Assembly (NCBI GenBank): GCA_016186945.1
Contig: JACPKR010000038.1
Location: forward strand, 32,072 to 96,071
Source: Deltaproteobacteria bacterium
Lineage (GTDB): Bacteria; Bdellovibrionota_B; Oligoflexia; Oligoflexales; Bog-1112
DNA: 64,000 nt
Reading direction: 5' to 3'
This document shows, piece by piece, positions 1 through 64,000 of this stretch. The position numbers and the translations under genes are program-made. A model generated the notes under the pieces. That model was not told the DNA's origin and did not search any database. It saw nothing but the letters and a program-made list of their open reading frames with translations. The number at the start of each line of letters is the position of its first letter. Position 1 is the first letter of the stretch.

Positions 1-1405
1 GCATGAGTCCGAATTTCAATTCAAAACCGTGGATCCATTCGAAGTTGTCCATCAACGACCAATAGAAATATCCTCGTACATCAACCCCACCGTGGCGCAT
101 GGCGTAACCCATTTCTTTGATATGGGCCGGGATGTATTTTTGCCGTAGCGTGTCGTTGAAGGCAGCCTCCGCAATGCCATGTTCAAGTACAAAAATAGGG
201 AGGTGATATTTGTCGTTAAGAGCCGTCAACACACGATAGAAGCCATGAGGGGACATGACGTGCTTCATCTCGTCAACGTCCTGTGTAGGATCGTTGGGAT
301 CGTATTCATACACATCCGGATTATACGGGTCGTTTAGCTTGCTTTGAAAAAAAAGACGCCCGTAGTAGTTTACCCCCAGATAGTCTTGCGATCCTGCCAG
401 ATCGGGAATGCTCTCGTTAAATGATGAGCCGGAAACATGAAGCTTGCCCGTTGCCAGAGCGTCAAGAAAGTCGTAATGAAAAGCCTGCTCTGCTATTTTT
501 GCCGAGATCCTGTCTAGCGGATTGAATCGACGCATAGGCTCGAAGGTCCGAGAGTGTTTGGCAATCCCCACCCAGGTTTCATGATCGTTCTCTTTCTCGA
601 ATGCTTTTATAAGTTTATATGCCTTCAAATGAGCTTTCAGCAGCTGTGAGACAACGGGAGCATACTCGTCTGGCTCCTTGCGCTTCTCGAGCGGAGGGTA
701 ATAACCAAGATGATAGCCTTCGTAAAGGTAGACCATAGGTTCATTGAGCGTCACCCAATAGGAAACATAGCGTCCATAATGATCGAGACATGCTTGCACA
801 AACTGACCAAACAATTCAAGCGCGTCCTCCCTCTCCCATCCACGCTTTCCATTGCGTTCATTCCAAAACCACTCGGGTGTGGCAAAATGGAACAGGGTAA
901 CGAATGGTTCCATTTTCAAGCTTTTCAGCGTCTCGAAAATGTTTCTATAATACTCAACTCCGTCCGGATCAGGCTTCGTCATCCCCTCACGTGGGAAGAG
1001 TCGTGACCAGGAGATCGAGAAGCGGTAAGCATTCGTCCCCAAGGATTTCGCATCACTGAGATATTCCATCGCAAGCGAATCGTAGTTCGTCTTCTTCTCT
1101 CGGACATCATTAGAATAGTTGTCCAGGCGAGCAATATGACCAGCCTTTGGTAATAAACTCCTCCCCGAGGCTTCGTCCGTTAATCCCTCCTTGACTACAC
1201 GTTTTTCAAAGGCTGTCCAGTCACTCGCCTGCTGTCCCTCGACTTGTTGATCAGAACTTGCAGTGCCCCAGAAGAATTGACTGGGGAATTTGAAAGGAGT
1301 GTCTTCAAACTGTGAGAATACCCGGTCTACACGATCATTTCCCAAACGGAAAATCGAAGCATATGTACCAAGTCCAATTCCCAGAGCAAGAAGAAACCAT
1401 TTCAT
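1..1405 (-). CDS. Family 1 glycoside hydrolase (beta-glucosidase-like), 3' end off the window
   Basis: Retaining GH1 glycosidase, read on the minus strand; the C-terminal end lies beyond base 1, so about 468 codons are visible. The acid/base motif TLNEP is encoded near base 745. The nucleophile region reads VLEHGIAE near base 190, where most family members have ENG, so Glu is kept and the next residue is His. FFWGTASSDQQVEG near the N-terminus matches the usual GH1 opening strand. The ATG at 1405 is followed by a hydrophobic segment (WFLLALGIGLGTYASIF) that should be a signal peptide or membrane anchor, so the enzyme probably acts outside the cytoplasm. The natural substrate cannot be told from sequence. 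Confidence 0.9.
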   Translation of the reverse strand, partial: MKWFLLALGIGLGTYASIFRLGNDRVDRVFSQFEDTPFKFPSQFFWGTASSDQQVEGQQASDWTAFEKRVVKEGLTDEASGRSLLPKAGHIARLDNYSNDVREKKTNYDSLAMEYLSDAKSLGTNAYRFSISWSRLFPREGMTKPDPDGVEYYRNIFETLKSLKMEPFVTLFHFATPEWFWNERNGKRGWEREDALELFGQFVQACLDHYGRYVSYWVTLNEPMVYLYEGYHLGYYPPLEKRKEPDEYAPVVSQLLKAHLKAYKLIKAFEKENDHETWVGIAKHSRTFEPMRRFNPLDRISAKIAEQAFHYDFLDALATGKLHVSGSSFNESIPDLAGSQDYLGVNYYGRLFFQSKLNDPYNPDVYEYDPNDPTQDVDEMKHVMSPHGFYRVLTALNDKYHLPIFVLEHGIAEAAFNDTLRQKYIPAHIKEMGYAMRHGGVDVRGYFYWSLMDNFEWIHGFELKFGLM

Positions 1406-1440
1406 AAGTCATCCTTTCATCAAAGCCTCTTTAAAGCCTT

Positions 1441-1488
1441 GCAAGGAGGTGGTTTGGAGGAAACTGCGCAGCTGGTTCCTCCAAGAAT
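1441..1488 (+). repeat. Dispersed hairpin element, core only
   Basis: Core of the dispersed element (GCAAGGAGGTGG, then the TTGGAGGAA...TTCCTCCAA hairpin). Both terminal inverted repeats are missing. It lies between the divergent GH1 and nhaC genes. Confidence 0.85.
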
Positions 1489-1573
1489 ACGGTTTTTTTA
1501 AATTATCTCTAGACTTTCACATTTTTACAAGATATTAATTTGATTAAGAAATCAAATACAACAAAGGTTCTCT

Positions 1574-3094
1574 ATGCATGACGATGTTCGTTGCCGAAGT
1601 TTGTGGCTCGCTCTGACTCCTATGTTGTTTCTTGTCACATTGTTAGCTTTCAATCTCAAACTTTACGGTGACGGAGCAGCCGCTGGCCCTAACCAGGTTG
1701 CCCTTCTTTTGTCTGCTATGTTTGCAACATGCGTTGGTGTTTTTGCCTTGGGCATTCCCTATAAAAACATTGAGTCTGCCATCCTTGAATCTACAAGTCA
1801 TATTTTGCAGGCTATTCTCATCCTGTTGGTGGTGGGAGCTTTGATCAGCCTTTGGATACTGAGTGGAATCGTTCCGACTCTGATTTATTATGGCTTGAAG
1901 CTTCTCTCTTCCTCGATTTTTCTTCCCGTATCATGTGTCATTTGTACGATTGTCTCGCTTGCGACTGGTTCCAGTTGGTCGACCGCGGGAACGGTTGGAG
2001 TCGCCTTGATTGCAGTGGGCAAGGCACTTGGAATTCCCGAAGGCCTGGTCGCAGGTGCCATCATTTCCGGAGCATATTTTGGGGACAAGATGTCTCCTCT
2101 TTCCGACACAACCAACATGGCTTCTGCTATGGCCGGCGTCGATCTTTTTGACCACGTCAGACATATGCTTTACACAACCGTTCCTGCTTACACATTGGCT
2201 ATTCTGGGGTTTGTAATCACCGGGTTCTTCGTCACTCCCGCAGGGGGGGCGGACGGGAACATAACGGAAGTCCTTGGCGTCATCACTCAGAATTTCAACG
2301 TCGGACCACAGCATTTGTTTGTTCCGCTCCTGGTCTTGTTTCTCATAAGAAGGAAGATAGCTGCTTTACCTGCTTTGGCTGTAGGCTGCGTGCTCGCAGT
2401 TCCGTCAGCACTTCTATTTCAGCAACAATTTTTGCATCAAACTTTAGGAGAATCTTACGATGGCGCCAGTGTGTTCAAAATGATTATAAGCACAGCTGCC
2501 AACGGCTTCTCCAGCAAGACGGGATCGAGCTTGGTCGACGGCCTTCTCTCACAGGGGGGAATTTCGAAGATGCTAAGCACGCTTTGGCTCTTGATATCAG
2601 CGATGGTGTTCGGGGGAGCTCTGGAAGGATCGGGCATGTTGGCGCGTATTTCCCAAGCTTTGCTCAGCAGTGTCAGGAAAACGGTGAGCCTGATCGGAGC
2701 AACCCTGGCCAGCTGCCTTTTTGTCAACATGACTGTCGGTGACCAGTACCTTGCCATTGTCCTACCGGGCCGCATGTTTCGTTCGATCTATGCACGATAT
2801 AAACTCGATGCGCGCAATTTATCCCGCGCTCTCGAAGATGCCGGGACGGTTACGTCTGTGCTCGTGCCTTGGAACTCGTGCGGAGCCTACCATGCTGCCA
2901 CTCTGGGAGTGGCGACCTTGACGTACTTGCCGTTCTGCTTTTTCAACATTGCTAGCCCCTTGGTTTCGTTCGCTCTTGCTGCCCTTGGTTGGACAATCCT
3001 GAAGAGTTCAGAGAGCCAAGAAGAACAGAAATCGGATGCGATTTCCATTCCGGACCAAAAAAGGGTATCGTCATTTAGTGAACGTAATGCGTAA
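1574..3094 (+). CDS. nhaC: NhaC-family Na+/H+ antiporter
   Basis: Inner-membrane sodium/proton antiporter of 506 residues with about a dozen hydrophobic segments, a normal length for NhaC. The family signature is clear around residues 165-190 (SGAYFGDKMSPLSDTTNMAS), including the charged residues within the membrane region. It should use the proton gradient to expel Na+ and control internal pH. The ATG at 1574 has only a weak upstream ribosome-binding site. The last two residues and the TAA stop (Asn-Ala-stop, AAT GCG TAA) are read from the terminal inverted repeat of the dispersed element that begins at 3084, so the original C-terminus may have differed. Confidence 0.9.
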   Translation: MHDDVRCRSLWLALTPMLFLVTLLAFNLKLYGDGAAAGPNQVALLLSAMFATCVGVFALGIPYKNIESAILESTSHILQAILILLVVGALISLWILSGIVPTLIYYGLKLLSSSIFLPVSCVICTIVSLATGSSWSTAGTVGVALIAVGKALGIPEGLVAGAIISGAYFGDKMSPLSDTTNMASAMAGVDLFDHVRHMLYTTVPAYTLAILGFVITGFFVTPAGGADGNITEVLGVITQNFNVGPQHLFVPLLVLFLIRRKIAALPALAVGCVLAVPSALLFQQQFLHQTLGESYDGASVFKMIISTAANGFSSKTGSSLVDGLLSQGGISKMLSTLWLLISAMVFGGALEGSGMLARISQALLSSVRKTVSLIGATLASCLFVNMTVGDQYLAIVLPGRMFRSIYARYKLDARNLSRALEDAGTVTSVLVPWNSCGAYHAATLGVATLTYLPFCFFNIASPLVSFALAALGWTILKSSESQEEQKSDAISIPDQKRVSSFSERNA

Positions 3095-3163
3095 CCCGCT
3101 TTTGGCAAGGAGGTGGTTTGGAGGAACGCTGCGCAGCTGGTTCCTCCAAGAATTCCCTTGGGG
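3084..3163 (+). repeat. Dispersed hairpin element, left end plus core
   Basis: Starts with the terminal sequence GTAATGCGTAA, which provides the nhaC stop codon. It continues through the AAGGAGG box and the hairpin (with a variant GGAACGCTGCGCAG), then ends near CCCTTGGGG. The right half is absent. Confidence 0.85.
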
Positions 3164-3196
3164 CAGAAGCGATACAAATTCCTGGAGGAAGAGACT

Positions 3197-4285
3197 ATGT
3201 CGTATCTCAGGTATTTTTTGGCTCCCCTACTTGCTTGGTTTGCAATCATCGGCGTCTTGATGGGTGGACACTGGCTGTGGCTAGGGCTGGTGATAGCTTT
3301 TGGTGTGATGATGGGAGGTGACTCTCTTTTAGGCCAAGACGCTTCCAAACTACATTTTAATCATCCATGGATTCTGCAAATACCACTTTACTCTGCGTTA
3401 CCCGTTCTCACTTTGCTCTTGCTCTCCTTCGCTTGGGCAACGGGGACGGGGGAAAGCGATTTCCTTAGCCTCGGGGCAAACTTGCAGAGACTTTTCGCCT
3501 ATGACTTCCTTGCTGCGCGTGCGGAAAACAGTGCTTGGGATTTTGTCGGTGGGGTTTTAGGTGTAGGCCTCGTCGTGGTCGGTTGGGGAGTCAACGTAGG
3601 CCATGAATTGACTCACAGAGTCAAATCGACTGTTGCCATGTTATGTGGTCGCTTCCTGCTGTCGATGGCTGGTATTGCCGACTTTGCTATTGAGCATGTT
3701 TATGGCCACCATGCTTTTGTGGGAACCCCTCGCGATCCAGCAACGGCAAGGAGGGGTGAGAACGTTTATGCCTTTGTAGTCCGCTCTTCGATTTTCGGAC
3801 ATATCAGCGCATGGAAACATGAACTCAAGCGTCTGCGTCGGAAAGAACAGAATATCTTTTCCCACCACAACTGGATGTTGAGAGGGTATCTTCTGACCGT
3901 ACCTTGGCTTATCATGTTCTTTCTGGCTGGATCCTGGTTCGGGGTCCTGCTTTTTGTAGCGCAGGCTGCGTTTGCAAAATTCATCCTCGAAATTGTCAAC
4001 TACATCGAACATTACGGGATTGTGAGGAAAGCGTCCGAGCCAATCAAACCGCAACATTCCTGGAACACGAACCATCGCATGAGCGCCATGATTTTATTCT
4101 CCCTGAACAGGCACTCTGCTCATCATGAAAAAATGGAGCTTCCCTATTGGGTGCTCGAGCCCTACCCAGACGCTCCTCAATTGCCCTATGGATACCTTAA
4201 CGCGATCATCGTTTCTCTAATCCCTCCGCTGTGGTTTCGAGTGATGGATAAAAAAATTCAGGAATGGGAAGCAAAGTACGCCTGA
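3197..4285 (+). CDS. alkB: AlkB-type membrane alkane 1-monooxygenase
   Basis: Integral-membrane non-heme di-iron hydroxylase, 362 residues, expected to oxidise the terminal methyl of medium-chain alkanes using rubredoxin as electron donor. All histidine boxes are present: HELTH 136-140, EHVYGHH 166-172 and LNRHSAHH 303-310. The AlkB signature NYIEHYG is at 269-275. Hydrophobic spans flank the boxes. The ATG at 3197 is chosen because GGAGGA lies eight bases upstream; a longer frame back to 3113 only reads through the repeat element. No rubredoxin gene is adjacent. A related fatty-acid or xylene monooxygenase function is possible, but NYIEHYG favours AlkB proper. A FadL-type porin lies 20 kb away. 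Confidence 0.9.
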   Translation: MSYLRYFLAPLLAWFAIIGVLMGGHWLWLGLVIAFGVMMGGDSLLGQDASKLHFNHPWILQIPLYSALPVLTLLLLSFAWATGTGESDFLSLGANLQRLFAYDFLAARAENSAWDFVGGVLGVGLVVVGWGVNVGHELTHRVKSTVAMLCGRFLLSMAGIADFAIEHVYGHHAFVGTPRDPATARRGENVYAFVVRSSIFGHISAWKHELKRLRRKEQNIFSHHNWMLRGYLLTVPWLIMFFLAGSWFGVLLFVAQAAFAKFILEIVNYIEHYGIVRKASEPIKPQHSWNTNHRMSAMILFSLNRHSAHHEKMELPYWVLEPYPDAPQLPYGYLNAIIVSLIPPLWFRVMDKKIQEWEAKYA

Positions 4286-4286
4286 T

Positions 4287-4319
4287 GCTTGGGGGGCAAG
4301 GAGGTGGTTTGGAGGAAAC
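4287..4319 (+). repeat. Dispersed hairpin element, truncated left half
   Basis: Holds only GGGGCAAGGAGGTGGTTTGG and the first hairpin arm GGAGGAAAC. It is squeezed between the alkB stop and the convergent folP stop at 4321. Confidence 0.8.
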
Positions 4320-4320
4320 A

Positions 4321-5184
4321 TTACCATCGAACTTCCTTTTTCATTGCGCCCAAAAGTGTGCGTAACTCATGATGCTCGGCAACATCATGCACCCTGATCA
4401 CATCCACTCCTTTATCCATGCAGAGTGCATTCATAGCAAGGGTTGCCGAGAGCAAGTCGTTTGCAGGTTTGTCGAGAACAAGGCCCATGAACGACTTGCG
4501 AGAAAGCCCTATGAGGAGGGGATAACCGAGAGATTTCAGTTCCGAAAGCGCGAGGAGTATTTCAAAATCTTGATCAGGCTTTTTCTTTCCAAAGCCAATA
4601 CCGGGGTCGATGATAATCTGGGAGTCCTTGACTCCGTATAAGTTAAGAAGAGCGATTTGCTTATGAAACCATTCCCTAAGATTGGGGATCATGGGGCCGT
4701 TGTGAAACTTGCCCCCTTGCATGCTCTGAGGCTTTCCCCGCATGTGGCAAAGCACTAGAGACCCTTCTGGGTGCGTAGCGATGACTTTAGCCATGGCAGG
4801 ACTCACACTCTCCGTCACATAGTTCACCATCCGTACTCCCTCCGCAAACGCTGCCGCAGCGATGGACGCTCTTCTTGTGTCGACAGATAGGGTCTGCGTC
4901 GGAAATTGCCTCAGCAAGGCGGAAAGGACAGGAAGGACACGCTTTCTTTCTTCTTCTTCAGAAACTTCAACAAGCTGGCCGTGTTTCTCATGAAACGTCG
5001 ACGGAGGGCGGGTGGACTCCCCGCCTACATCTATTATGTCGGCGCCTTCACGAAGCATCTGCTCCGCCCGCTCCAAGGCGCGGCTCATGTCAAGGTACTT
5101 CCCACCATCGAAAAAGGAGTCCGGCGTCACGTTGAGAACGCCCATGATCCTTGTTTTCTTCACGTTTTGGGCGCTTTGTTGCAT
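4321..5184 (-). CDS. folP: Dihydropteroate synthase
   Basis: Folate biosynthesis enzyme joining p-aminobenzoate to 6-hydroxymethyl-dihydropterin pyrophosphate, 287 residues in the cytoplasm. Seen: LNVTPDSF (17-24) for pterin/pyrophosphate binding, VGGESTRP shortly after, IIIDPGIGFGKK in the middle-to-late part, then LLIGLSRKSF and VIRVHDV near the end, all in the standard order. The ATG at 5184 is preferred because TAGGAG stands five to six bases upstream and the length then matches the family. In-frame alternatives at 5244 (ATG) and 5259 (TTG) add unconserved residues and lack a good ribosome-binding site. Confidence 0.93.
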   Translation of the reverse strand: MQQSAQNVKKTRIMGVLNVTPDSFFDGGKYLDMSRALERAEQMLREGADIIDVGGESTRPPSTFHEKHGQLVEVSEEEERKRVLPVLSALLRQFPTQTLSVDTRRASIAAAAFAEGVRMVNYVTESVSPAMAKVIATHPEGSLVLCHMRGKPQSMQGGKFHNGPMIPNLREWFHKQIALLNLYGVKDSQIIIDPGIGFGKKKPDQDFEILLALSELKSLGYPLLIGLSRKSFMGLVLDKPANDLLSATLAMNALCMDKGVDVIRVHDVAEHHELRTLLGAMKKEVRW

Positions 5185-5291
5185 GCAAGCTCCTACAATG
5201 TATTGGGAATTTATAGCTTGACTGAGCTGGGGAATCTCTGCCATTAAGGAGGTTCCCAAAAACTCAGGCTACCATAAACGGTCTGGTCCTG

Positions 5292-5425
5292 ACTTGGGGC
5301 AAATAGGGAGAGGGGGGTTTGGGGGGGCGAGGGAAGCGTCGCCTCCCCCAAGGGATTTCTTGGAGGAACCAGCTGCGCAGTTTCCTCCAAACCACCTCCT
5401 TGCCCCAAGTGGCTTACGCATTACC
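5292..5425 (-). repeat. Dispersed hairpin element, nearly complete
   Basis: Almost full-length copy with CTTGGGGCAAATAGGGAGAG at one side and TGGCTTACGCATTACC at the other. The outermost bases of the left terminus are missing. It contains the internal hairpin and a G-rich tract (5310-5327). Confidence 0.88.
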
Positions 5426-5438
5426 TTGGAGAAACTTC

Positions 5439-6146
5439 TTGGTCGACACAATAGAAATAAAGAAAAACTATCTCAAAACAGTCCTCTTTGGTCTTGGATT
5501 TTTTGCCCTTCTTGCTTGCGGGGACGACGCTAGTGCAGACAATTTTGGTTTAATCTCCCGACTTACGGACCACGCCTTTGCGGGCGAATATGCTAACGAC
5601 CCCGCCTTTGATTCTGCTCAACAGGCTTTTTCCCCTCTATCGGCTATAGATCATCAGGGAGGCAAAACGCTCGCGAGTCTTACAAAAAAACAAATTCGTC
5701 GCAACCGCCCGCAAGGCAAATGCCTTCGTTGGGTTCGTATCGCTCTTACGAAATACAAATGGCAACGTGAACAGGATAAACGAAAAAGCAAACGCACGTT
5801 CAGTTTCCACTCCCTTCCCCGCGATTCCCACCCCTTCGCTAAAAACATATTGTCCCCTGGCCGATCAGCCGCCGACTTCATGGGCTGGGCTCTTCAGAAT
5901 CCGGCTTCTCTATGCACCGAGTTGGGATTGGCAAATATTACGGATTTGCCTTACCACACGACTTTTGATGGTATGGTTTTCGTTTACGGGCGTGGCAAAT
6001 GTGGCTTTCACAGAAGGTGGGGGCATATTGAAGTCGTTACGAACGCCGAAAAAAAAGAAGTTTGCTCCGATCACTGTCGTAAACTTCAACCTGATTGCAA
6101 GCCCGATATCGTTCTGGCGCCTGTAACACACTGTGGCTGGCTATAG
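5439..6146 (+). CDS. Putative lipoprotein with CHAP/NlpC-like amidase features
   Basis: Protein of 235 residues with a lipoprotein signal (FFALLAC, Cys27). Cys95 in GKCLRWVRIAL and His196 in WGHIEVV occur in the order and spacing of CHAP or NlpC/P60 cysteine amidases, which cut cell-wall peptides. This is inference from two short motifs; the remainder is not recognised, though it has several extra Cys near the C-terminus. The TTG at 5439 is selected because GGAGA lies six bases upstream and it directly precedes the signal peptide; longer frames read through the repeat element. The final codon and stop (CTA TAG) lie inside the terminal repeat of the element starting at 6141, so the true C-terminus may have been changed. 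Confidence 0.6.
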   Translation: MVDTIEIKKNYLKTVLFGLGFFALLACGDDASADNFGLISRLTDHAFAGEYANDPAFDSAQQAFSPLSAIDHQGGKTLASLTKKQIRRNRPQGKCLRWVRIALTKYKWQREQDKRKSKRTFSFHSLPRDSHPFAKNILSPGRSAADFMGWALQNPASLCTELGLANITDLPYHTTFDGMVFVYGRGKCGFHRRWGHIEVVTNAEKKEVCSDHCRKLQPDCKPDIVLAPVTHCGWL

Positions 6147-6309
6147 TATTTGAGAAAAAGAATTTGTGGAGAGTACCTTTTTTGAAAAAAAGTTCCCCTC
6201 CACGCCTCCCCCCAAAAAACTTTAGATATTGAAGTTTTTGAAAAGGGGTTTGGGGAAATAACTTTTTTCAAAAAGTTTTTCCCAAAATTGATTATCTTGA
6301 ATACTATAG
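6141..6309. repeat. Second repeat family, complete copy with CTATAGTATT termini
   Basis: About 169 bp bounded by the imperfect inverted repeats CTATAGTATTTGAGA (6141-6155) and TCTTGAATACTATAG (6295-6309). It is AT-rich and contains the self-complementary stretch ACTTTTTTCAAAAAGTTTTT. Its right part (6226-6308) recurs at 27351-27433 with few differences. No coding capacity is seen. It fills most of the gap between the CHAP-like gene and mqnD. Confidence 0.7.
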
Positions 6310-6364
6310 CTCAGACAAGTGTGAAAAGACCAGTGACTTCGCAGGGGATGAAAATCAGTTCATT

Positions 6365-7159
6365 ATGAAACTTTCCTTAGCTTTTTCCCCCTGTCCCAAC
6401 GATACCTTTCTCTTCCATGCTTTAGTAAAAAGCCTGATCCCCCATCCTTTCACATTGAGCGTGACACTCGCCGACATTCAGCACCTCAACGAGCTAGCTT
6501 TACAAGGCACGGCAGATGTCTGCAAAATTTCCTTTTCGATGCTAGCGCATTTGGACACGTATTGCTTGCTTCCCGTTGGCGCAGCTCTCGGACATGGCAA
6601 CGGTCCCAAGATCGTTGCGGAGAGGCCATTTCCTCTAGCAAGTCTCCAGGACAAAACGATCGCCATCCCGGGACAAGGGACCACAGCCTACCTTCTTTAT
6701 AAGCTATTAACACCTGGAGCCGGGCGGGAAGTCTTTTGCCTCTATCATGAAATTCCCTCACTCATAAACTCGGGCACTGTCGACTGTGGTTTGATTATCC
6801 ACGAAACTCGCTTCACACTCGATCAAAACAAGCTTGTAGAAATTTGCGACCTTGGTCCTATGTGGGAAGAGCACACCAAACTTCCTATTCCTCTTGGGGG
6901 ACTGGTTGCGAAACGATCGCTCGGTTCAAAAACGATTGAGAAAGTGGTCTCCTGCCTGCAGTCTTCACTTCGCTTTGCGTGGAAAAATCCGGCAGCGTCT
7001 CGTTCCTACATTCTGCAACATAGCCAGGAAAAAAACTGGGATGTCGTACGCTCTCATATCGACCTTTACGTTAACAAAGAAACAGAATCGCTTTCCTTAA
7101 AGGCAAGAAATGCAATAGAATTGCTTTCTCGAAAAGGAGGGCTTGTGAAATGTATTTAA
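6365..7159 (+). CDS. mqnD: 1,4-dihydroxy-6-naphthoate synthase (futalosine pathway)
   Basis: Enzyme of the futalosine route to menaquinone that splits cyclic dehypoxanthine futalosine to give 1,4-dihydroxy-6-naphthoate. The 264 residues match MqnD: SPCPNDTFLFHAL at 8-20, then a two-lobed binding-protein-like fold with GPKIVAERP and PGQGTTAYLLYKLL. Its presence implies menaquinone is made by futalosine rather than by the classical Men pathway. It overlaps the downstream phosphatase start by ten bases. The UbiX-like protein at 52.6 kb could take part in the late decarboxylation of this pathway. Confusion with MqnA is possible in this superfamily, but the opening motif is of MqnD type. Confidence 0.88.
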   Translation: MKLSLAFSPCPNDTFLFHALVKSLIPHPFTLSVTLADIQHLNELALQGTADVCKISFSMLAHLDTYCLLPVGAALGHGNGPKIVAERPFPLASLQDKTIAIPGQGTTAYLLYKLLTPGAGREVFCLYHEIPSLINSGTVDCGLIIHETRFTLDQNKLVEICDLGPMWEEHTKLPIPLGGLVAKRSLGSKTIEKVVSCLQSSLRFAWKNPAASRSYILQHSQEKNWDVVRSHIDLYVNKETESLSLKARNAIELLSRKGGLVKCI

Positions 7160-8214
7160 AGAACATTTTTTATGGTTTCACCTTTGTTTGTGTTCTGCTT
7201 GCGACACCCAACTGTGTTGCAGGAGTCTCCTCGCGTGGAGTTTCCTCAGAAAAAGTATACAGGATTGCGTTTGGTTCCTGTGTTCATCAGGACAAGGAAC
7301 AGCCTGTGTGGGAGGCAGTTTTAAAAGATCATCCAGACCTATTCATCTTTCTTGGCGACAATATTTACGGCGATACGGAAGACATGAAAGTTTTACAGGA
7401 GAAATATGACAAGCAAAACAGCAAGCCTGGCCTTTCAGAACTTCGCAAGCAAACAAGAGTGATCGGTACCTGGGACGATCACGATTATGGCGTGAACGAT
7501 GGAGGAGCAGAGTATCCGAAGAAGGAGGAATCACGGCAAATCATGTTGAACTTCTTCGAAGAGCCTGGAGATTCTCCCCGAAGGACTCAAGACGGTGGAG
7601 TATACGCCTCCTACATGTTTGGAGAAGGTAGCGAGGCTATTCGCGTCATTTTACTGGACACTCGCTGGGCACGCAGTCCTCTGATAAAGGTTCCAGAAGA
7701 AGAGCTTGAGGATCGCGATAACCGGAACATGGGGCCATACGTAGCCAATGAGGCTCCTGAGGCACGGATGCTCAGCGAAACGCAATGGACCTGGCTGGAA
7801 AAACAGTTCGAAGGTGAAGCTTCCCTCACGATCATTGGTTCCAGTATTCAATTCCTCTCGGATTTCACAGGATGGGAAAGTTGGGCTAATTTCCCACCGG
7901 AAAAGGAACGACTCTTAGCCGTTCTCAAGAAGCATCCAGAAACCAGGGTGATGTTCATCAGTGGGGACATGCACTATGCAGAAGTCAGCAAATGGGATGG
8001 AATTCTTCCTTACCCTTTGTGGGATTTCACTTCGAGTGGGCTGACTCAGAGCTGGCATAATGTTTCACCTAATCTTTTTAGAGTGGGTAAGTCATTTCTT
8101 GAAGCCAACTATGGTCTGATGGAGTTTCAATTCGATCCGGTACCAAGACTTCGATTTCAGATCAAAAACGTGTTTGGAACGGTCTTGCAAAGTACGGATC
8201 TGGTTTTGCGGTAA
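7150..8214 (+). CDS. Exported PhoD-like metallophosphatase
   Basis: Secreted phosphoesterase, 354 residues, with an N-terminal signal peptide (about 1-25). Metal-binding motifs of the PhoD-like/calcineurin-like fold are visible: GSC 42-44, LGDNIYGD 68-75, TWDDHDYG 107-114, LLDTRW 168-173 and SGDMHYAE 271-278. It likely hydrolyses phosphodiesters or monoesters in the periplasm. The ATG at 7150 has a strong GGAGG upstream inside the mqnD tail, so the two genes are translationally linked although not obviously related in function. Confidence 0.85.
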   Translation: MYLKNIFYGFTFVCVLLATPNCVAGVSSRGVSSEKVYRIAFGSCVHQDKEQPVWEAVLKDHPDLFIFLGDNIYGDTEDMKVLQEKYDKQNSKPGLSELRKQTRVIGTWDDHDYGVNDGGAEYPKKEESRQIMLNFFEEPGDSPRRTQDGGVYASYMFGEGSEAIRVILLDTRWARSPLIKVPEEELEDRDNRNMGPYVANEAPEARMLSETQWTWLEKQFEGEASLTIIGSSIQFLSDFTGWESWANFPPEKERLLAVLKKHPETRVMFISGDMHYAEVSKWDGILPYPLWDFTSSGLTQSWHNVSPNLFRVGKSFLEANYGLMEFQFDPVPRLRFQIKNVFGTVLQSTDLVLR

Positions 8215-8215
8215 C

Positions 8216-8338
8216 AAGGGGATTTCTTGGAGGAACCAGCTGCGCAGTTTCCTCCAAACCACCTCCTTGCCACAAGAGGAACCAGCTGCGCAGTTTCCTC
8301 CAAACCACCTCCTTGCCACAAGCGGGTTGCGTATTACA
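8216..8338 (-). repeat. Dispersed hairpin element, two tandem cores
   Basis: Two minus-oriented cores in tandem (8219-8276 and 8276-8338) sharing GAGGAACCAGCTGCGCAGTT, followed by a diverged terminus GGGTTGCGTATTACA. It lies between the convergent phosphatase and oppF stops. Confidence 0.85.
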
Positions 8339-8339
8339 C

Positions 8340-9341
8340 TTATTGCTTTGTCATCAGCTTTTCGTCGAGAAGATGACAAGCTGCATGATGGCCTTCCCCG
8401 GCTTTGAAGTTGGGGGGGACAACTCGTGTGCATACGTCCATTTTCCATGGACAGCGCGTGTGGAAGGGGCAGCCGCTGGGAGGATGAGCGGGAGACGGCA
8501 GGTCTCCATGCAAAAGAATTTGCTCACGTACTCGCTCTTTCCTAGGGTCTGCCAAGGGGACAGCACTGAGGAGCGCTTTTGTGTACGGGTGCTGTGGACT
8601 TCCGAACAGATCTTCGGTGTTTGCCAATTCAACGATTTTTCCAAGATACATGACGGCGATGCGATCGGAGATGTAGCGTACCACCGAGATATCATGAGCG
8701 ATGAAAAGATAGGAGAGGTGAAACTCTTTCTGCAAATCTTTCAAAAGATTCAAAATCTGAGCTTGAATGGACACGTCTAAAGCTGAGACGGGTTCGTCGC
8801 AGAGAATGACTTTCGGCCGAATAGCGACTGCTCTGGCGATGGCAATCCTTTGCCGTTGTCCTCCTGAGAACTCGTGGGGATATTTGCGAATATAGCGAGA
8901 GGAAAGTCCGACGGTTTCCATAAGATCGGCGACAGTTTTTTCCAACTCTTTGCGCGCCAGTACTTTCTCGCAAGCTCGGATGGGTTCTGCGATGATGTCA
9001 AAGACGGTCATTCGCGGGTCGAGTGATGCGTAGGGATCCTGGAAGATCATCTGTATATTCGAGCGATGCTTCCTAAGCGCGGCACCATCGAGCCTGGTGA
9101 TATCTTGGCCGCAAAGTTCGATGTGTCCATCGGTGGGAGAGTATAAGCGGATCAGGGTTCGGCCCAGCGTGGTTTTTCCACACCCTGATTCGCCCACCAG
9201 ACCGAGCGTTTCCCCCTTGAACAGATCGAGAGTCACCCCGTTGACAGCTTGAATGAGGGAATCCTGTTTGCGAAACAACACACCCTTGTATGTAGGAAAG
9301 TACATTTTCAGATCGCGAGCGGCGAGCATGAGTTCCGTCAT
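8340..9341 (-). CDS. oppF: Oligopeptide ABC transporter ATP-binding subunit OppF
   Basis: Cytoplasmic ATPase of the peptide importer, 333 residues. Walker A GESGCGKTT 50-58, signature SGGQRQR 159-165 and Walker B VILCDEP around 178-184. The C-terminal oligopeptide-transporter domain (HPYTKALLSAVP and a Cys-containing GCPFHTRCP) marks the Opp/Dpp subfamily. The ATG overlaps the oppD stop by four bases (ATGA), the typical arrangement for coupled subunits. It is the last gene of the minus-strand opp operon. Confidence 0.95.
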   Translation of the reverse strand: MTELMLAARDLKMYFPTYKGVLFRKQDSLIQAVNGVTLDLFKGETLGLVGESGCGKTTLGRTLIRLYSPTDGHIELCGQDITRLDGAALRKHRSNIQMIFQDPYASLDPRMTVFDIIAEPIRACEKVLARKELEKTVADLMETVGLSSRYIRKYPHEFSGGQRQRIAIARAVAIRPKVILCDEPVSALDVSIQAQILNLLKDLQKEFHLSYLFIAHDISVVRYISDRIAVMYLGKIVELANTEDLFGSPQHPYTKALLSAVPLADPRKERVREQILLHGDLPSPAHPPSGCPFHTRCPWKMDVCTRVVPPNFKAGEGHHAACHLLDEKLMTKQ

Positions 9342-10327
9342 GTTTTCTCCCCTTCCTTCTTTTCCCAGTAACAGAGAGCTTCCTGTGTCGAAGAATATTT
9401 TCGCAGGGGAAGAGGATGATCATCTCGGCACTGGCGCATCACTTTCGGGCAGCGATCTGCAAAGGGGCAACCCTTCGGCAGACGGGAGGGGTCCGGTGGT
9501 AGCCCGGGGATGGCTTTCAGGTCTCCTTTTCCCGAGTCAAGGCGGGGCATGGAACCAAGCAACCCAATCGTGTAAGGATGGCTGGGGGTATAGAAAATAT
9601 CGTCTGCCGTACCTCGTTCCACGATTTTACCTGCATACATGACACAGATTTCGTCCGCCATCCCTGCCACCACGCCCAAATCATGCGTGATCAGGATGAT
9701 GGAAAGGTTCATTTCCTTTTGAAGATTTTTTAAAAGGTTGAGGATCTGTGCCTGAATTGTCACGTCCAAAGCAGTAGTAGGCTCATCGGCAATCAGAAGT
9801 TCCGGCCTGGAGATAAGTGCCATTGCTATCATCACCCGTTGGCGCATCCCTCCGGAAAACTCGTGCGGGTAACGGTCTATTCGTTGTTTCGCATCAGGAA
9901 TACCGACATGTTCCAGAGCTTCAATTGCTCGTCTGCGTGCCTCTTTTTTTGAAATCTCGTTGTGATGGGCACGGAGGCCTTCCGTCAGCTGGATGGAAAC
10001 GCGCAGGTAGGGATTGAGGGAAGTCATGGGGTCTTGGAAGATCATCGCGATCTTTTCTCCACGCAATGCCTGTAGCTCTCGATCGGGAAGGTGCAAGAGG
10101 TCGCGGTCGTGGAAAAAAGCTTTGCCTCCTACAATTCTGCCAGGCGGCTGCGGGATTAGCCCCAAGAGCGAAAGCATAGAGACCGACTTCCCGGAACCAG
10201 ACTCACCGACCAAAGCCAAGGTTTTTCCCTTTTTCACGGTCAGACTGATGCCGTCTACAGACTTGAATAGACCGTCACGAGTGAAAAAGTAGGTTTTCAG
10301 TTCATCGACTTGCAGGAGAGCTGTCAT
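9338..10327 (-). CDS. oppD: Oligopeptide ABC transporter ATP-binding subunit OppD
   Basis: Second ATPase of the peptide importer, 329 residues. Walker A GESGSGKS begins at residue 41; the signature reads SGGMRQR; Walker B is [12 protein letters not shown]. The C-terminal oligo-HPY domain includes [12 protein letters not shown] and GCPFADRCP. It is expected to pair with OppF on the OppB/OppC membrane core. It starts nine bases after the oppC stop. Confidence 0.95.
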
Positions 10328-10335
10328 GTGTGGCC

Positions 10336-11244
10336 TCAGTCTTTACTGGCTTGAGGATCCAAAGCATCTCGTAAGCCGTCACCCAGGAAATTCAAAGCCA
10401 GGAGAGTTAACATCAACGACGCACATGGAATTATCAACATCCACGGATAAGTCTGCATCGCCCCTACTCCATCGGAGATAAGCGTACCCCAGCTGGCCAT
10501 AGGTTCTTGCACCCCCAGGCCAAGAAAACTGAGGAAAGCCTCCTCCAGGATCACGTTAGGTACTGTCAACGTTACATAGACGATCACGGTTCCCAACACG
10601 TTGGGTATTAAGTGGGACGCGATGATCCGCACATGCCCCACACCCATCGAACGGGCTGCATCGACATATTCCATCTTCTTTAAACTGACAACCTGGCCTC
10701 GCACGATCCTTGCCATGGTCAGCCACTGAATGGCTCCTAGAGCTATGAAGAGCAGATAAATATTTCTGCCAAACAGCACCATCAGAATGATCACGAAGAA
10801 CGTGAAAGGCAGGGCGTACAAAATTTCCAACAAGCGCATCATGATGTTATCGACCCGCCCTCCCATGTACCCTGAGATGGACCCGTAAAGCACACCTATC
10901 GCCAAACTTACCGCAGTCGCAAGAATCCCCACCATGAGAGAAATCCGCGCTCCGTGAAGCACTCGTGTGAACATGTCACGCCCGAGCGCATCCGTGCCAA
11001 AATAATGCACGCTGTCAGGAGCAACCGCCCCCAACAGTAAGTCTGTCTCCTCAAACGGAAAGGAAGCAATCCAGGGGGCTAAAACGGCAAGACTCGCCTG
11101 TACGATCAAATAGCAGAACCCTATGACCGCCATCTTGTTTTTCAAGAGACGTTGGAAAGCGTCTTGCCACAGACTTCTCCCCTTTTCTGCCTCCACGACC
11201 GCTGCTTTCATTATCATCTGCTTCTCAAGTACCATTTGAGTCAT
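10336..11244 (-). CDS. oppC: Oligopeptide ABC transporter permease OppC
   Basis: Inner-membrane permease of the peptide importer, 302 residues, with a cytoplasmic N-terminal extension before about six membrane segments. The EAA-type loop that contacts the ATPases is seen around AARSMGVGHVRIIASHLIPN. FLGLGVQEPMASWGTLISDG near the end is characteristic of OppC/DppC. The ATG at 11244 lies inside the oppB 3' end (20-base overlap). Confidence 0.93.
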   Translation of the reverse strand: MTQMVLEKQMIMKAAVVEAEKGRSLWQDAFQRLLKNKMAVIGFCYLIVQASLAVLAPWIASFPFEETDLLLGAVAPDSVHYFGTDALGRDMFTRVLHGARISLMVGILATAVSLAIGVLYGSISGYMGGRVDNIMMRLLEILYALPFTFFVIILMVLFGRNIYLLFIALGAIQWLTMARIVRGQVVSLKKMEYVDAARSMGVGHVRIIASHLIPNVLGTVIVYVTLTVPNVILEEAFLSFLGLGVQEPMASWGTLISDGVGAMQTYPWMLIIPCASLMLTLLALNFLGDGLRDALDPQASKD

Positions 11245-12154
11245 AAGACACTTTCGGGTTCATGAATGCATACGCGATATCGACGATCAAATTCATAAGA
11301 ACAATGAAAACCGCAAGGAACAAGACGCACCCAAGCACGAGTGTGTAGTCTCGATTCAGGGCTGACTGAACGAAAAAACGTCCCAGCCCAGGGACACTGA
11401 AGATGGTCTCCACAACCAGGGAACCGGTCAGCATTGCCGCAACGGCAGGACCGAGGAAACTTACAGTCGACAGCAGCCCACCTTTTAAAGTATGGCGCAG
11501 CATAATCAACCAACCTGGAAGTCCTTTTGCCTTCGCCGTCCTTATGAAGTCCTGATGCACCATATCGAGAATCCCCGCACGAGAGAGACGAGCGAAGTAA
11601 GCTGCGTACATGGTACCCAGAGTCAGCGCGGGGAGAACCGCGTCTTTCGCCTCGGTCCATCCGGCGACATTAAACCACTCCAAGTTTATCGCAAAGACAA
11701 GCATAAACAAGGGACCGATCACAAAAGATGGGAGACTGATCCCAAGCATGGCAAAGGTCATGGGAAGAAAGTCCCGCTTGGTGTTGGGTTTGCTGGCCGC
11801 GAAAATCCCCGCACCAACACCGAGTATCAAGGCGTAAATCAAACCCAAAAGGCCGATCAACGCAGAAACAGGAAACGTCTCGGCAATGATTTCATTGACA
11901 GTCCTGCTTGGGTAGCGAAACGAGGGGCCCAGGTCACCCTGGAGTAACATGCCCATGTAACGCAGGTACTGCGCAGCAAGTGGTTCATCGAGGTGATACT
12001 TTGCTTCCAGGTTTTTCAAAATTTCTTCGGGAACTTTCCGGTCAGTGTCAAACGGCCCGCCAGGAGTCATGCGCATTACGAAGAAGGTGAGGGTGGCAAC
12101 AATCCAGAGGACTGGGATAATGATCAGGAGCCGCTTCAGAATAAATTTCGTCAC
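11225..12154 (-). CDS. oppB: Oligopeptide ABC transporter permease OppB
   Basis: Inner-membrane permease partner of OppC, 309 residues and six predicted membrane segments. Family features seen: the opening ILKRLLIIIPVLWIVATLTF, the phrase TPGGPFDTDRKVPEEI, and the EAA loop RTAKAKGLPGWLIMLRHTLK. It begins with GTG at 12154, preceded by GGGGAC. It lies 20 bases downstream of oppA. Confidence 0.93.
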   Translation of the reverse strand: MTKFILKRLLIIIPVLWIVATLTFFVMRMTPGGPFDTDRKVPEEILKNLEAKYHLDEPLAAQYLRYMGMLLQGDLGPSFRYPSRTVNEIIAETFPVSALIGLLGLIYALILGVGAGIFAASKPNTKRDFLPMTFAMLGISLPSFVIGPLFMLVFAINLEWFNVAGWTEAKDAVLPALTLGTMYAAYFARLSRAGILDMVHQDFIRTAKAKGLPGWLIMLRHTLKGGLLSTVSFLGPAVAAMLTGSLVVETIFSVPGLGRFFVQSALNRDYTLVLGCVLFLAVFIVLMNLIVDIAYAFMNPKVSYDSNGT

Positions 12155-12174
12155 CTACGTCCCCATTTGTTGTT

Positions 12175-13830
12175 TCACTTCTTAACGTCCACCAAAACAT
12201 AGTATTTGTATAATAGACGGTCCGTGATGTTGTCGTACCATTCCGTTATTTTCCCTTCCTCCAGCATGCGCACATCTTCCGATATCAGTTTCTGCTGGGT
12301 ATAGAAATAAATCGGGAGGATAGGCAGTTCAGTGAGGAGAAGGTCTTCCGCTTTTTGGAAGTAATCAAATCGTTTTGCCTGATCGAGAGTTTCTGCTGCC
12401 ATATCAATCATCTTGTCGTAGTCCTTATTGGACCAACCGGTCTTGTTATTGCCACCATTTGTTACGAACATGTCCAAAAATGTATTGGGATCAGGATAGT
12501 CACCCACCCAACCCGCTCGCGAGACGTTGAAGTTTCCCTTGTTTTCGGAATCAAGATAAACTTTCCACTCTTGATTGAATAGCTCCACTTCCACCCCTAG
12601 GTTTTTGTTCCACATCTGCTGGATGGCAATAGCGATTTGCTTATGCGCTTCGTTTGTGTTGTAAAGCAGTTCTATTTTCGGCATCGTCTTGGGATCTTCG
12701 TAACCCGCATCCTTAAGAAGTTTTTTCGCTTCGGCTATCGCCTCGGGCGTTACACTCACGGGCAGTGTGTGCTGGCCCTGGTAGAAGTAACCCGCCACCG
12801 TCGGAGTGAAAGAACCAGCTGGTAACTGCCCCCCGCGCGTTACGCGCTCGACAATTAGCTTCCTATCGACAGTGAGCGCAAGAGCACGGCGAACCCGTGG
12901 GTCATCCATCGGTTTCTTCCTGACATTAAAACGATAGAAGTACACGGCAAGGTTAGGAACATTTTTGTAGATCTGATATTGATTGGGGTTCTGTTTCATC
13001 TTGCTTTGATAGAAGGGAACTTTTAGTGTAGGCACTGTGGACGTCATATGCAAGTCCCCGGCTACGAACATCTTCTCCTCCGTATCAGTGTTTTCCACCG
13101 GATAGAAAATAACTTCGTTCATCATGACAGCTTCTTTGTCCCAGTAATGTTCGTTACGCGCCAGGTGTATATGACGATTAAGCTTCCACTCTTTCAACTT
13201 GAAAGGGCCATTGGAAACCAACTTGCCTTCTTTCGTCCACTCTTTGCCTTCCTTCTCAACAACGTGCGGAGGTACAGGGTAATACGTGTGAAATGAGGTA
13301 AGGCGTACAAAGAACGGGGTCGGGTTTTCCAAGCTTACCTGCAAGGTGTATTTATCGAGTGCCTTTATGCCAACTTGTGTGGGATCCTTAATTTTGCCAG
13401 CGTTGAAAGCCTCGCCATTCTTCACGTAAAAAAGTTGATAGGCATATTCTGACGCTGTCTTCGGCGACAAAGCACGGATCCACGAATAAACGAAGTCTTG
13501 TGCAGTAACTTCGACGCCGTCTGACCAGCGCGCATTTTTGCGCAGTTTGAAGGTATAAACTTTTCCATCTGCTGAGACAGACCAGGATTCAGCCACTCCC
13601 GGAATAGGATCAAGGGTTCGCGGTTGGTATGCCATCAAACCTTCGAAAAGGTTGTCAAGAATGTGCGACTCGGGCGTCCCTGTTACAGTCGCGGGATCAA
13701 GATCCTTCGGCTCGGTAGCGTTTCCGACTTTTATAAGCTGCTGCTTAGCAACCGTGTAGCTGCGGGCATCCGCTTCCCATAGCAGGAGAAACGACAAACT
13801 TACACTAAAGATCTTGAAAAAGTTCCCCAT
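12175..13830 (-). CDS. oppA: Oligopeptide-binding protein OppA
   Basis: Periplasmic solute-binding protein (family 5 extracellular), 551 residues with a signal peptide ending near residue 24. Typical features are EPKDLDPATVTGTPE near the N-terminus, FEGLMAYQP, KDFVY-like AQDFVYSWIRALSP, and DYPDPNTFLDMF late in the chain. First gene of oppABCDF. The ATG at 13830 is preferred: GAGGTGG sits six bases upstream, whereas the in-frame GTG at 13845 has no such site. The lack of a lipobox suggests a soluble periplasmic protein. Confidence 0.93.
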   Translation of the reverse strand: MGNFFKIFSVSLSFLLLWEADARSYTVAKQQLIKVGNATEPKDLDPATVTGTPESHILDNLFEGLMAYQPRTLDPIPGVAESWSVSADGKVYTFKLRKNARWSDGVEVTAQDFVYSWIRALSPKTASEYAYQLFYVKNGEAFNAGKIKDPTQVGIKALDKYTLQVSLENPTPFFVRLTSFHTYYPVPPHVVEKEGKEWTKEGKLVSNGPFKLKEWKLNRHIHLARNEHYWDKEAVMMNEVIFYPVENTDTEEKMFVAGDLHMTSTVPTLKVPFYQSKMKQNPNQYQIYKNVPNLAVYFYRFNVRKKPMDDPRVRRALALTVDRKLIVERVTRGGQLPAGSFTPTVAGYFYQGQHTLPVSVTPEAIAEAKKLLKDAGYEDPKTMPKIELLYNTNEAHKQIAIAIQQMWNKNLGVEVELFNQEWKVYLDSENKGNFNVSRAGWVGDYPDPNTFLDMFVTNGGNNKTGWSNKDYDKMIDMAAETLDQAKRFDYFQKAEDLLLTELPILPIYFYTQQKLISEDVRMLEEGKITEWYDNITDRLLYKYYVLVDVKK

Positions 13831-13905
13831 ACCGAACCACCTCACTCAACGATTTCTACTTATATGAATAACTTGATAAGCAGGCGAGAAGCAACCGGAA
13901 ATTAG

Positions 13906-14054
13906 CTACGTCAAAATCGCGTAGGACACTTGGGGCAAATAGGGAGAGGGGGGTTGGGGGGGCGAGTGAAGCGTCGCCTCCCCCGGATTTCTTGGAGGAA
14001 CCAGCTGCGCAGTTTCCTCCAAACCACATCAATGCATTACCTACGTCAAAATCG
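13906..14054. mobile_element. Dispersed element bounded by a 14-bp direct repeat
   Basis: CTACGTCAAAATCG occurs at 13906-13919 and again at 14041-14054. Between them (13920-14040) lies a minus-oriented copy of the dispersed element ending precisely in GCATTAC. The right-hand repeat is the tail of the terminator of the 14089-17172 gene, so the left copy looks like a target-site duplication made when the element inserted. The element itself has lost part of its left terminus and has an internal deletion near its right end. Confidence 0.7.
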
Positions 14055-14078
14055 AGCAAGGAAGGGACTTCCTTGCTC
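14054..14078 (-). terminator. Rho-independent terminator of the 1027-residue lipoprotein gene
   Basis: Perfect 11-bp stem GAGCAAGGAAG / CTTCCTTGCTC with a three-base loop, starting 10 bases beyond the stop at 14089. On the minus strand it is followed by GATTTTG. Confidence 0.75.
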
Positions 14079-14088
14079 CTAATGTGGG

Positions 14089-17000
14089 TTATTGAACTTC
14101 GCTGTCAGGGTTTAGAGTAGCGCTGAATGAAGCTGTGAAGCCTCCATTCTCTGTTGACTCTTCAGACGAGCCTTCTGCACTTTCACCCTGGTCAACGTTA
14201 CGTGATCCTCGGCAAGTATCGACAAAGGACTGGCTATACACGCCTTTGATCACCGCATCGTCGCCACCGTTGGTGTAAGTAAGATTTTTCAGACGCTGCA
14301 CTTCGCCCCAGAAACAACCTTCTGATCCCATACCGCCTTCTTCTTTCTGGAGGCGAGAGTCTTCGACTATGAAGCTTGCCGTTGTGCCTTTTTCAGCAGC
14401 ACTGAGGTCGAGGTTCAATGCGCCCGCCATGCGTCTCTTCACAGGCCCGCGGATGGTGACACCGAACGTGAAGTCGTCGTTAGCATCCAAAATGGGCTGA
14501 TGAGAGAGGGACGAGTCGGGAAGACAACTTGACTTTGCTTCGATGGAACGAAGTTTTTGCTTGTAAGTGTCGTCGGTGCGGAACGCTTCACGACCCTTGA
14601 TTTCCGCGATGCGACGTGTCAGCTCGGCCAGGATGTGTTGCTTGGGAATCGACCCTGCACTCGCAGATTCAAACGCAGGAAGGCTGCAACTTGTGCCTCC
14701 ACCGCCCGGTCCACCGGGACCACCGATGAAGCGACATAGTTTCTCCGCAATGGAAGCTGGTACCGCTTGCCCGCAGGCTACGCCAGCAACAGCTAACCCC
14801 GTGAGAGTCCCAATGTCGAGAAGGCGGCACATGTCGTTCAGAAGCCAACCGAAGCGATCAGGATGATTGAGAGCAAGGTTTACCACCTTCACAGCCAGGC
14901 TTGGTAACTGAGTTGCCGCAAGCGTCGCGCGCTCTGAATCCGTTTTTGCAATGTCCAATGCTGTCAGTGTCGTTATCGACGTGTCGATGGATGTGAGATC
15001 GGATCGGAAAAGATGATCGCGGATGGCCCATCCAAAACCACGAACGACATCTTCAACCGCACGGCCGCTAGTATCGTTCTGCACGAAATTCAACTGACTC
15101 TTGATTTGTGTCGCTGTACAGCCAAACACAAAAGGTCCGCCAGCAACCGCTCCCGTTTCTCCCGTTTTTGCGGTAAGCGCTCGGAAGAAATCTAGGATAA
15201 GCCCTTGCTTGGCAGAAGCAGCTACAGTGGACTTCCACTGTGGCTCACCCGTGTCAAAGTCGAGGCTATTCTTAAATGTCGTGAAATAAGCTGCTGTCGT
15301 GACAATGCGTGAAAGGTCAAACTCATGAAGATCCTGACAAACCTGCTGGTTCATGTCAGCAATGCCAGTTGGCTCGGTGCTACCAGCGGGTGCGGACGGT
15401 CCTGTGATGCCAGATTTGTCTTGAAGCGCTTGTCTGAAGGACTTGGACAGCAAATCCTTCAACAAGTCACGACCGTTCGTCCATGTGAACGTAGTGCCTC
15501 CTTCGAACGGTTTAAAGCTGATCGCGCTACAATTCAGATCGCCGTCATCTTCAATGGCCTGGTCTACAAAGCGTGAACGCTCCCAGTTCCAGTCGGACCC
15601 TTGCCACTCCGATGCGAGAGCAGCCAAGGCTGCGTCTTTCACACCGTTGTCGCAGGTTTTGCTGAGGTCAGCAATTCCTGTCTCGGAAAGATCGAGGCCG
15701 ACGCTTGCAGCATAGTTAAATGCATCGCGTAGGCCCGAGGTACGATTTTCACCCCCTTGTTGGTGACGAGCCTCGCCCAGGGTGTTGAGAAACTCCTCAA
15801 CGATCCCCTGCTTTTGCCACAAGGATTCATCAACCTTACCCTCGACATGAGCCTGGCACTCGGCTATGAATTTCTTGCGCTCAGCATCCTGATTACCCGC
15901 TTTGAGAGCGTCTTTGTAGATGCTACACCACTCGGCAGGAGGGCCTTCTCCGGGTTGATTGAACATGCTTTCAAACTGTGCCAACTCTCCCGCAGGAACA
16001 CCGGCAGTGTTCGCGGTTGCTCCCGCGCCTACCTTGAAGGTGAATCCTTCACATTGCCGAACCCCGTTTTTGAACGCGACGGTAGCTTTTTTATATCCCG
16101 CGATCAGGTCGTCAACAATCCCGGCACAACCTGCGCCTTCTCCGTAAATTTGCTCCAGACCCTCCTTCAACTCTTCAACGTCTTCCCCCTGTTCTTCGGC
16201 CTGGCCGGCAAGGGCGACCTTGTAGTTTTCTACAGCGGCAGAAGGCATCCATGAATCGGTACCGTTGTTGTAAATCACGTTAAAGAGACTGTTGAAAGAG
16301 ACATCGTCCTGGGTAAAGGAGTAGGAACGGGTACCGTCTGAAAGATGGTAGGTGACTGCTCCTGTGTTGCCACCTGGACGGCAGGCATTCATGGCATCTT
16401 CAGATCGCCACATTTCCAAGACTGGTAAGTCACCTGTAACGGCAGTCGTCAGATAATTGACAAAGAACTCCTCGGTGAATCCTTCACAGCCTTCAAAGTT
16501 ATGCTCGACGGCTTTGTCACCCTTTACAAAGTCGTTTCTCTCTTCTCGTCCCAATTCGACCATACAGAAACCATATCTCCCACTTGTAATGCTTAGGTTA
16601 GACACTTCAGATGGGATGAAGGTCCCCGTGTCTTCCACCACCACCTCTTCGTTTGTTGCAGATGTTTGTTCGATGGTAGAGACCGATACGGCACCGCTGC
16701 TTGGATCGAAGTTAAGAGCCAGGCTGACTTTGCTGGAATTTTTCCCGACTGCGAGTTGACTCGACGTCAATATCCCGACAATCGTGAGATTGTTCGGGTC
16801 GCTTCCCGTCAACACAAAGCAACCAAATGCTTTTTCTTTAAACCCATCGCAAGTAAGGTCAAAAGCACCGTTTACATCTAACTGATCGATACAGGCAGTT
16901 GCGCCCGTCAAGTCAAGCGTCACGCATTTCAACCAGTAGTCTGTGGGTGATACGCTTGTCGATGTCGATGTGCTTTGCGCCAACCTAAGAGAGGAGCTTG

Positions 17001-17172
17001 AAGACGATGATGTAAAATTCAAGGCTCCCACTAAATTGACTGTCGTACTCTCCGCTGTGGCTGCGGAGCTCGTTGAATCCTCCGATTTTTTACCGCAACT
17101 CTGACTGAAAGCTGCCACCAACGCCAGACACACAAGAGCTTTCCAGACAGATACTGTCTTTGACGCCGTCAT
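14089..17172 (-). CDS. Large lipoprotein of unknown function
   Basis: 1027 residues, not recognised as any family. The N-terminus is a lipoprotein signal with lipobox FSQSC (Cys26), followed by a Ser/Thr-rich linker (about 31-75) containing runs of serine, typical of a surface tether. The rest is mixed alpha/beta in composition with many Cys scattered in pairs and a Gly-rich loop (IGGPGGPGGGGTSC) around residue 815. AAGGAGATG stands five bases before the ATG at 17172. It is a single-gene unit with its own terminator (14054-14078). Likely an outer-membrane or surface lipoprotein; function unknown. Confidence 0.85.
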   Translation of the reverse strand: MTASKTVSVWKALVCLALVAAFSQSCGKKSEDSTSSAATAESTTVNLVGALNFTSSSSSSSLRLAQSTSTSTSVSPTDYWLKCVTLDLTGATACIDQLDVNGAFDLTCDGFKEKAFGCFVLTGSDPNNLTIVGILTSSQLAVGKNSSKVSLALNFDPSSGAVSVSTIEQTSATNEEVVVEDTGTFIPSEVSNLSITSGRYGFCMVELGREERNDFVKGDKAVEHNFEGCEGFTEEFFVNYLTTAVTGDLPVLEMWRSEDAMNACRPGGNTGAVTYHLSDGTRSYSFTQDDVSFNSLFNVIYNNGTDSWMPSAAVENYKVALAGQAEEQGEDVEELKEGLEQIYGEGAGCAGIVDDLIAGYKKATVAFKNGVRQCEGFTFKVGAGATANTAGVPAGELAQFESMFNQPGEGPPAEWCSIYKDALKAGNQDAERKKFIAECQAHVEGKVDESLWQKQGIVEEFLNTLGEARHQQGGENRTSGLRDAFNYAASVGLDLSETGIADLSKTCDNGVKDAALAALASEWQGSDWNWERSRFVDQAIEDDGDLNCSAISFKPFEGGTTFTWTNGRDLLKDLLSKSFRQALQDKSGITGPSAPAGSTEPTGIADMNQQVCQDLHEFDLSRIVTTAAYFTTFKNSLDFDTGEPQWKSTVAASAKQGLILDFFRALTAKTGETGAVAGGPFVFGCTATQIKSQLNFVQNDTSGRAVEDVVRGFGWAIRDHLFRSDLTSIDTSITTLTALDIAKTDSERATLAATQLPSLAVKVVNLALNHPDRFGWLLNDMCRLLDIGTLTGLAVAGVACGQAVPASIAEKLCRFIGGPGGPGGGGTSCSLPAFESASAGSIPKQHILAELTRRIAEIKGREAFRTDDTYKQKLRSIEAKSSCLPDSSLSHQPILDANDDFTFGVTIRGPVKRRMAGALNLDLSAAEKGTTASFIVEDSRLQKEEGGMGSEGCFWGEVQRLKNLTYTNGGDDAVIKGVYSQSFVDTCRGSRNVDQGESAEGSSEESTENGGFTASFSATLNPDSEVQ

Positions 17173-17311
17173 AAGCTCATCTCCTTTATAATGTAATCGA
17201 AAGCCCGTCGACCCTAGGACTCTTCAATGGGAAAAGCCTACCCACGCGACAGACTTCCCATGCATCGTCAGAGCTTGATAAAAATTGAGGGGAAAATATA
17301 AATTCTTTTAT

Positions 17312-18469
17312 TTACGGTAACTTGGAACTTAAGACTAGGCTCATGGCCTGCCCGCCAAAACCAGCTGAATTGACCATGACCGTTCTTATGGCTTTTGACC
17401 TGCCTGACTCTAACCAAGGGGCCTGGGGGGGTAAACTCTGCCTTTCAAGGATAAGCATTGCCAGCTCAAGGCTCAAAGCACCCGAAGCGCCGAAACAGTG
17501 CCCCATCTTCCATTTATTGTTGATGAGGATAGGAGGATGAGAAAAAACACTTTCCAAACTCTTCAACTCCGCAAGGTCTCCTTCTACAGTTCCAGGGGTG
17601 TGAGTGATGACAAGGTCCACAGCATCCAAGCCAGCTTCTGCCAAAGCCATCCTCATGCTTTGTTTCAGTGCGACACCGTCCTTGCTCATTCCCGTGAGAG
17701 AGGGGGGAACTTCCTTCGCGTACCCTACGCCTTCCACGACAGCTTTGCTCTTCTCACTTGCTGCTTCCAGGCAAAAGCAGGCTGCTCCTTCTCCCAGAAC
17801 TAGCGAGTTCTCCCGTTTCGAAGGATCACCAGCCCGGCAAGGGAAGGGAGCGTCAAGCTTGCTATATAGATGTAGGGCTGACATTTGCGCGAAGGTAAAC
17901 GGTGTGAGAGGCGCCTCAGTTCCCCCGACCAGGAAGGCATCCAAGCGCCCAGACTCCAGCCAAGCGACACCATTCAGGAAAGCATGGAGAGCGGTCGAAC
18001 ACGTTGCCGAAAGTTCCACAGCAAATCCATCAACGGCCAGTGCATTCGCAACATTGCTGCTGAGATTGCCAAGGGTCGTCGTGGGCGAGCACGAGGGGGA
18101 CAGGGGAATGCCTGAAGCCAGGAACTGACCGAGGTATTGTTCCGTCAGGCGGCTTGCACCCCTTGCGGATCCTATACTTACCCCAAGTCGTATTTTTTCC
18201 TGCCAACCTGCATCCTTTCTTGCGTTCAGCGCCGCAAAGATCGCCATCTGAACAGAACGGTCGAGCTTGTGAAATTTCGAAATTTCCCGGCCCATGGTCA
18301 ACAATGCCGATTCAGCTTGTGGGGAAAGGCGAGCGAGACATTTTTCAAGGTCAGGGTCGTAGGAGATGAAGCTTCGGGGCGTATCGTAGGCAGCTTCGAT
18401 TTCCTCACGTGACCCACCTAGGGCAGAAATCGAACCGAAGCCTGTTATTCCTATTTTCAATTTGGACAT
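17312..18469 (-). CDS. Beta-ketoacyl-ACP synthase (FabF/KAS-like)
   Basis: Condensing enzyme of the thiolase fold, 385 residues. The active triad is complete: Cys157 in SATCSTALHAF, His290 in VITHTPGT and His324 in KWKMGHCFGASG. GVSIGSARG near residue 97 and SLVLGEGAACFCLE near 222 are also family-typical. Slightly shorter than housekeeping FabF (about 410) and not next to fabG, acpP or fabD, so a role in a specialised lipid or polyene pathway is as likely as bulk fatty-acid synthesis. It starts at the ATG at 18469. Confidence 0.85.
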   Translation of the reverse strand: MSKLKIGITGFGSISALGGSREEIEAAYDTPRSFISYDPDLEKCLARLSPQAESALLTMGREISKFHKLDRSVQMAIFAALNARKDAGWQEKIRLGVSIGSARGASRLTEQYLGQFLASGIPLSPSCSPTTTLGNLSSNVANALAVDGFAVELSATCSTALHAFLNGVAWLESGRLDAFLVGGTEAPLTPFTFAQMSALHLYSKLDAPFPCRAGDPSKRENSLVLGEGAACFCLEAASEKSKAVVEGVGYAKEVPPSLTGMSKDGVALKQSMRMALAEAGLDAVDLVITHTPGTVEGDLAELKSLESVFSHPPILINNKWKMGHCFGASGALSLELAMLILERQSLPPQAPWLESGRSKAIRTVMVNSAGFGGQAMSLVLSSKLP

Positions 18470-18508
18470 GAGATCGTCTTACCAGAATGTTGGAAGCTGA
18501 GGCAGTAC

Positions 18509-19000
18509 TCAGTCCTTTCGGAGTCTGAGTTTAAGCCAACTCTTTTGAGGGTCTTGTAGCAGCAGTTCGACTTGTCCAGCAAGCTCGTAGTCACCCTTTA
18601 TTTCTGTAGTGACAGTCTTTTGCTCATCCCACTTGTCTTTAGCATGAAACTCAGTGACGACGGAGTAATTGATTGTTTTACTGTCCACCAAAGCAAGGAT
18701 CTCATCAGTTGGTATTTTCACAACGACAGGGACCGTCTGCGCTTTTTTAGGCCCCAGCGCGAAGCCGCTAAACTGCACCGGCTTTGCTTGCACCGCACCC
18801 AAACTTAGCTTGGCAGTTCCGTCTGTAACGTCGATGCGTACGTCATCAATGTTTTTTATGTCTAACGCGACATCGAAAAGGGAGTATTCCGTATCAATAT
18901 CCGCTAGTTGGATCTCCGCAACTTTCACTTCAGGATCGTCGAAACCCTTGGCGCAGAACGCAAGGGGCAGGACGAGTGTAATATAGAGCAAACATTTCAT
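18509..19000 (-). CDS. Small lipoprotein with LEA2/WHy-like domain
   Basis: 163 residues. The signal sequence ends LPLAFC (Cys16); phenylalanine before the Cys is unusual for a lipobox, so lipidation is probable rather than certain. The remainder resembles the late-embryogenesis-abundant type 2 fold: VEVs of alternating strands such as VALDIKNIDDVRIDV, then LSLGAVQ and a VPVVVKIP strand. Such domains in bacteria are periplasmic and often stress-linked; the role here is unknown. It lies 40 bases upstream of the ketoacyl synthase on the same strand, so the two may be co-transcribed. Confidence 0.65.
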   Translation of the reverse strand: MKCLLYITLVLPLAFCAKGFDDPEVKVAEIQLADIDTEYSLFDVALDIKNIDDVRIDVTDGTAKLSLGAVQAKPVQFSGFALGPKKAQTVPVVVKIPTDEILALVDSKTINYSVVTEFHAKDKWDEQKTVTTEIKGDYELAGQVELLLQDPQKSWLKLRLRKD

Positions 19001-19065
19001 GACGATCTCGTTTCACCAAGCCAACTCACTTTTCGGCGGGAGATCCCCAATTCATAAGGAAAATG

Positions 19066-20148
19066 TTACAAAAGGCCTTCGCAGTTCTCACATATGACGT
19101 TCTCCACGTCCTTTCCGGAAATGTAATCTGTGAACCATCTTAGAAAGGGCTGGCCCTTGCTCTGTTCCGAGTAGAATCGGTCAAAAGGCAAAATGCAGTG
19201 TTCTTCACCGGGAGACACGAAATGTCTATAGTTCGAGTTTTGCGCCGCTAATTTGCTCACGGATGCTCTGAGTTTTTCCGACCAGAGAGCAGGGTCCCCG
19301 CCCATAAGCTCGTAGAAGAAAGTTTGAACTCCATCATTGATGGAAGAATATTGTGAAAAGCTCACATCGGGGTAAAAATGTCCCGCAATGCGATACCATT
19401 CGTCCAAATGTATTTTCGTCACGTCCACACGATCAGGGTCTACATCGGGAATCCATCGTGGCATGAAAGTTTTGAAATTCCAACGCGGGTCAACCATTTT
19501 TTGAAAGTCTTCAGTAATGACCCCGTTACCGCTGTCGGCAAATTGTACAAGGGACGAGTGAGGAAACATCTTGCGCACATGGGGTGTCCAGTAGATGGAA
19601 CCATACGCACCCGCACTGCAACCGGTTACAAGAATTCTCTCGGGATCTTGCACACGCTCATGCAACCAAGTCAGGACAGCCTGTGCGTTGATGGCTCCTC
19701 TGTGCCGCACGGTGAATGTAGAACCATCATCCTTCGTGTACGTCGCATCGTTGGCACCCCAATGGATATCTCCTGTGCAGTAAGGGATGACGACATGATG
19801 CCAGTCTTTCGTAGGGTTTCGCTCATCCGTCTTGTCATAGAGTCCCTGCAACCCTTCTCTTTGAACCCTATCTCTCAATTCGTCCACTGTTTCAGTAAAG
19901 GTAGGAGAATCAGGTGAACATGTATCCTTGTTCCAACAGGCACCACCCCCAATGAAATCGACGACAACTTTGTTGACGGACCCGGAGTGTACAAAAAATG
20001 AAAATTCATCACCTCGTGCGCAGACGGTGTCCCCTCCCGGTTTTACTTCGCTCCACCCTACAGGAAACTCTGAAACCTTTTCAGCGCCGATCAATAGCTT
20101 GGGACTCAAGAAAAAATAAAGCACGGCACAACGAAGCACTGTTCTCAT
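19066..20148 (-). CDS. Pectinacetylesterase/Notum-family secreted esterase
   Basis: 360-residue serine esterase with an N-terminal signal peptide (1-22). Family hallmarks are DFIGGGACWNKDTC at 64-77, IPYCTGDIHWGAND at 121-134 and the nucleophile elbow GCSAGAYGS at 176-184 (Ser178). VQFADSGNGV contains the likely catalytic Asp, and a late SPGEEHCIL would hold the His. In plants these enzymes deacetylate pectin and animal Notum removes palmitoleate; the bacterial substrate is unknown. GGAGTG lies upstream of the ATG at 20148. Confidence 0.83.
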   Translation of the reverse strand: MRTVLRCAVLYFFLSPKLLIGAEKVSEFPVGWSEVKPGGDTVCARGDEFSFFVHSGSVNKVVVDFIGGGACWNKDTCSPDSPTFTETVDELRDRVQREGLQGLYDKTDERNPTKDWHHVVIPYCTGDIHWGANDATYTKDDGSTFTVRHRGAINAQAVLTWLHERVQDPERILVTGCSAGAYGSIYWTPHVRKMFPHSSLVQFADSGNGVITEDFQKMVDPRWNFKTFMPRWIPDVDPDRVDVTKIHLDEWYRIAGHFYPDVSFSQYSSINDGVQTFFYELMGGDPALWSEKLRASVSKLAAQNSNYRHFVSPGEEHCILPFDRFYSEQSKGQPFLRWFTDYISGKDVENVICENCEGLL

Positions 20149-20209
20149 ACATCACACTCCACGAAAAATTGTTTTTGAAATTTGGAATTGATTATAGGGA
20201 AAAAAATCG

Positions 20210-20263
20210 TTTGGGGCAAGGAGGAGGTTTGGAGGAAACTGCGCAGCTGGTTCCTCCAAGAAA
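20210..20263 (+). repeat. Dispersed hairpin element, core
   Basis: TTGGGGCAAGGAGGAGG followed by the complete hairpin up to TTCCTCCAAG. It lies between two minus-strand genes, next to the gspC-like stop at 20269. Confidence 0.85.
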
Positions 20264-20268
20264 CTGAC

Positions 20269-21006
20269 TCACTTAATATCCAAACTCATGGGAAGTCGCT
20301 GGCCCGAACGTTCAATCTCGACGTCCACTTTATCCGCAGTTTTAAGGGAGTTTAAAATACGGATTGTCGCCTGAACATTAGTGAGTTCTTCACCGTTGAT
20401 GGACTTGATGATGTCACCATTGACGAGTCCTGACTTTTGAAAGATGCTGTTTTGCTCGATTTCCCAAAGTTGGAAACCTATGACATTTCCGTTTGCGTCC
20501 ACGACAACTTCATGAGCGGCTTCCATCATGATCGTGGGAAGATCCTTAATGACTTTTTTTCTAAATTCCTCACTGATGGTAATCTTACCCTTATCCCTTT
20601 CAAACCCTTCCTCTTTATACGTGCCTGAAAATCCTACGGGGGCTAGCTTCCTTTCGACTGGTCGGGCCGCTACAGGAACGAATCCTTCCTTGTAATACCT
20701 GCGGATCTCCTGATTGAGCAGAAGATCGACGGCGTTTTCATGGATGGCAAACAAGATATAGTCCTTTTCAAGAGAAAGCGTATTGCCTGCTTTGAGCGCC
20801 TGCGTTTTGCTCGTCTTCATATTTTTGACGAGGACTGTAGAATTGTTAGGTTTAGCGCGATCGACAATGACGCCGAGAATTTCCAGTTGAAGGGACGACG
20901 CGGAGAGGTGTTCCAATATCTGTTGAGAGGCGAGATGCAAAGGAACTATGATCAATCCGAGAAGAAACGACACGCTGAATTGGTGAAACGCTTTCAATGT
21001 TGGCAT
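20269..21006 (-). CDS. GspC-like type II secretion protein with PDZ domain
   Basis: 245 residues: a membrane anchor (about 7-27), then a GspC homology-region-like segment (LQLEILGVIVD...SKTQALKAGNTL), an unstructured linker, and a C-terminal PDZ-type domain (IFQKSGLVNGDIIKSINGEE). GspC links the outer-membrane secretin to the inner-membrane platform of type II secretion. No other gsp gene is in the window, so it could be an orphan or part of a dispersed system. The ATG at 21006 has AAGGA seven bases upstream; a longer frame to 21144 is not supported. Divergent from the LOG gene. Confidence 0.75.
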   Translation of the reverse strand: MPTLKAFHQFSVSFLLGLIIVPLHLASQQILEHLSASSLQLEILGVIVDRAKPNNSTVLVKNMKTSKTQALKAGNTLSLEKDYILFAIHENAVDLLLNQEIRRYYKEGFVPVAARPVERKLAPVGFSGTYKEEGFERDKGKITISEEFRKKVIKDLPTIMMEAAHEVVVDANGNVIGFQLWEIEQNSIFQKSGLVNGDIIKSINGEELTNVQATIRILNSLKTADKVDVEIERSGQRLPMSLDIK

Positions 21007-21103
21007 ATTCCCATCCTTTGTCAGAATATCGGTGTTTCTACTCTCTTTTTTAAGTAAAGTTGCTGCCTCAGATTTCCAAAAGCAGCAGAAAGGGAAGTTA
21101 TCC

Positions 21104-21805
21104 ATGACCATTACAAGAAAGGAGATCCGCAAGTTCCTGAACAAGAAAATTGCTCATCTGAACGACATCATTGCGGATATTGACATCCTCTTGAGCAAGC
21201 TGGAGACGGAATTCTATCGTGTCGCCATCTTTGGTTCTGCTCGCATAGGGCCGGATTCCCCTATTTATAAGGATGCCTACGAGTTGGCGTATCAACTTGC
21301 TATGCGCGGCGTTGACATTGTGACGGGTGGCGGACCTGGCCTTATGGATGCTGCCAATAAGGGGGCGAAAGAAGGTGGGCAGCACTCTCGCTCCATCGGC
21401 CTTCCCATCGCCCTTCCCTTCGAAGTAGGTACGAACGCCCACTTGGATGTAAAGCGCGAGCACAGACGCTTCTCCTCCCGTCTCGATGAATTCATGAGGA
21501 TCAGTCACGCTGTGGTCGTGACCCCTGGGGGGATCGGAACTCTGCTCGAATTCATCTACACATGGCAGCTAATGCAGGTAAAACATATACCTGCACGACC
21601 CATTTTGCTCCTCGGGGGCGATAAAATGTGGCCCGATTTTCTGCACTGGATGAAGAAGTGGTCACTGGCACAAAAACTGATGAATAAGGAGGATTTTACG
21701 AATATTTCATTTTGTAAGTCGATTCAGGATGTTATAATGAAGCTAGAACCCGACATAAAACGGTTTCAAAGCCAGGCAAAAAAAACTGAGGAAACCATAA
21801 CTTAG
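21104..21805 (+). CDS. LOG-family nucleotide phosphoribohydrolase
   Basis: 233 residues of the lysine-decarboxylase-like/LOG fold. Signature GGGPGLMDAANKGA at 75-88 and PGGIGTLLEF at 141-150 contain the nucleotide-binding and catalytic Arg/Glu region. Characterised members release free base from AMP-type nucleotides (cytokinin activation in plants, PpnN in E. coli). The predicted N-terminal helices are longer than in minimal LOG proteins. The ATG at 21104 is chosen for the AAGGGAAG seven bases upstream; a GTG at 21032 would be longer. The next gene starts 29 bases downstream. Confidence 0.85.
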   Translation: MTITRKEIRKFLNKKIAHLNDIIADIDILLSKLETEFYRVAIFGSARIGPDSPIYKDAYELAYQLAMRGVDIVTGGGPGLMDAANKGAKEGGQHSRSIGLPIALPFEVGTNAHLDVKREHRRFSSRLDEFMRISHAVVVTPGGIGTLLEFIYTWQLMQVKHIPARPILLLGGDKMWPDFLHWMKKWSLAQKLMNKEDFTNISFCKSIQDVIMKLEPDIKRFQSQAKKTEETIT

Positions 21806-21834
21806 TCTTGAGGAGTGGGTTTGGGAAGGTCATC

Positions 21835-22875
21835 ATGAAACACAGAATTGAATTGCGCTTCTTGGCTTCGTTTGGGTTTCTCGTTGCAAGCTTGACCTTT
21901 ATTTTTGTGACCTTGCTTTCCCAAAAACCGTCTGGTTCCTTTCGTGATCCCATCGAAACAGTGGAAAAAAAGCCGGAGAGAAAGAAAGAAGTTCCATCGA
22001 TTAAAGAAGCTGCTCCTCTGAAAGAAGAACCTGCCAACATCGAACTTGCCGATACCTTCTCCATTGGGCAAAAACAAGCTGAGCAAAATAGAACGTATGC
22101 AAGTAACTCTGCTAGCGCTCGTCCCCAGGACCAACCAACCCTTTCCTTTTCTGACGCTGAGGAGATGTTGAACCAGGCAACGGAGCTGATCAACAAAGGC
22201 TCGCCGTTGGAAGCCAAGCGCCTCCTTGAACAAATTGTGAAAGACCACCCCGACCACGACGCTGCCATCACCGAGCTGGCTCTTATACATCTGCTCGATT
22301 TGAAAGACCCAGCGACCGCTCAAGGTTTGCTAGAGAAAGCCGCCGGCATTAATCCAGACAATCGCATCGCTCTGGGTGAGCTTGTAGAGATTTATAGCGA
22401 GGTCGACCAAGGAAAGGGGTTCACGTTCCTACGTAACTTGCAGGAGCAAAACCCCTATAACCCAAATGTTGCGCAAGCGCTCGGCCAGCTATTTCTCGAA
22501 GATCAACCAGCAGCCGCAGCTCCGTATCTCGAATCTGCCGTGCGCAACGGTAACACCAGTGCCCTACCCGAACTTGCGGAAGCGTATACTGCTGCGGGAA
22601 ATTACCCGAAAGCCATTGAAGTCAGACAGAGAGAAGAAGACCTGGCGCGTGAAAAATTTGAGGCGGGAGGCAACGAATTTGACAAAGAACACCGAATTAC
22701 CAGCGCCATGAATGTAATCTCGCTTCACCTGGAAATGGGTAATAAAAAACAGGCAGAAGAAAAACTTGCCGAACTAAAAGCGATCGTGGCGAACGACAGG
22801 GAATACCTTTCCATCCTCGATCATTTCAACATGAGTCAACGTAGTAACGAACGCCCCGTTGATGAACGCTTCTAA
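21835..22875 (+). CDS. Membrane-anchored TPR-repeat protein
   Basis: 346 residues: an N-terminal membrane segment (about 8-28), a Lys/Glu/Pro-rich linker (about 40-75), then tetratricopeptide-type helical repeats from about residue 105 (for example NQATELINKGSPLEAKRLLE and the following units). It would face the periplasm as a scaffold. No catalytic motif was seen. The ATG at 21835 follows GGGAAGG; a TTG at 21808 is less likely. Its end overlaps the start of the 2H phosphodiesterase gene by 14 bases. Confidence 0.75.
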   Translation: MKHRIELRFLASFGFLVASLTFIFVTLLSQKPSGSFRDPIETVEKKPERKKEVPSIKEAAPLKEEPANIELADTFSIGQKQAEQNRTYASNSASARPQDQPTLSFSDAEEMLNQATELINKGSPLEAKRLLEQIVKDHPDHDAAITELALIHLLDLKDPATAQGLLEKAAGINPDNRIALGELVEIYSEVDQGKGFTFLRNLQEQNPYNPNVAQALGQLFLEDQPAAAAPYLESAVRNGNTSALPELAEAYTAAGNYPKAIEVRQREEDLAREKFEAGGNEFDKEHRITSAMNVISLHLEMGNKKQAEEKLAELKAIVANDREYLSILDHFNMSQRSNERPVDERF

Positions 22876-23365
22876 GGCACATTCCCAAAAACGAGTGTTC
22901 TTCGGTTTCAAAGTAATTACTGATTGGCCGACTGAGTTACCGAGGGGACGCCTAGTTCCAGAAGCCTGTCGACACGTGACCTTTGCCTTCCTGGGCGAGG
23001 TAGCATGGGAAAAACTCAAACCGCAGCTTAACGATATTCCCTTACCACCAAGCTCCACCTCGTCAGCAAGATTTACAGGTACGCTCTTCCTTCCCCCTGA
23101 TCGCCCTCGTGTGGTCGCATGGGAACTTCAATTCTCCGACGCGCGTATCCTGAGTTACCAGCAACGACTTTCCCTAACTTTGCAAGGCTTAGGTTACGAA
23201 CGGGAGGAACGCCCCTTTCTCCCTCACATGACCATTGCTCGCGCGCCGTTTGTTCCGGAAGAGTGGGCGGCGTTCCCCTTACCCGAAAAGGTCGTAAAAC
23301 TGGAAGGCCTCCACCTCTTCGAAAGTCTGGGTAACATGCAATACCAATCCCTCTGGCACACCTAG
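22862..23365 (+). CDS. thpR: RNA 2',3'-cyclic phosphodiesterase (2H family)
   Basis: 167 residues of the 2H phosphoesterase superfamily, also annotated as 2'-5' RNA ligase. Two catalytic HxT/S-type motifs are present: HVTF at 38-41 and HMTI at 122-125, each in the correct context (RHVTFAFLG; LPHMTIARAPF). It opens 2',3'-cyclic phosphate ends of RNA. The ATG at 22862 lies within the end of the TPR gene, so translation is coupled. Confidence 0.82.
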   Translation: MNASKAHSQKRVFFGFKVITDWPTELPRGRLVPEACRHVTFAFLGEVAWEKLKPQLNDIPLPPSSTSSARFTGTLFLPPDRPRVVAWELQFSDARILSYQQRLSLTLQGLGYEREERPFLPHMTIARAPFVPEEWAAFPLPEKVVKLEGLHLFESLGNMQYQSLWHT

Positions 23366-23439
23366 ACTCACGGTGCCCGCTGCTTGTAGCAAGTCACGGT
23401 GGTATAATGTTAAAAACAACTTCAAAGAAAGGTTTTGGC

Positions 23440-24711
23440 ATGACGACGTATTGTGCAAGATTAATTGCATCGTTTGTTCTCCTTTACTCAGCTTCCTTGC
23501 TGGCTACAAACGGAGCAAACCTTATCAGTTCCACCACAGCAAGTCGGGGGATGGGAGGAACGGGCGTAGCGCATTTCCATGATGAAAGAACTGCGGCCAT
23601 TATGAGTCCTTCCCTGCTTTCAAAGTCCATGCTCCCAGACGGAGGGTGGAACTTCGGTCTTGATCTGACGTATCTGAACGGGAACGTCAGGTCTGATGTT
23701 CGCAACTATACCGACACGGTTTCCAGTGGGGAGAAGGAGAGTAAGCACAGGCCTGGGTACATTCCGGCGATCGCTGCCGTTAACCGGGTAAATGAGCACC
23801 TTGTGTGGGGTTTCGTTTACTACGGAGCTGCTGGTTCTATGGTGGACTACAAGGATGAAGTGACTCACAGCAAGCTTAAGGTCGAATACGGAATGGCGCG
23901 CCTCGGTGTAGCCGCGAGTTACAGACAAGAAAAATTCAGCTTCGGTCTGGCCCCTCTCTATAACATGGGAAATTTTGCCATCAATACGAGAGAGGCAAGC
24001 GGTGAACAGTCTTCGCGCAAACCCGACACTCAAGGTGCGTTTGGAATTCAGGTGGGGGCATCGTTGTTTCTCCTGGACGAGTTGACCGTCTCGTTAACCT
24101 ACTTGAGTCCAGCAAAGTTCAAATATAAAGGGGTTGTAGATCTCGATGCCTACACGCTTACAGAAGCTGATGGTAAGCTTGATGACCTTTCCCTAGACCA
24201 ACCCACGGAACTTGCGTTTGGGCTAAGCTGGTTGCCCATAACTGACCTTGGCCTCGCCTTGGATTTCAGAAGCTTAGACTGGGCAGCTACGGAAGGCTTC
24301 GGAGATATCGGCTGGAAGCGTCAACTTGTCATCGCCCTCGGAGGCAAGTACAGAATCGATGCCTTCACTCTGCGAGCTGGGGTGAACATGGCCAATGGTC
24401 CTATTGAAGATGTCTCGGGCGAAGTCGGTTTGGAAACAAGCGATGTCAGTGGGAAGGCGCTCACCAAAGCGGGGATCAGTGGTCTCAACGCAGTCGGCTT
24501 CCCTGCTATCAGTGAGACGCATTACACACTTGGCCTTGGTCACATGGTGAACGAACAATTTTCCTGGGATCTCGCCTTTATGATGAGTCCTAAGGCTAGC
24601 CTTGAGCGAAGCGGCACGGTTACCAGCCCAGCAGGATCGGCTCCTTACTCCTTAAAAACGTCAGTCTCTCAATACGCCTTTTCCGCAGGGGTGAGTTATA
24701 ATCTTTGGTAG
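23440..24711 (+). CDS. FadL/OmpP1-family outer-membrane transport protein
   Basis: 423 residues with a signal peptide, then a long beta-barrel pattern of alternating aromatic and glycine residues ending in an aromatic terminal strand (SAGVSYNLW). The N-terminal region after the signal contains NLISSTTASRGMGGTGVAH, typical of FadL where the hatch region starts. FadL proteins pass long-chain fatty acids or hydrocarbons through the outer membrane; together with AlkB in this window that could mean hydrocarbon uptake (inference). GAAAGG lies seven bases before ATG 23440; ATG 23407 is an alternative. The stop codon touches a repeat element. Confidence 0.85.
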   Translation: MTTYCARLIASFVLLYSASLLATNGANLISSTTASRGMGGTGVAHFHDERTAAIMSPSLLSKSMLPDGGWNFGLDLTYLNGNVRSDVRNYTDTVSSGEKESKHRPGYIPAIAAVNRVNEHLVWGFVYYGAAGSMVDYKDEVTHSKLKVEYGMARLGVAASYRQEKFSFGLAPLYNMGNFAINTREASGEQSSRKPDTQGAFGIQVGASLFLLDELTVSLTYLSPAKFKYKGVVDLDAYTLTEADGKLDDLSLDQPTELAFGLSWLPITDLGLALDFRSLDWAATEGFGDIGWKRQLVIALGGKYRIDAFTLRAGVNMANGPIEDVSGEVGLETSDVSGKALTKAGISGLNAVGFPAISETHYTLGLGHMVNEQFSWDLAFMMSPKASLERSGTVTSPAGSAPYSLKTSVSQYAFSAGVSYNLW

Positions 24712-24758
24712 CAAGGAGGAGGTTTGGAGGAAACTGCGCAGCTGGTTCCTCCAAGAAA
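24711..24758 (+). repeat. Dispersed hairpin element, core between convergent stops
   Basis: GCAAGGAGGAGG and the complete hairpin. It begins on the last base of the fadL-like stop and ends at the stop of the convergent gene at 24759, as though it serves both as a terminator. Confidence 0.85.
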
Positions 24759-25790
24759 TCACTTGCTGTCACTCGAAAGTAGATGAAGGTTGGGAGCGTG
24801 TTCGGATTTTCGATCTTGCGCAACGAGGAAGCGGTGGCCAGGGAGAACCACAAACGCTTCGGCACCGCTTATATTCTTAGGCAATCCCCAAGTGTTGACA
24901 AAAGTCATTTTGTTCTGATCGAGGGAAAGTTCACCAATTTGAGCAATCATCCTGCATTTCTGACTTAGGATGTACAGATTGCCTTCACTATCTGCAGAGA
25001 CCTCGCTTAAATCACAGGGACGGAAGTCTGCGGGAAGTTTCCAGTAATGCAACGGTACGTATGACGTGTGGGACGTATTGAGTGGAAATGTGTCCTTGCT
25101 CCTTATTAACGAACTTATCTGATAACCTTCCGCTGGGTCATCTGCCGGGCCGAATTCAATCATCGCTGCTTTCTCTCGTTCCTTCGCAACCATAATGTGA
25201 CCGTTTTTGAGTAGAACCATACCTTCTCCCAAGGCATTTTCCTTGAGGTCACGCCGATTCCTTGTCAGCTCGAAGTGTTCCAGGTTGATCACTCCTTCGA
25301 CTTCTGTGCTGTCCCTGCGGATGACGACGATTGAGGCAAACTGCTCATGAAGGAGGTATATTCTCCCGGAGGCATCGCTTTTTATAGCTTCCCACTGACT
25401 TGTCATACTTTTCTTGAGCTTGTGACAGTCGGGAATGCGGTCACTGTGACAAATAGCAAAGTAATCAACGATCGAGTCGGTGTAGTCGATGACCTCGGAG
25501 TTTTCCACGAGTCTGCTTGTAAGATTGAAGTGGGTGAAAAGAACTTGGGCGTATCTGTCTCCTACCGCTAAGAGTTCGAAGGTATCGTTTTTCAGAGGAC
25601 GAGCGTCCAGCCCGGATATTTCTCGCAGGGGAAGGTAGAACGTCTGGTCAATCTGTAGCTCGTTTGCCCCCGAAGCGTAATTTTCAAACGTTCCACTCAC
25701 AAAGGACGTGAGGTAAAGGATGACCGAAAAATAGCCCGCCATCATTATGATTCTTATAGGTCTGCGTCTTAACGCTGCTGCACTTACCAT
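24759..25790 (-). CDS. Membrane-anchored beta-propeller-like protein (SdiA-regulated-type)
   Basis: 343 residues with an N-terminal membrane segment (about 10-33) followed by repeating blades of the kind found in SdiA-regulated/phytase-esterase-like propellers, for example REISGLDARPLKNDTFELLAVGD cut into strand pairs, LGEGMVLLKNGHIMVAKE and SEVSADSEGNLYILSQ. It would face the periplasm. Third gene of the operon with the DUF4956 and VTC-domain genes (eight-base gap). GAGGTGG stands just upstream of the ATG. Assignment to the propeller family is by pattern only. Confidence 0.62.
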   Translation of the reverse strand: MVSAAALRRRPIRIIMMAGYFSVILYLTSFVSGTFENYASGANELQIDQTFYLPLREISGLDARPLKNDTFELLAVGDRYAQVLFTHFNLTSRLVENSEVIDYTDSIVDYFAICHSDRIPDCHKLKKSMTSQWEAIKSDASGRIYLLHEQFASIVVIRRDSTEVEGVINLEHFELTRNRRDLKENALGEGMVLLKNGHIMVAKEREKAAMIEFGPADDPAEGYQISSLIRSKDTFPLNTSHTSYVPLHYWKLPADFRPCDLSEVSADSEGNLYILSQKCRMIAQIGELSLDQNKMTFVNTWGLPKNISGAEAFVVLPGHRFLVAQDRKSEHAPNLHLLSSDSK

Positions 25791-25798
25791 TTTCCACC

Positions 25799-26503
25799 TC
25801 AGGAGCCAAGTCGACCGTTAGGATAGAACACGTTAATACTTGAGCCTTTATCCATTTCCTCCAATCGATGGGTCAAATCACTCAAATGGACTTGTCGCAA
25901 ATTAGCTATATTGAATACGAACGAGGTGATCCCGTCGTAAGTTCGGGAACTCACGAACTCGAAACTTCGACACCTGGCTTTGCGAATTTCCGACTCCAGA
26001 TCGGTCAACCTCGTGTCCATCTTTGTATTAAAGGTCAGGACGGCGAAATTTTTCCCGCTAAGAGAAGCAGGTCGAAAAAAGTTCCTTGTGAGTGAGTAAA
26101 TAAGGAAGATAAGGATAAGCCCCGCTCCTATCAACGGTTTTACAATCGCCGTCGACACCGAGCAGGCAAGGGCAATAACAATAAAGGCAACGTCCTCCGC
26201 TCGCTTCACGGGAGAGCGGAAGCGCACGAACGAGAGGGTTCCTAACAATCCGACGGAAAGAGGCAGACTGAACTGTATCACCCAAAAAATCGTCATCAAG
26301 GCTGGGGTTAACAGGATCAGACTTCGGGAAAGACTGGCATCCACCGGTTCGTTTTCCCTGTAGTAGACATTGTAAAGCTGATGCAACATCACCCCGTAAA
26401 TCAGTGCCACCGTTAGCATGATGACGAAAGTCCACGACTGCGGAGAACTTAGATCCAAATCCTGTACGTCCGCCACTCCCATGAGCTGGTAAAAGTAATC
26501 CAT
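25799..26503 (-). CDS. DUF4956 membrane protein
   Basis: 234 residues with an N-terminal set of about four membrane segments. The family stretch LLGTLSFVRFRSPVKRAED and following AFIVIALACSVST identify DUF4956, which is regularly found beside VTC-domain polyphosphate polymerases. A soluble C-terminal domain follows (about 140-234). Its molecular role is not established. The ATG at 26503 has GGAAGGGGG five bases upstream. It is the middle gene of the operon and starts 18 bases after the VTC gene. Confidence 0.82.
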   Translation of the reverse strand: MDYFYQLMGVADVQDLDLSSPQSWTFVIMLTVALIYGVMLHQLYNVYYRENEPVDASLSRSLILLTPALMTIFWVIQFSLPLSVGLLGTLSFVRFRSPVKRAEDVAFIVIALACSVSTAIVKPLIGAGLILIFLIYSLTRNFFRPASLSGKNFAVLTFNTKMDTRLTDLESEIRKARCRSFEFVSSRTYDGITSFVFNIANLRQVHLSDLTHRLEEMDKGSSINVFYPNGRLGS

Positions 26504-26521
26504 CACAACCCCCTTCCACAA

Positions 26522-27235
26522 CTAGTCTTCATTCAGAATCTGCAACCCCAACATGAACTTCGAAAAGGAAACCTGCTGCAAAGCGATCAACCCGATGAAC
26601 GGAAGCTTCGGACGTGTCTGCATCGTCTTGATTTCTAACACGTGCCAGGGAAGCGTTGCGTTCGATATCCGACGAGGCAAACCGTTTGCCATAGAGAACA
26701 CCTCGATGTTCGTATCAAGCGTAATGCGATAATCATACGCACGGTACCGAAAACGGTAATACTTGACACGGATCGAGGGCAAAAGAGGCCCCATCCTCTG
26801 AGCATTGTAGGCAATCGTCTGAAACTGGACGTCATTGGGATCTTTGGGGAACAAGTCTTCCCAGTTAGGTGCCATGCCAAGGGGCGAACTTGCCGTAACA
26901 ATCCTTGCCTTGTACTTGCCCACACCGAACAAGTCTTTCATCTTCTGATGAACTTGTAGGTAGGTGCCTCCCCCATAACCCCTGATGCGAAACTTGGTTT
27001 TTTGAGAATCCCCGTTCTGACATTCGTCTAAGAAACGCTCATTGGGTGTATCGTAGTATATCGAATCAACTATCCCCTCAGGAAAGGGATCCGAACCTCC
27101 ACAAAACTCCTCGAGGACGTTACGGACGAAGTGAAGAGACTCGTGCGGCACCATGAACTTGTACTCGTAGTACGAGAACCGAGCCGGATGAGGAGGATTT
27201 GCAAAAATCGTAAGCCTATTTGGCGTACCTGTCAT
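26522..27235 (-). CDS. VTC-domain (polyphosphate polymerase-like) protein
   Basis: 237 residues matching the triphosphate-tunnel VTC domain of yeast polyphosphate polymerase: YYEYKFMVP near the N-terminus, SIYYDTPN, KFRIRGYG with basic tunnel residues, IRVKYYRFRYRAYDYRITLD and VLEIKT before SFSKFMLGLQ. The basic and acidic tunnel residues (Lys, Arg, Glu) appear to be kept. It may make or sense polyphosphate; catalytic activity has not been shown by the sequence. First gene of the operon. A good promoter lies upstream (27279-27307). The ATG at 27235 is preferred over GTG 27247. Confidence 0.85.
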   Translation of the reverse strand: MTGTPNRLTIFANPPHPARFSYYEYKFMVPHESLHFVRNVLEEFCGGSDPFPEGIVDSIYYDTPNERFLDECQNGDSQKTKFRIRGYGGGTYLQVHQKMKDLFGVGKYKARIVTASSPLGMAPNWEDLFPKDPNDVQFQTIAYNAQRMGPLLPSIRVKYYRFRYRAYDYRITLDTNIEVFSMANGLPRRISNATLPWHVLEIKTMQTRPKLPFIGLIALQQVSFSKFMLGLQILNED

Positions 27236-27278
27236 AACTCCCCCCACTTTCTTTATTGTGGGTTATTTGACTACTTTC

Positions 27279-27307
27279 ATTGTAGTCGGGGAGATGTAAA
27301 AAAGCAA
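27279..27307 (-). promoter_or_regulatory. Sigma70-type promoter and overlapping palindrome for the VTC operon
   Basis: On the minus strand TTGCTT (27307-27302) and TACAAT (27284-27279) are separated by exactly 17 bases. The -10 box lies inside the perfect hairpin GACTAC...GTAGTC (27269-27287), which could be an operator. Confidence 0.6.
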
Positions 27308-27350
27308 TATTTACAATTAGTTATAAATACAGGTAGACGACTCAAAGTTT

Positions 27351-27433
27351 ATATTGAAGTTTTTGAAAAGGGGCTTGGGGAAAGAACTTTTTTCAAAAAG
27401 TTTTTCCCCAAATTGATTATCTTGAATGCTATA
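27351..27433 (+). repeat. Second repeat family, right part only
   Basis: ATATTGAAGTTTTTGAAAAG...CTTGAATGCTATA matches 6226-6308 over about 83 bases with few changes. The left half and its terminus are absent. It lies next to the broken gene at 27471-27880. Confidence 0.75.
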
Positions 27434-27470
27434 TATGATTAAGCCAATTAAGGAAGCGTGGCGGAGATCT

Positions 27471-27880
27471 TTATTTCTTGCGAAGAAACTCCCGCACATT
27501 GGCCTGTTCCAGGGCTTTCCAATTTCTGTATGCGGTTTCAGTATTGCAGCCGATTGTCTTTACAACCTGATAAGGCGTTTGATCGGGATTCAGATATATT
27601 TGCCAGACAATATCTGCTCTCCAGTTAGCGCCAAACAAAGCCCGCAGTCGCAACCAAAAGTGGTGACGCAATACATAGTCCCGATTGAGTAGTTTTTTCT
27701 CTACCCCTGCAATATCGCCCAGCGTTTATTTGCACCCATAAAGTTTGCTATGCCACCGATCCACGCTTTGGTGGTCATTGGAGAGACTCGAATTAAGGCT
27801 TTCAGACGTTCAATATGGAGAAGGTCCCCATAATTTTGGAGCCAACAAAGGACGAGTTTGAGAGTTTTGCTGTCACCAGG
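27471..27880 (-). pseudogene. Truncated, frameshifted gene remnant with HTH-like end
   Basis: Two coding-like minus-strand segments join only by a one-base shift at about 27703-27706, where CAGGGGTAG gives a stop. An extra G would restore GVEKKLLNRDYVLRHHF. The first part reads TLKLVLCWLQNYGDLLHIER, the second HFWLRLRALFGANWRADIVW, ending in a helix-turn-helix-like TPYQVVKTIGCNTETAYRN. The 5' end is replaced by the repeat element that begins at 27881. I do not recognise the family; it may have been a regulator or a nucleotidyltransferase partner. The frameshift could also be an assembly error. Confidence 0.55.
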
Positions 27881-28043
27881 CGTAAGCCACTTGGGGCAAG
27901 GAGGTGGTTTGGAGGAAACTGCGCAGCTGGTTCCTCCAAGAAAAATCATGGGGGAGCGACCCTTCGCTTTGCTCAGGGCAGGCTTTTCCCTCGCCCCCCC
28001 AAACCCCCCTCTCCCTATTTGCCCCAAGTGGCTTACCCATTAC
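27881..28043 (+). repeat. Dispersed hairpin element, complete variant with internal insert
   Basis: CGTAAGCCACTTGGGGCAAG to GCCCCAAGTGGCTTACCCAT, so both inverted termini are present. It carries an extra internal stretch (about 27961-27988: CCTTCGCTTTGCTCAGGGCA...) also found in the copy at 45010-45149. It truncates the neighbouring gene remnant. Confidence 0.88.
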
Positions 28044-28320
28044 ATCCACAGTAATTAACATTCTGTATTTATTTAATAATTTACATTAATTTTGTTTGAA
28101 AATCGCAGATCTCATGAAAGAGGTTCCTTTCGGGGGGATAAAAGTTTGTAAGACACACCTAAACCCGAAGCAGCAACAAAAAAGACTGCTGGAATAAAAT
28201 ACCCCACGGCGCCGGATGCAGCGCGTGCTCACGATGTCATTGGATCCACTTTCTACATTGCGTAATGCTAGTTATGTCTCAGGGACTAAAGTTCGGCCCT
28301 GGACATCCGATATACATATT
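28044..28320. other. AT-rich intergenic stretch, no gene seen
   Basis: Between the repeat element and the toxin-antitoxin operon. No reading frame with family similarity, tRNA or repeat copy was recognised. It may hold the promoter of the toxin-antitoxin pair. Confidence 0.5.
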
Positions 28321-28340
28321 GCTATTGTATTGACAATAGC
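28321..28340 (+). promoter_or_regulatory. Inverted repeat upstream of the toxin-antitoxin pair, possible operator
   Basis: GCTATTG TATTGA CAATAGC is a perfect 7-bp inverted repeat 17 bases before the toxin start at 28358. Type II pairs usually autoregulate through such sites; binding here is inferred. Confidence 0.45.
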
Positions 28341-28357
28341 AGCTGGTGGAGCCGCTG

Positions 28358-28645
28358 ATGAAGTTCGTATTTACGGGGCGAATCAGACAGAAACTGAAAG
28401 AGAAACATGGTGTTATCCCCGAAGAAGTTAAGCAGTGTTTTTGTAACCGGGCTGGGCGCTTTCTTGAAGATACGAGAGAGGAGCACCGGACCGCTCCACC
28501 CACACAGTGGTTTATCTCCGAGACAGAAACCGGGAGACGACTCAAGGTGGTTTTCGTCGAGGATGTTGATGAAGGCGTCGTCTACATCAAGACCACTTAC
28601 GAACCGAACGCCACCGAGGAGAAGATTTATGGCAAATACAGTTAA
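28358..28645 (+). CDS. BrnT-like toxin candidate
   Basis: 95 residues resembling the small proteins often labelled ADP-ribosyl-(dinitrogen reductase) hydrolase, which are BrnT-like RNase toxins. Seen: KLKEKHGVIPEEVKQCF, RFLEDTREEHRTAPPTQWFI, then two strands LKVVFVEDVD and VVYIKTTYEPN, the compact alpha/beta order of the BrnT/RelE-like fold. The ATG at 28358 has GGTGGAG six bases upstream. The downstream antitoxin overlaps it by 17 bases, the usual toxin-first order of brnTA. Activity is inferred from family and context. Confidence 0.7.
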   Translation: MKFVFTGRIRQKLKEKHGVIPEEVKQCFCNRAGRFLEDTREEHRTAPPTQWFISETETGRRLKVVFVEDVDEGVVYIKTTYEPNATEEKIYGKYS

Positions 28646-28907
28646 GAGAGAGAAACAGTCACTTGAATTTGTCGATGACTCGGATCGTTGGGAGAGCGGC
28701 GAGTTGGGTGCTGACGAGAATTCCGTTCGCGTATCCACCCAAGGCACGGAATCTAGGATCGATGAAGGTCTTGGCCTTCAGATGGTGTCCATGCGGCTGC
28801 CGAAGGATGTGGTGGAACAGTTCAAGGTTCTGGCTAGGGAGCAAGGGCTTGGTTATCAGCCATTCATTCGGCAGATCCTGATGAACTACCTGCGGGATCA
28901 TAAGTAG
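28629..28907 (+). CDS. BrnA/CopG-like antitoxin candidate
   Basis: 92 residues. The C-terminal part VSMRLPKDVVEQFKVLAREQ followed by GLGYQPFIRQIL is a ribbon-helix-helix-type DNA-binding unit of the BrnA/CopG antitoxin class. The N-terminal 45 residues are acidic and probably bind the toxin. It overlaps the toxin gene by 17 bases, so the pair is co-translated. The antitoxin would both neutralise the toxin and repress the operon. Confidence 0.72.
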   Translation: MANTVKREKQSLEFVDDSDRWESGELGADENSVRVSTQGTESRIDEGLGLQMVSMRLPKDVVEQFKVLAREQGLGYQPFIRQILMNYLRDHK

Positions 28908-29022
28908 GTTGACGATGACTCTTCCCACAAACGATGGGGTCTTGAACTGTCTTAGTTGGCACGTTCTTTGCGTTATTTCCAGACGTAGTGTTTTTCACAA
29001 ACGTCCGTAAGGACTACGCCGC

Positions 29023-29052
29023 GAGAGAGAGTAAGATTCCTTACCCTCTCTC
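29023..29052 (+). terminator. Possible terminator after the toxin-antitoxin pair
   Basis: GAGAGAGAGTAAG / CTTACCCTCTCTC stem of 13 bp with one mismatch and a 4-base loop. The sequence after it is only moderately T-rich. A smaller hairpin GTCCGTAAGGAC lies at 29003-29014. Confidence 0.35.
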
Positions 29053-29075
29053 TTCCTTGACTTTGCATCAGCCCT

Positions 29076-29141
29076 GGGCAAGGAGGTGGTTTGGAGGAAA
29101 CTGCGCAGCTGGTTCCTCCAAGAAATCCACGGGGGGGAGGC
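29076..29141 (+). repeat. Dispersed hairpin element, core
   Basis: GGGCAAGGAGGTGGTTTGG with the complete hairpin and AAATCC, then a short G-rich run. It is next to the stop of the lipoprotein gene at 29161. Confidence 0.85.
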
Positions 29142-29160
29142 GGCTCTAAACAACTCCATG

Positions 29161-30990
29161 CTAAAGCGGCTTTAGAACACGGTCTAATACTTCACGCTTG
29201 TGCTCAATATACCCGACCTCTGTGAGGAGCCTGCTAAACGCATCCCCAAAACTGTCTAAGGACTGCTGAACGCAAGATGTGAAAGATTGGTTCATCGAAC
29301 TTTCCGTTAAGAGCATTGCTCGGACAGCTAGCGTGCCCGCGACTACAGCCACACTCGTTCCCTTTCCTCCAACCCCCTTGTCCGGAGACGTCGATTTTGT
29401 GCTTGCATCTACACCTTGCAATCTTTGAGCAGTCGCAAATTCCTGCGCAAATGTACGCGCCTGAGCCTCAACCCTACTCGGGATGGACATGATCCCCCCC
29501 CCGAAATCCTTCTTGTAGATTCTCCCTAAGCAAGTCCCTGTCACCGCAGCACAATTATGGGTTAGGATATTGTACTCCCTACCGTACGAATTTTGAGCGC
29601 CCATCATTCTTTCTCTCATTGTTCGATAGGTCTGCAAATTATGGGCTATCTTCGCTCTGCCTGCCACACTGAGTTGCTCAAATTTCGGGTACGCAAGCTC
29701 TGGCTTGAGTCGCTGCTGTTCTGATGGAAAAATGTGATGCCAATATATGTCCTCCCCTTCAAGCAAGCCCATTTCCGCCTTCAGGGAACTTGTCAGGGTC
29801 GAGTAACTTTCAAGATTGTCCCTTAGAAAGACATAGTTTCGCATGTCCACCTGCAATTTTTGTAAAATTTCTGGCTCAGATGTTCTCAGACGCTCATAGT
29901 CATCAAAGCCTGTAAGAAAGTCTGCTCGTTTCAGGTAGGCTTCAAGAGCTTCATTAGTGGACAAATTTAACCTAGTTTTTAAAGATTCCTTGACCTCAGC
30001 AAGGTGGCTCTTCAACCCACTGTCGTAAATATTTTTTTCTTCAAAGTAAACTGTTTGTTGGAACCATTTGTGAAAGCTCTCGAACTGCTCTTCGGTCATG
30101 GGAGGCAATTCCGTAATCACCCTTCTGGTTGTTCCAAAACGAGCCGCATCAACCTCATAGCTATTTCCCATAGCCCAGGAAATATAGACACGGCGTGGAC
30201 TAGGCGTTTCGTCACCAATGAGGAGAGCTGAGTGTCCAAACATTTTGAGAAGAGCTATGCTTGGATCAATTTTTTCAGGATGCCATGTAATCAATCTAAC
30301 TCTTATAGCGCCGACCTGGCCTGGAGTTGCAAGACCAAGGGACAGCTTTTGCCCAAAAGAGCTGAAGTTTATCTGCCCTTGTCTGTGATACTGTTCCTGG
30401 AAGAATTCAGGGCCGTTTTCAATTAATTCATCTACAGACCCCCTATAATCCTCAACCGACTTTTTAAAAGTATCTTCCTCCTGGTTATTCCCTAGACAAA
30501 CATCCAGAGAATTCTTATGGGCTTCAAACGAGTTGTAAAGTTCTGTCAGTGTCTCTGACATTTCGATATTTAGTGATAACGTTAGGCGATGAACATCGAA
30601 CATAGTCTGATCGTTATAGGAATCGAAAGTTATCTTCCGTTCCTCTGACCATGGGGAGCATTTCCCATCGTCACTCTGCCCGGAAAATTGACATCGTCTA
30701 AATTGCAGAGAGTTGGCTCCAGGAACAAATCCAACCAGGTTAAGTTTCGACTCAGATGAAAAGTCTTCGACACAAGATTGCTTGTCACAAATTTTGTATC
30801 GGAAAAACTCACCCTTGTTCAGCGGAAACTCAAGAACAGGAATTTTCTCGTTATTGACGGTCTGATACGAAATGTTCCCCAGCTGCTGCCCAGAAAGCGT
30901 CTGCTCCTCCTCATGGCTTTTTTTGCAGGTTGACATGAGGAATAGAATTGAACATAGAGCTAGAGTAGCAACTCTGCGAACTCGTAGCAT
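29161..30990 (-). CDS. Lipoprotein with putative permuted papain-like (His...Asn-Cys) domain
   Basis: 609 residues. Lipobox FLMSTC (Cys22), then an N-terminal beta-rich region. His253 in MFGHSALLIG follows a strand VRLITW, and much later comes HNCAAVTGTC with Cys480. This His-before-Cys order with Asn-Cys is the pattern of permuted NlpC/P60-like (LRAT/PPPDE-type) thiol enzymes, so an envelope peptidase or acyltransferase is possible; this is inference from motif order. A C-terminal hydrophobic segment (about 545-565) may be a second membrane contact. It is a paralogue of the gene 12 bases upstream (31003-32586). Confidence 0.6.
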   Translation of the reverse strand: MLRVRRVATLALCSILFLMSTCKKSHEEEQTLSGQQLGNISYQTVNNEKIPVLEFPLNKGEFFRYKICDKQSCVEDFSSESKLNLVGFVPGANSLQFRRCQFSGQSDDGKCSPWSEERKITFDSYNDQTMFDVHRLTLSLNIEMSETLTELYNSFEAHKNSLDVCLGNNQEEDTFKKSVEDYRGSVDELIENGPEFFQEQYHRQGQINFSSFGQKLSLGLATPGQVGAIRVRLITWHPEKIDPSIALLKMFGHSALLIGDETPSPRRVYISWAMGNSYEVDAARFGTTRRVITELPPMTEEQFESFHKWFQQTVYFEEKNIYDSGLKSHLAEVKESLKTRLNLSTNEALEAYLKRADFLTGFDDYERLRTSEPEILQKLQVDMRNYVFLRDNLESYSTLTSSLKAEMGLLEGEDIYWHHIFPSEQQRLKPELAYPKFEQLSVAGRAKIAHNLQTYRTMRERMMGAQNSYGREYNILTHNCAAVTGTCLGRIYKKDFGGGIMSIPSRVEAQARTFAQEFATAQRLQGVDASTKSTSPDKGVGGKGTSVAVVAGTLAVRAMLLTESSMNQSFTSCVQQSLDSFGDAFSRLLTEVGYIEHKREVLDRVLKPL

Positions 30991-31002
30991 TTAAACTCCA
31001 AG

Positions 31003-32586
31003 TCATCGTTTTTGATACATGTTGTCAAATCGTTCAGACTGTGCTTGAAGAATGGCTTCAAAAAAAGCCTGAGAGCGAACCTGATATTCTTCCAGCAGTC
31101 CACTACACGATCCTTCTAGACGCATAGAGGCAGCAGCACCGGCAACCGCTGCTCCGGTTAAAACAATTCCCAACAGAGCGACTCCCCTGGCATCACCGCT
31201 TGTGCGTCTGGCCTTCATCTCTCCCCGAACAGCCTCCTGCTTATGAGCCAAAGCCTGTGAACGCACTAGTGCTGGGGTGTCACTTGCTTGGATTGTTCTA
31301 TGTTGGTAGGGACGGAATTCATCGGTATTGTAAATGTCCTGTAAAACGCACATGCCTCTTTGCGCGCAATTCCAATTTGCTTTGTTATAGCTCTTTTCCT
31401 TCTGTTTTCTTGTACGATAGGCTCGCTGATATTCAAGAACCTTTTGGTAAGAATCAGAGTCCGGTTTTTTCCGAAGGGTTTCCTGCCATTTTTTCCCTTC
31501 TCTCCCTTCCAACCACGAATACGCGTCTTTTTGCGCAGTGCCCGCAGGGAGGTCTTGCTTGAACTTGGAAAACGTTGTCTCTTCAACTTTGCGAAGTTGG
31601 GTGTCCAACTCTTCATCCCAATAGCCACCCGTCTTCTGGTATGCCGCTTTGAACTGAGCCGCTTTCTCTTTCGTGATTTCCGGAAGTTCGATCACTTCCA
31701 GATCGGTCTTCTGGAATACATCCACGTCTTCACTCCAGCTATTGCGAAACGGAACTGAGTAGTAATCTGCCCCTTCTGGAAGAGATCTTGTTTCGAGTGC
31801 CGATTCCAGGTTAAATGCTCCTACAACGATGGCAACATGCCGATCATTGATTATTCTCTGGTAGAGTCTATCAAAGAATTGGGGCAACTCCTTCTGCTTC
31901 CAAACAAGCAAGGTTACTTTTACCGACTCTTTGTTAACGAGTTCAAATTTGTCAGTTTGTTCGGTTTGAAGAGCAGAAATTATGAACTGCGGGTTGGTCT
32001 CAACATCGATACGATTAGCAAAATGGAACGGAGTAGGGTCCCTTACTATAGCTGCTGAAACAAAGCTGTCGGGCTGGATGCCACACTGACGTAATTTTTC
32101 TCTCCACTCAACCGCATAAAGAAAAAACTCACTCGCTGACGATCTCACCAGAAGAGAATTCGTCCGTTCATTTGCCACGAACGTCGACAATTCAGCCGGA
32201 ACCTCTCCCTGCTGATAAGGAAAGGGAGGAAGCGAGTCTCGGCAAGCCAAACCGTCAATGTTTGTCCAACGACAAAAAAAAAGGGTGACCGTGTACTGTC
32301 CCGGAGCAAGCCAGTCTATTGTATGATTCTGAAAGGTAAAGAAATCAGTCTGGCATTCAGAATCACTTGCCTTGTCGGGGCAGATTTCGACCCGTACAAT
32401 GTCTTGCGGGTCCTTCTTTGGGAAATTTAAACCAAGAAACTTGGTCCCTTTGGCAGCTTCAGTTTCAAAGGTCTCATAAACCAAAACTCGATTAGGGCCT
32501 GTTGATTCCCCTTCCAGCACTGGCCTCTTAGGGGTTTTGCACCCAAAAGCAAGAAAAAGGAAAACTACAACGCATATGTTTTTCAT
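31003..32586 (-). CDS. Paralogous lipoprotein with putative permuted papain-like domain
   Basis: 527 residues, lipobox FLAFGC (Cys16). It aligns by eye with its neighbour: VTLLVW strand, then His250 in NDRHVAIVVGA (neighbour GHSALLIG), VIELPEITKEKAAQF (neighbour VITELPPMTEEQFESF), and Cys407 in NWNCAQRGMCVL (neighbour THNCAAVTGTC). It ends with a similar Ala/Gly-rich hydrophobic segment and a charged tail. The active-site residues appear kept in both copies. The ATG at 32586 is selected because it begins the signal peptide; an upstream in-frame ATG at 32613 gives no better signal. The pair is probably one transcript. Confidence 0.6.
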   Translation of the reverse strand: MKNICVVVFLFLAFGCKTPKRPVLEGESTGPNRVLVYETFETEAAKGTKFLGLNFPKKDPQDIVRVEICPDKASDSECQTDFFTFQNHTIDWLAPGQYTVTLFFCRWTNIDGLACRDSLPPFPYQQGEVPAELSTFVANERTNSLLVRSSASEFFLYAVEWREKLRQCGIQPDSFVSAAIVRDPTPFHFANRIDVETNPQFIISALQTEQTDKFELVNKESVKVTLLVWKQKELPQFFDRLYQRIINDRHVAIVVGAFNLESALETRSLPEGADYYSVPFRNSWSEDVDVFQKTDLEVIELPEITKEKAAQFKAAYQKTGGYWDEELDTQLRKVEETTFSKFKQDLPAGTAQKDAYSWLEGREGKKWQETLRKKPDSDSYQKVLEYQRAYRTRKQKEKSYNKANWNCAQRGMCVLQDIYNTDEFRPYQHRTIQASDTPALVRSQALAHKQEAVRGEMKARRTSGDARGVALLGIVLTGAAVAGAAASMRLEGSCSGLLEEYQVRSQAFFEAILQAQSERFDNMYQKR

Positions 32587-32629
32587 TTTCAGTTCCCAAT
32601 GTGCATAATCCATGTTGTTGTTTCAGTAT

Positions 32630-32896
32630 ATTATGCATAAGCCACGCGGGGCAAGGAGGTGGTTTGGAGGAAACGTAATGCGTAAGCCACGCGGGGCAAG
32701 GAGGTGGTTTGGAGGAAACGTAATGCGTAAGCCACGCGGGGCAAGGAGATGGTTTGGAGGAAACGTAATGCGTAAGCGACGCGGGGCAAGGAGGTGGTTT
32801 GGAGGAAACGTAATGCGTAAGCCACTCGGGGCAAGGAGGTGGTTTGGAGGAAACTGCGCAGCTGGTTCCTCCAAGAAATCCCTGGGGGGAGGCGGC
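32630..32896 (+). repeat. Dispersed element: tandem array of five 45-bp left-half units plus one core
   Basis: Units of exactly 45 bases (GTAATGCGTAAGCCACGCGG, GGCAAGGAGG, TGGTTTGGAGGAAAC) repeat at 32630, 32675, 32720, 32765 and 32810. The last runs on into the hairpin and CCCTGGGGGGAGGCGGC. Small differences (GAGATGG in unit 3, AAGCGACG in unit 4, CACTCGGG in unit 5) show the array is not perfectly young. Lies between the lipoprotein pair and the thioesterase. Confidence 0.9.
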
Positions 32897-32900
32897 TCCT

Positions 32901-33305
32901 CTAAGCTTTCTGATCCCCCGACCTTCCAAAGGAATCAACGGGCAGTCTGGTGGGATGACCGCGTTCATTGACAGACACAAGGCGGACAAGGCCAGTGACA
33001 TGCGTGCTAGTTACCCCGTTTTCATTTAGACACGCAGTATGGTGGCAGGTGACTACTGCAGGATGGTCGAACACGATCTTACTTTTTATTGTGATGACGT
33101 CGCCATGACGGACGGGTTTGTGGAAGCTAAGCTGAGCATCCTTCACGACGAAGTGCTTGCCTTCGAGGTAAAGTTTCCTCAGTTGCTCGCGACCGAAAAG
33201 TTCTTCCCGAGCACGTTCGAAGAATTTTAGAAAATTAGCGTGATAGACATAACCCGTGAAGTCCGTATCTTCATAGTAAATCGGCACCTGGAATTCACCT
33301 TCCAC
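32901..33305 (-). CDS. ybgC: YbgC-like acyl-CoA thioesterase (hot-dog fold)
   Basis: 134 residues, the usual YbgC length. The 4HBT motif YYEDTDFTGYVYHANFLKF near the N-terminus contains the catalytic Asp, followed by ERAREELFG. These enzymes hydrolyse short acyl-CoA or acyl-ACP and are often linked to the Tol-Pal envelope system, which is not in view here. The GTG at 33305 is chosen because AGGAG lies four bases upstream and the length fits. A TTG at 33365 would extend it into the end of tex. Confidence 0.85.
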   Translation of the reverse strand: MEGEFQVPIYYEDTDFTGYVYHANFLKFFERAREELFGREQLRKLYLEGKHFVVKDAQLSFHKPVRHGDVITIKSKIVFDHPAVVTCHHTACLNENGVTSTHVTGLVRLVSVNERGHPTRLPVDSFGRSGDQKA

Positions 33306-33327
33306 AAGTCTCCTCGAAAGTTTCCGT

Positions 33328-35766
33328 CTAGGAGCGGCTTTTGAATTTATTGAGAAGGTCCTCAACGGAAAAGTGCTGCTCCTCCCGCTTCGGTCCTCGA
33401 TACCCGCCCCTCTCCTGTCTGCGAGGCGGATGGGAAGGATTGCCCTGGGGCCTTCTACTGTCAGACTGCTGACGATGGTGGGGCTTCACGTTTCCGTTCA
33501 CGTTGGGCGCTTCAGTACCTTGCGCACGCATCTGCGTTTGCGGTTTTCGGCAACTCAGGCTTATCCGGTTGCGTATCTTGTCCACACCGATGACATAGAC
33601 ACTCAGTATATCACCGACTGAAAAAGCAGTCGAAGGATCCGAACCGGTCTGAGGAGGAAGTTCACTGATGTGCACCAATCCATCCTGATGCACTCCTATA
33701 TCCACAAAACATCCGAAGCGCGTGACGTTGGAAACTGTACCCTTCAAGGGCATCCCAACTTTCAAGTCATGAATACTTGTCAGAGTGTTGGAAAACTCGA
33801 GGCGAGTGTTATCCTGACGCGGGTCACGTCCTGGTTTGGCAAGTTCCTTTACGATATCAAGAAGCGTAGGCATCCCTACTTCGTCATTTACATATCGCTC
33901 AAGTGGGATTGTTTTTATAAGCTCCTGCTTACCGATCAAATCACGCAGGGAAATTTGCAAGTCCTGTGCAAGCCGCTCGACGATGCTATAGCGTTCGGGA
34001 TGCACAGCTGAATTTTCCAGAGGGTTTTCTGAAAGCGAGGTGCGGAGGAACCCAGCAGCCTGCTCGAAGATCTTGGGGCCAAGCCCACTCACCTGCAAAA
34101 GTTCCTGGCGAGAACGAATGCCCCCTTGTTTGTCTCGGTACGCAACGAGGCTCTTTGCGAGTCCCGGTCCGATACCGGAAACGTTGCTGAGTAGCTTGAA
34201 CGAAGCAGTATTCATGTCCACTCCGACACGGTTCACGCAGCTACCGACAGTTTCCTGCAAAGTTTTATCAAGCTTGGAAGCGTCGCAGTCGTGCTGATAC
34301 TGCCCGATCCCCAGTGAGCGGGGGTCGATCTTAACCAATTCAGCAAGGGGGTCTTGCAGACGTCTAGCAATGCTCACCGCACTGCGTATGGTGGGGTCAA
34401 GGTCCGGAAATTCTTCCCGCGCAATCTGGTCGGTGGAATACACACTCGCGCCCGACTCGTTCACCATGTACCGCTTGATGTGTTCAAGGCCTTCCTTTCG
34501 AAGGACACCCAGGACAAAACGATCGACTTCCCGACTTCCCGTCCCGTTCCCCAAAGCAATACAATCGACTTTATGGCGTTCCAAAAGTTCCCTGAAAATC
34601 CTTTCCGCCTGTGCATTCTTGGGATCGTCCCCTTCCGAAAAGCGAGGAAAGATCACCCGGTGCTCCAAAAGTGCTCCGGTTGCCGACACAACCGCCAGTT
34701 TTGAACCTGTGCGCAAGCCTGGGTCGATACCACACACCACTTTCCCAGGAAGAGGGGGTAGAAGAAGAAGACTTTGAAGATTCGAAGCAAAAACGCGTAT
34801 GGCCTCTTCCTCTGCTCTTATGCGTAAATCCATGCGAAGCTCGGTTTCAATCGCGGGAGCGACAAGCCTTTTGTACGCATCCGCAACAGCTTCCTGAACC
34901 CAACGGGCAAGGTCTTGGGGAAGGGTTTCGGTTCTCTTTTCTTTTTTGATCGCAGCAAGGATTTCGTCCTTGATTCGCTCGGCATCGACCTCGATGCTGA
35001 CTTGTAGAACTTTCTCAGCCTCACCCCTTCGCACAGCCATGACACGATGAGAAGGCGCCCTCTGGATGGATTCGCGGTAGGAAAAATAGTTCTCGTATTT
35101 TTCCGCAGTCTTTTTCAGTTCTTCGGTGTTGGCACGCTCGTTCTGTTTAGCGGAGAGCATGCCAGTCTCAAAACTGATCCTTCTGGCCAAAGCTCGCAGC
35201 TCTGCTGTTTCGTTGATCTGCTCGGCAAAAATGTCAGCGGCACCCTTTAATGCTTCCTCCTCATCCGCAACAGCGAGTGCGGGGTCCACACCTTCTGTTT
35301 TCACGTATGTCCTAGCGAGTTCACGCAAGTCTCCCACCGCAGCCCATCTTTCGAGAATGGTCTTGAGCAAAGCGTCGAGACCCTTTTCCCTCGCCACGCT
35401 GGCCCGTGTCTTGCGTTTTGGCTTAAACGGAAGGTAGATGTCTTCCAACTCCTGCTTGGTAAGGCACTGTCGGATCTTCTCCTTCAACTGAGGCAGTTTT
35501 TGAGCAAGTTCTGGTTTTGCCTTAGCATGTTCTTCGATCACCTTGAGGTAGCGTTCCTTCGTCGTGTCCAACTCGGTCATGTAAGTGTAACGATCACGAA
35601 CTTGTTGCAGTGTAAGTTCAGTCATCGATCCAGTTTTTTCCTTTCGATAACGCGTCACGAATGGAATCGTACATTTTTCCTCGAAGAGAAGTTCCACCGC
35701 ATTTTTCACGTGAACTTCTTCAACCTTCAGCTCTTCAGCCAACTTGCCAATCACTGACCCTGACAT
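33328..35766 (-). CDS. tex: Tex-family transcription accessory/RNA-binding protein
   Basis: 812 residues, normal for Tex. In order: N-terminal Tex domain, a YqgF/RNase H-like domain (CGIDPGLRTGSKLAVV near residue 345), helix-hairpin-helix segments (SNVSGIGPGLAKSLVAYR and VSGLGPKIFEQAAGF), and an S1 RNA-binding domain (MPLKGTVSNVTRFGCFVDIG near 650). The C-terminal tail is Arg/Gln/Pro-rich and probably disordered. It binds nucleic acid and influences transcription. The downstream thioesterase begins just past its stop, suggesting a shared transcript. Confidence 0.93.
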   Translation of the reverse strand: MSGSVIGKLAEELKVEEVHVKNAVELLFEEKCTIPFVTRYRKEKTGSMTELTLQQVRDRYTYMTELDTTKERYLKVIEEHAKAKPELAQKLPQLKEKIRQCLTKQELEDIYLPFKPKRKTRASVAREKGLDALLKTILERWAAVGDLRELARTYVKTEGVDPALAVADEEEALKGAADIFAEQINETAELRALARRISFETGMLSAKQNERANTEELKKTAEKYENYFSYRESIQRAPSHRVMAVRRGEAEKVLQVSIEVDAERIKDEILAAIKKEKRTETLPQDLARWVQEAVADAYKRLVAPAIETELRMDLRIRAEEEAIRVFASNLQSLLLLPPLPGKVVCGIDPGLRTGSKLAVVSATGALLEHRVIFPRFSEGDDPKNAQAERIFRELLERHKVDCIALGNGTGSREVDRFVLGVLRKEGLEHIKRYMVNESGASVYSTDQIAREEFPDLDPTIRSAVSIARRLQDPLAELVKIDPRSLGIGQYQHDCDASKLDKTLQETVGSCVNRVGVDMNTASFKLLSNVSGIGPGLAKSLVAYRDKQGGIRSRQELLQVSGLGPKIFEQAAGFLRTSLSENPLENSAVHPERYSIVERLAQDLQISLRDLIGKQELIKTIPLERYVNDEVGMPTLLDIVKELAKPGRDPRQDNTRLEFSNTLTSIHDLKVGMPLKGTVSNVTRFGCFVDIGVHQDGLVHISELPPQTGSDPSTAFSVGDILSVYVIGVDKIRNRISLSCRKPQTQMRAQGTEAPNVNGNVKPHHRQQSDSRRPQGNPSHPPRRQERGGYRGPKREEQHFSVEDLLNKFKSRS

Positions 35767-35804
35767 TTTAAATCCTATCTTTAATGGGGGTGTTGAAACC
35801 CGAC

Positions 35805-36224
35805 TTAGCTATAGATTTCCGTCTTGGAGAAGAAATAACCTAGCTCCCTTTCAGCAGATACAACGGAATCAGAACCATGGATCGTATTTTCTCCGATACT
35901 CTTCGCGTAGGTTCGTCGTATGGTCCCGTCCGCTGCTTGTGCTGGGTTGGTGGCTCCCATAATGTCACGATTTCTCTTCACAGCGTTCTCACCTTTCAAG
36001 GCCATCAGTACGACAGGAGTTGAGCTTAAAAACGCTGTCAGTTCGTCGAAAAAAGACTTTCCTCTGTGCTCAGCATAGAATCCTTCCGCCTCTTCCCGCG
36101 AAAGTTTTTTCATCTTCATTGCCGCAATTCTAAAGCCTTCTTCCTCATAGCGCCCGATGATTTTACCAATAAGATTCCTACGCATGGCATCAGGCTTAAT
36201 GATCGCTAATGTAACTTCGTCCAA
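35805..36224 (-). CDS. ndk: Nucleoside diphosphate kinase
   Basis: 139 residues; transfers gamma-phosphate between nucleotides through a phospho-histidine. His116 lies in ENTIHGSDS, the active-site motif. The N-terminal TLAIIKPDAMRR and the loop IMGATNPAQAADGTIR are standard. Translation most likely begins at the TTG at 36224, with AAGGGA upstream. It precedes tex on the same strand (gap 38 bases). Confidence 0.95.
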   Translation of the reverse strand: MDEVTLAIIKPDAMRRNLIGKIIGRYEEEGFRIAAMKMKKLSREEAEGFYAEHRGKSFFDELTAFLSSTPVVLMALKGENAVKRNRDIMGATNPAQAADGTIRRTYAKSIGENTIHGSDSVVSAERELGYFFSKTEIYS

Positions 36225-36321
36225 CTCTTATCCCTTTCTTGTCAATTTTGCCATTAAAAGCGCCATACTACCTATTTTTCGCGATTTGACAAGATGCTCC
36301 CGCTTAGACGAGGCTGCCGTT

Positions 36322-36349
36322 GGATCCCGCGGTCAAGCCGCGGGATGAC
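36322..36349. repeat. GC-rich palindromic element founding the tandem array
   Basis: GGATCCCGCGGTCAAGCCGC GGGATGAC: TCCCGCGG / CCGCGGGA hairpin. A near-identical single copy (one change) is at 42779-42806. Palindromes of this type are known as scattered repeats in several bacterial genomes. Confidence 0.7.
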
Positions 36350-36685
36350 AGACTCAAAAAAGCGGGATGACAGACTCAAAAAAGCGGGATGACAGACTCA
36401 AAAAAGCGGGATGACAGACTCAAAAAAGCGGGAAACAGACTCAAAAAAGCGGGAAACAGACTCAAAAAAGCGGGAAACAGACTCAAAAAAGCGGGAAACA
36501 GACTCAAAAAAGCGGGAAACAGACTCAAAAAAGCGGGATGACAGACTCAAAAAAGCGGGAAACAGACTCAAAAAAGCGGGATGACAGACTCAAAAAAGCG
36601 GGATGACAGACTCAAAAAAGCGGGATGACAGACTCAAAAAAGCGGGAAACAGACTCAAAAAAGCGGGATGACAGACTCAAAAAAG
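36340..36685 (+). repeat. Tandem array, 16 units of 21-22 bp
   Basis: Units GCGGGATGACAGACTCAAAA-AA (22 bp, nine copies) and GCGGGAAACAGACTCAAAAA-A (21 bp, seven copies) are mixed. The first begins as the right arm of the palindrome at 36322-36349, so the array seems to have grown from that arm plus AGACTCAAAAAA. It separates the spermidine-synthase-like gene from ndk. No spacers, so not CRISPR. Confidence 0.92.
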
Positions 36686-36696
36686 TTTGTCCCCCA

Positions 36697-39045
36697 TTAC
36701 GAGGAAATTTTTCTCAAGATCGGCAAAACACATCCGGCGATAAAATAGACCGTAAGAGCTGCGGAAAAGGTCACGGTGAAGCCGAAATGCAGGGTACCGA
36801 TCTGAGCCAGGATCGAGCTTAACACAGAAACACTGCCGTTAATGGCCCAAGCCCAGGAGACATAGTGAGAGGATGCCTCGGCGATCCTTTGAATTCCCAA
36901 GACAAACGGAAAGCCCATCAGAAATGCCAAGGGGACAATCAAACCTACGATCGCAAGTAGGTCCACCCCGGGCGGAAATGAAGGGGCCACTCTCGCCAAG
37001 GCAGACAATGCAAAGCACAGAACGCCGCCGTACGCGCAAAGAACGGTGAATAAGCCCAGCCCCCACACTGTTGCCGGCTCCTTTGATGCCAGTTTCTTGG
37101 CTCCCAGTGCTCCCAATCCTCCCCCCACCAGGAAAGAAGAAATCCCAATGGACACAGCCAAAACGCTTTGTCCAAGAAGCAGCTTCAGTTTTTCAATCAC
37201 GGCAATCTCAATCACAATAAAAGAGAAACCAATCGCTGAAAAATAAATCGCAAATGCAAGCAGTGACCCTGGTGACGCTTTCAGGCGCGCATGGCTCAAA
37301 GGCCATAAGGGCAAGAGGATAAAAAGGATGCTACAAATCGCTGCCATAAAAAGTGAGGCCCATAAGTGGAAGTAATCCGCTTCCACTGGGAAAAAACGTG
37401 GGTTCATGCCCTTACGTACCCAGTCTCCAAAGAAGGAAAGCTTGCTGGAATTGAGAAAATGAGGGCTGTCAAAGTTTGGCACCGTCAAGTCGAAGGGGTA
37501 AGCCTCCACGAATTCGTGGACGGCCTCTTCATTTTCTTGAGCAAGAAGTGTGTAAACGTTGGACGCTCCCTCCAGGGGATAAAGCACCCGAAAGGCGTTG
37601 CGGTTACAAAATGATTCGATGCGTTGTTCTTCCTCCCGCAGAGGGCTTGTCCCCGCAAGGATTAAAACGGTCTGCAAACTTTCGATCACTAAGCTTGAAT
37701 CACGAGGGAAGGTATCCAGGATCATGCGCCAGGCTTTTAAGGATTCCTTCGCCGGAAAATGGTTCCAAAGGGAAATCGCGAATAGGCCCCCAGGTGCCAA
37801 TCTTTCTCGATAGGTCTGGAACATTTCGAGAGTGAAGGCTTCCTGACTGTCATTTTGAGAACCTAGGAATGCTGACGGGCTTCCCAGGGTGTCGGATAGG
37901 TGGATGATATCATAGGACGCTTCCGACCCCATGAGGGAGAGGGGGGAATCGGGGGGCGAGTGAAGCATCTCTTCCCCAAAAGGAGGCATAAAGGCAGGCT
38001 CTAAACTTCCGAGGAAATCGAAAAGCTTGCGATTGCGTTCCACCACCGTCAGCGAGGTGACATTGTGAAACCTTGCGAGCCGTACCAGATCGCCACCACC
38101 TAACCCCACTTGGAGAACCTTGGCCTTCTCTCTTAGTTTATACGGCAGGCTTTCGGGCGTGTGTTCGAAGTACTGCCAGTCTTCTTCCCCACCCGATCCC
38201 TGTGTGACAGCGAAGAACGTTCCTCCGTTGATGAAAAGTCCCCATTGTTTCGGCACCACACCTTCAAAGTACAAACTGAGGCCGGGAGCGTAACGAAAAG
38301 GGATGCGAGCCGACTCGACAAGGGAAATCTGTGCATAGGCTGATGAACTTTCCGCAAGAACCCGTGTCTCAGGTACAAACATTGCTTTTGCTAGCGGCTT
38401 GTAAGACGTTGAACTCGGGGACCAGTCTTTGGGGGAAATAACGAAGAGAAAAACCAGAAATCCAGAAAACGCACCGAGGAGTTTCCCTAAGTTTAACGGT
38501 GTAATGACTACGAAAGACAGGACACCCAATAAACTTGCCGCTGCCAGAGCTTTCCCGGGTGCCAGAATTTCGAGAAACACAAAGGCACACAAGCCCCCCA
38601 AACCGGCTCCCACAAGATCAGAAAAATAAACGCGATGCAGTTGCTCCGGTCTGAACACCATAGCAAGATTGATACAGTTGGAGACGAAAAAGAAAGGTAG
38701 AGATAACGCGCAGAAATACAGGAAAAGATAAAGGAGCGGGCGCCAACCCCAAAGCAGTTCGTTCGGGTTGTAATCAAAGGTCGTGACTAGGAGAAAACTC
38801 AAAACTGAGCTAATCGAAAACAACAATGAATTGTAAGCAAGGAACGAAAATGGATCTGCCTTGTCGTGGAATTTTTTCAGGTAACTCAGAAAAGACCCGC
38901 TATAACCAAAACCCAGCAAGGCTAGAGAAATGATTACACCAATTACGGAACTTTCCTGCACGATGGCAAGAAGCCGAAAAAGAACAATTTCGTAGGTCAG
39001 ACCTGCGCATGAGATCCCAAATACGAATAAGAACAGTCTATTCAT
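36697..39045 (-). CDS. Membrane protein with spermidine-synthase-like domain
   Basis: 782 residues with membrane bundles on both sides of a soluble Rossmann domain (about 305-520). The S-adenosyl-binding-type motif VLQVGLGGGDLVRLARF, then VVERNRKLFDFL, places the domain in the spermidine-synthase/methyltransferase superfamily; fusions with MFS-like membrane segments are a known arrangement, but substrates are unknown. Part of the loop after this motif (about residues 356-371, encoded at 37934-37979) is derived from the dispersed repeat element. The ATG at 39045 overlaps the pcm stop, so the two are coupled. Confidence 0.8.
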   Translation of the reverse strand: MNRLFLFVFGISCAGLTYEIVLFRLLAIVQESSVIGVIISLALLGFGYSGSFLSYLKKFHDKADPFSFLAYNSLLFSISSVLSFLLVTTFDYNPNELLWGWRPLLYLFLYFCALSLPFFFVSNCINLAMVFRPEQLHRVYFSDLVGAGLGGLCAFVFLEILAPGKALAAASLLGVLSFVVITPLNLGKLLGAFSGFLVFLFVISPKDWSPSSTSYKPLAKAMFVPETRVLAESSSAYAQISLVESARIPFRYAPGLSLYFEGVVPKQWGLFINGGTFFAVTQGSGGEEDWQYFEHTPESLPYKLREKAKVLQVGLGGGDLVRLARFHNVTSLTVVERNRKLFDFLGSLEPAFMPPFGEEMLHSPPDSPLSLMGSEASYDIIHLSDTLGSPSAFLGSQNDSQEAFTLEMFQTYRERLAPGGLFAISLWNHFPAKESLKAWRMILDTFPRDSSLVIESLQTVLILAGTSPLREEEQRIESFCNRNAFRVLYPLEGASNVYTLLAQENEEAVHEFVEAYPFDLTVPNFDSPHFLNSSKLSFFGDWVRKGMNPRFFPVEADYFHLWASLFMAAICSILFILLPLWPLSHARLKASPGSLLAFAIYFSAIGFSFIVIEIAVIEKLKLLLGQSVLAVSIGISSFLVGGGLGALGAKKLASKEPATVWGLGLFTVLCAYGGVLCFALSALARVAPSFPPGVDLLAIVGLIVPLAFLMGFPFVLGIQRIAEASSHYVSWAWAINGSVSVLSSILAQIGTLHFGFTVTFSAALTVYFIAGCVLPILRKISS
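37934..37979 (-). repeat. Fragment of the dispersed element inside a coding region
   Basis: AGGGAGAGGGGGG...GGGGGGCGAGTGAAGC...TCCCC matches the outer half of the element, most closely the copy at 13920-14040 (GAGTGAAGC is shared). It is read in frame as part of the spermidine-synthase-like protein. Confidence 0.75.
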
Positions 39046-39781
39046 TGATAGCACCCGTGAACGGCACAAATTGCACAGGTAGAATGCGTTTCGTTTCGAC
39101 ACCCTTTTCCGTTTTGGTGACGACCGTCAGGTATTGCGTCTGGAAAGGCGGCCCGACGGGAATGACCAGCCTGCCCCCGACTTTGAGTTGCTTCAGCAGG
39201 GGGGGAGGAATGTGACTGGCTGCTGCTGTGACGAGGATACCGTCAAAGGGCGCTTTGCTTTTATCGGGCCAACCGTAATACCCATCTCCGACCTTCCCTA
39301 AAACGTTTTTCAAACCTGCGTCTTCAAATCGTTTCTGCGCTGCTTCCCCTAGCTTGTCGATAATTTCAATGGTGTAAACTTCCTTCGCAAGATGGCTTAA
39401 AACAGCAGCCTGGTATCCAGAACCCGTTCCTATCTCAAGCACGCGGTCGTAGGCCTTCACCTCAAGGAGATCCGTCATCAAGGCAACAATGTAAGGCTGA
39501 GAAATCGTCTGGCCATAACCGATCGGCAGTGGCTGATCGAAATAGGCCAATGCCCGAAGGGCGGGAGGCACGAAGAGGTGCCGGGGAGTCTTCCGAAGTG
39601 CCGCATAGGTAGACTCGGCAAAATCCCCTCTTCCCGTGGAATAGGATGTCAACCGAGCTTCCTGCCTGATGGTATCTATTAGGTCCATAAGTTCCCCTTC
39701 CCATCCGAGCGGCCTAGCTCCCTTATCGGCTGCGACGAGGGCAAAGGATATATAAATTAACAATATTAGAGGCTTGGTCAT
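39038..39781 (-). CDS. pcm: Exported protein-L-isoaspartate O-methyltransferase
   Basis: 247 residues. The motif VLEIGTGSGYQAAVLSHL (114-131) and VTAAASHIPPPLLKQL later are diagnostic of Pcm, which repairs isoaspartyl residues with S-adenosylmethionine. Unusually, the chain begins with a signal peptide (TKPLILLIYISFALVAADKG), implying a periplasmic location where S-adenosylmethionine is normally absent. Some bacterial Pcm homologues do have such leaders. The ATG at 39781 has GAGGGACG upstream. Longer frames only add repeat sequence. Confidence 0.88.
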   Translation of the reverse strand: MTKPLILLIYISFALVAADKGARPLGWEGELMDLIDTIRQEARLTSYSTGRGDFAESTYAALRKTPRHLFVPPALRALAYFDQPLPIGYGQTISQPYIVALMTDLLEVKAYDRVLEIGTGSGYQAAVLSHLAKEVYTIEIIDKLGEAAQKRFEDAGLKNVLGKVGDGYYGWPDKSKAPFDGILVTAAASHIPPPLLKQLKVGGRLVIPVGPPFQTQYLTVVTKTEKGVETKRILPVQFVPFTGAINE

Positions 39782-39836
39782 TTCGTCCCTCGTCCGACAT
39801 CTCTCTCTTTTTCGGACGGAAGGGGCAGGAATCTGA

Positions 39837-39851
39837 GTAATGCGTAAGCCA
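39837..39851 (+). repeat. Partial duplicated terminus of the dispersed element
   Basis: GTAATGCGTAAGCCA immediately before the full copy that begins at 39853 with the same bases, as though one end was copied twice. Confidence 0.6.
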
Positions 39852-39852
39852 G

Positions 39853-39998
39853 GTAATGCGTAAGCCACTTGGGGCAAGGAGGTGGTTTGGAGGAAACTGC
39901 GCAGCTGGTTCCTCCAAGCAATCCCTTGGGGGGGCGACGGTTCCCTCGCCCCCCCAAATCCCCCTCTCCCTATTTGCCCCAAGTGGCTTACGCATTCC
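39853..39998 (+). repeat. Dispersed hairpin element, complete reference copy (146 bp)
   Basis: Cleanest full copy: GTAATGCGTAAGCCACTTGG-GGCAA at the left and TTGCCCCAAGTGGCTTACGC-ATTCC at the right. In between: AAGGAGG, the hairpin, AATCCCTTGGGG and a C-rich tract. Its right terminus supplies the stop of the gene at 39988. Confidence 0.92.
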
Positions 39999-40986
39999 AA
40001 ATATCGTCAACCGGCTCATCTTCGTTGCGCATGGAAAGGCCAACGATGCGAGGTCGGAGGGAAGGAGGAAGTATGTCGGGATTGACAACGGGCATCTGTC
40101 TACGAAGTGGAGAAGGGTTGCGCACAGAAAAATCTAATGATGCTAAGATGGCGCGTGCTATATACCAGACAGCTTGATGATCCGTTCCGTGTGCGGTTTT
40201 GATGGCGACCCCCAAGCCTTGCGGAAAATCAGCGTGACGAATACCTAAGCACAAAAGGCCATCTGCACCTTCTTTGGATACAACCTGCCCCATGCACGCT
40301 TTCATGACGATTGAGTCGACCCGGTTCATGCCTCCAATAAGATAAGGGTTGCGCACCATTGCTTCCCAAACCCAATCACTGTCCTTGTTTTTTGCGAGAG
40401 AACTAAAGAGTGTTGCCAATTCCCTCAACCTGAAAGAGACAGTGGGAAGATTACATCCGTCCTTTGCTATGAATTGCGGAGACCATTGAGGACCGAGTGT
40501 CTGGCGTATGACGTCGATAAATCCTTTATGAAAAGGGTGGGTCGGCAAATTATAGCTCACACGTGGCCACCCCTTTAATTGACAACCTCGCAAGAGGGCT
40601 GAATGCTCACCGGAGCAGGTATGATACCAACGACTAGGTTTGCGAATCTGTTTGCCAAATTGTTGAAGAGGAAGAGTGTGAGGTGTTTGCACCAAACGTT
40701 GTTCAGACGGTCTGAGGATACTTTTCGCTAGTTCCAGATGGCAAGGTTCTGCGTTGTGTGAGGACACACCGATGGCCTTTTGCTCCCAGGTTAAACTCTT
40801 GTCCAGCTCCTTCGAAAAGACTTTGATGTGAAATGGTTTGACTGACGAGCGACCGTAGGTCGTGATGTCTCCCCCGTGGGAATGGATCAGCTTATTTCCA
40901 CTTACCCAAGCGACGGCACCTAACTTTGCAACTTCACAAAGGCCTGCTCTTCGGTATTCAACCAATATTTCCCAATGATTTTTCAT
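39988..40986 (-). CDS. Asparaginase (type II-like, PF06089 family)
   Basis: 332 residues of the bacterial asparaginase_II family: YGRSSVKPFHIKVF, SSHNAEPCHLELAKSIL, TCSGEHSALLRGC and the loop AKDGCNLPTVSF, each matching the conserved blocks. It likely deamidates L-asparagine. The last codons read Trp-Asn-Ala-stop, where AAT GCG TAA belongs to the terminus of the repeat element (39988-39998), so the C-terminal end has been fixed by insertion. The ATG at 40986 follows GAGAGGAAC. Confidence 0.82.
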   Translation of the reverse strand: MKNHWEILVEYRRAGLCEVAKLGAVAWVSGNKLIHSHGGDITTYGRSSVKPFHIKVFSKELDKSLTWEQKAIGVSSHNAEPCHLELAKSILRPSEQRLVQTPHTLPLQQFGKQIRKPSRWYHTCSGEHSALLRGCQLKGWPRVSYNLPTHPFHKGFIDVIRQTLGPQWSPQFIAKDGCNLPTVSFRLRELATLFSSLAKNKDSDWVWEAMVRNPYLIGGMNRVDSIVMKACMGQVVSKEGADGLLCLGIRHADFPQGLGVAIKTAHGTDHQAVWYIARAILASLDFSVRNPSPLRRQMPVVNPDILPPSLRPRIVGLSMRNEDEPVDDIWNA

Positions 40987-41010
40987 AAGTTCCTCTCAAT
41001 GTGTGAGTGC

Positions 41011-41658
41011 TTACTGTTTCGCAGTTGCGAAGCGGACAAACTCAGCGTCAAGATAACGAAGGGGTAGGTGCTCGTCACGGCCTTTGGGGATTCCCAGGCG
41101 AGTGGTTGCAATGACCCTTCGCGGTCCACAGCCTGAATCGCTAATGTAAAAACTTTGCTGATCGAATTGTTTCTGATCCCATTCGGGGACTTTCAGATTG
41201 AGGGAGCGGCAGAGTAGGGTTTGGCCTGAGCACAGTTTTTCCACCGGACGTCGTTTGCCACTGAGGGGGTTGAGTTTCTGCATGAGCAAAAGGGGAGGGG
41301 TAAGGGTGATTTCCGAGGTCCCCAAGACGGGGGGAAAAGGATAGACGACTCCGGATTTGATGAGAACCGCGTTTCCTGCGCCGCGGCAGCTTACGTTGAG
41401 GGAATCTTTGCCTCGTGCGTAGTACATGTAGATGGTGCCTGGGGGCATGAAGAGCGCTTTACGTTTTTCCGTAAAACCTAGGGACGAATGGCTAGCTTTT
41501 TCTTCAAGGAGATAGGCTTCGGTTTCAATGATCTGCACGCGAAGCCAGAGAGTCTCGACCTTTCGGCAAATGATTTTCCCTAGCAAGTCCTTTGCCACTT
41601 CCCGAGCGTCTCGGTCGAAAAACGAAGGAGGGAGCAGTGTAAACTTAGCTTTGGTCAT
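41011..41658 (-). CDS. 3-methyladenine DNA glycosylase (AAG/MPG family)
   Basis: 215 residues of the alkyladenine glycosylase fold. Seen: AKDLLGKIICRK, IIETEAYL with the catalytic Glu, YMYYARGKDSLNVSC with the intercalating aromatic residues, and PVEKLCSGQTLLCRSLNL near the C-terminal third. It excises alkylated or deaminated purines. Its start codon directly abuts the stop of the upstream O-methyltransferase, with no gap, so the two are co-translated. Confidence 0.88.
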   Translation of the reverse strand: MTKAKFTLLPPSFFDRDAREVAKDLLGKIICRKVETLWLRVQIIETEAYLLEEKASHSSLGFTEKRKALFMPPGTIYMYYARGKDSLNVSCRGAGNAVLIKSGVVYPFPPVLGTSEITLTPPLLLMQKLNPLSGKRRPVEKLCSGQTLLCRSLNLKVPEWDQKQFDQQSFYISDSGCGPRRVIATTRLGIPKGRDEHLPLRYLDAEFVRFATAKQ

Positions 41659-42303
41659 TTACAGTTTTCGAACAAGGTTGATGCCATCCCGTACCGTCAG
41701 CAAGACATTTTCAACCCTTTCATCTCTTGCGACGAGTTCGTTGGTTTGGGCGATCGCGGTAGATTCCGCATCACTGCTTGAGGGATCGAGGACTTTTCCT
41801 CCCCAGAGGGCGTTATCGAATACAATAAGACCGCCTTGTCTCAATTTTGGCAGACAAGCTTCATAGTAATTTTTATAGTTCTCTTTGTCCGCATCAATGA
41901 ACACAAAATCGAGCGTTTCTTTCAATTCAGAAATTGTCTTCATAGCGTCCTGAAGTTTTATCGTAATTTTCTTGGCATAGGCACTTCGATCAAAAAAATT
42001 CCGAGCTATTTTTGCGCATTCCGGGTCGACATCGCAGGTGATCAGTCGGCCATCGGGAGGTAATCCTTCGGCTATGCAAAGAGCGGAATATCCAGTGAAC
42101 ATTCCAATTTCAAGCGCACGGCGGGCACCGGAAAGCTGGACGAGCATTTTCAGGAATCTGCCTTCCAAGTGTCCACTTAGCATTTGCGGGACTGCCATTT
42201 TTGCATTGGTCTCGGCTTGAAGTTCTCGCAGAAGCGCTGATTCCGGGTGGATATGACGTCGGCAGTAGTCTTCTATTCCTGCAAGCATGTGATTCTGAAG
42301 CAT
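41659..42303 (-). CDS. Caffeoyl-CoA-type O-methyltransferase
   Basis: 214 residues of the class I (PF01596) methyltransferases. ALEIGMFTGYSALCIAEGL binds S-adenosylmethionine; the metal-binding block FVFIDADKENYKNYYEACL and the later FDNALWGGKVLDP are typical. Substrate unknown; bacterial relatives act on catechols or similar. AAGGAGAC lies six bases before the ATG. It heads an operon with the DNA glycosylase. Confidence 0.87.
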   Translation of the reverse strand: MLQNHMLAGIEDYCRRHIHPESALLRELQAETNAKMAVPQMLSGHLEGRFLKMLVQLSGARRALEIGMFTGYSALCIAEGLPPDGRLITCDVDPECAKIARNFFDRSAYAKKITIKLQDAMKTISELKETLDFVFIDADKENYKNYYEACLPKLRQGGLIVFDNALWGGKVLDPSSSDAESTAIAQTNELVARDERVENVLLTVRDGINLVRKL

Positions 42304-42356
42304 CGTAAGTCTCCTTTATTTGTGATGGCGCGCTACCGTTTTAAAGATGCCCCTTG

Positions 42357-42387
42357 CTATCTAAGTAATTGATAGTAAGATTATAAT
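42357..42387 (+). promoter_or_regulatory. Weak promoter region of the IHF/HU gene
   Basis: TATAAT at 42382-42387 with a nearby inverted repeat CTATC...GATAG (42357-42374). No convincing -35 box at the correct distance. Offered only as a candidate. Confidence 0.3.
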
Positions 42388-42483
42388 TTAAGAAGCCTCC
42401 AAAAAAAGGTGAGTATAGATGCCAGGGCTGTGCGGCCGGTTGTCCGCAATTTTTCATACGCCCATTGTGAAGGAGTTAGACGT

Positions 42484-42771
42484 ATGGTCAAGTCAGAACT
42501 GATTGAAAAGTTAGCCGATCGAGCGGGGATTACATTGTTTAAGGCGGAGGAACTCGTAGACCTCTTCTTTAACACCCTATCAGGAACCTTGGGCAAAGGT
42601 GGGCGCATTGAAATCCGAGGGTTCGGTGCCTTTTCTGTAAAGGAGTACAAGGGGTACACGGGTCGAAATCCTAAGACAGGCGAAGAGGTGACCGTTCCCT
42701 CGAAACGCCTACCTGTTTGGAGAACCGGCACTGAGCTTCGTCAACGTGTCGACTCAGTTTTTTCCAAGTGA
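42484..42771 (+). CDS. IHF/HU-family DNA-binding protein (IHF beta-like)
   Basis: 95 residues. VKSELIEKLADRAG at the N-terminus, IEIRGFGAFSVKEY and the arm tip GRNPKTGEEVTVP are standard for IHF/HU proteins, with the order closer to IHF beta than HU. It bends DNA. AAGGAG sits eight bases before the ATG at 42484. It is transcribed divergently from the O-methyltransferase and converges with the gene at 42776. Confidence 0.92.
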   Translation: MVKSELIEKLADRAGITLFKAEELVDLFFNTLSGTLGKGGRIEIRGFGAFSVKEYKGYTGRNPKTGEEVTVPSKRLPVWRTGTELRQRVDSVFSK

Positions 42772-42775
42772 GCAC

Positions 42776-44092
42776 TTAGGATCCCGTGGTCAAGCCGCGG
42801 GATGACTTAGGAACTTCGTCGGAACCTTGACTCCGTGACAGGAGTGTCTGAACAGCCGAGGCGCTTGCCCGTATGGTGCCATCGGCGATCTTGAAAAGGG
42901 CATCCTGCATCACTTCTAGAATAATAGCCTTCGCCAGTGTCATGCGAGTGGTCTCATCGTTAGGCCATCTCAGTACATTTTGGCAGAACTTTAATGCAAA
43001 CGGAAAGGTGACTGTAGCCACGGAAACGGTATAGGATTTCTCTGCGAGATAATTCCCAAGTTTTCGCCCAAGTTGGCGCCAGCTGAGGGGTTTTGCCTTG
43101 GGGAACACGAGGTAAATGCGTTTTTCGTGAATTGCCTTCGCAAGCGGAGTGTCCAGTCGCTTTCTCGGAAAGGAACGAAGGAGAAGCTTGTCAACTCCCG
43201 ACTCGGTGATATCCAGGAGGACAGAAACCATGAGGTGCTCCCTGATGTCCTGCCAAAAACGTGTCGGATTGGGAAGAAGATAAGTGCGAATCAAACGGCG
43301 TGCTGAGACTGAAATGATGTTCTTGTTGATGAACGATTGGGTTGTCTCGGCACTGATGAGAAGCCCTGTCCTCAGCAATTCTGTTTTGTCATCCAGAGGC
43401 TCTAGCGCTTCGAAGTCATATTGTTTCGTTGTGGCAACCGCATCGTAGTCCCATAGAGGCAAATGGACGGTGATCTCATCTGGAATCTGATTGAGAAGCG
43501 TTGTAAAGGCTTCGTCTTCATCAAGCAAGACTTTGCAAGCCATGGTGTCAAAGATGTTTCGCAATTCTCTGCTCTCACACATCTTGTCCGCAGCCAGTTC
43601 GAGTAGTCGTAAAGCGAAAGTCATAGCATTCTTATGGTTAGTGTCCTCAAAACGGGAGATCTGCCTGGCGAAGTGGAGGAGAATCTCAGGGAGTCGGGAC
43701 TGAATGAGACTTGCTAAGCTCAAAATGCGCTCAGATTTCATGCGAAAATCGCTAGCAAGTTCGTCGTAGGCCGCAGCGAAAGCCAAGAGTGCATCGCCGT
43801 GCTGCCATCCTTTTTCCGCTTGAAGGTGTGCTTCGAACCAGAAGGGCGCTGAAGTTTCGTCCAGTGTCCACGGAAGTTCCATCAAATTTCGTACATGCAG
43901 CGCGAAGGTCTCGTTGTCGGCCTGGGTATTATGGAGCGAAGCCAGCCACGCCCCGCTTGTAAACGTCGCGAAGGAAGCAAGAATTCCTATTTCAGCGGAC
44001 GGATCATCATCCTGAGTCACCGAGCTGCCACGAGCTGCCAGGGAAAACACACACAACGAGAGTGTAATGATCCGCCTCAAAGATGACCTCAT
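42776..44092 (-). CDS. Exported protein of unknown function
   Basis: 438 residues with a signal peptide (about 1-22) but no lipobox. The body is largely alpha-helical with no family recognised. The last residues (SSRGLTTGS and stop) are encoded by the GC-rich palindrome GGATCCCGTGGTCAAGCCGC at 42779-42806, so an intergenic repeat has become the C-terminus. Confidence 0.7.
   Translation of the reverse strand: MRSSLRRIITLSLCVFSLAARGSSVTQDDDPSAEIGILASFATFTSGAWLASLHNTQADNETFALHVRNLMELPWTLDETSAPFWFEAHLQAEKGWQHGDALLAFAAAYDELASDFRMKSERILSLASLIQSRLPEILLHFARQISRFEDTNHKNAMTFALRLLELAADKMCESRELRNIFDTMACKVLLDEDEAFTTLLNQIPDEITVHLPLWDYDAVATTKQYDFEALEPLDDKTELLRTGLLISAETTQSFINKNIISVSARRLIRTYLLPNPTRFWQDIREHLMVSVLLDITESGVDKLLLRSFPRKRLDTPLAKAIHEKRIYLVFPKAKPLSWRQLGRKLGNYLAEKSYTVSVATVTFPFALKFCQNVLRWPNDETTRMTLAKAIILEVMQDALFKIADGTIRASASAVQTLLSRSQGSDEVPKSSRGLTTGS
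42779..42806. repeat. GC-rich palindromic element, single copy
   Basis: GGATCCCGTGGTCAAGCCGC GGGATGAC, one mismatch from the copy at 36322-36349. It overlaps the last codons of the gene at 42776, and follows the convergent IHF-like stop. Confidence 0.7.
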
Positions 44093-44158
44093 TTAAAAAC
44101 TTCTTTAATTTCAATAACTTAACTTATCAAAAAGGACAAGGAATTTCTGTGGTGGATG

Positions 44159-44205
44159 GCAAGGAGGTGGTTTGGAGGAAACTGCGCAGCTGGTTCCTCC
44201 AAGAA
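44159..44205 (+). repeat. Dispersed hairpin element, core
   Basis: GCAAGGAGGTGG and hairpin; termini missing. It is adjacent to the stop of the DNA methyltransferase gene. Confidence 0.85.
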
Positions 44206-44213
44206 AGGCTGAA

Positions 44214-44966
44214 TTACTTGCGTTTAAGAAAATGTTTAGGTGGACGAATGGTTTCTACATCTTTCTTCATGATGAAGAGGTAGTTGAATCCCCTAAGGAA
44301 GTAATTACCTTCCACGGCAGAGTTGTGCCAGTTTCTTCGTTTCAGCGTTTGGTTGTGTCGAACAACGCACACGATGTCAACGGGACGAAAGAAGTGGCCC
44401 AGGATATTGAAAAGTTCAAAGCCTAGGGGAACGAAGGGTTTTCCTTTCTTGAAAGAATCACTTACGTAGAGGGCACAGTAGCGTTTGTCACGCAGGACAC
44501 GGTAGATTTCCGCAATGACTTCCGTCATGGCCTCGTAATAGGCATCGCTGCGGGCATCGAGTGTTCCAATGCATTCCTCCTTACCTGAGTAAGTGAGGTG
44601 AGTGGAATAGGGGGGATCAATGAAAACAAAGTCAGAACTTTCGTCCTCCAAAGGAAGAGATCTTGCGTCTGCTTTTACAATGTCGTTGCGGTAAGGAGCT
44701 AGGTCGAAGCCACGACCCTTACGTTTTAAGTCCTTGCAAACATCGAGAGTGGTGCCGCTCCCACACATAGGATCCACGACCGTATCATTTTCCCGTGTGT
44801 AGCGTCGCAGAAGGTTCCATATAACGAAAGACGGGGTTGCTCCCTTGTAGTTTTGATCCCCTTGCACGGATGTTCCGTAATGTTGAGAAGGGTATTCCCA
44901 CAAGGTGGTAGTTTGCAGTTCAAGGGCAGGTTTGCCAAAATTCACTTTATTGTTGTGTAAGTTCAT
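44214..44966 (-). CDS. Orphan site-specific DNA methyltransferase
   Basis: 250 residues. S-adenosylmethionine motif VVDPMCGSGTTLDVCKDL (63-80) precedes the catalytic motif FIDPPYS (115-121), marking an N6-adenine or N4-cytosine amino-methyltransferase. No restriction gene or recognition subunit is nearby, so it may be a solitary regulatory or defence methylase. The ATG at 44966 has no strong ribosome-binding site. Frames extending to 45149 go through the repeat element and are not trusted. Confidence 0.85.
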   Translation of the reverse strand: MNLHNNKVNFGKPALELQTTTLWEYPSQHYGTSVQGDQNYKGATPSFVIWNLLRRYTRENDTVVDPMCGSGTTLDVCKDLKRKGRGFDLAPYRNDIVKADARSLPLEDESSDFVFIDPPYSTHLTYSGKEECIGTLDARSDAYYEAMTEVIAEIYRVLRDKRYCALYVSDSFKKGKPFVPLGFELFNILGHFFRPVDIVCVVRHNQTLKRRNWHNSAVEGNYFLRGFNYLFIMKKDVETIRPPKHFLKRK

Positions 44967-45009
44967 GGGGCAGGTTCTGTCATAAATCAAGGGCAAATGC
45001 AAGAATCTT

Positions 45010-45149
45010 GTAATGCGTAAGCCACTTGGGGCAAATAGGGAGAGGGGGGTTTGGGGGGGCGAGGGAAAAGCCTGCCCTGAGCAAAGCGAAGGGTCGCTCC
45101 CCCAAGGGATTTCTTGGAGGAACCAGCTGCGCAGTTTCCTCCAAACCAC
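45010..45149 (-). repeat. Dispersed hairpin element with internal insert, right end lost
   Basis: Complete outer terminus GTAATGCGTAAGCCACTTGG and the G-rich tract, plus an extra segment CCTGCCCTGAGCAAAGCGAA (45070-45089) shared with the copy at 27881. It ends at CCAAACCAC directly before the nagZ stop. Confidence 0.88.
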
Positions 45150-45151
45150 TT

Positions 45152-46180
45152 TTAAAAAATCCTTTGTTTCAGTTTCCTTACACGTTGGAGAGAGGCTTCC
45201 AGATCGGCCTCGGAAAGGCTTCCTTTTTCCAAGAGTTCGAGCACGGAAGCTCTGAAAAAAGAGGGAAGATCAGGGTTAGCGGCAAATTTGGCGATGCGGG
45301 GAGCAGCTTGCGGGTTCTTGCTGAAAAGAACCATGTCGTTACCCGCTCGCAGGGCTTTGTCGATTACGGTCGTGGGATCCCTATACTGTTCCTGAATTGC
45401 ACCCATATGCAAGTCATCGACGATCACTACCCCGTCAAAGTGGAATGTTTCGCGCAGGATCGGCCGGATCAGGGCCGACGAGAGGGAAAGCGGGGCGTCA
45501 TCGAAAGATTGGTGCATGAGATGAGCGGTCATAACCATGTCAGCGGATCCTTTGTCGATCAGAATTCGAAACGGTTCACATTCGCGTTCTGTCCAGACAT
45601 CAGTGATGTCTACCATTCCAAGGTGGCTATCTTTTTGGGCGGAACCATGTCCTGGAAAATGTTTGAGGCATGTTAAAACTCCTGCCTCATGATGTGCGTT
45701 TACAAGAGCGTCCGCGAAGGCTACGACCTTTGCAGTATCGTCCCCAAAGCTTCTACCCAAGCCGCTGATGACAGGGCAAGCTAGGTCAAGGTCGACGCAG
45801 GGGGCGAAGTTTAGGTTAAAACCAAACTTTCGTAATTCGAGGGCGAGTTCAAGATAATAGGTCTGCGCCTCTTCTGGACGGAGGCGTTGGCCTATTTCAT
45901 GGGGCGTGAGGTAGTCTCGAAAACCCTTTTTTGCCTGCAACCTTTGAACACTTCCCCCTTCTTGGTCGATGGCAATCAAAAGGGGCAGGTCAGCCGGTGC
46001 TGCCTGGGCCAAGGCCAGCGTCAAGTCGCGGACTTGGCGCGGGGAGATGATATTGTGCCCAAAGAGGATCACCCCCCCGACCTCAGCTTCCCTGATTTGC
46101 TTTAATAGGATTTTGACTGAGGAGTCTTGAGGGGATGTCCCTTCAAAGCCGACGATAAGAAGTTGACCAAGATTTTTCAC
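45152..46180 (-). CDS. nagZ: Beta-N-acetylhexosaminidase NagZ
   Basis: 342 residues of GH3, which removes N-acetylglucosamine from anhydro-muropeptides during cell-wall recycling. Seen: LLIAIDQEGGSVQRL for sugar binding, the NagZ loop KHFPGHGSAQKDSH and the nucleophile region VVIVDDLHMGAI. The start is the GTG at 46180 with AAGGAG eight bases upstream; that ribosome-binding site appears to come from a remnant of the dispersed repeat (46190-46207). Confidence 0.93.
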   Translation of the reverse strand: MKNLGQLLIVGFEGTSPQDSSVKILLKQIREAEVGGVILFGHNIISPRQVRDLTLALAQAAPADLPLLIAIDQEGGSVQRLQAKKGFRDYLTPHEIGQRLRPEEAQTYYLELALELRKFGFNLNFAPCVDLDLACPVISGLGRSFGDDTAKVVAFADALVNAHHEAGVLTCLKHFPGHGSAQKDSHLGMVDITDVWTERECEPFRILIDKGSADMVMTAHLMHQSFDDAPLSLSSALIRPILRETFHFDGVVIVDDLHMGAIQEQYRDPTTVIDKALRAGNDMVLFSKNPQAAPRIAKFAANPDLPSFFRASVLELLEKGSLSEADLEASLQRVRKLKQRIF

Positions 46181-46189
46181 ACTCGTTGC

Positions 46190-46207
46190 TCCTTGCCACA
46201 AGCGGGT
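46190..46207 (-). repeat. Remnant of the dispersed element upstream of nagZ
   Basis: CTCCTTGCCACAAGCGGGTA is the same as the inner end of the copies near 8320. It provides the AAGGAG used by nagZ. Confidence 0.65.
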
Positions 46208-46231
46208 ATGATATTGTACCTTTGCGTTCCT

Positions 46232-47395
46232 ATGGACAAAAAACCTTCACAATTGATTTCAGGCTTGCGTCTATGTTTTCTTGCTCTGACACTAGTCTCG
46301 TCAGTTCCGGCCTTTGCTCTCGAAAGGAAGGAAATCTTCTGCCTTTTAAACGATCAGGGGACCAGGCTCCAGCATTGCTTCCTTATCATTGTAGAAGAAT
46401 CAACGAATAATTTACATGAAGAGCAGGACGATGAGCCAGCTAAACATCCTGACGTTCCGCTTAGGGATGATTTTTCAAGAGAGCAAAATCCAGGTGGTAT
46501 GTGTTTGAGTCCCATCATTTGTAACATGTCGTCCTGCTTCACAGAGGTTGACTCTTTAGGTTTTATCATGGGTACGAACACACGGATCGATCATTTCGTC
46601 AGGTCAAATTCAGATTGTGGTTCTAAGGGGAACCGTTCCCCACAAGTAACCATAAACGAGGTCGCTCTAAAGGAAAAAGCAGAGTTTGGAATCAAAACTG
46701 TAAATTTCCTATCGAAAGTTTGTCGCATTGTCCTGCGTTCCCTGGGACATTATAAAATTGCGGCGACATGTTCCCTGGTGAAACTTGCTGGCGATGTGAT
46801 TGAGGATCATGAAGAATATTGGGATACGAAACGAAAACCTGTCTTTGTCATTTTGAGTGCTGGCCACGAGTATCTCACTTTAAGTGAGAATGACTTTCTA
46901 GGTTTCGATCCGACTACTTACACAAAACTTGCGAGTAAAGTCTTGATGGACTTGGATAAGAATCTGGATAAGCAGGATCGCATTATTTCTGAAGCAGACG
47001 AAAAATACCTTGCAAAATTTGGGTTTAACCTGGCCATTCTATTCACGGTCGGGAAAACTGTAGCCATTGCCTTAGGGAAATATCAAGTTGCCGGTATCAT
47101 GGCAGGTGGTGCTTTGCTTGAGGATATTCTGGCAATTGGTTATGAAGGCGTCTGGTCGGGAAAGACAAACAGCAAACAGTGCCGGGACAAAGCCAACCTC
47201 AATCTCTGGTACTTCGTCAACCATGCCTTACAGGCGAGTCTTACCTATAGGTCGGGTTATAAAAGCCCCTGGCTGACAACGGCCTTCATTGTCGAGTTAA
47301 TGGGAGAATTTTCCTTTCGCGAGCTTTATTGCCGACAGTGGGTATGGAATATGTTGGCCGGTTTGATGCCGTCGTTTGAAACTAACGAAGGCTAA
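46232..47395 (+). CDS. Secreted or membrane protein of unknown function
   Basis: 387 residues with a signal peptide (LRLCFLALTLVSSVPAFA) and several Cys in the first third. The later half includes two or three moderately hydrophobic helices (for example LAILFTVGKTVAIALGKY). Not recognised. The ATG at 46232 gives the best signal peptide, though its ribosome-binding site is weak; ATG 46208 is an alternative. Its end overlaps the convergent aminotransferase stop by 14 bases. Confidence 0.65.
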   Translation: MDKKPSQLISGLRLCFLALTLVSSVPAFALERKEIFCLLNDQGTRLQHCFLIIVEESTNNLHEEQDDEPAKHPDVPLRDDFSREQNPGGMCLSPIICNMSSCFTEVDSLGFIMGTNTRIDHFVRSNSDCGSKGNRSPQVTINEVALKEKAEFGIKTVNFLSKVCRIVLRSLGHYKIAATCSLVKLAGDVIEDHEEYWDTKRKPVFVILSAGHEYLTLSENDFLGFDPTTYTKLASKVLMDLDKNLDKQDRIISEADEKYLAKFGFNLAILFTVGKTVAIALGKYQVAGIMAGGALLEDILAIGYEGVWSGKTNSKQCRDKANLNLWYFVNHALQASLTYRSGYKSPWLTTAFIVELMGEFSFRELYCRQWVWNMLAGLMPSFETNEG

Positions 47396-48557
47396 AGACG
47401 TCTCGTAAGGCAGGCAAGCTTCTCTCTATCATTTCGGTTTCAAAACAGTATGAAATCCGCACGAAGCCGGGACTTCCGAAGGCAGTCCCGGGGACGAGCA
47501 TGACTTTGTGTTCCGCAGCTTTCTTAACAAAAGCGAGATCGTCTGGAATGGGTGTGCGGGGGAAAAGGTAGAAGGCGCCTTGAGGCTTAACACATTCTAC
47601 TCCCAAGTCTCTCAAGCAGGTGTAAAGGAGATCGCGGTTTTTTTGGTAGGGAGCGATATCAACGATCGCATCTCCGAGCAGAGGAAGAATTTTCTGCATG
47701 AGAGCGGGCGCGTTCACAAAGCCGAGGGAAAGTTGCGCACAGTTGAGGGCAGAGACGATGTTTCCGGCGTCATAGCAGGAAGGTGAGACGGCCACATAGC
47801 CAATCCGCTCGCCTGGGATTGCCAGATCCTTGCTGAAGGATGTGACGAGGATTGTGTGTTCGTAAGCTTGGAAAGGTGACGGGGTGATGAGTCCGTCGTA
47901 GCATATTTTCTCGTAGGGTTCGTCAGAAATAAGATAGATAGGTAGTTCCCGATCTCTTGATTTTTTCCTAAGTAAGTCTCCCAACTCGTCCAGCTCGCCT
48001 TTTCTGTAGGCCACTCCCGTTGGGTTATTGGGGGAGTTGATGAGGACTGCGCAGGTTTTTGGGTTGATTGCTCTTTCTATTGTGTTCAGGTCAAGGTGGA
48101 AGGAAGGGGAAGAGGGGACGACGACCAATGTTCCCCCATGATTTGCTGTGTAGTGAACGTACTCAGGAAAATGAGGTGCAGAGACGATGACTTCGTCCGC
48201 CGGGTTGAGGAGGGATTTCGAGATGATGTTAAGTCCCCCTCCTGCTCCGACGCACATGGTGACAAGGTGTGAGGAAAAGGGGAGATCGTGTTTGGCTTGG
48301 AGTTTTTCCGCAACGAAGCTGCGGGTTTCTTCCAGGCCCTGATTGGGCATGTAGCGGTGAATCCCCTTTTCTCCGGACCTCATCACTTGGATGATCGCTG
48401 CTGTCACAGCAGGTGGGGGTTCGAACGTAGGATTGCCTAGGGTGAAATCATAAATGTTATCACGTCCGTATTCGGCAATGAGCCTGCGACTTTCCTGGAA
48501 CATTTTGCGGATCAGATTACCGCTGTTGATTTGCTTCATAACTTGTTTGGCAACCAT
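47382..48557 (-). CDS. Class I/II aminotransferase (aspartate aminotransferase-like)
   Basis: 391 residues, a normal PLP aminotransferase. Lys243 in TSFSKDLAIPGERIGY forms the internal aldimine; NSPNNPTG (174-181) and SDEPYEKICY (211-220) are co-factor and substrate contacts. FTLGNPTFEPPP near the start is typical of the aspartate/aromatic group. The exact amino-acid substrate is unknown. AGAGGAGG lies upstream of the ATG at 48557. Confidence 0.9.
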   Translation of the reverse strand: MVAKQVMKQINSGNLIRKMFQESRRLIAEYGRDNIYDFTLGNPTFEPPPAVTAAIIQVMRSGEKGIHRYMPNQGLEETRSFVAEKLQAKHDLPFSSHLVTMCVGAGGGLNIISKSLLNPADEVIVSAPHFPEYVHYTANHGGTLVVVPSSPSFHLDLNTIERAINPKTCAVLINSPNNPTGVAYRKGELDELGDLLRKKSRDRELPIYLISDEPYEKICYDGLITPSPFQAYEHTILVTSFSKDLAIPGERIGYVAVSPSCYDAGNIVSALNCAQLSLGFVNAPALMQKILPLLGDAIVDIAPYQKNRDLLYTCLRDLGVECVKPQGAFYLFPRTPIPDDLAFVKKAAEHKVMLVPGTAFGSPGFVRISYCFETEMIERSLPALRDVFSLR

Positions 48558-48579
48558 CAAGCCCTCCTCTGGGGAATGC

Positions 48580-48707
48580 CCCAAGGAATTTCTTGGAGGA
48601 ACCAGCTGCGCAGTTTCCTCCAAACCACCTCCTTGCCACAAGCCCGGTATTCTTGGAGGAACCAGCTGCGCAGTTTCCTCCAAACCACCTCCTTGCTACA
48701 AAGGGGT
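48580..48707 (-). repeat. Dispersed hairpin element, two tandem cores
   Basis: Two cores separated by AGCCCGGTAT, each with TTCTTGGAGGAACCAGCTGC and the AAACCACCTCCTTGC box. It lies in the divergent gap between the aminotransferase and aquaporin genes. A 17-codon frame at 48733-48786 follows but looks incidental. Confidence 0.85.
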
Positions 48708-48800
48708 GCCACAAGAAGAGGATACTATCGCATGAAGAAATCACTCGCAAAGACAATTGGGACATTTTACTATTCTTCCACCTGATGAGGAGAGCGGCAT

Positions 48801-49538
48801 ATGTTAGCTTCATACTTTGGTGAGTTTCTAGGGACCATGATTCTAGTCGTCTTGGGTGTTGGTGTAGTGGCCAACGTTCTTCTCAGTAAATCGAAGGGCG
48901 AAAATGCAGGTTGGATGGCGATTACCACAGGGTGGGCCATTGCGGTGATTGTAGCGGTATTTGTTGCTCAGTCTGCTGGTTCTCCTCAAGCCGACATCAA
49001 CCCAGCTGTCACTCTGGCCAAGTACATGTTGGGGGGTATCTACAGTTCGAATGAAGTAGCATGGACCATTCTAGCAGAATTCACGGGTGCCTTCGTGGGT
49101 GCGGTCATAGTCTGGCTCGCATACCTTCCTCATTGGGGGGCGACATCGAGTGCTGAGAAGAAAAGTTCAGTGTTTATGACAAGTCCTGCCATCCGTCATT
49201 TTCCGAGCAATCTTGTCGCTGAAATCATTGGTACAGTTGTATTGATCCTTGGCGTCGGAGCCATTTTCGGCCAAGCAACCCGGGGGGCGCCTGTCCCAGG
49301 GCTAGGTCCTTACCTTGTAGGGGTTTTAGTCTGGGGTATCGGCCTTTCTTTGGGCGGACCGACAGGATACGCCATTAATCCTGCGAGAGACTTGGGCCCG
49401 AGGATCGCTCACGCCATTTTGCCCATTGCGGGAAAAGGTGGGTCCGACTGGTCCTATGCCTGGATTCCTGTGCTTGGTCCTCTGTTGGGGGGACTCATTG
49501 GTGCCGTCCTATGGAGATTACTGCTAAACGGCGCATAA
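48801..49538 (+). CDS. glpF: Aquaglyceroporin (GlpF-like)
   Basis: 245-residue MIP-family channel with six membrane segments and two half-helices. First NPA at 67-69 (INPAVTLAK), second NPARD at 193-197 (INPARDLGPR); the Asp after the second motif favours glycerol-conducting members. It sits in the inner membrane. GAGGAGAG is upstream. The CBS-domain gene follows 31 bases downstream; no glycerol kinase is adjacent. Confidence 0.92.
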   Translation: MLASYFGEFLGTMILVVLGVGVVANVLLSKSKGENAGWMAITTGWAIAVIVAVFVAQSAGSPQADINPAVTLAKYMLGGIYSSNEVAWTILAEFTGAFVGAVIVWLAYLPHWGATSSAEKKSSVFMTSPAIRHFPSNLVAEIIGTVVLILGVGAIFGQATRGAPVPGLGPYLVGVLVWGIGLSLGGPTGYAINPARDLGPRIAHAILPIAGKGGSDWSYAWIPVLGPLLGGLIGAVLWRLLLNGA

Positions 49539-49569
49539 TTTCTTTTATTCGTTAGTGGGAGGATCATAC

Positions 49570-49980
49570 ATGTTACACATTCCTATTGAAGAGTTCTCAA
49601 CACCGAGTCCCATGGTTGCAGACGTTAGTGAATCCATTCGTGCGGTGTCGGCTCTGATGAAAGAATGTGAGGTGCGTCATGTCCCTATTGTTGACGCAGG
49701 AAAAGTTGTGGGGATTGTTTCGGAAAGAAACATCAACGCGGTCATTAATGTGGAAGGAGGGGAGCATGTGCCTGTCGGTCAAATTATGGTCCGCGACCCT
49801 TATACTGTCCTTTGGAATGAGCCTCTTGAAAAAGTCGCTTTCAACATGTCAAAACGAAAAATCGGATCGGCAATTGTGGTCAATGAAACCAACACACCAG
49901 TCGGCATTTTCACTTCGACGGATGCGTTGAATGCCTTGATTGAGGTGATCAGGGGCGAAATGGCTGATTACGACGAGTGA
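49570..49980 (+). CDS. CBS-domain pair protein
   Basis: 136 residues consisting almost only of two CBS motifs (about 15-70 and 80-130), each with the characteristic VVGIVSERNI and PVGIFTSTDALNAL ends. Such proteins sense adenine nucleotides or S-adenosylmethionine. The ATG at 49570 has GGGAGG seven bases upstream. It may be co-transcribed with the aquaglyceroporin. Confidence 0.85.
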   Translation: MLHIPIEEFSTPSPMVADVSESIRAVSALMKECEVRHVPIVDAGKVVGIVSERNINAVINVEGGEHVPVGQIMVRDPYTVLWNEPLEKVAFNMSKRKIGSAIVVNETNTPVGIFTSTDALNALIEVIRGEMADYDE

Positions 49981-50001
49981 AGAAAGCTTTCTGTTAGGCC
50001 G

Positions 50002-50697
50002 ATGCGGTATATTATGAACCTTCGGCCCATTCAGTCCCAAACGGCACTTCTAAGTCTTGCGTTCGTCATTTCTCTGTGCTTGCATGGGCTTTTTCTTAGC
50101 CTTCTTTCCCCCTTGGAGTTAAGGCTAGATGAAGATCTTAAAAATTTCCAGAAAATTGAGATCATCCACGAAATGCCCAAAGTGGAAACCATGCCCCCTC
50201 CTGAAGTGAAACGACCGATACCTCCTAAACCTGACAAAATTTCGGAGCCTAGGAAAAAACATTTGGAAAAACCCAGGCCGAAGCCAATCCTAGGTTTTTC
50301 TCCCGACACAGTTACAAAGGGAGGAAAAGGGATAGACGTTCCCCTGGGGAATACTCTCCTTGCTCCGGACGAGGGGACACGATTGCGGGCCGAAGACATG
50401 GCAAACTTGGAAAGCGATCTAAGCAAGCCTGCCCAGCTTATTCGCTCGTCCGTCTCCATTCCCGAGTACACAAGAGAAGCTGTCGATGCCGACCTTGAGG
50501 GCTTGTTTGTTGTGGATGTTTTCGTGGATGAAAAGGGAAACGTGATCGAGGCTGACTTGTCCTCAAAAGTAGGTTTTGGGATGGACGAAAGGCTACTCAA
50601 GGCTGCACGGAATGCAAACTTTGAGCCAAGGAAAAACCGCTTAGGCATCCCCATTCCTGGATGGACAGATATCACGTTCAAACTCGAAGTTCACTGA
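50002..50697 (+). CDS. tonB: TonB-like energy transducer
   Basis: 231 residues: membrane anchor (about 17-40), a Pro/Lys-rich linker (PPPEVKRPIPPKPDKISEPR), and a C-terminal TonB-type domain (VDADLEGLFVVDVFVDEKGN and GIPIPGWTDITFKLEV). It should span the periplasm and pass proton-motive energy to outer-membrane receptors. No exbB or exbD is present in the window. ATG 50002 and ATG 50014 are both possible starts. Confidence 0.8.
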   Translation: MRYIMNLRPIQSQTALLSLAFVISLCLHGLFLSLLSPLELRLDEDLKNFQKIEIIHEMPKVETMPPPEVKRPIPPKPDKISEPRKKHLEKPRPKPILGFSPDTVTKGGKGIDVPLGNTLLAPDEGTRLRAEDMANLESDLSKPAQLIRSSVSIPEYTREAVDADLEGLFVVDVFVDEKGNVIEADLSSKVGFGMDERLLKAARNANFEPRKNRLGIPIPGWTDITFKLEVH

Positions 50698-50751
50698 CGC
50701 AACCGCCTGTCGTGCGAGACTTGGCTTCGTTAACACTCTAGTGTATCAGGA

Positions 50752-50850
50752 AAGGGAGAGGGGGGGTTGGGGGGGCGAGTGAAGCGTCGCCTCCCCCGGA
50801 TTTTTTGGAGGAACCAGCTGCGCAGTTTCCTCCAAACCACCTCCTTGCCA
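50752..50850 (-). repeat. Dispersed hairpin element, GAGTGAAGC variant
   Basis: AAGGGAGAGGGGGGGTTGGG, then CGAGTGAAGCGTCGCCTCCC, then the hairpin and CCTCCTTGCC. Both outer termini are missing. It separates tonB from the phosphate permease. Confidence 0.85.
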
Positions 50851-50935
50851 AGGCTGCGCCAGAACTGCTTGTTGAACGTCAAAAAACCCTGTGATAGAAG
50901 TTGGTTAAGATTTACCTACAATTTAGGAGGATAAC

Positions 50936-52597
50936 GTGGAAGCGTTTGTGCCTTTCATTCCGACGGTCGGTGTGTTGTCGCTGTTCATGCTTATATGGGC
51001 TTGTATAGAGGTGGGAAGCAACGATGCTGCCAACCTTGTCAATGCCGTCTTTGGATCACGAGTACTGCGGCGGAATGTGGCTGTCCTCATCGCTGGCCTT
51101 TTCGTTGTTGTGGGTGCAAATTTCTCCAGCCCCGTTATGGATACGGTGCGAAAGGGAATCTTTGACCTTTCGTTTCTGGATTCCTACGGAGCGATTGTTA
51201 TCTTTGTCTCGGTTTATCTTGTTAACACGGTCTTGCTCTATTCATTCTCAGCATATGGCTTGCCGGTCAGCACAACGGCAACGTTAGTTTTTGCCTTGGC
51301 TGGCGGTGCCCTCGGGATATCGGGAAACTCGGCCGTTGTCGATTGGCCGACGATGGGCAGGGTGACGGCAGCGATCCTGGCGTCAATCCTGCTCAGCGGT
51401 CTTGCCGGCTTTTTGCTTCAGAGAATTTTTCGGGGAGCCATGAGAACGGATGCACGCAAACCTTCTCTTGTCCTGCTTCACGGTCCGTGGATCACGGGCA
51501 TCATCCTTGCATCTCTCAGCTGGTTTATGGTTGTGAAAGGGATGAATGCGATGCCTATTGTTCGGTTCATTCAAAAGTCAATGTTCAATGAACTAGGGAC
51601 CGGAGGCTTTCTTTTGCTCTTGTGGGGTGGATTTACACTGCTGACCCACATCATACTCGCTATGACCGGACGTTGGGGGATCAAGTACTTGTTCCATGTA
51701 ACCTCGATCTTGGGCATGATTTGCATGGCGTTTGCGTTTGGGCAAAACGACCTCGCGAACTGTGCTTCTCCAGGTTTAGCAATCTGGATGATTTGGCAAA
51801 AAGGACTCCAAGCTGGTTCTTCAACTCCCATTCCTGATTTTGCTCTGTTGATTTGCGGCCTTCTGATGGCTTGGGGAATGACCACAAAAAGGGCTCACCG
51901 TGTTACAAGAGCGGAAGTGAATACTGGTTCTCAGCAAAGCAGAGTCAGCTTATACGCTCCCCGTTGGTGCATGTGGTTAGCACGCTTTTTCATAAATAAA
52001 AACAATGACGGCATCCCTGAAGTCGCTCCCCCTCCTGGACGGGATGATACCGGCAAGAAGATTCACTACGACCCTTTGCGTGCCTCAGTTATTCTCGCTG
52101 TGGGTGCTTGTGTGATTGCATTAGCTTCTGGCTTAGGTTTACCCGTGTCAACAACGTACGTAAGTTTTGCGGCTGTGATTGCTACGGGATGGGGAGATCG
52201 TGTTTTCAGCCGAGGAAAGGCTGAGGTCAAGATTGGACGTGCGCTTTGGGTTGTCACCTCTTGGTTCTTAGGCATGGGAATTGCGTTAGTCGCCACAGGA
52301 GCTGTAGCCCTATTCATCTACCATCTAGGCTTGATTGGTCTTGTAGGAGCCTTATTCGCTAACTTGTTTGCACGTTACTATTTCTATAAAAAAGGCGAAG
52401 CTCATGAGGAACTTTACCACGGCAAGAAACCAGGCAGCGCATCATCTTCGGTGCCGGGCACTTCACTTCCTCAAGTGGACACGACAGCACAGGGGTTAAG
52501 AAATACCGCAGTGGCTGTGACTTCTGTCAGCGCACCTGTCAAGCTGTCGGTTACGATGCCTCCCAAGATGAGTGCAGCACCAGTTCGAAAGTCATAG
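50936..52597 (+). CDS. PiT-family inorganic phosphate transporter
   Basis: 553 residues, longer than minimal PiT proteins because of a central and C-terminal soluble extension. The two inverted-half signatures are present: GSNDAANLVNAVFG (27-40) and AFGQNDLANCASPG (265-280). Repeated YGLPVSTTAT and LGLPVSTTYV match the second conserved block. It imports phosphate with H+ or Na+. The GTG at 50936 has AGGAGG five bases upstream. Confidence 0.93.
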   Translation: MEAFVPFIPTVGVLSLFMLIWACIEVGSNDAANLVNAVFGSRVLRRNVAVLIAGLFVVVGANFSSPVMDTVRKGIFDLSFLDSYGAIVIFVSVYLVNTVLLYSFSAYGLPVSTTATLVFALAGGALGISGNSAVVDWPTMGRVTAAILASILLSGLAGFLLQRIFRGAMRTDARKPSLVLLHGPWITGIILASLSWFMVVKGMNAMPIVRFIQKSMFNELGTGGFLLLLWGGFTLLTHIILAMTGRWGIKYLFHVTSILGMICMAFAFGQNDLANCASPGLAIWMIWQKGLQAGSSTPIPDFALLICGLLMAWGMTTKRAHRVTRAEVNTGSQQSRVSLYAPRWCMWLARFFINKNNDGIPEVAPPPGRDDTGKKIHYDPLRASVILAVGACVIALASGLGLPVSTTYVSFAAVIATGWGDRVFSRGKAEVKIGRALWVVTSWFLGMGIALVATGAVALFIYHLGLIGLVGALFANLFARYYFYKKGEAHEELYHGKKPGSASSSVPGTSLPQVDTTAQGLRNTAVAVTSVSAPVKLSVTMPPKMSAAPVRKS

Positions 52598-52643
52598 AAG
52601 GGCAGTTTTGCTAACCCGTTCAGGAGACCAAGGAAGCAGACGC

Positions 52644-53276
52644 ATGGAGAGGGAAGGAAATACCGAGCAGAAAGTTCTTGTAGCGGTCACAGGTGCCTCA
52701 GGCACAATTTATGCGGAACGTCTGATACAGGAATTAATGCCACGTGTTTCCCGTCTTTACATCGTCGCTTCTGAAACCGCCCTTGCCGTGATCCCCTACG
52801 AGATGAAACCCCTTCGATCCTCAGCGTATTCCCTCCACTCCCTGCTTAAAAAAAATAGTTTCAAAGGAGAGCACGCCAAAAAGTTAGCGGTGTTTGCCAA
52901 CAACGACGTATTTGCGCCGGTCGCAAGTGGGTCATCAGCTCCGGATCAAATGGTGGTGGTGCCGTGTTCGATGGGAACCTTGGCCCGTATTCGTACAGGG
53001 GTCTCACAATCTTTGATAGAGCGCTCTGCTGATGTGGTTATGAAGGAAGGGAGGCGCCTGATCCTTTGTCCTCGCGAAACCCCACTGAGTATCCTGCATC
53101 TTGAAAACATGCTAAGCATGGCGAAAATGGGAGTGACGATATTACCCCCTACCCCTGCCTTCTATCAGCAGCCGAAGAACATGGATGATCTCATCAATTT
53201 TGTCGTCGGCAAGATTTTAGAGGCCATGGGGTTTCATCACGATCTTTACCCAGCGTGGAATAAAAAGCGATGTTGA
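52644..53276 (+). CDS. ubiX: UbiX-like flavin prenyltransferase
   Basis: 210 residues of the flavoprotein-decarboxylase superfamily. AVTGASGTIYAERLI near the N-terminus, VASETA, VASGSSAPDQMVVVPCSMGT and RRLILCPRETPLSILHLENM are the UbiX hallmarks. UbiX makes prenylated FMN for UbiD-type decarboxylases; in a futalosine organism it may serve the menaquinone route. AAGGAAG precedes the ATG at 52644. It overlaps the proline dehydrogenase start by seven bases. Confidence 0.9.
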   Translation: MEREGNTEQKVLVAVTGASGTIYAERLIQELMPRVSRLYIVASETALAVIPYEMKPLRSSAYSLHSLLKKNSFKGEHAKKLAVFANNDVFAPVASGSSAPDQMVVVPCSMGTLARIRTGVSQSLIERSADVVMKEGRRLILCPRETPLSILHLENMLSMAKMGVTILPPTPAFYQQPKNMDDLINFVVGKILEAMGFHHDLYPAWNKKRC

Positions 53277-54451
53277 ACGGTCCGAATTTTGAAGACACAC
53301 TTGTTGCCTACAAACATCTTGATGATAAGGCGCTCATTCGAGCACACCAGATCTTCTCTCTTATGGACCAGCCCATTCTCGCACGCGTTGGCCCTCTTGT
53401 TTTGGAACTTGCTTCCAGGCTCGGGCTTCCTGTTTCTTTCCTACTCAGAAAGACACTCTTTGCCCATTTCTGCGGGGGTGAAAGCTTGCAGGCGTGTGCG
53501 GCTCTTGTTGAGAGTCTGAAACGGGAACAAGTTGGCGTCGTGTTGGACTACGCGGTAGAAGGTTCCCAGTCGGAAGAGAGTTTTGACAGGTGCTGCGACG
53601 AAATTCTTCGCTCGCTCGCGGCATGCAAGGCGTATGAGCAGCCTTTCGGAGTTTTCAAACCGACAGGAATTGTAGCTCCGAACTTGTTGCAGAACATAAC
53701 GGAAGGCAGAACATTAAGTGCCACAGAGGAAGAATCTGCGAGACGGGGGCAGCAACGATTCGCCAGAATCGCACAAAAAGCAGAAGAGCTTGGAATCTCG
53801 GTGATGATCGACGCCGAGGAGTCTTGGTTGCAGGATGCCATCGACCGATGGGTGGAAGCTCTTATGCGAGAACGGAATACGTCTCGGCCGGTCGTTTATC
53901 ATACCATCCAGTTTTATCGAAAAGACCGATTGGGTTATTTAAAACAGCTACTAAAAACAGCGGAAAAGGGGAATTTTTACCTCGGCTTGAAACTCGTTCG
54001 AGGGGCTTACCTGGACAAGGAACGAGAAAGAGCAAGACTTCAGTCTTATCCGTCCCCGGTTCACGAAACCAAGCAGGATACAGATAACAATTTCAACACA
54101 GCTTTGATGTTTTGTTGGGAACATAAGGATCGTATTTCTATTTTTTCAGGTACTCACAATGAAATTTCGACAAGCTTGCTCACGCAAGCGGTTGACCGCG
54201 ACCCATCGGTGGAACGGAATGACCCTCGATTTGTTTCGGCCCAGCTTTTGGGCATGAGTGACAATCTGACGTTCAATCTTGCTCGAAATGGGTTTCGAGC
54301 TATGAAGTATGTTCCGTATGGACCTGTGAAAGCAGTGCTCCCCTACCTTGCACGTAGAGCTAGGGAAAATTCTTCGATTACTGGACAGATGGCGAGGGAA
54401 CTTGCTATGTTAAGAAAAGAACTCGCACGAAGAAAGTCTGTACGCTCATAG
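53270..54451 (+). CDS. Proline dehydrogenase
   Basis: 393 residues forming the FAD-binding TIM barrel that oxidises proline to pyrroline-5-carboxylate. Key blocks: FGVFKPTGIVAPNLL, VMIDAEESWLQDAIDRW, KLVRGAYLDKERERA and the C-terminal YVPYGPVKAVLPYLARRA with RENSS. It is a single-domain enzyme, not the fused PutA. The ATG at 53270 lies in the ubiX tail. Confidence 0.9.
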   Translation: MLNGPNFEDTLVAYKHLDDKALIRAHQIFSLMDQPILARVGPLVLELASRLGLPVSFLLRKTLFAHFCGGESLQACAALVESLKREQVGVVLDYAVEGSQSEESFDRCCDEILRSLAACKAYEQPFGVFKPTGIVAPNLLQNITEGRTLSATEEESARRGQQRFARIAQKAEELGISVMIDAEESWLQDAIDRWVEALMRERNTSRPVVYHTIQFYRKDRLGYLKQLLKTAEKGNFYLGLKLVRGAYLDKERERARLQSYPSPVHETKQDTDNNFNTALMFCWEHKDRISIFSGTHNEISTSLLTQAVDRDPSVERNDPRFVSAQLLGMSDNLTFNLARNGFRAMKYVPYGPVKAVLPYLARRARENSSITGQMARELAMLRKELARRKSVRS

Positions 54452-54461
54452 CCAGTAATCT

Positions 54462-54655
54462 AGGGGCAAGGAGGTAATGGGTAAGCCACTTGGGGCAAGG
54501 AGGAGGTTTGGAGGAAACTGCGCAGCTGGTTCCTCCAAGAAATGCCTTGGGGGAGCGACGGTTCCCTCGCCCCCCCACCCCCCCACCCCCCCCTCTCCCC
54601 CAATTTGCCCCAAGTGGCTTACGCATTACCTTGCGCAGCTGGTTCCTCCAAGAAA
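54462..54655 (+). repeat. Dispersed hairpin element, rearranged complete copy with extra core
   Basis: GGGGCAAGGAGGTAATGGGT: a left end appears twice. Then comes a full element to GGCTTACGCATTACC, followed by another hairpin arm (TGCGCAGCTGGTTCCTCCAA). It looks like two elements recombined. The CCCCCCACC tract is expanded. Confidence 0.88.
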
Positions 54656-54686
54656 AGCCTTGGGGAAGGAAGGACGTTTGAGAACG

Positions 54687-54872
54687 ATGAGGGTATTGTC
54701 GACAATTCTATTGGGTCTGTGTGTGCTTCTTGGTTGTGAAACAACCCCCCTAGGAAGTTCTGAGCCAATCAACGAGTCAGAACGCCTGCTCTATCAGCAG
54801 GAGTTGATCCGATGCAACAAGACCGGTGGCTCGCGAGTGGTGAAGATCAAGGGTAAGCTGCACTGTTTCTAA
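54687..54872 (+). CDS. Small lipoprotein of 61 residues
   Basis: MRVLSTILLGLCVLLGCETT with lipobox VLLGC (Cys17) and a short tail of about 44 residues with two Cys. Function unknown. It ends with four bases shared with the convergent kinase gene. The ATG at 54687 is preferred because it precedes the signal; longer frames pass through the repeat. The ribosome-binding site is weak. Confidence 0.65.
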   Translation: MRVLSTILLGLCVLLGCETTPLGSSEPINESERLLYQQELIRCNKTGGSRVVKIKGKLHCF

Positions 54873-56029
54873 ATCGGCGGAGGTGTAGCGACACCGCCTT
54901 CTGGGAAATGGGGCAAAATGACGGTAAAATCACTCCCCTTGTCAGGGGTACTTCTCACCTGCATGGTTCCCCCGTAGCGTTTAACAATGTCGATCGTGAT
55001 GGATAGTCCCAGCCCTGTTCCCGACCCTTTAGGTTTTGTGGTAAAGAACGCGTCGAAGATTTTGTCCATGTCATTCTTTTTGATGCCACACCCTGTGTCG
55101 TGGACTGAAATAATCACGGTGTCGGGCTTGTCTTCAGCAGTTATGACTATGTCGCGGACGGGTCGGTCAGCAACCGCGTCACAAGCGTTGGCGAGCAAAT
55201 TTACAAATACCTGCTCGAGTTGGCTTGCGTCACCAAAGACGTGAATGTTACCCCTCACTTTATTGGTGATTTTTGCGTTATTTTTGCGTGCCAAGGGATC
55301 AACAATAAGAATAGCATCTTCCAGGAGCATATTGAGTTGGCAGAATTTGGGTTCGGTCTCATCTGATTTGTGGATAAATTCTTTCAATTGCGAGGTGATA
55401 CGCTCCATTCTCGCGGAGGCTTTCATAATCTGATCAATGCCCATGAGGATTTTTTCTTTGTCGTCTTTTTTGAATGCCTCGTTGATGATGTCCCCATAGC
55501 TGGAAACAACGGAGAGGGGATTGCGAATTTCGTGGACAATGCTGCTCGCTAGTTCCCCGATGGAGGCGAGGCGGTTTTGGTGCAAGAGCTGAGAACGTAG
55601 CTCGTTGAGTTTGCGCATGTCACGAATGATGGTGAATGTGCGGACAAAGTGACCATCCTCGTCATAGAGGGAGAGGGATCGGATTTCCACGGGCATCATG
55701 CGTCCATCTTTCGTCTTCATCCTGCTTTCGATCCGGTCTTTCATTCCGCGGAGTTTTAGTTCTTCAAAACCTTGTATGACTTGTTCACGAATGTCGTCAG
55801 CGTACAAGTCGAGGACATTTTTCCCTATCAATTCCTCCCTGCTGAAGCCGAGGAGTTCGCTCGCTGTCTTATTCGTCTGAACAATCACTCCGGATTTGTC
55901 GACGGAATGAATGATGTCTGGGAAATTGTCGACGATTTGTTCGAAAATGTTGCTGTCCAAGGCTGGTTTCAATGCGTTGGAAAGTTTGAGTTTCTTTATG
56001 GCACTCGTTTGCTTCTTTTTTCCATTCAT
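54869..56029 (-). CDS. PAS-domain sensor histidine kinase
   Basis: 386 residues, soluble with no membrane segment. A PAS domain (about 28-140, with DIIHSVDKSGVIVQTN) is followed by the HisKA dimerisation helix (His166 in SSIVHEIRNPLSVVSS) and the HATPase domain: NLLANACDAVADR, VHDTGCGIKK and GSGTGLGLSITIDIV. The cognate response regulator is not next to it. The ATG at 56029 is used because a longer frame enters the repeat element. Confidence 0.92.
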   Translation of the reverse strand: MNGKKKQTSAIKKLKLSNALKPALDSNIFEQIVDNFPDIIHSVDKSGVIVQTNKTASELLGFSREELIGKNVLDLYADDIREQVIQGFEELKLRGMKDRIESRMKTKDGRMMPVEIRSLSLYDEDGHFVRTFTIIRDMRKLNELRSQLLHQNRLASIGELASSIVHEIRNPLSVVSSYGDIINEAFKKDDKEKILMGIDQIMKASARMERITSQLKEFIHKSDETEPKFCQLNMLLEDAILIVDPLARKNNAKITNKVRGNIHVFGDASQLEQVFVNLLANACDAVADRPVRDIVITAEDKPDTVIISVHDTGCGIKKNDMDKIFDAFFTTKPKGSGTGLGLSITIDIVKRYGGTMQVRSTPDKGSDFTVILPHFPEGGVATPPPI

Positions 56030-56053
56030 GGGGGGCCTTCGACTGTTTAATGC

Positions 56054-56115
56054 GGATTTCTTGGAGGAACCAGCTGCGCAGTTTCCTCCAAACCACCTCC
56101 TTGCTCCGAGTGGCA
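56054..56115 (-). repeat. Dispersed hairpin element, core
   Basis: GATTTCTTGGAGGAACCAGC to CACCTCCTTGCTCCGAGTGG; outer termini mostly lost. It lies in the gap upstream of the histidine kinase. Confidence 0.85.
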
Positions 56116-56180
56116 CCTTCATTCTCCATTATAAGGGAAAATGAGACTTGTAGTGAGGGCCTGTGGGTCCTTAGATTAGG

Positions 56181-57101
56181 CTAAGGATCCCAAGTGTGTT
56201 CATAGCCTTTCCAGAGGATGGGTTCGAGCTCGGCGTCTTCCCGTTGCCAGAACAGACCTCTTTCTTTTTGAACGGTACCGATAATCGTGACAGGGCAATC
56301 GAATGCTTGCTTGGCTGTTAGTTTCTCGGCTTCTCCCGCTGGCAAAGTGAAGAGGAGTTCAAAGTCTTCCCCATCGCAGAGAGCCATACGCAGTCGATCT
56401 TTCCAGGCATGGTGTATGATGGCAGCCGATATGGGAATCTTGTCTGGGAAAAGCAAGGCCCCGCATTTGCTTTCGACTAGGATGTGTTTGAGGTCGCTGA
56501 CAAGGCCGTCGCTTAAGTCAATCATGGAATGTATCTTGAAATGCTTGTTGAGGAGCAGTCCTTCCTTTACCCTTGGGGTGAAGCTTAGATGTTTGCCTGA
56601 GGCGAGGCTTCCCCCTAAGCTTCCCGTTACGGCAATCGCGTCGCCCGGCTTTGCACCGTTGCGAAGGAGGGGGCTTTGCTCCGCTGCTTCTCCGAGAACG
56701 CTCACAGCCACGCTTGTTTCCGTATTGCTTCTGACGGTATCTCCCCCGCAGATGCAGACCTGGAACTCGTCAGCAAGTTTGCGGATGCCCTCCATGACCT
56801 TCAACCCATACTCGGCTCCCTTGCTCGGAGGGATTGCTAGGGCGATGACGGCAAAGGTTGGTTTTCCTCCCATCGCCGCTATATCGCTTAGGTTGACAGC
56901 CAGAGCTTTGCGGCCTACGAGTTCGGGGTCCGCATTGGACTCGAAATGTATCCCTTCGACCAGCATATCCGTCGCAAAAAGGCCGAAAGATCCCACAGTG
57001 TGCTTATAAACTGCCGCATCGTCACCTATCCCCACCAGGAGATTAGGAAACGACTTTTTTATTTGGGTTCTAATTTTCTCAATAAATTCATTTTCTTTCA
57101 T
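56181..57101 (-). CDS. thiL: Thiamine-monophosphate kinase
   Basis: 306 residues of the PurM-like kinase fold, phosphorylating thiamine monophosphate to the active diphosphate. GIGDDAAVYKHT near the N-terminus, TDMLVEGIHF and VNLSDIAAMGGKPTFAV are family motifs; MIDLSDGLVSDLKHI in the middle binds metal-ATP. Standard length, single gene, ATG at 57101. Confidence 0.92.
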   Translation of the reverse strand: MKENEFIEKIRTQIKKSFPNLLVGIGDDAAVYKHTVGSFGLFATDMLVEGIHFESNADPELVGRKALAVNLSDIAAMGGKPTFAVIALAIPPSKGAEYGLKVMEGIRKLADEFQVCICGGDTVRSNTETSVAVSVLGEAAEQSPLLRNGAKPGDAIAVTGSLGGSLASGKHLSFTPRVKEGLLLNKHFKIHSMIDLSDGLVSDLKHILVESKCGALLFPDKIPISAAIIHHAWKDRLRMALCDGEDFELLFTLPAGEAEKLTAKQAFDCPVTIIGTVQKERGLFWQREDAELEPILWKGYEHTWDP

Positions 57102-57181
57102 TCTCCCCTCCTCGCACGCTTGCCGCGCTGCCCGAAATACAGTAAAACCTATCGGAATTTAAGACCCCTCAGGATAACACC

Positions 57182-57532
57182 ATGCTTGAACAAGAAAAAA
57201 CAGAAAAGATTCAGGACACTTGCCCGAAATGGGCCGAGGACCTCATCATGAAATTGAAGCAGGTGGAAATCTACCTCGGCAATATCCCCTCCGTCCTGGC
57301 CTGGCAGTCTCAACACCTCGATGCCATCGCAAAACGAGCGTTTGAAAAAGATGAGGCCGTCTTCGATGAAGAAAAAGCAGAGTTTCTCTACCGGCGTATC
57401 GCCCGAGGTCTGGTGAAGGAAAATTTTTCACCAGAAATAATCAGCGGGTTTTTCAATCGCCGCATAGGTTTTCAAGGGGGACCGGCCTATACGAATGCGG
57501 ATGAAGTGAGAGAGGCAGTTCGTTCATTATGA
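57182..57532 (+). CDS. Small conserved-looking protein of unknown function
   Basis: 116 residues, soluble, mainly helical and charged. Not recognised. It is linked to murI through a four-base overlap (ATGA), so it may serve the same transcript; a regulatory role is only a guess. Weak AGGATAAC upstream of the ATG at 57182. Confidence 0.7.
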   Translation: MLEQEKTEKIQDTCPKWAEDLIMKLKQVEIYLGNIPSVLAWQSQHLDAIAKRAFEKDEAVFDEEKAEFLYRRIARGLVKENFSPEIISGFFNRRIGFQGGPAYTNADEVREAVRSL

Positions 57533-58203
57533 GCGTCCCCAAGATCGCAGTGTTCGACTCCGGGGTCGGAGGACTTTCCATTCTCGACCACCTGCAAAGA
57601 AGTTTCCCTCACGCAAGCTTCCTTTATTGGTCAGATCCCGAGTGTTTTCCCTACGGAATAAAAACCGAACAAGCCATTGTCCAGCGCGTGAGCACGCTTC
57701 TTCCTAACCTTTGTCGACACCATCAGCCTGACATTCTTGTGGTAGCGTGCAATACGGTGTCCACCCATGCTTTGGATCGACTCCGCACGCTTATTTCCAT
57801 CCCCATTGTCGGGACTGTCCCTGCGATCAAGCCCGCAGCAGAGCGCAGTAAAAGTAAAGTGCTCGGCCTTCTCGCAACAGAAGCGACAATAAGAAGCTCA
57901 TACACAGAGAAGCTCATCAGCGAGTTTGCCTCCGATTGCGTGTGGGTGAAGGTGGGAAGTGCCAAGCTTGTCACTTGCGCGGAGAAGAAACTGAAAAACG
58001 AACCGATCGAGATGGACATCATTCACACAGAACTCGAACCCTTCTTTACTAACCCTAAACTTGACACGGTTGTTCTAGCCTGCACGCATTTTCCCCATTT
58101 AAAGCAAGAGTTTACAAGAATTTCCCCGAGAGATATCTTTTGGATAGATTCGGGGGAGGCCATCGCGAGGCGAGTGCGTTCCTTTTTCTCACCGGGTTTG
58201 TAG
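57529..58203 (+). CDS. murI: Glutamate racemase
   Basis: 224 residues, somewhat shorter than the usual 250-280. It makes D-glutamate for peptidoglycan. FDSGVGGLSIL contains the general Asp, VVACNTVSTHAL the first Cys and VVLACTHFPHLKQ the second Cys with His. The last residues sit next to a repeat element and might have been shortened, though the catalytic parts are complete. Confidence 0.9.
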   Translation: MSVPKIAVFDSGVGGLSILDHLQRSFPHASFLYWSDPECFPYGIKTEQAIVQRVSTLLPNLCRHHQPDILVVACNTVSTHALDRLRTLISIPIVGTVPAIKPAAERSKSKVLGLLATEATIRSSYTEKLISEFASDCVWVKVGSAKLVTCAEKKLKNEPIEMDIIHTELEPFFTNPKLDTVVLACTHFPHLKQEFTRISPRDIFWIDSGEAIARRVRSFFSPGL

Positions 58204-58212
58204 CCGGGCTTG

Positions 58213-58280
58213 TAGCAAGGAGGTGGTTTGGAGGAAACTGCGCAGCTGGTTCCTCCAAGAAGTCCATTGGCTTACGGATT
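58213..58280 (+). repeat. Dispersed hairpin element, core with partial right terminus
   Basis: GCAAGGAGGTGG, hairpin, AAGTCCATTGGCTTACGGAT, so the terminus GGCTTACG is retained but the C-rich half is deleted. It follows murI. Confidence 0.82.
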
Positions 58281-58304
58281 AGATTCTTTGCTATACTTAT
58301 AAAC

Positions 58305-59189
58305 ATGAATAGACGTGAGATCCTAAGGCTGGGAGCGGGCGTTCTGCTCCTTTCAGGCTGCAAGACAGCGAAAGAAAAAGGGGGGACCGATGCAGCCACT
58401 TCCTTTCGAGGTGCGGCAAGGAAAGACCCGTTTGCAGAGCCGGTACCGAGCGAGCAAAAATCCCAAGGGCCGGGAGAGGACAAACCGACTGGGGAGAAGG
58501 ACGAGAGAGAGTGCGAGGAGCTTACGGTTGACCTTGCCAAATTCCCCACGGCCGGGGAGAACATGGACGCACGAATGGTCTTCTACGGAGATTCGACGTC
58601 AACCCTGATGGTGATCGACCTTCCTAAATACCAGCACGGACTTCTCAAAAGTATGATTGTCTACCTGCAACCTTCCCAGCGCGTTATTGCAAGAAGGGGG
58701 ATCTTTGAAGAGTCAGATATCAAGGATGATACTACTCTTCGTCCTGTGGCAATTGAAAATGTTCCCATGAAGGGTGATCGAAAAGCGGCACTCATTTACG
58801 AAGTTCAGTGTGATGGATGTGCCGGTGGGGTGCAGTTTCTTAAGTATGAATTTCCCACGGATATTGTTTACTCCACAACGTTTCTTGACAAACCTGCTTA
58901 TGGGTTAAACCCGTCCTCGATGCCTCAGCTTTTCAAGAATTATCAGACGATCCCGTTATTCGCCCAGGAACCGGAGAAGGCTGTTCGAGAGAAAGTTCTG
59001 CAGTTGGCCAATCCCCTTACACCCTATAGCGTGAGCGGGCTTGATGATGTCTATGTCACCGACCTTATGGGTAAAATACTTTCTGTGCCTGGGCAAGCTT
59101 TTAAGGACATTTGGGAATACCCTGAATTTATCTGCTATCGGTCAGTGAAGAATATGTTTTACATCCGAACGTTTGTGAGAGTGTATTAG
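58305..59189 (+). CDS. Tat-like lipoprotein of unknown function
   Basis: 294 residues beginning MNRREILRLGAGVLLLSGCK: twin arginine, short hydrophobic core, lipobox LLSGC (Cys19). A low-complexity linker follows to about residue 75. The folded part resembles a beta-sandwich: SMIVYLQPSQRVIARRGIFE and later YEVQCDGCAGGVQFLKYEF. A loose likeness to its neighbour suggests an old duplication. Function not recognised. It overlaps the next gene by one base (TAG/GTG). Confidence 0.65.
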   Translation: MNRREILRLGAGVLLLSGCKTAKEKGGTDAATSFRGAARKDPFAEPVPSEQKSQGPGEDKPTGEKDERECEELTVDLAKFPTAGENMDARMVFYGDSTSTLMVIDLPKYQHGLLKSMIVYLQPSQRVIARRGIFEESDIKDDTTLRPVAIENVPMKGDRKAALIYEVQCDGCAGGVQFLKYEFPTDIVYSTTFLDKPAYGLNPSSMPQLFKNYQTIPLFAQEPEKAVREKVLQLANPLTPYSVSGLDDVYVTDLMGKILSVPGQAFKDIWEYPEFICYRSVKNMFYIRTFVRVY

Positions 59190-60079
59190 TGGACAGGCGA
59201 GAGTTTGGAAAACTATTAGGCCTCGTGACGGTTGGGGCAAGCCTTCCCTCCCTGGCACAGGAGGAGCGCTGCGAGGAGCTGCGTGTTTTCGAGAAGGCCA
59301 TCGCATGGCCGGACGAGAAGATCCACTACTGGGTAGACGGTTTTCGCTACGATCGCTCGGAATATTCCACCCGCGCTTACCTTGCCGTCTTGATTAAGCA
59401 CCAACAGACGAAAGAAAGCTATGTCGACAAGATCGTTTTGACAACGGATGACAAAACAATCGTCAACGCATCTTATTTCACAGAGGACGATAAGATTTCC
59501 TCGTCTTTCTTGCCGTATCTTACATTTTACAACCTTAACCTGACGGCTGACCGTTACTTTCTTTACATTCAAGTGAGGGAAAGTTCGTCTGTGAAACGCT
59601 TTCGCTACACCTTCTCTCTGTCGAAGCTGAACCGATCGCCACTTTCTAGCTCTTACCTTCCTCCCCAGCTTCGGGCTGATCTGGAGAAAAGTTTCGAGGG
59701 AGTCGTTAGTACACCATACTATTACAGACGAGGCATGGACCTGGCCCGGCACAATATACAGGCACAGTTGATGCAGCTTGAAGCGAATAACTTCTTCGTC
59801 CTCAAGGTTTATTTTATGCATGAAGATGAAAGCCCCGATCATTTCATGCGTTACTTTATTGTCACCGACCCCGTAGGCCGCATCATTGCTTTAAAAAAAA
59901 GGATTTACGGCGACGGTTTGTCTCATTTTGTCCTTCTTTCAAGTCTGACGGAAGAGGAGCGTAATCGCTGGGGTTTAACACGTGAACGCGTGGCAAAGAT
60001 AAACGACTGTCCCTACGTCATGGTCTTCTGCGACGATGTGTCGGAAGCTTTGATGCGTGGCACAATATGGCTCCGCTAG
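59189..60079 (+). CDS. Tat-exported protein of unknown function
   Basis: 296 residues beginning with GTG and DRREFGKLLGLVTVGASLPS, a good twin-arginine signal with cleavage near ALA-like LAQE. The rest is beta-rich with many aromatic residues (HYWVDGFRYDRSEYSTRAYL). No domain was recognised. Tat export suggests it is folded or carries a cofactor before leaving the cytoplasm, but no metal site is obvious. Probable partner of the preceding lipoprotein. Confidence 0.68.
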   Translation: MDRREFGKLLGLVTVGASLPSLAQEERCEELRVFEKAIAWPDEKIHYWVDGFRYDRSEYSTRAYLAVLIKHQQTKESYVDKIVLTTDDKTIVNASYFTEDDKISSSFLPYLTFYNLNLTADRYFLYIQVRESSSVKRFRYTFSLSKLNRSPLSSSYLPPQLRADLEKSFEGVVSTPYYYRRGMDLARHNIQAQLMQLEANNFFVLKVYFMHEDESPDHFMRYFIVTDPVGRIIALKKRIYGDGLSHFVLLSSLTEEERNRWGLTRERVAKINDCPYVMVFCDDVSEALMRGTIWLR

Positions 60080-60085
60080 TTACCC

Positions 60086-60109
60086 CCTTCCCTTCACTGG
60101 GAGGGAAGG
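60086..60109 (+). terminator. Terminator after the Tat-exported protein gene
   Basis: CCTTCCCT / AGGGAAGG 8-bp stem with an 8-base loop, followed by TTAGAATATTTG. It lies six bases after the stop at 60079. Confidence 0.55.
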
Positions 60110-60179
60110 TTAGAATATTTGATAAGAACAGGAAAACTTGGAATTGCGTCAGGGTCTTTAATCATCCCGGAGAAAATGT

Positions 60180-61481
60180 ATGAGAATTTCTTGCTTGATA
60201 GCCTTCTCCCTTGCGGCACTGCACTTTGGCGGATGTAGGATTGCCGGAAAAAGGGAGACTGCCGCTCCTACTGATGTCGCACGAGGGAGCTTCGACGACA
60301 ACAATCGAATGGTCCTGCCGATTCCTACTGGTCTGGAGACCCCAACGACATCGTCCTCACAGCAGCCGCTTACACCTTCCCAACGCATGACTGCTTTCGG
60401 ACTGGCAGCTGGAACCAGCAAATTACAAGGCAGGCCACGGGAAGACTCACTGAGCGCCTCCATCACTGTAGATTGCTATAGCTTCGGCCCGCAGTTTGCC
60501 AACGACAATTGGTTTGCTTACGTTGAACTGCGCAAGGCAGGTGAAATTGTGCAAACGGATAACGTGAGCATTGAAGCTTGCGGAGATATTCAAATTGCTC
60601 TTTTTAGGCTGAACCGGGAATTTTCCTATGATGTTGAAGTTCTAATCTATTATGAATTTGAACTGCCTAATAAACCGGAAGTCGTTTTCTACAAAGGCAA
60701 GACTGACAAACCTTTCACGCCTGGTGATCGTAACGTGACCCTGACCCTGAATAAGTTGGTGCAGGATCAACGGGTCAATGTCGCCTACGAGAGGGGGCCT
60801 AAGGAAATTTGTCTGGAAGAAGGCTATTTCTGGAACGGCTTCGAATGTATCGACACACCGAAAACAGTCGTCTTCAACTACACGAGTCGTGCACAGTACG
60901 GAGATGCTGCCACATCGTCTCTGCAGAAGTGCCTCGAAATCTCAGATCAAGGGCGCTTGAAGACGTGCAACTTCGGAGAACCCAATCAAACCATGACCCT
61001 TCGCTTCTACCAGAAGGGCATTCGCGAGGGGGTTGACGATCCCCTGCTCCGTGACATCGAATGGTACTACATCCTCATCGGCCAAGAAGGAGCATCGGGA
61101 AATGTATGTCTTACATCGGGACTTACGGGAGAGGACCACGTACTTAAGAAGTCCGCATGTAAAGTGGACAAGACTGGTAAAGTGGATGAGAGCCAGTTGT
61201 TCTCAGTGTATCGTACAACACAGGCGGATAAAGTAGGCTTGGATACCTTCCGTATCGTCAGCCGTTATAAGAGCAAAGACGAACTTTGTGTCTCCGTGCC
61301 CCCAGAAGGGACTCTCAAGGGAACCTTACCTATGCAGGACGACGCTCTTGTACGGCTTCTCTCCTGCAACGAAAGTCCGGAAAACGTCAGGCAGAGCCAG
61401 TTCGTTATGTTCCAGGCTCTCTCCGACTTCGGACAGAAACAGGAAGACAAGAGACGGAGAGAATGGCCCACGAGTAAATAA
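60180..61481 (+). CDS. Lipoprotein of unknown function, possible trefoil-like C-terminus
   Basis: 433 residues; lipobox HFGGC (Cys19), Ser/Thr/Pro-rich linker to about 80, then a beta-strand domain (ASITVDCYSFGPQFANDN). In the C-terminal half, spaced Cys and strands (KCLEISDQGRLKTCNFGEPN; NVCLTSGLTG; ELCVSVPPEG; RLLSCNES) could form a ricin-type beta-trefoil, a sugar-binding fold; this is a pattern guess. GGAGAAAATGT precedes the ATG at 60180. Confidence 0.65.
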   Translation: MRISCLIAFSLAALHFGGCRIAGKRETAAPTDVARGSFDDNNRMVLPIPTGLETPTTSSSQQPLTPSQRMTAFGLAAGTSKLQGRPREDSLSASITVDCYSFGPQFANDNWFAYVELRKAGEIVQTDNVSIEACGDIQIALFRLNREFSYDVEVLIYYEFELPNKPEVVFYKGKTDKPFTPGDRNVTLTLNKLVQDQRVNVAYERGPKEICLEEGYFWNGFECIDTPKTVVFNYTSRAQYGDAATSSLQKCLEISDQGRLKTCNFGEPNQTMTLRFYQKGIREGVDDPLLRDIEWYYILIGQEGASGNVCLTSGLTGEDHVLKKSACKVDKTGKVDESQLFSVYRTTQADKVGLDTFRIVSRYKSKDELCVSVPPEGTLKGTLPMQDDALVRLLSCNESPENVRQSQFVMFQALSDFGQKQEDKRRREWPTSK

Positions 61482-61625
61482 GCCGTTTAGGGCACGTAGG
61501 GCAAGGAGGTGGTTTGGAGGAAACTGCGCAGCTGGTTCCTCCAAGAAATCCCTTGGGGGAGCGACGGTTCCCTCGCCCCCCCAAACCCCCCTCTCCCTTT
61601 TTGCCCCAAGTGGCTTACGCATTAC
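61481..61625 (+). repeat. Dispersed hairpin element, complete
   Basis: Left terminus diverged (ATAAGCCGTTTAGGGC), but the remainder is canonical: hairpin, CCCTTGGGGGAGCGACGGTT, C-rich tract and TGGCTTACGCATTAC. It directly follows the lipoprotein stop. Confidence 0.9.
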
Positions 61626-61681
61626 ACTTTTTTCGACACCCTTATAGCAAATTGTTCGATTGCATCGTATAATTTGTATAT

Positions 61682-62839
61682 ATGTGGATAAACCGGTCAT
61701 ATCAGAAGCTTATAGTAGACGCCGCCAAGACTCGCCCTGCGCTTGTTCTTACAGGTGCTCGTCAGACTGGCAAGACATCTCTATTATTACATCTTTTTCC
61801 CAACTTACGATTTGTTACGTTAGATTTACCAAGCGAGGCGGAACAAGCTGAAAAGGATGCCGAGCTGTTTCTTCAGCGATACCCGCCGCCGGTTATCATT
61901 GATGAGGTTCAGTATGCTCCCTCATTATTTCGTTTCATAAAAATCTACATCGACAAGAATCGAGATCAATCGGGAATGTTTTTCCTAACAGGATCACAGA
62001 AGTTTATCCTCATGAAGTCGGTGGGTGATTCCCTCGCTGGACGCATTGAGTTATTGGAGTTGGAGCCGTTGTCTCTGAGAGAGGTTCGCAATGGTGGCCT
62101 CGATTGGGGTTTGGAGGATGTCGTATTTAGAGGCGGTTTCCCTGAACTGTATCGAAATCCAGAAATATCGGTCATCCGCTTTTTTAGCGCTTTTGTTGCA
62201 AGTTACCTGGAGCGCGATGTTAAAGGAATTCTCAATGTCTCAAATCTTCGCGATTTCGAACGCTTTTTACGTGCGTGTGCTCTGCGCTCCGGGCAAGTTC
62301 TCAACAAGAACGAGCTTGCTAAAGACGTGGGCATCAGCCCTTCAACAGCAGGAGCCTGGCTGTCCGTTCTGGAAGCTTCGGGCCAGGTAGCTTTGCTTGA
62401 ACCTTGGTTCAGCAACAAAACGAAATCACTCATCAAATCGCCGAAACTCTACCTGACCGATTCGGGGTTGATGAATTTTCTCCTAAACATAGACTCAAAA
62501 GAGAGGATGCTAAGCTCCCCTTTCATTGGCAGCATTTGGGAGACCTTTGTTTTTTCCGAGTTGAGAAAACTCCATGAAAAACATTTGGGAACCTGGAAAT
62601 GGAACTTCTGGGCGGACCGATCTCGCGAGGTTGATTTCCTCTCAGATCGTGGAGGACGGTTTACCTTGTATGAAGCCAAATGGAACGAAAGGCCCGAATT
62701 TTCCGATACCGATCACCTGCGTTTCGTGATTCGGATCTTGAATCCTGATCGAATTGACCAAGCTGGGGTCATTTGCCGCACCCGGGTGCAATACCCCATT
62801 TCTGCCACGATTTCCGCACTTCCGTTAGACAGCCTTTAG
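61682..62839 (+). CDS. P-loop ATPase with DUF4143-type C-terminus
   Basis: 385 residues. Walker A GARQTGKTS (25-33), Walker B PVIIDEVQYAP and sensor FLTGSQKF mark an AAA-type ATPase. The C-terminal domain with FWADRSREVDFL and TLYEAKW resembles the nuclease-like end of DUF4143 proteins. They are common accessory genes of unclear function. The ATG at 61682 has a weak ribosome-binding site; TATAAT lies a few bases upstream (61666-61671). Confidence 0.83.
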   Translation: MWINRSYQKLIVDAAKTRPALVLTGARQTGKTSLLLHLFPNLRFVTLDLPSEAEQAEKDAELFLQRYPPPVIIDEVQYAPSLFRFIKIYIDKNRDQSGMFFLTGSQKFILMKSVGDSLAGRIELLELEPLSLREVRNGGLDWGLEDVVFRGGFPELYRNPEISVIRFFSAFVASYLERDVKGILNVSNLRDFERFLRACALRSGQVLNKNELAKDVGISPSTAGAWLSVLEASGQVALLEPWFSNKTKSLIKSPKLYLTDSGLMNFLLNIDSKERMLSSPFIGSIWETFVFSELRKLHEKHLGTWKWNFWADRSREVDFLSDRGGRFTLYEAKWNERPEFSDTDHLRFVIRILNPDRIDQAGVICRTRVQYPISATISALPLDSL

Positions 62840-63532
62840 ATTTCATAAACGAAAAAATCGCGATAAACTCAAGCTGTCCGCCGCTCAGATTTTTGAATCG
62901 ATCTACTTCGTATACGTACGTTTTATCATCCATTGAAATTGTGCCCCGGCTACCGTCGGAAAATGCCGTTGACTTTTTGCCAAAGGCTTCCACGATGCCC
63001 GTTTTCAACTTAAATTGCGGATCACTTCGAAAGGTTGGCGAAGGAATGACGATCTCACCGTTATCAATTGCCGCCTGCACTTTCTCCGTCACAAGTTTCG
63101 GTCGTAAATCCAAAGCATGGAGTACTGTGATGTCGCCTTCCTGTTTGAGAATGCGAAACTCGGTCGTTCCTCTCACAACGGTTTTTCCCACGGAAGGTTC
63201 TATGTTCTTTACCAAGGGATCGCTGCTTTTGAGAACGACAAAAACACTATCCTCCTCAGGTTTGAAGGTCAACTCCTCGACCCGACGAATCTCGATATTT
63301 GGGAATCAGGAATCGTTTCTGTTAGGCCAAAAACGTTTTCGTTCCTGACTAGCACAATCCTCTTGATGTAACGGAGCAATGTTGGATCGCTATAGGTTTC
63401 GAGTGTGGGCAGTGTTTCTTGGGTAGCAAATTCCGTGGAGAGAAGTTTTTGTTCTGTTTCCTGCCTTTTTTTGCAACTTTCTTAAATAAAGAAAACGGAA
63501 ATCAGCAAAACGACGGTTAGTCTTCTTTTCAC
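62769..63532 (-). pseudogene. Lipoprotein gene with a nonsense and a frameshift mutation
   Basis: On the minus strand a GTG at 63532 begins KRRLTVVLLISVFFI, then an in-frame TAA falls just before ESCKKRQETEQ, exactly where a lipobox Cys should be. The frame continues to TIPDSQ, then needs a one-base shift near 63305 to continue as IEIRRVEELTFKPEEDSVF and run on to the end at 62769. One T restored at GATTCCC would give IPDFPNIEIRR. Family unknown. Two independent lesions suggest true decay, though assembly error cannot be excluded. The tail overlaps the convergent ATPase gene by 71 bases. Confidence 0.65.
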
Positions 63533-63739
63533 TTTTTTGAGTCCTGGAGTGTTTTTCTTATTTTCTCATGAAGTTGTAGTGGTGTCACATGACAGGCAGC
63601 TTGGATGCTGTACAGCGTTGCACTTCAGAAAATTGATGATTCGCTTTTCCGCGGCGCCCTTCCAACCCGTCAACCCTCCACGCGGTCTGCGATCATACAA
63701 AAAAATGCGACATCTTGGGACTTTCCTTGAAAAAAATGG

Positions 63740-64000
63740 ACTCTTGTAAAGCAACAGGGCTGGCAGCACCAAGTAGTCTCGCGCACGAGAGCAGGCACCT
63801 AACCCGACATGCTTTCTATGACGGAACGTGGCAACCCTGTATCCCTCCTTCTCACGAAGGACAGTCATCTGTGAAGCTGACCTATGGGGGTGCAAGACAG
63901 GGATAGCTACAGAAGCGAATGCCTCTCTGTAATCGAGAGGATACGGGTCTTAACGTTACCCGGCACGAAAGTGAGCCTGCGGTAGCTTGGTCTTTCATCG
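63740..64000 (+). ncRNA. Structured-RNA-like segment, possibly 5' part of a group II intron
   Basis: No reading frame. A series of close hairpins is visible: TCTCG/CGAGA (63777-63790), TCCTTC/GAAGGA (63846-63861), CCTCTC/GAGAGG (63922-63940), CGGGT/ACCCG (63944-63962), and CAC-GAAA-GTG (63964-63973) with a GNRA tetraloop. The density and the GAAA loop are like domain I of group II introns, and the wording GGCACCTAACCCGACATG seems familiar from such introns. The reverse transcriptase would lie beyond the window. The 5' boundary is not determined; nothing is seen in 63533-63739. Confidence 0.4.

Follow-up and report, generated by a model that had tools for sequence, protein, structure and literature searches.

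The closest described relatives of the repeat reported here are the intrastrand triplex motifs of bacteria. Holder et al. (2015) distinguished two classes by strand order, with class I running third strand, purine strand and pyrimidine strand in the 5′ to 3′ direction and class II running in reverse, and the BoxC/PIT/TM-ECO motif of Escherichia coli belongs to class II (PMC4666352). The code of purine-motif triplexes comprises the triplets G.GC, A.AT and T.AT, and such triplexes do not form in RNA (PMC4666352). The E. coli motif folds in vitro, and in vivo footprinting did not show folding; no promoter or terminator activity is cited for it, and no function was found (PMC4666352). Whether the motifs act in cells at all has been an open question ever since their discovery in E. 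coli (PMC4666352). In the literature that we searched, we found no evidence for such triplexes from compensating changes, the kind of evidence that proved RNA structures.

Here we analyse a 64,000-nucleotide stretch of bacterial DNA (hereafter referred to as the window) together with its own assembly, G000 (2.66 Mb in 76 contigs; Oligoflexia, Bdellovibrionota, akin to the predatory bdellovibrios), and related genomes, of each of which about a third was read. We document a dispersed intergenic repeat, its MITE hallmarks, the covariation of its stem, its third-strand code, the boundaries of its core and its patchy distribution. On this basis, we consider it probable that the module of about 47 nucleotides (nt), which is also borne by a MITE, adopts, as single-stranded DNA, the fold of a class I purine-motif intrastrand triplex.

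Architecture of the reference copy

The reference copy is a full MITE copy of 146 bp on the plus strand (39853..39998), without an intact target duplication, and its ends are GTAATGCGTAAGCCACTTGGGGCAA ... TTGCCCCAAGTGGCTTACGCATT. A sequence-only reading of this DNA had described a 146-bp element with 25-bp terminal inverted repeats (TIRs), an AAGGAGG box, a hairpin and a C-rich tract, and all of these are present. The left TIR (25 bp) occupies 39853..39877 on the plus strand and the right TIR 39974..39998 on the minus strand, and a minus-strand gene (39988-40986) takes its TAA stop codon from the latter. On the plus strand, the conserved box GCAAGGA (39874..39880) forms the sharp left edge of the core, and is followed by the proposed third strand X (GGTGG, 39881..39885), which mirrors the purine arm, a 3-nt TTT spacer joining the two (39886..39888), the purine arm GGAGG (39889..39893), the conserved loop AAACTGCGCAGCTGGTT, with inner pairs of which one covaries (39894..39910), and the pyrimidine arm CCTCC (39911..39915). 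The hairpin arms TTGGAGGAA/TTCCTCCAA of this copy enclose CTGCGCAG. The right half of the MITE is a second module with the loop GGGAACCG (39926..39970, minus strand), which belongs to another hairpin family (family 2), faces the core head to head and reads GGGAGAGGGGG-A-TTT-GGGGGGGCGA ... TCGCCCCCCC on the minus strand.

Self-comparison of the window recovered 21 separate loci, in both orientations and as full and partial copies, the same number of intergenic loci as had been claimed, and TIR matches numbered 12 against 0 expected from dinucleotide shuffles. Near-full MITE copies lie at 5292..5424 (−) and 61488..61625 (+), partial copies at 13919..14035 (−) and 50751..50850 (−), and a full copy at 54474..54629 (+) sits inside another core, of which a remnant is left at 54632-54668. 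Two MITE copies share the same insertion, located in the second module at 27878..28041 (+) and accompanied by a decayed left end at 45010..45186 (−). Other copies are reduced: a left TIR plus core (3084..3168, +), a core fragment (4289..4320, +), the second module alone (37930..37982, −, the strand being that of its match to the MITE profile) and core-only copies at 1441..1488, 20207..20265, 24704..24765, 29071..29146, 44157..44206 and 58209..58270 (all +) and at 56054..56115 (−). Two tandem cores occur at both 8217..8337 (−) and 48577..48710 (−), and a tandem array at 32631..32918 (+) consists of four 45-bp units, which break off within the hairpin, and then a longer copy.

The outer layer is a MITE

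The element has two layers, a MITE and a core of about 47 bp inside it. The outer layer is a genuine MITE: its TIRs are 25 bp long, its length is about 144 bp (below 200 bp) and it has no coding capacity. Exact 8-bp target duplications flank 13 of 37 near-full copies, where mismatched flanks predict 0.03, and two more of the 37 have 9-bp target duplications. MITEs have also inserted into other copies (window 54474-54629; C23). These TIRs and duplications, with no coding element between the inspected TIR pairs, bear out the MITE form put forward in the sequence-only reading.

The same reading had stated that no transposase is present. At the level of the genome (assembly 91% complete), we found no longer or coding element with these ends among the inspected TIR pairs, and no transposase with matching ends among these pairs and the transposase loci. 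Distant TIR pairs at C23 and C16, considered as an autonomous element, are separate MITEs around ordinary genes. The IS66, IS256 and ISL3 transposases, considered as parents, are present or fragmentary and none has these TIRs, the one exception being a MITE near an ISL3 fragment on C10. IS66-family insertion sequences have GTAA ends and 8-bp target duplications, and the present MITE is like them in both respects. Derivation from IS66 was rejected, as G000 has no DDE_Tnp_IS66 gene and the IS66 loci of its relatives are without these ends. A plasmid search gave no match, and viral contigs gave none to the 21-nt hairpin. In the window, no Rfam family was matched above the gathering score.

A sharply bounded core inside the MITE

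From 5′ to 3′, the core consists of GCAAGGA, X, 3 nt, the purine arm, a conserved 17-nt loop and the pyrimidine arm, and it also stands alone in G000 with unrelated flanks. Among 83 copies without TIRs, identity is 0.65 at consensus position 21, jumps to 0.94 at the adjoining position 22, where GCAAGGA begins, remains at 0.92-1.00 up to position 65 and drops after position 68; the way in which copies were picked favours identity in the stem and loop, not in the box. The 37 distinct aligned cores, which come from three genera, all share GCAAGGA and most of the loop without variation. G005 and G007, representing two other genera of the same family, carry the core without the MITE ends. A covariance-model search of 58 genomes of the phylum found three with more than 100 copies each and no copies in the rest; this search alone covered the common core type, the pattern scan of named genomes having used minority types only.

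Were the repeats true REPs, dispersed by a Y1/HUH transposase of the RAYT type with the hairpin as its recognition site, this would account for the size of the core, its imperfect hairpin with an unpaired 5′ box, its intergenic location, its opposite-orientation pairs and its high copy number. We nevertheless regard this as unlikely, because the GTAG/CGTC tag is absent, its counterpart being GCAAGGA in 37/37 aligned cores, and because cores are not enriched beside the Y1 genes of G000, G001, G005, G006 and G007, where only isolated cases occur.

Several local arrangements accompany the core. Tandem units of about 45 bp (window 32631-32918; L045 near 1000-1140) end at or near the hairpin loop GGAGGAAAC and look as if copying had slipped at the hairpin; in G007, the 3′ side has partial repeats of CCCCAGTAAA. 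A block, CCCTTCGCTTTGCTCAGGGCAGGCTTTT, lies within the second module of some MITE copies (window 27878-28041 and 45010-45186; L074 near 8600) and resembles the G005 repeat CCGTTCGACTCCGCTCAGGGCAGGCTCC. Cores in G007 bound intergenic composites of 220-510 bp with nested inverted repeats, common inner blocks and hairpins pointing outward (L064:10589-10809, L064:17792-18295, L066:9456-9960 and L068:3153-3660). The core at L204:16497 has a normally oriented loop and a box of pyrimidines on the 3′ side, so that box-arm matching is kept although the loop is flipped. G005 also contains a multicopy Y1-type transposase of about 250-320 amino acids (MYPRRLIISNNSYAHVISRCHNK...; L108-L113), and most of its copies have no adjacent core.

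Three strands of the core change together

The sequence-only reading had overlooked both the two-layer structure and a mirror rule that joins its AAGGAGG box to the stem. In an alignment of the 37 distinct cores from three genera, 92.9% of cells are paired and 54 cells are compensated; neither value was reached in 500 shuffles (0/500), and slid versions scored far lower. The inner loop pair covaries as well, appearing as G-C, T-A and A-T. X has the same length as the purine arm, lies 3 nt from it and is the arm read backwards, as in AGGGAG-TTT-GAGGGA, AGAGAG-TTT-GAGAGA, AGAGGG-TTT-GGGAGA, AGGG-TTA-GGGA, GGGG-TCT-GGGG and GGTGG-TTT-GGAGG.

A position was scored as agreeing with the mirror where an A of the arm is faced by A or T, or a G by G. 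Over 35 distinct modules, 151 of 161 positions agree, whereas X permuted among arms of equal length gave a mean of 136.4 (sd 2.7), and none of 20,000 permutations reached 151 (p<5e-5). A direct-repeat reading, which scores 132 against 151 of 161, was rejected; the commonest types, GGTGG/GGAGG and GGGG/GGGG, are symmetric and cannot separate the two readings, and the minority types AGGGAG/GAGGGA, AGAGGG/GGGAGA, AGAGAG/GAGAGA, AGGG/GGGA and GGGGT/AGGGG are decisive. The rule recurred in 650 kb of unseen G005 and G007 sequence (87/92 positions; permutation mean 80, p 0.002). In this family (family 1), X and the arm are short (4-6 nt, or triplets) and the loop has 17 nt; of 199 third bases facing G:C, 188 are G, and those facing A:T comprise 13 T, 14 A and a single C. 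As read from the sequence, this base-facing pattern is the reverse-Hoogsteen code expected of an antiparallel purine-motif triplex. Because neither simple duplication nor inversion of a segment can produce a mirror repeat, its retained symmetry would speak for a structural constraint.

The commonest core type also fits the pattern of a G2 quadruplex, in which the G-rich box and arm (GGAGGTGGTTTGGAGG) would form two layers in place of a triplex. This reading is very unlikely, given that AGGGAG/GAGGGA, AGAGAG/GAGAGA and AGAGGG/GGGAGA keep the mirror without four G-runs, and that covariation extends to the pyrimidine arm, something not required by a quadruplex.

Further families follow the same code

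A loop-blind search for mirror-matched hairpins turned up further families. Family 2, with 8-11 triplets and a 7-nt loop, has many copies of the form GGGGGGAGAAT-CCT-AAAGAGGG-GGGAACG-CCCTCTTT in G005, matching at 11/11 triplets with three loop bases counted in, and reads GGGGGGAGGAT-CTA-AAGGAGGG-GGGAACG-CCCTCCTT in G007. All three strands thus differ between the two genera, from GAGAAT/AAAGAG/CTCTTT to GAGGAT/AAGGAG/CTCCTT. A single G005 copy, GGGAGGGGAG-TGT-GAGGGGA-GGGAACG-TCCCCTC, again has three matched strands, and single-copy changes in three strands were found at L076 and L120; at L120:4843, a second module of the MITE with the loop GGGAACCG, X, the arm and its complement have all changed together. 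The third base of family 2 is G in 59 of 67 cases facing G:C, and facing A:T it is T in 22, A in 33, C in 3 and G in 1. The mirror of the second module in G000 is imperfect, one extra G breaking the automatic 3-nt parse, and its symmetry was judged by eye, apart from the variant at L120:4843.

A generic scan of 819 kb of G000 for at least 6 triplets yielded 149 loci of class I and 3 of class II, compared with 1 of each in a second-order Markov control. These data bear on the reading that the mirror is a by-product of purine-rich low-complexity sequence, in which any G-rich box matches G-rich arms. We judge that reading to be highly improbable: the Markov control gave 1 locus against 149, the equal-length permutation was beaten, the effect was repeated out of sample, and T faces A:T and almost never G:C.

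Family 2 copies cluster in G005, with at least five in the 14-kb contig L200. A further dispersed repeat of G000, CTATAGTATTTGAGAAAAAGAATTTGTGGAGAGGACC...GTTTTTGAAAAGGGGCTTGGGGAAA...TTTTTCCCC, occurs in the window (6154-6290 and 27376-27420) and at L047, L054, L121, L177, L182 and L183; the second half of CTATAGTATTTGAGAAAAAGAATTTGTGGAGAGGACC...TTTTTCCCC is mirror-symmetric (AAAAGGGG-CTT-GGGGAAA) and may represent a third triplex-type family.

Abundance and placement relative to genes

The repeat is abundant far beyond the window, as the check on whole-genome copies proposed in the sequence-only reading revealed. We counted 202 elements in 819 kb of G000, or 247 per Mb, corresponding to about 650 per genome; a search of the entire assembly gave many near-identical copies and about 500 candidates, and the start of the TIR, taken as a 14-bp pattern, has 213 occurrences across the genome against 0 for its reversed control. 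Using gene calls from a purpose-made simple hexamer model, we found only 9 of the 202 elements inside genes. In tandem spacers, elements lie a median of 6-7 bp past the stop codon and 52-87 bp ahead of the following start codon, and there is a 2-fold enrichment in convergent spacers. The nearly constant place at gene 3′ ends that had been claimed therefore stands for tandem and convergent spacers, which adjoin stops, but not for the 52 of 184 elements (28%) flanked by divergent gene pairs, where there is no gene 3′ end. Orientation relative to the flanking genes is about equal (33:42), and GC skew revealed no replication-strand bias (43:42). The stop codons of 37 genes fall inside an element, and the TIR, read from its sequence, can end a reading frame in two of its phases.

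If the element were an ordinary MITE, with palindromic ends and GC-rich hairpins that terminate transcription in both directions or stabilize mRNA 3′ ends, this would explain why copies adjoin stop codons in tandem and convergent spacers and why 37 genes stop inside the element; furthermore, the whole element is very stable as an RNA fold (z about −9.6), and the second (right-hand) module of two copies scored as terminator-like. However, the 28% of elements between divergent genes, the 33:42 orientation and the core itself, which has no T-run after it on either strand and was not picked up as terminator-like, speak against the 'mobile terminator or mRNA-end structure' suggested earlier. Terminator-like sites in 20 kb were hardly more frequent than in shuffles (28 against 24), and proximity to stops is also expected from tolerated insertion away from promoters. 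A role in RNA would, moreover, leave the third-strand code unexplained, since RNA does not adopt purine-motif triplexes (PMC4666352). We consequently hold this reading to be improbable, and the intergenic placement, near stops and away from starts, looks like tolerated insertion instead of a 3′-end device.

Proposed folding and mobility

In the triplex model that we favour, X would fold back through the 3-nt turn and lie antiparallel along the purine arm of the loop-topped hairpin. In G000, the 144-bp MITE also carries the core, opposed to a second module of the triplex type, and it has moved with 8-bp target duplications, presumably by means of a transposase since lost or not assembled. The single-stranded DNA could arise on the lagging strand, by extrusion under supercoiling or as an intermediate of transfer. 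As purine-motif triplexes are not formed in RNA (PMC4666352), the third-strand code favours selection acting at the DNA level, in the simplest case while the DNA is single-stranded; we infer that the triplex is present in cells and that the folded single-stranded DNA is what is kept. Conservation of the loop and the box hints at a protein that recognizes them, and such a putative protein probably reads both, as RAYTs read REPs; our search for such a partner, Y1 genes in five genomes (G000, G001, G005, G006 and G007) included, found none.

That three strands change together across genera and in unrelated families points to a structure under selection. It is conceivable, although we advance this only tentatively, that intrastrand DNA triplexes are both functional and under selection in living bacteria, that in this bacterial family several unrelated hairpin families converged on one third-strand code kept by selection, and that one of them became a transposable module whose folded single-stranded form is read by a dedicated protein. 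The present variants name exact sequences with which the triplex structure can be tested.

Comparison with known systems

The MITE resembles other bacterial MITEs in being shorter than 200 bp, non-coding and intergenic and in having TIRs and target duplications (PMC10969869), and differs from them in that its parent insertion sequence was not found, two triplex-type modules lie head to head within it and its core persists without it. REP elements offer the nearest model for function. Like REP and BIME sequences (PMC3733652), the repeats form short, imperfect hairpins preceded by an unpaired 5′ tag, lie between genes, number in the hundreds and occur in paired arrangements; unlike REPs, they have no GTAG/CGTC tag and no flanking RAYT gene was found, and the tag region of the core is tied to the stem by mirror symmetry.

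The closest likeness is to the PIT/BoxC/TM-ECO motifs of E. coli and others, which are likewise short and intergenic, with a purine-motif third strand, a joint of exactly 3 nt and occasional inverted pairs. Scored here, the BoxC sequences of Table 1 in PMC4666352 follow the same code with a 3-nt spacer (G.G 105, A.T 14 and A.A 14). Unlike PIT motifs, the present repeats have a fixed GCAAGGA box, are carried in a MITE with target duplications and, in family 1, contain a conserved, structured 17-nt loop, whereas the survey of Holder et al. allowed loops of 1-6 nt (PMC4666352). The families described here lie outside the ITxF survey limits (stems of 6-15 nt, loops of 1-6 nt), which are search settings and not a physical requirement. 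Whereas TM-ECO is class II, the present repeats have the class I strand order, third strand, purine and pyrimidine, with a mirror-matched third strand. Thus, with the E. coli motif in class II and the present repeats in class I under the same code, the repeat is best described, as far as its sequence indicates, as a mobile, REP-like candidate class I intrastrand-triplex repeat, known in kind and new in form.
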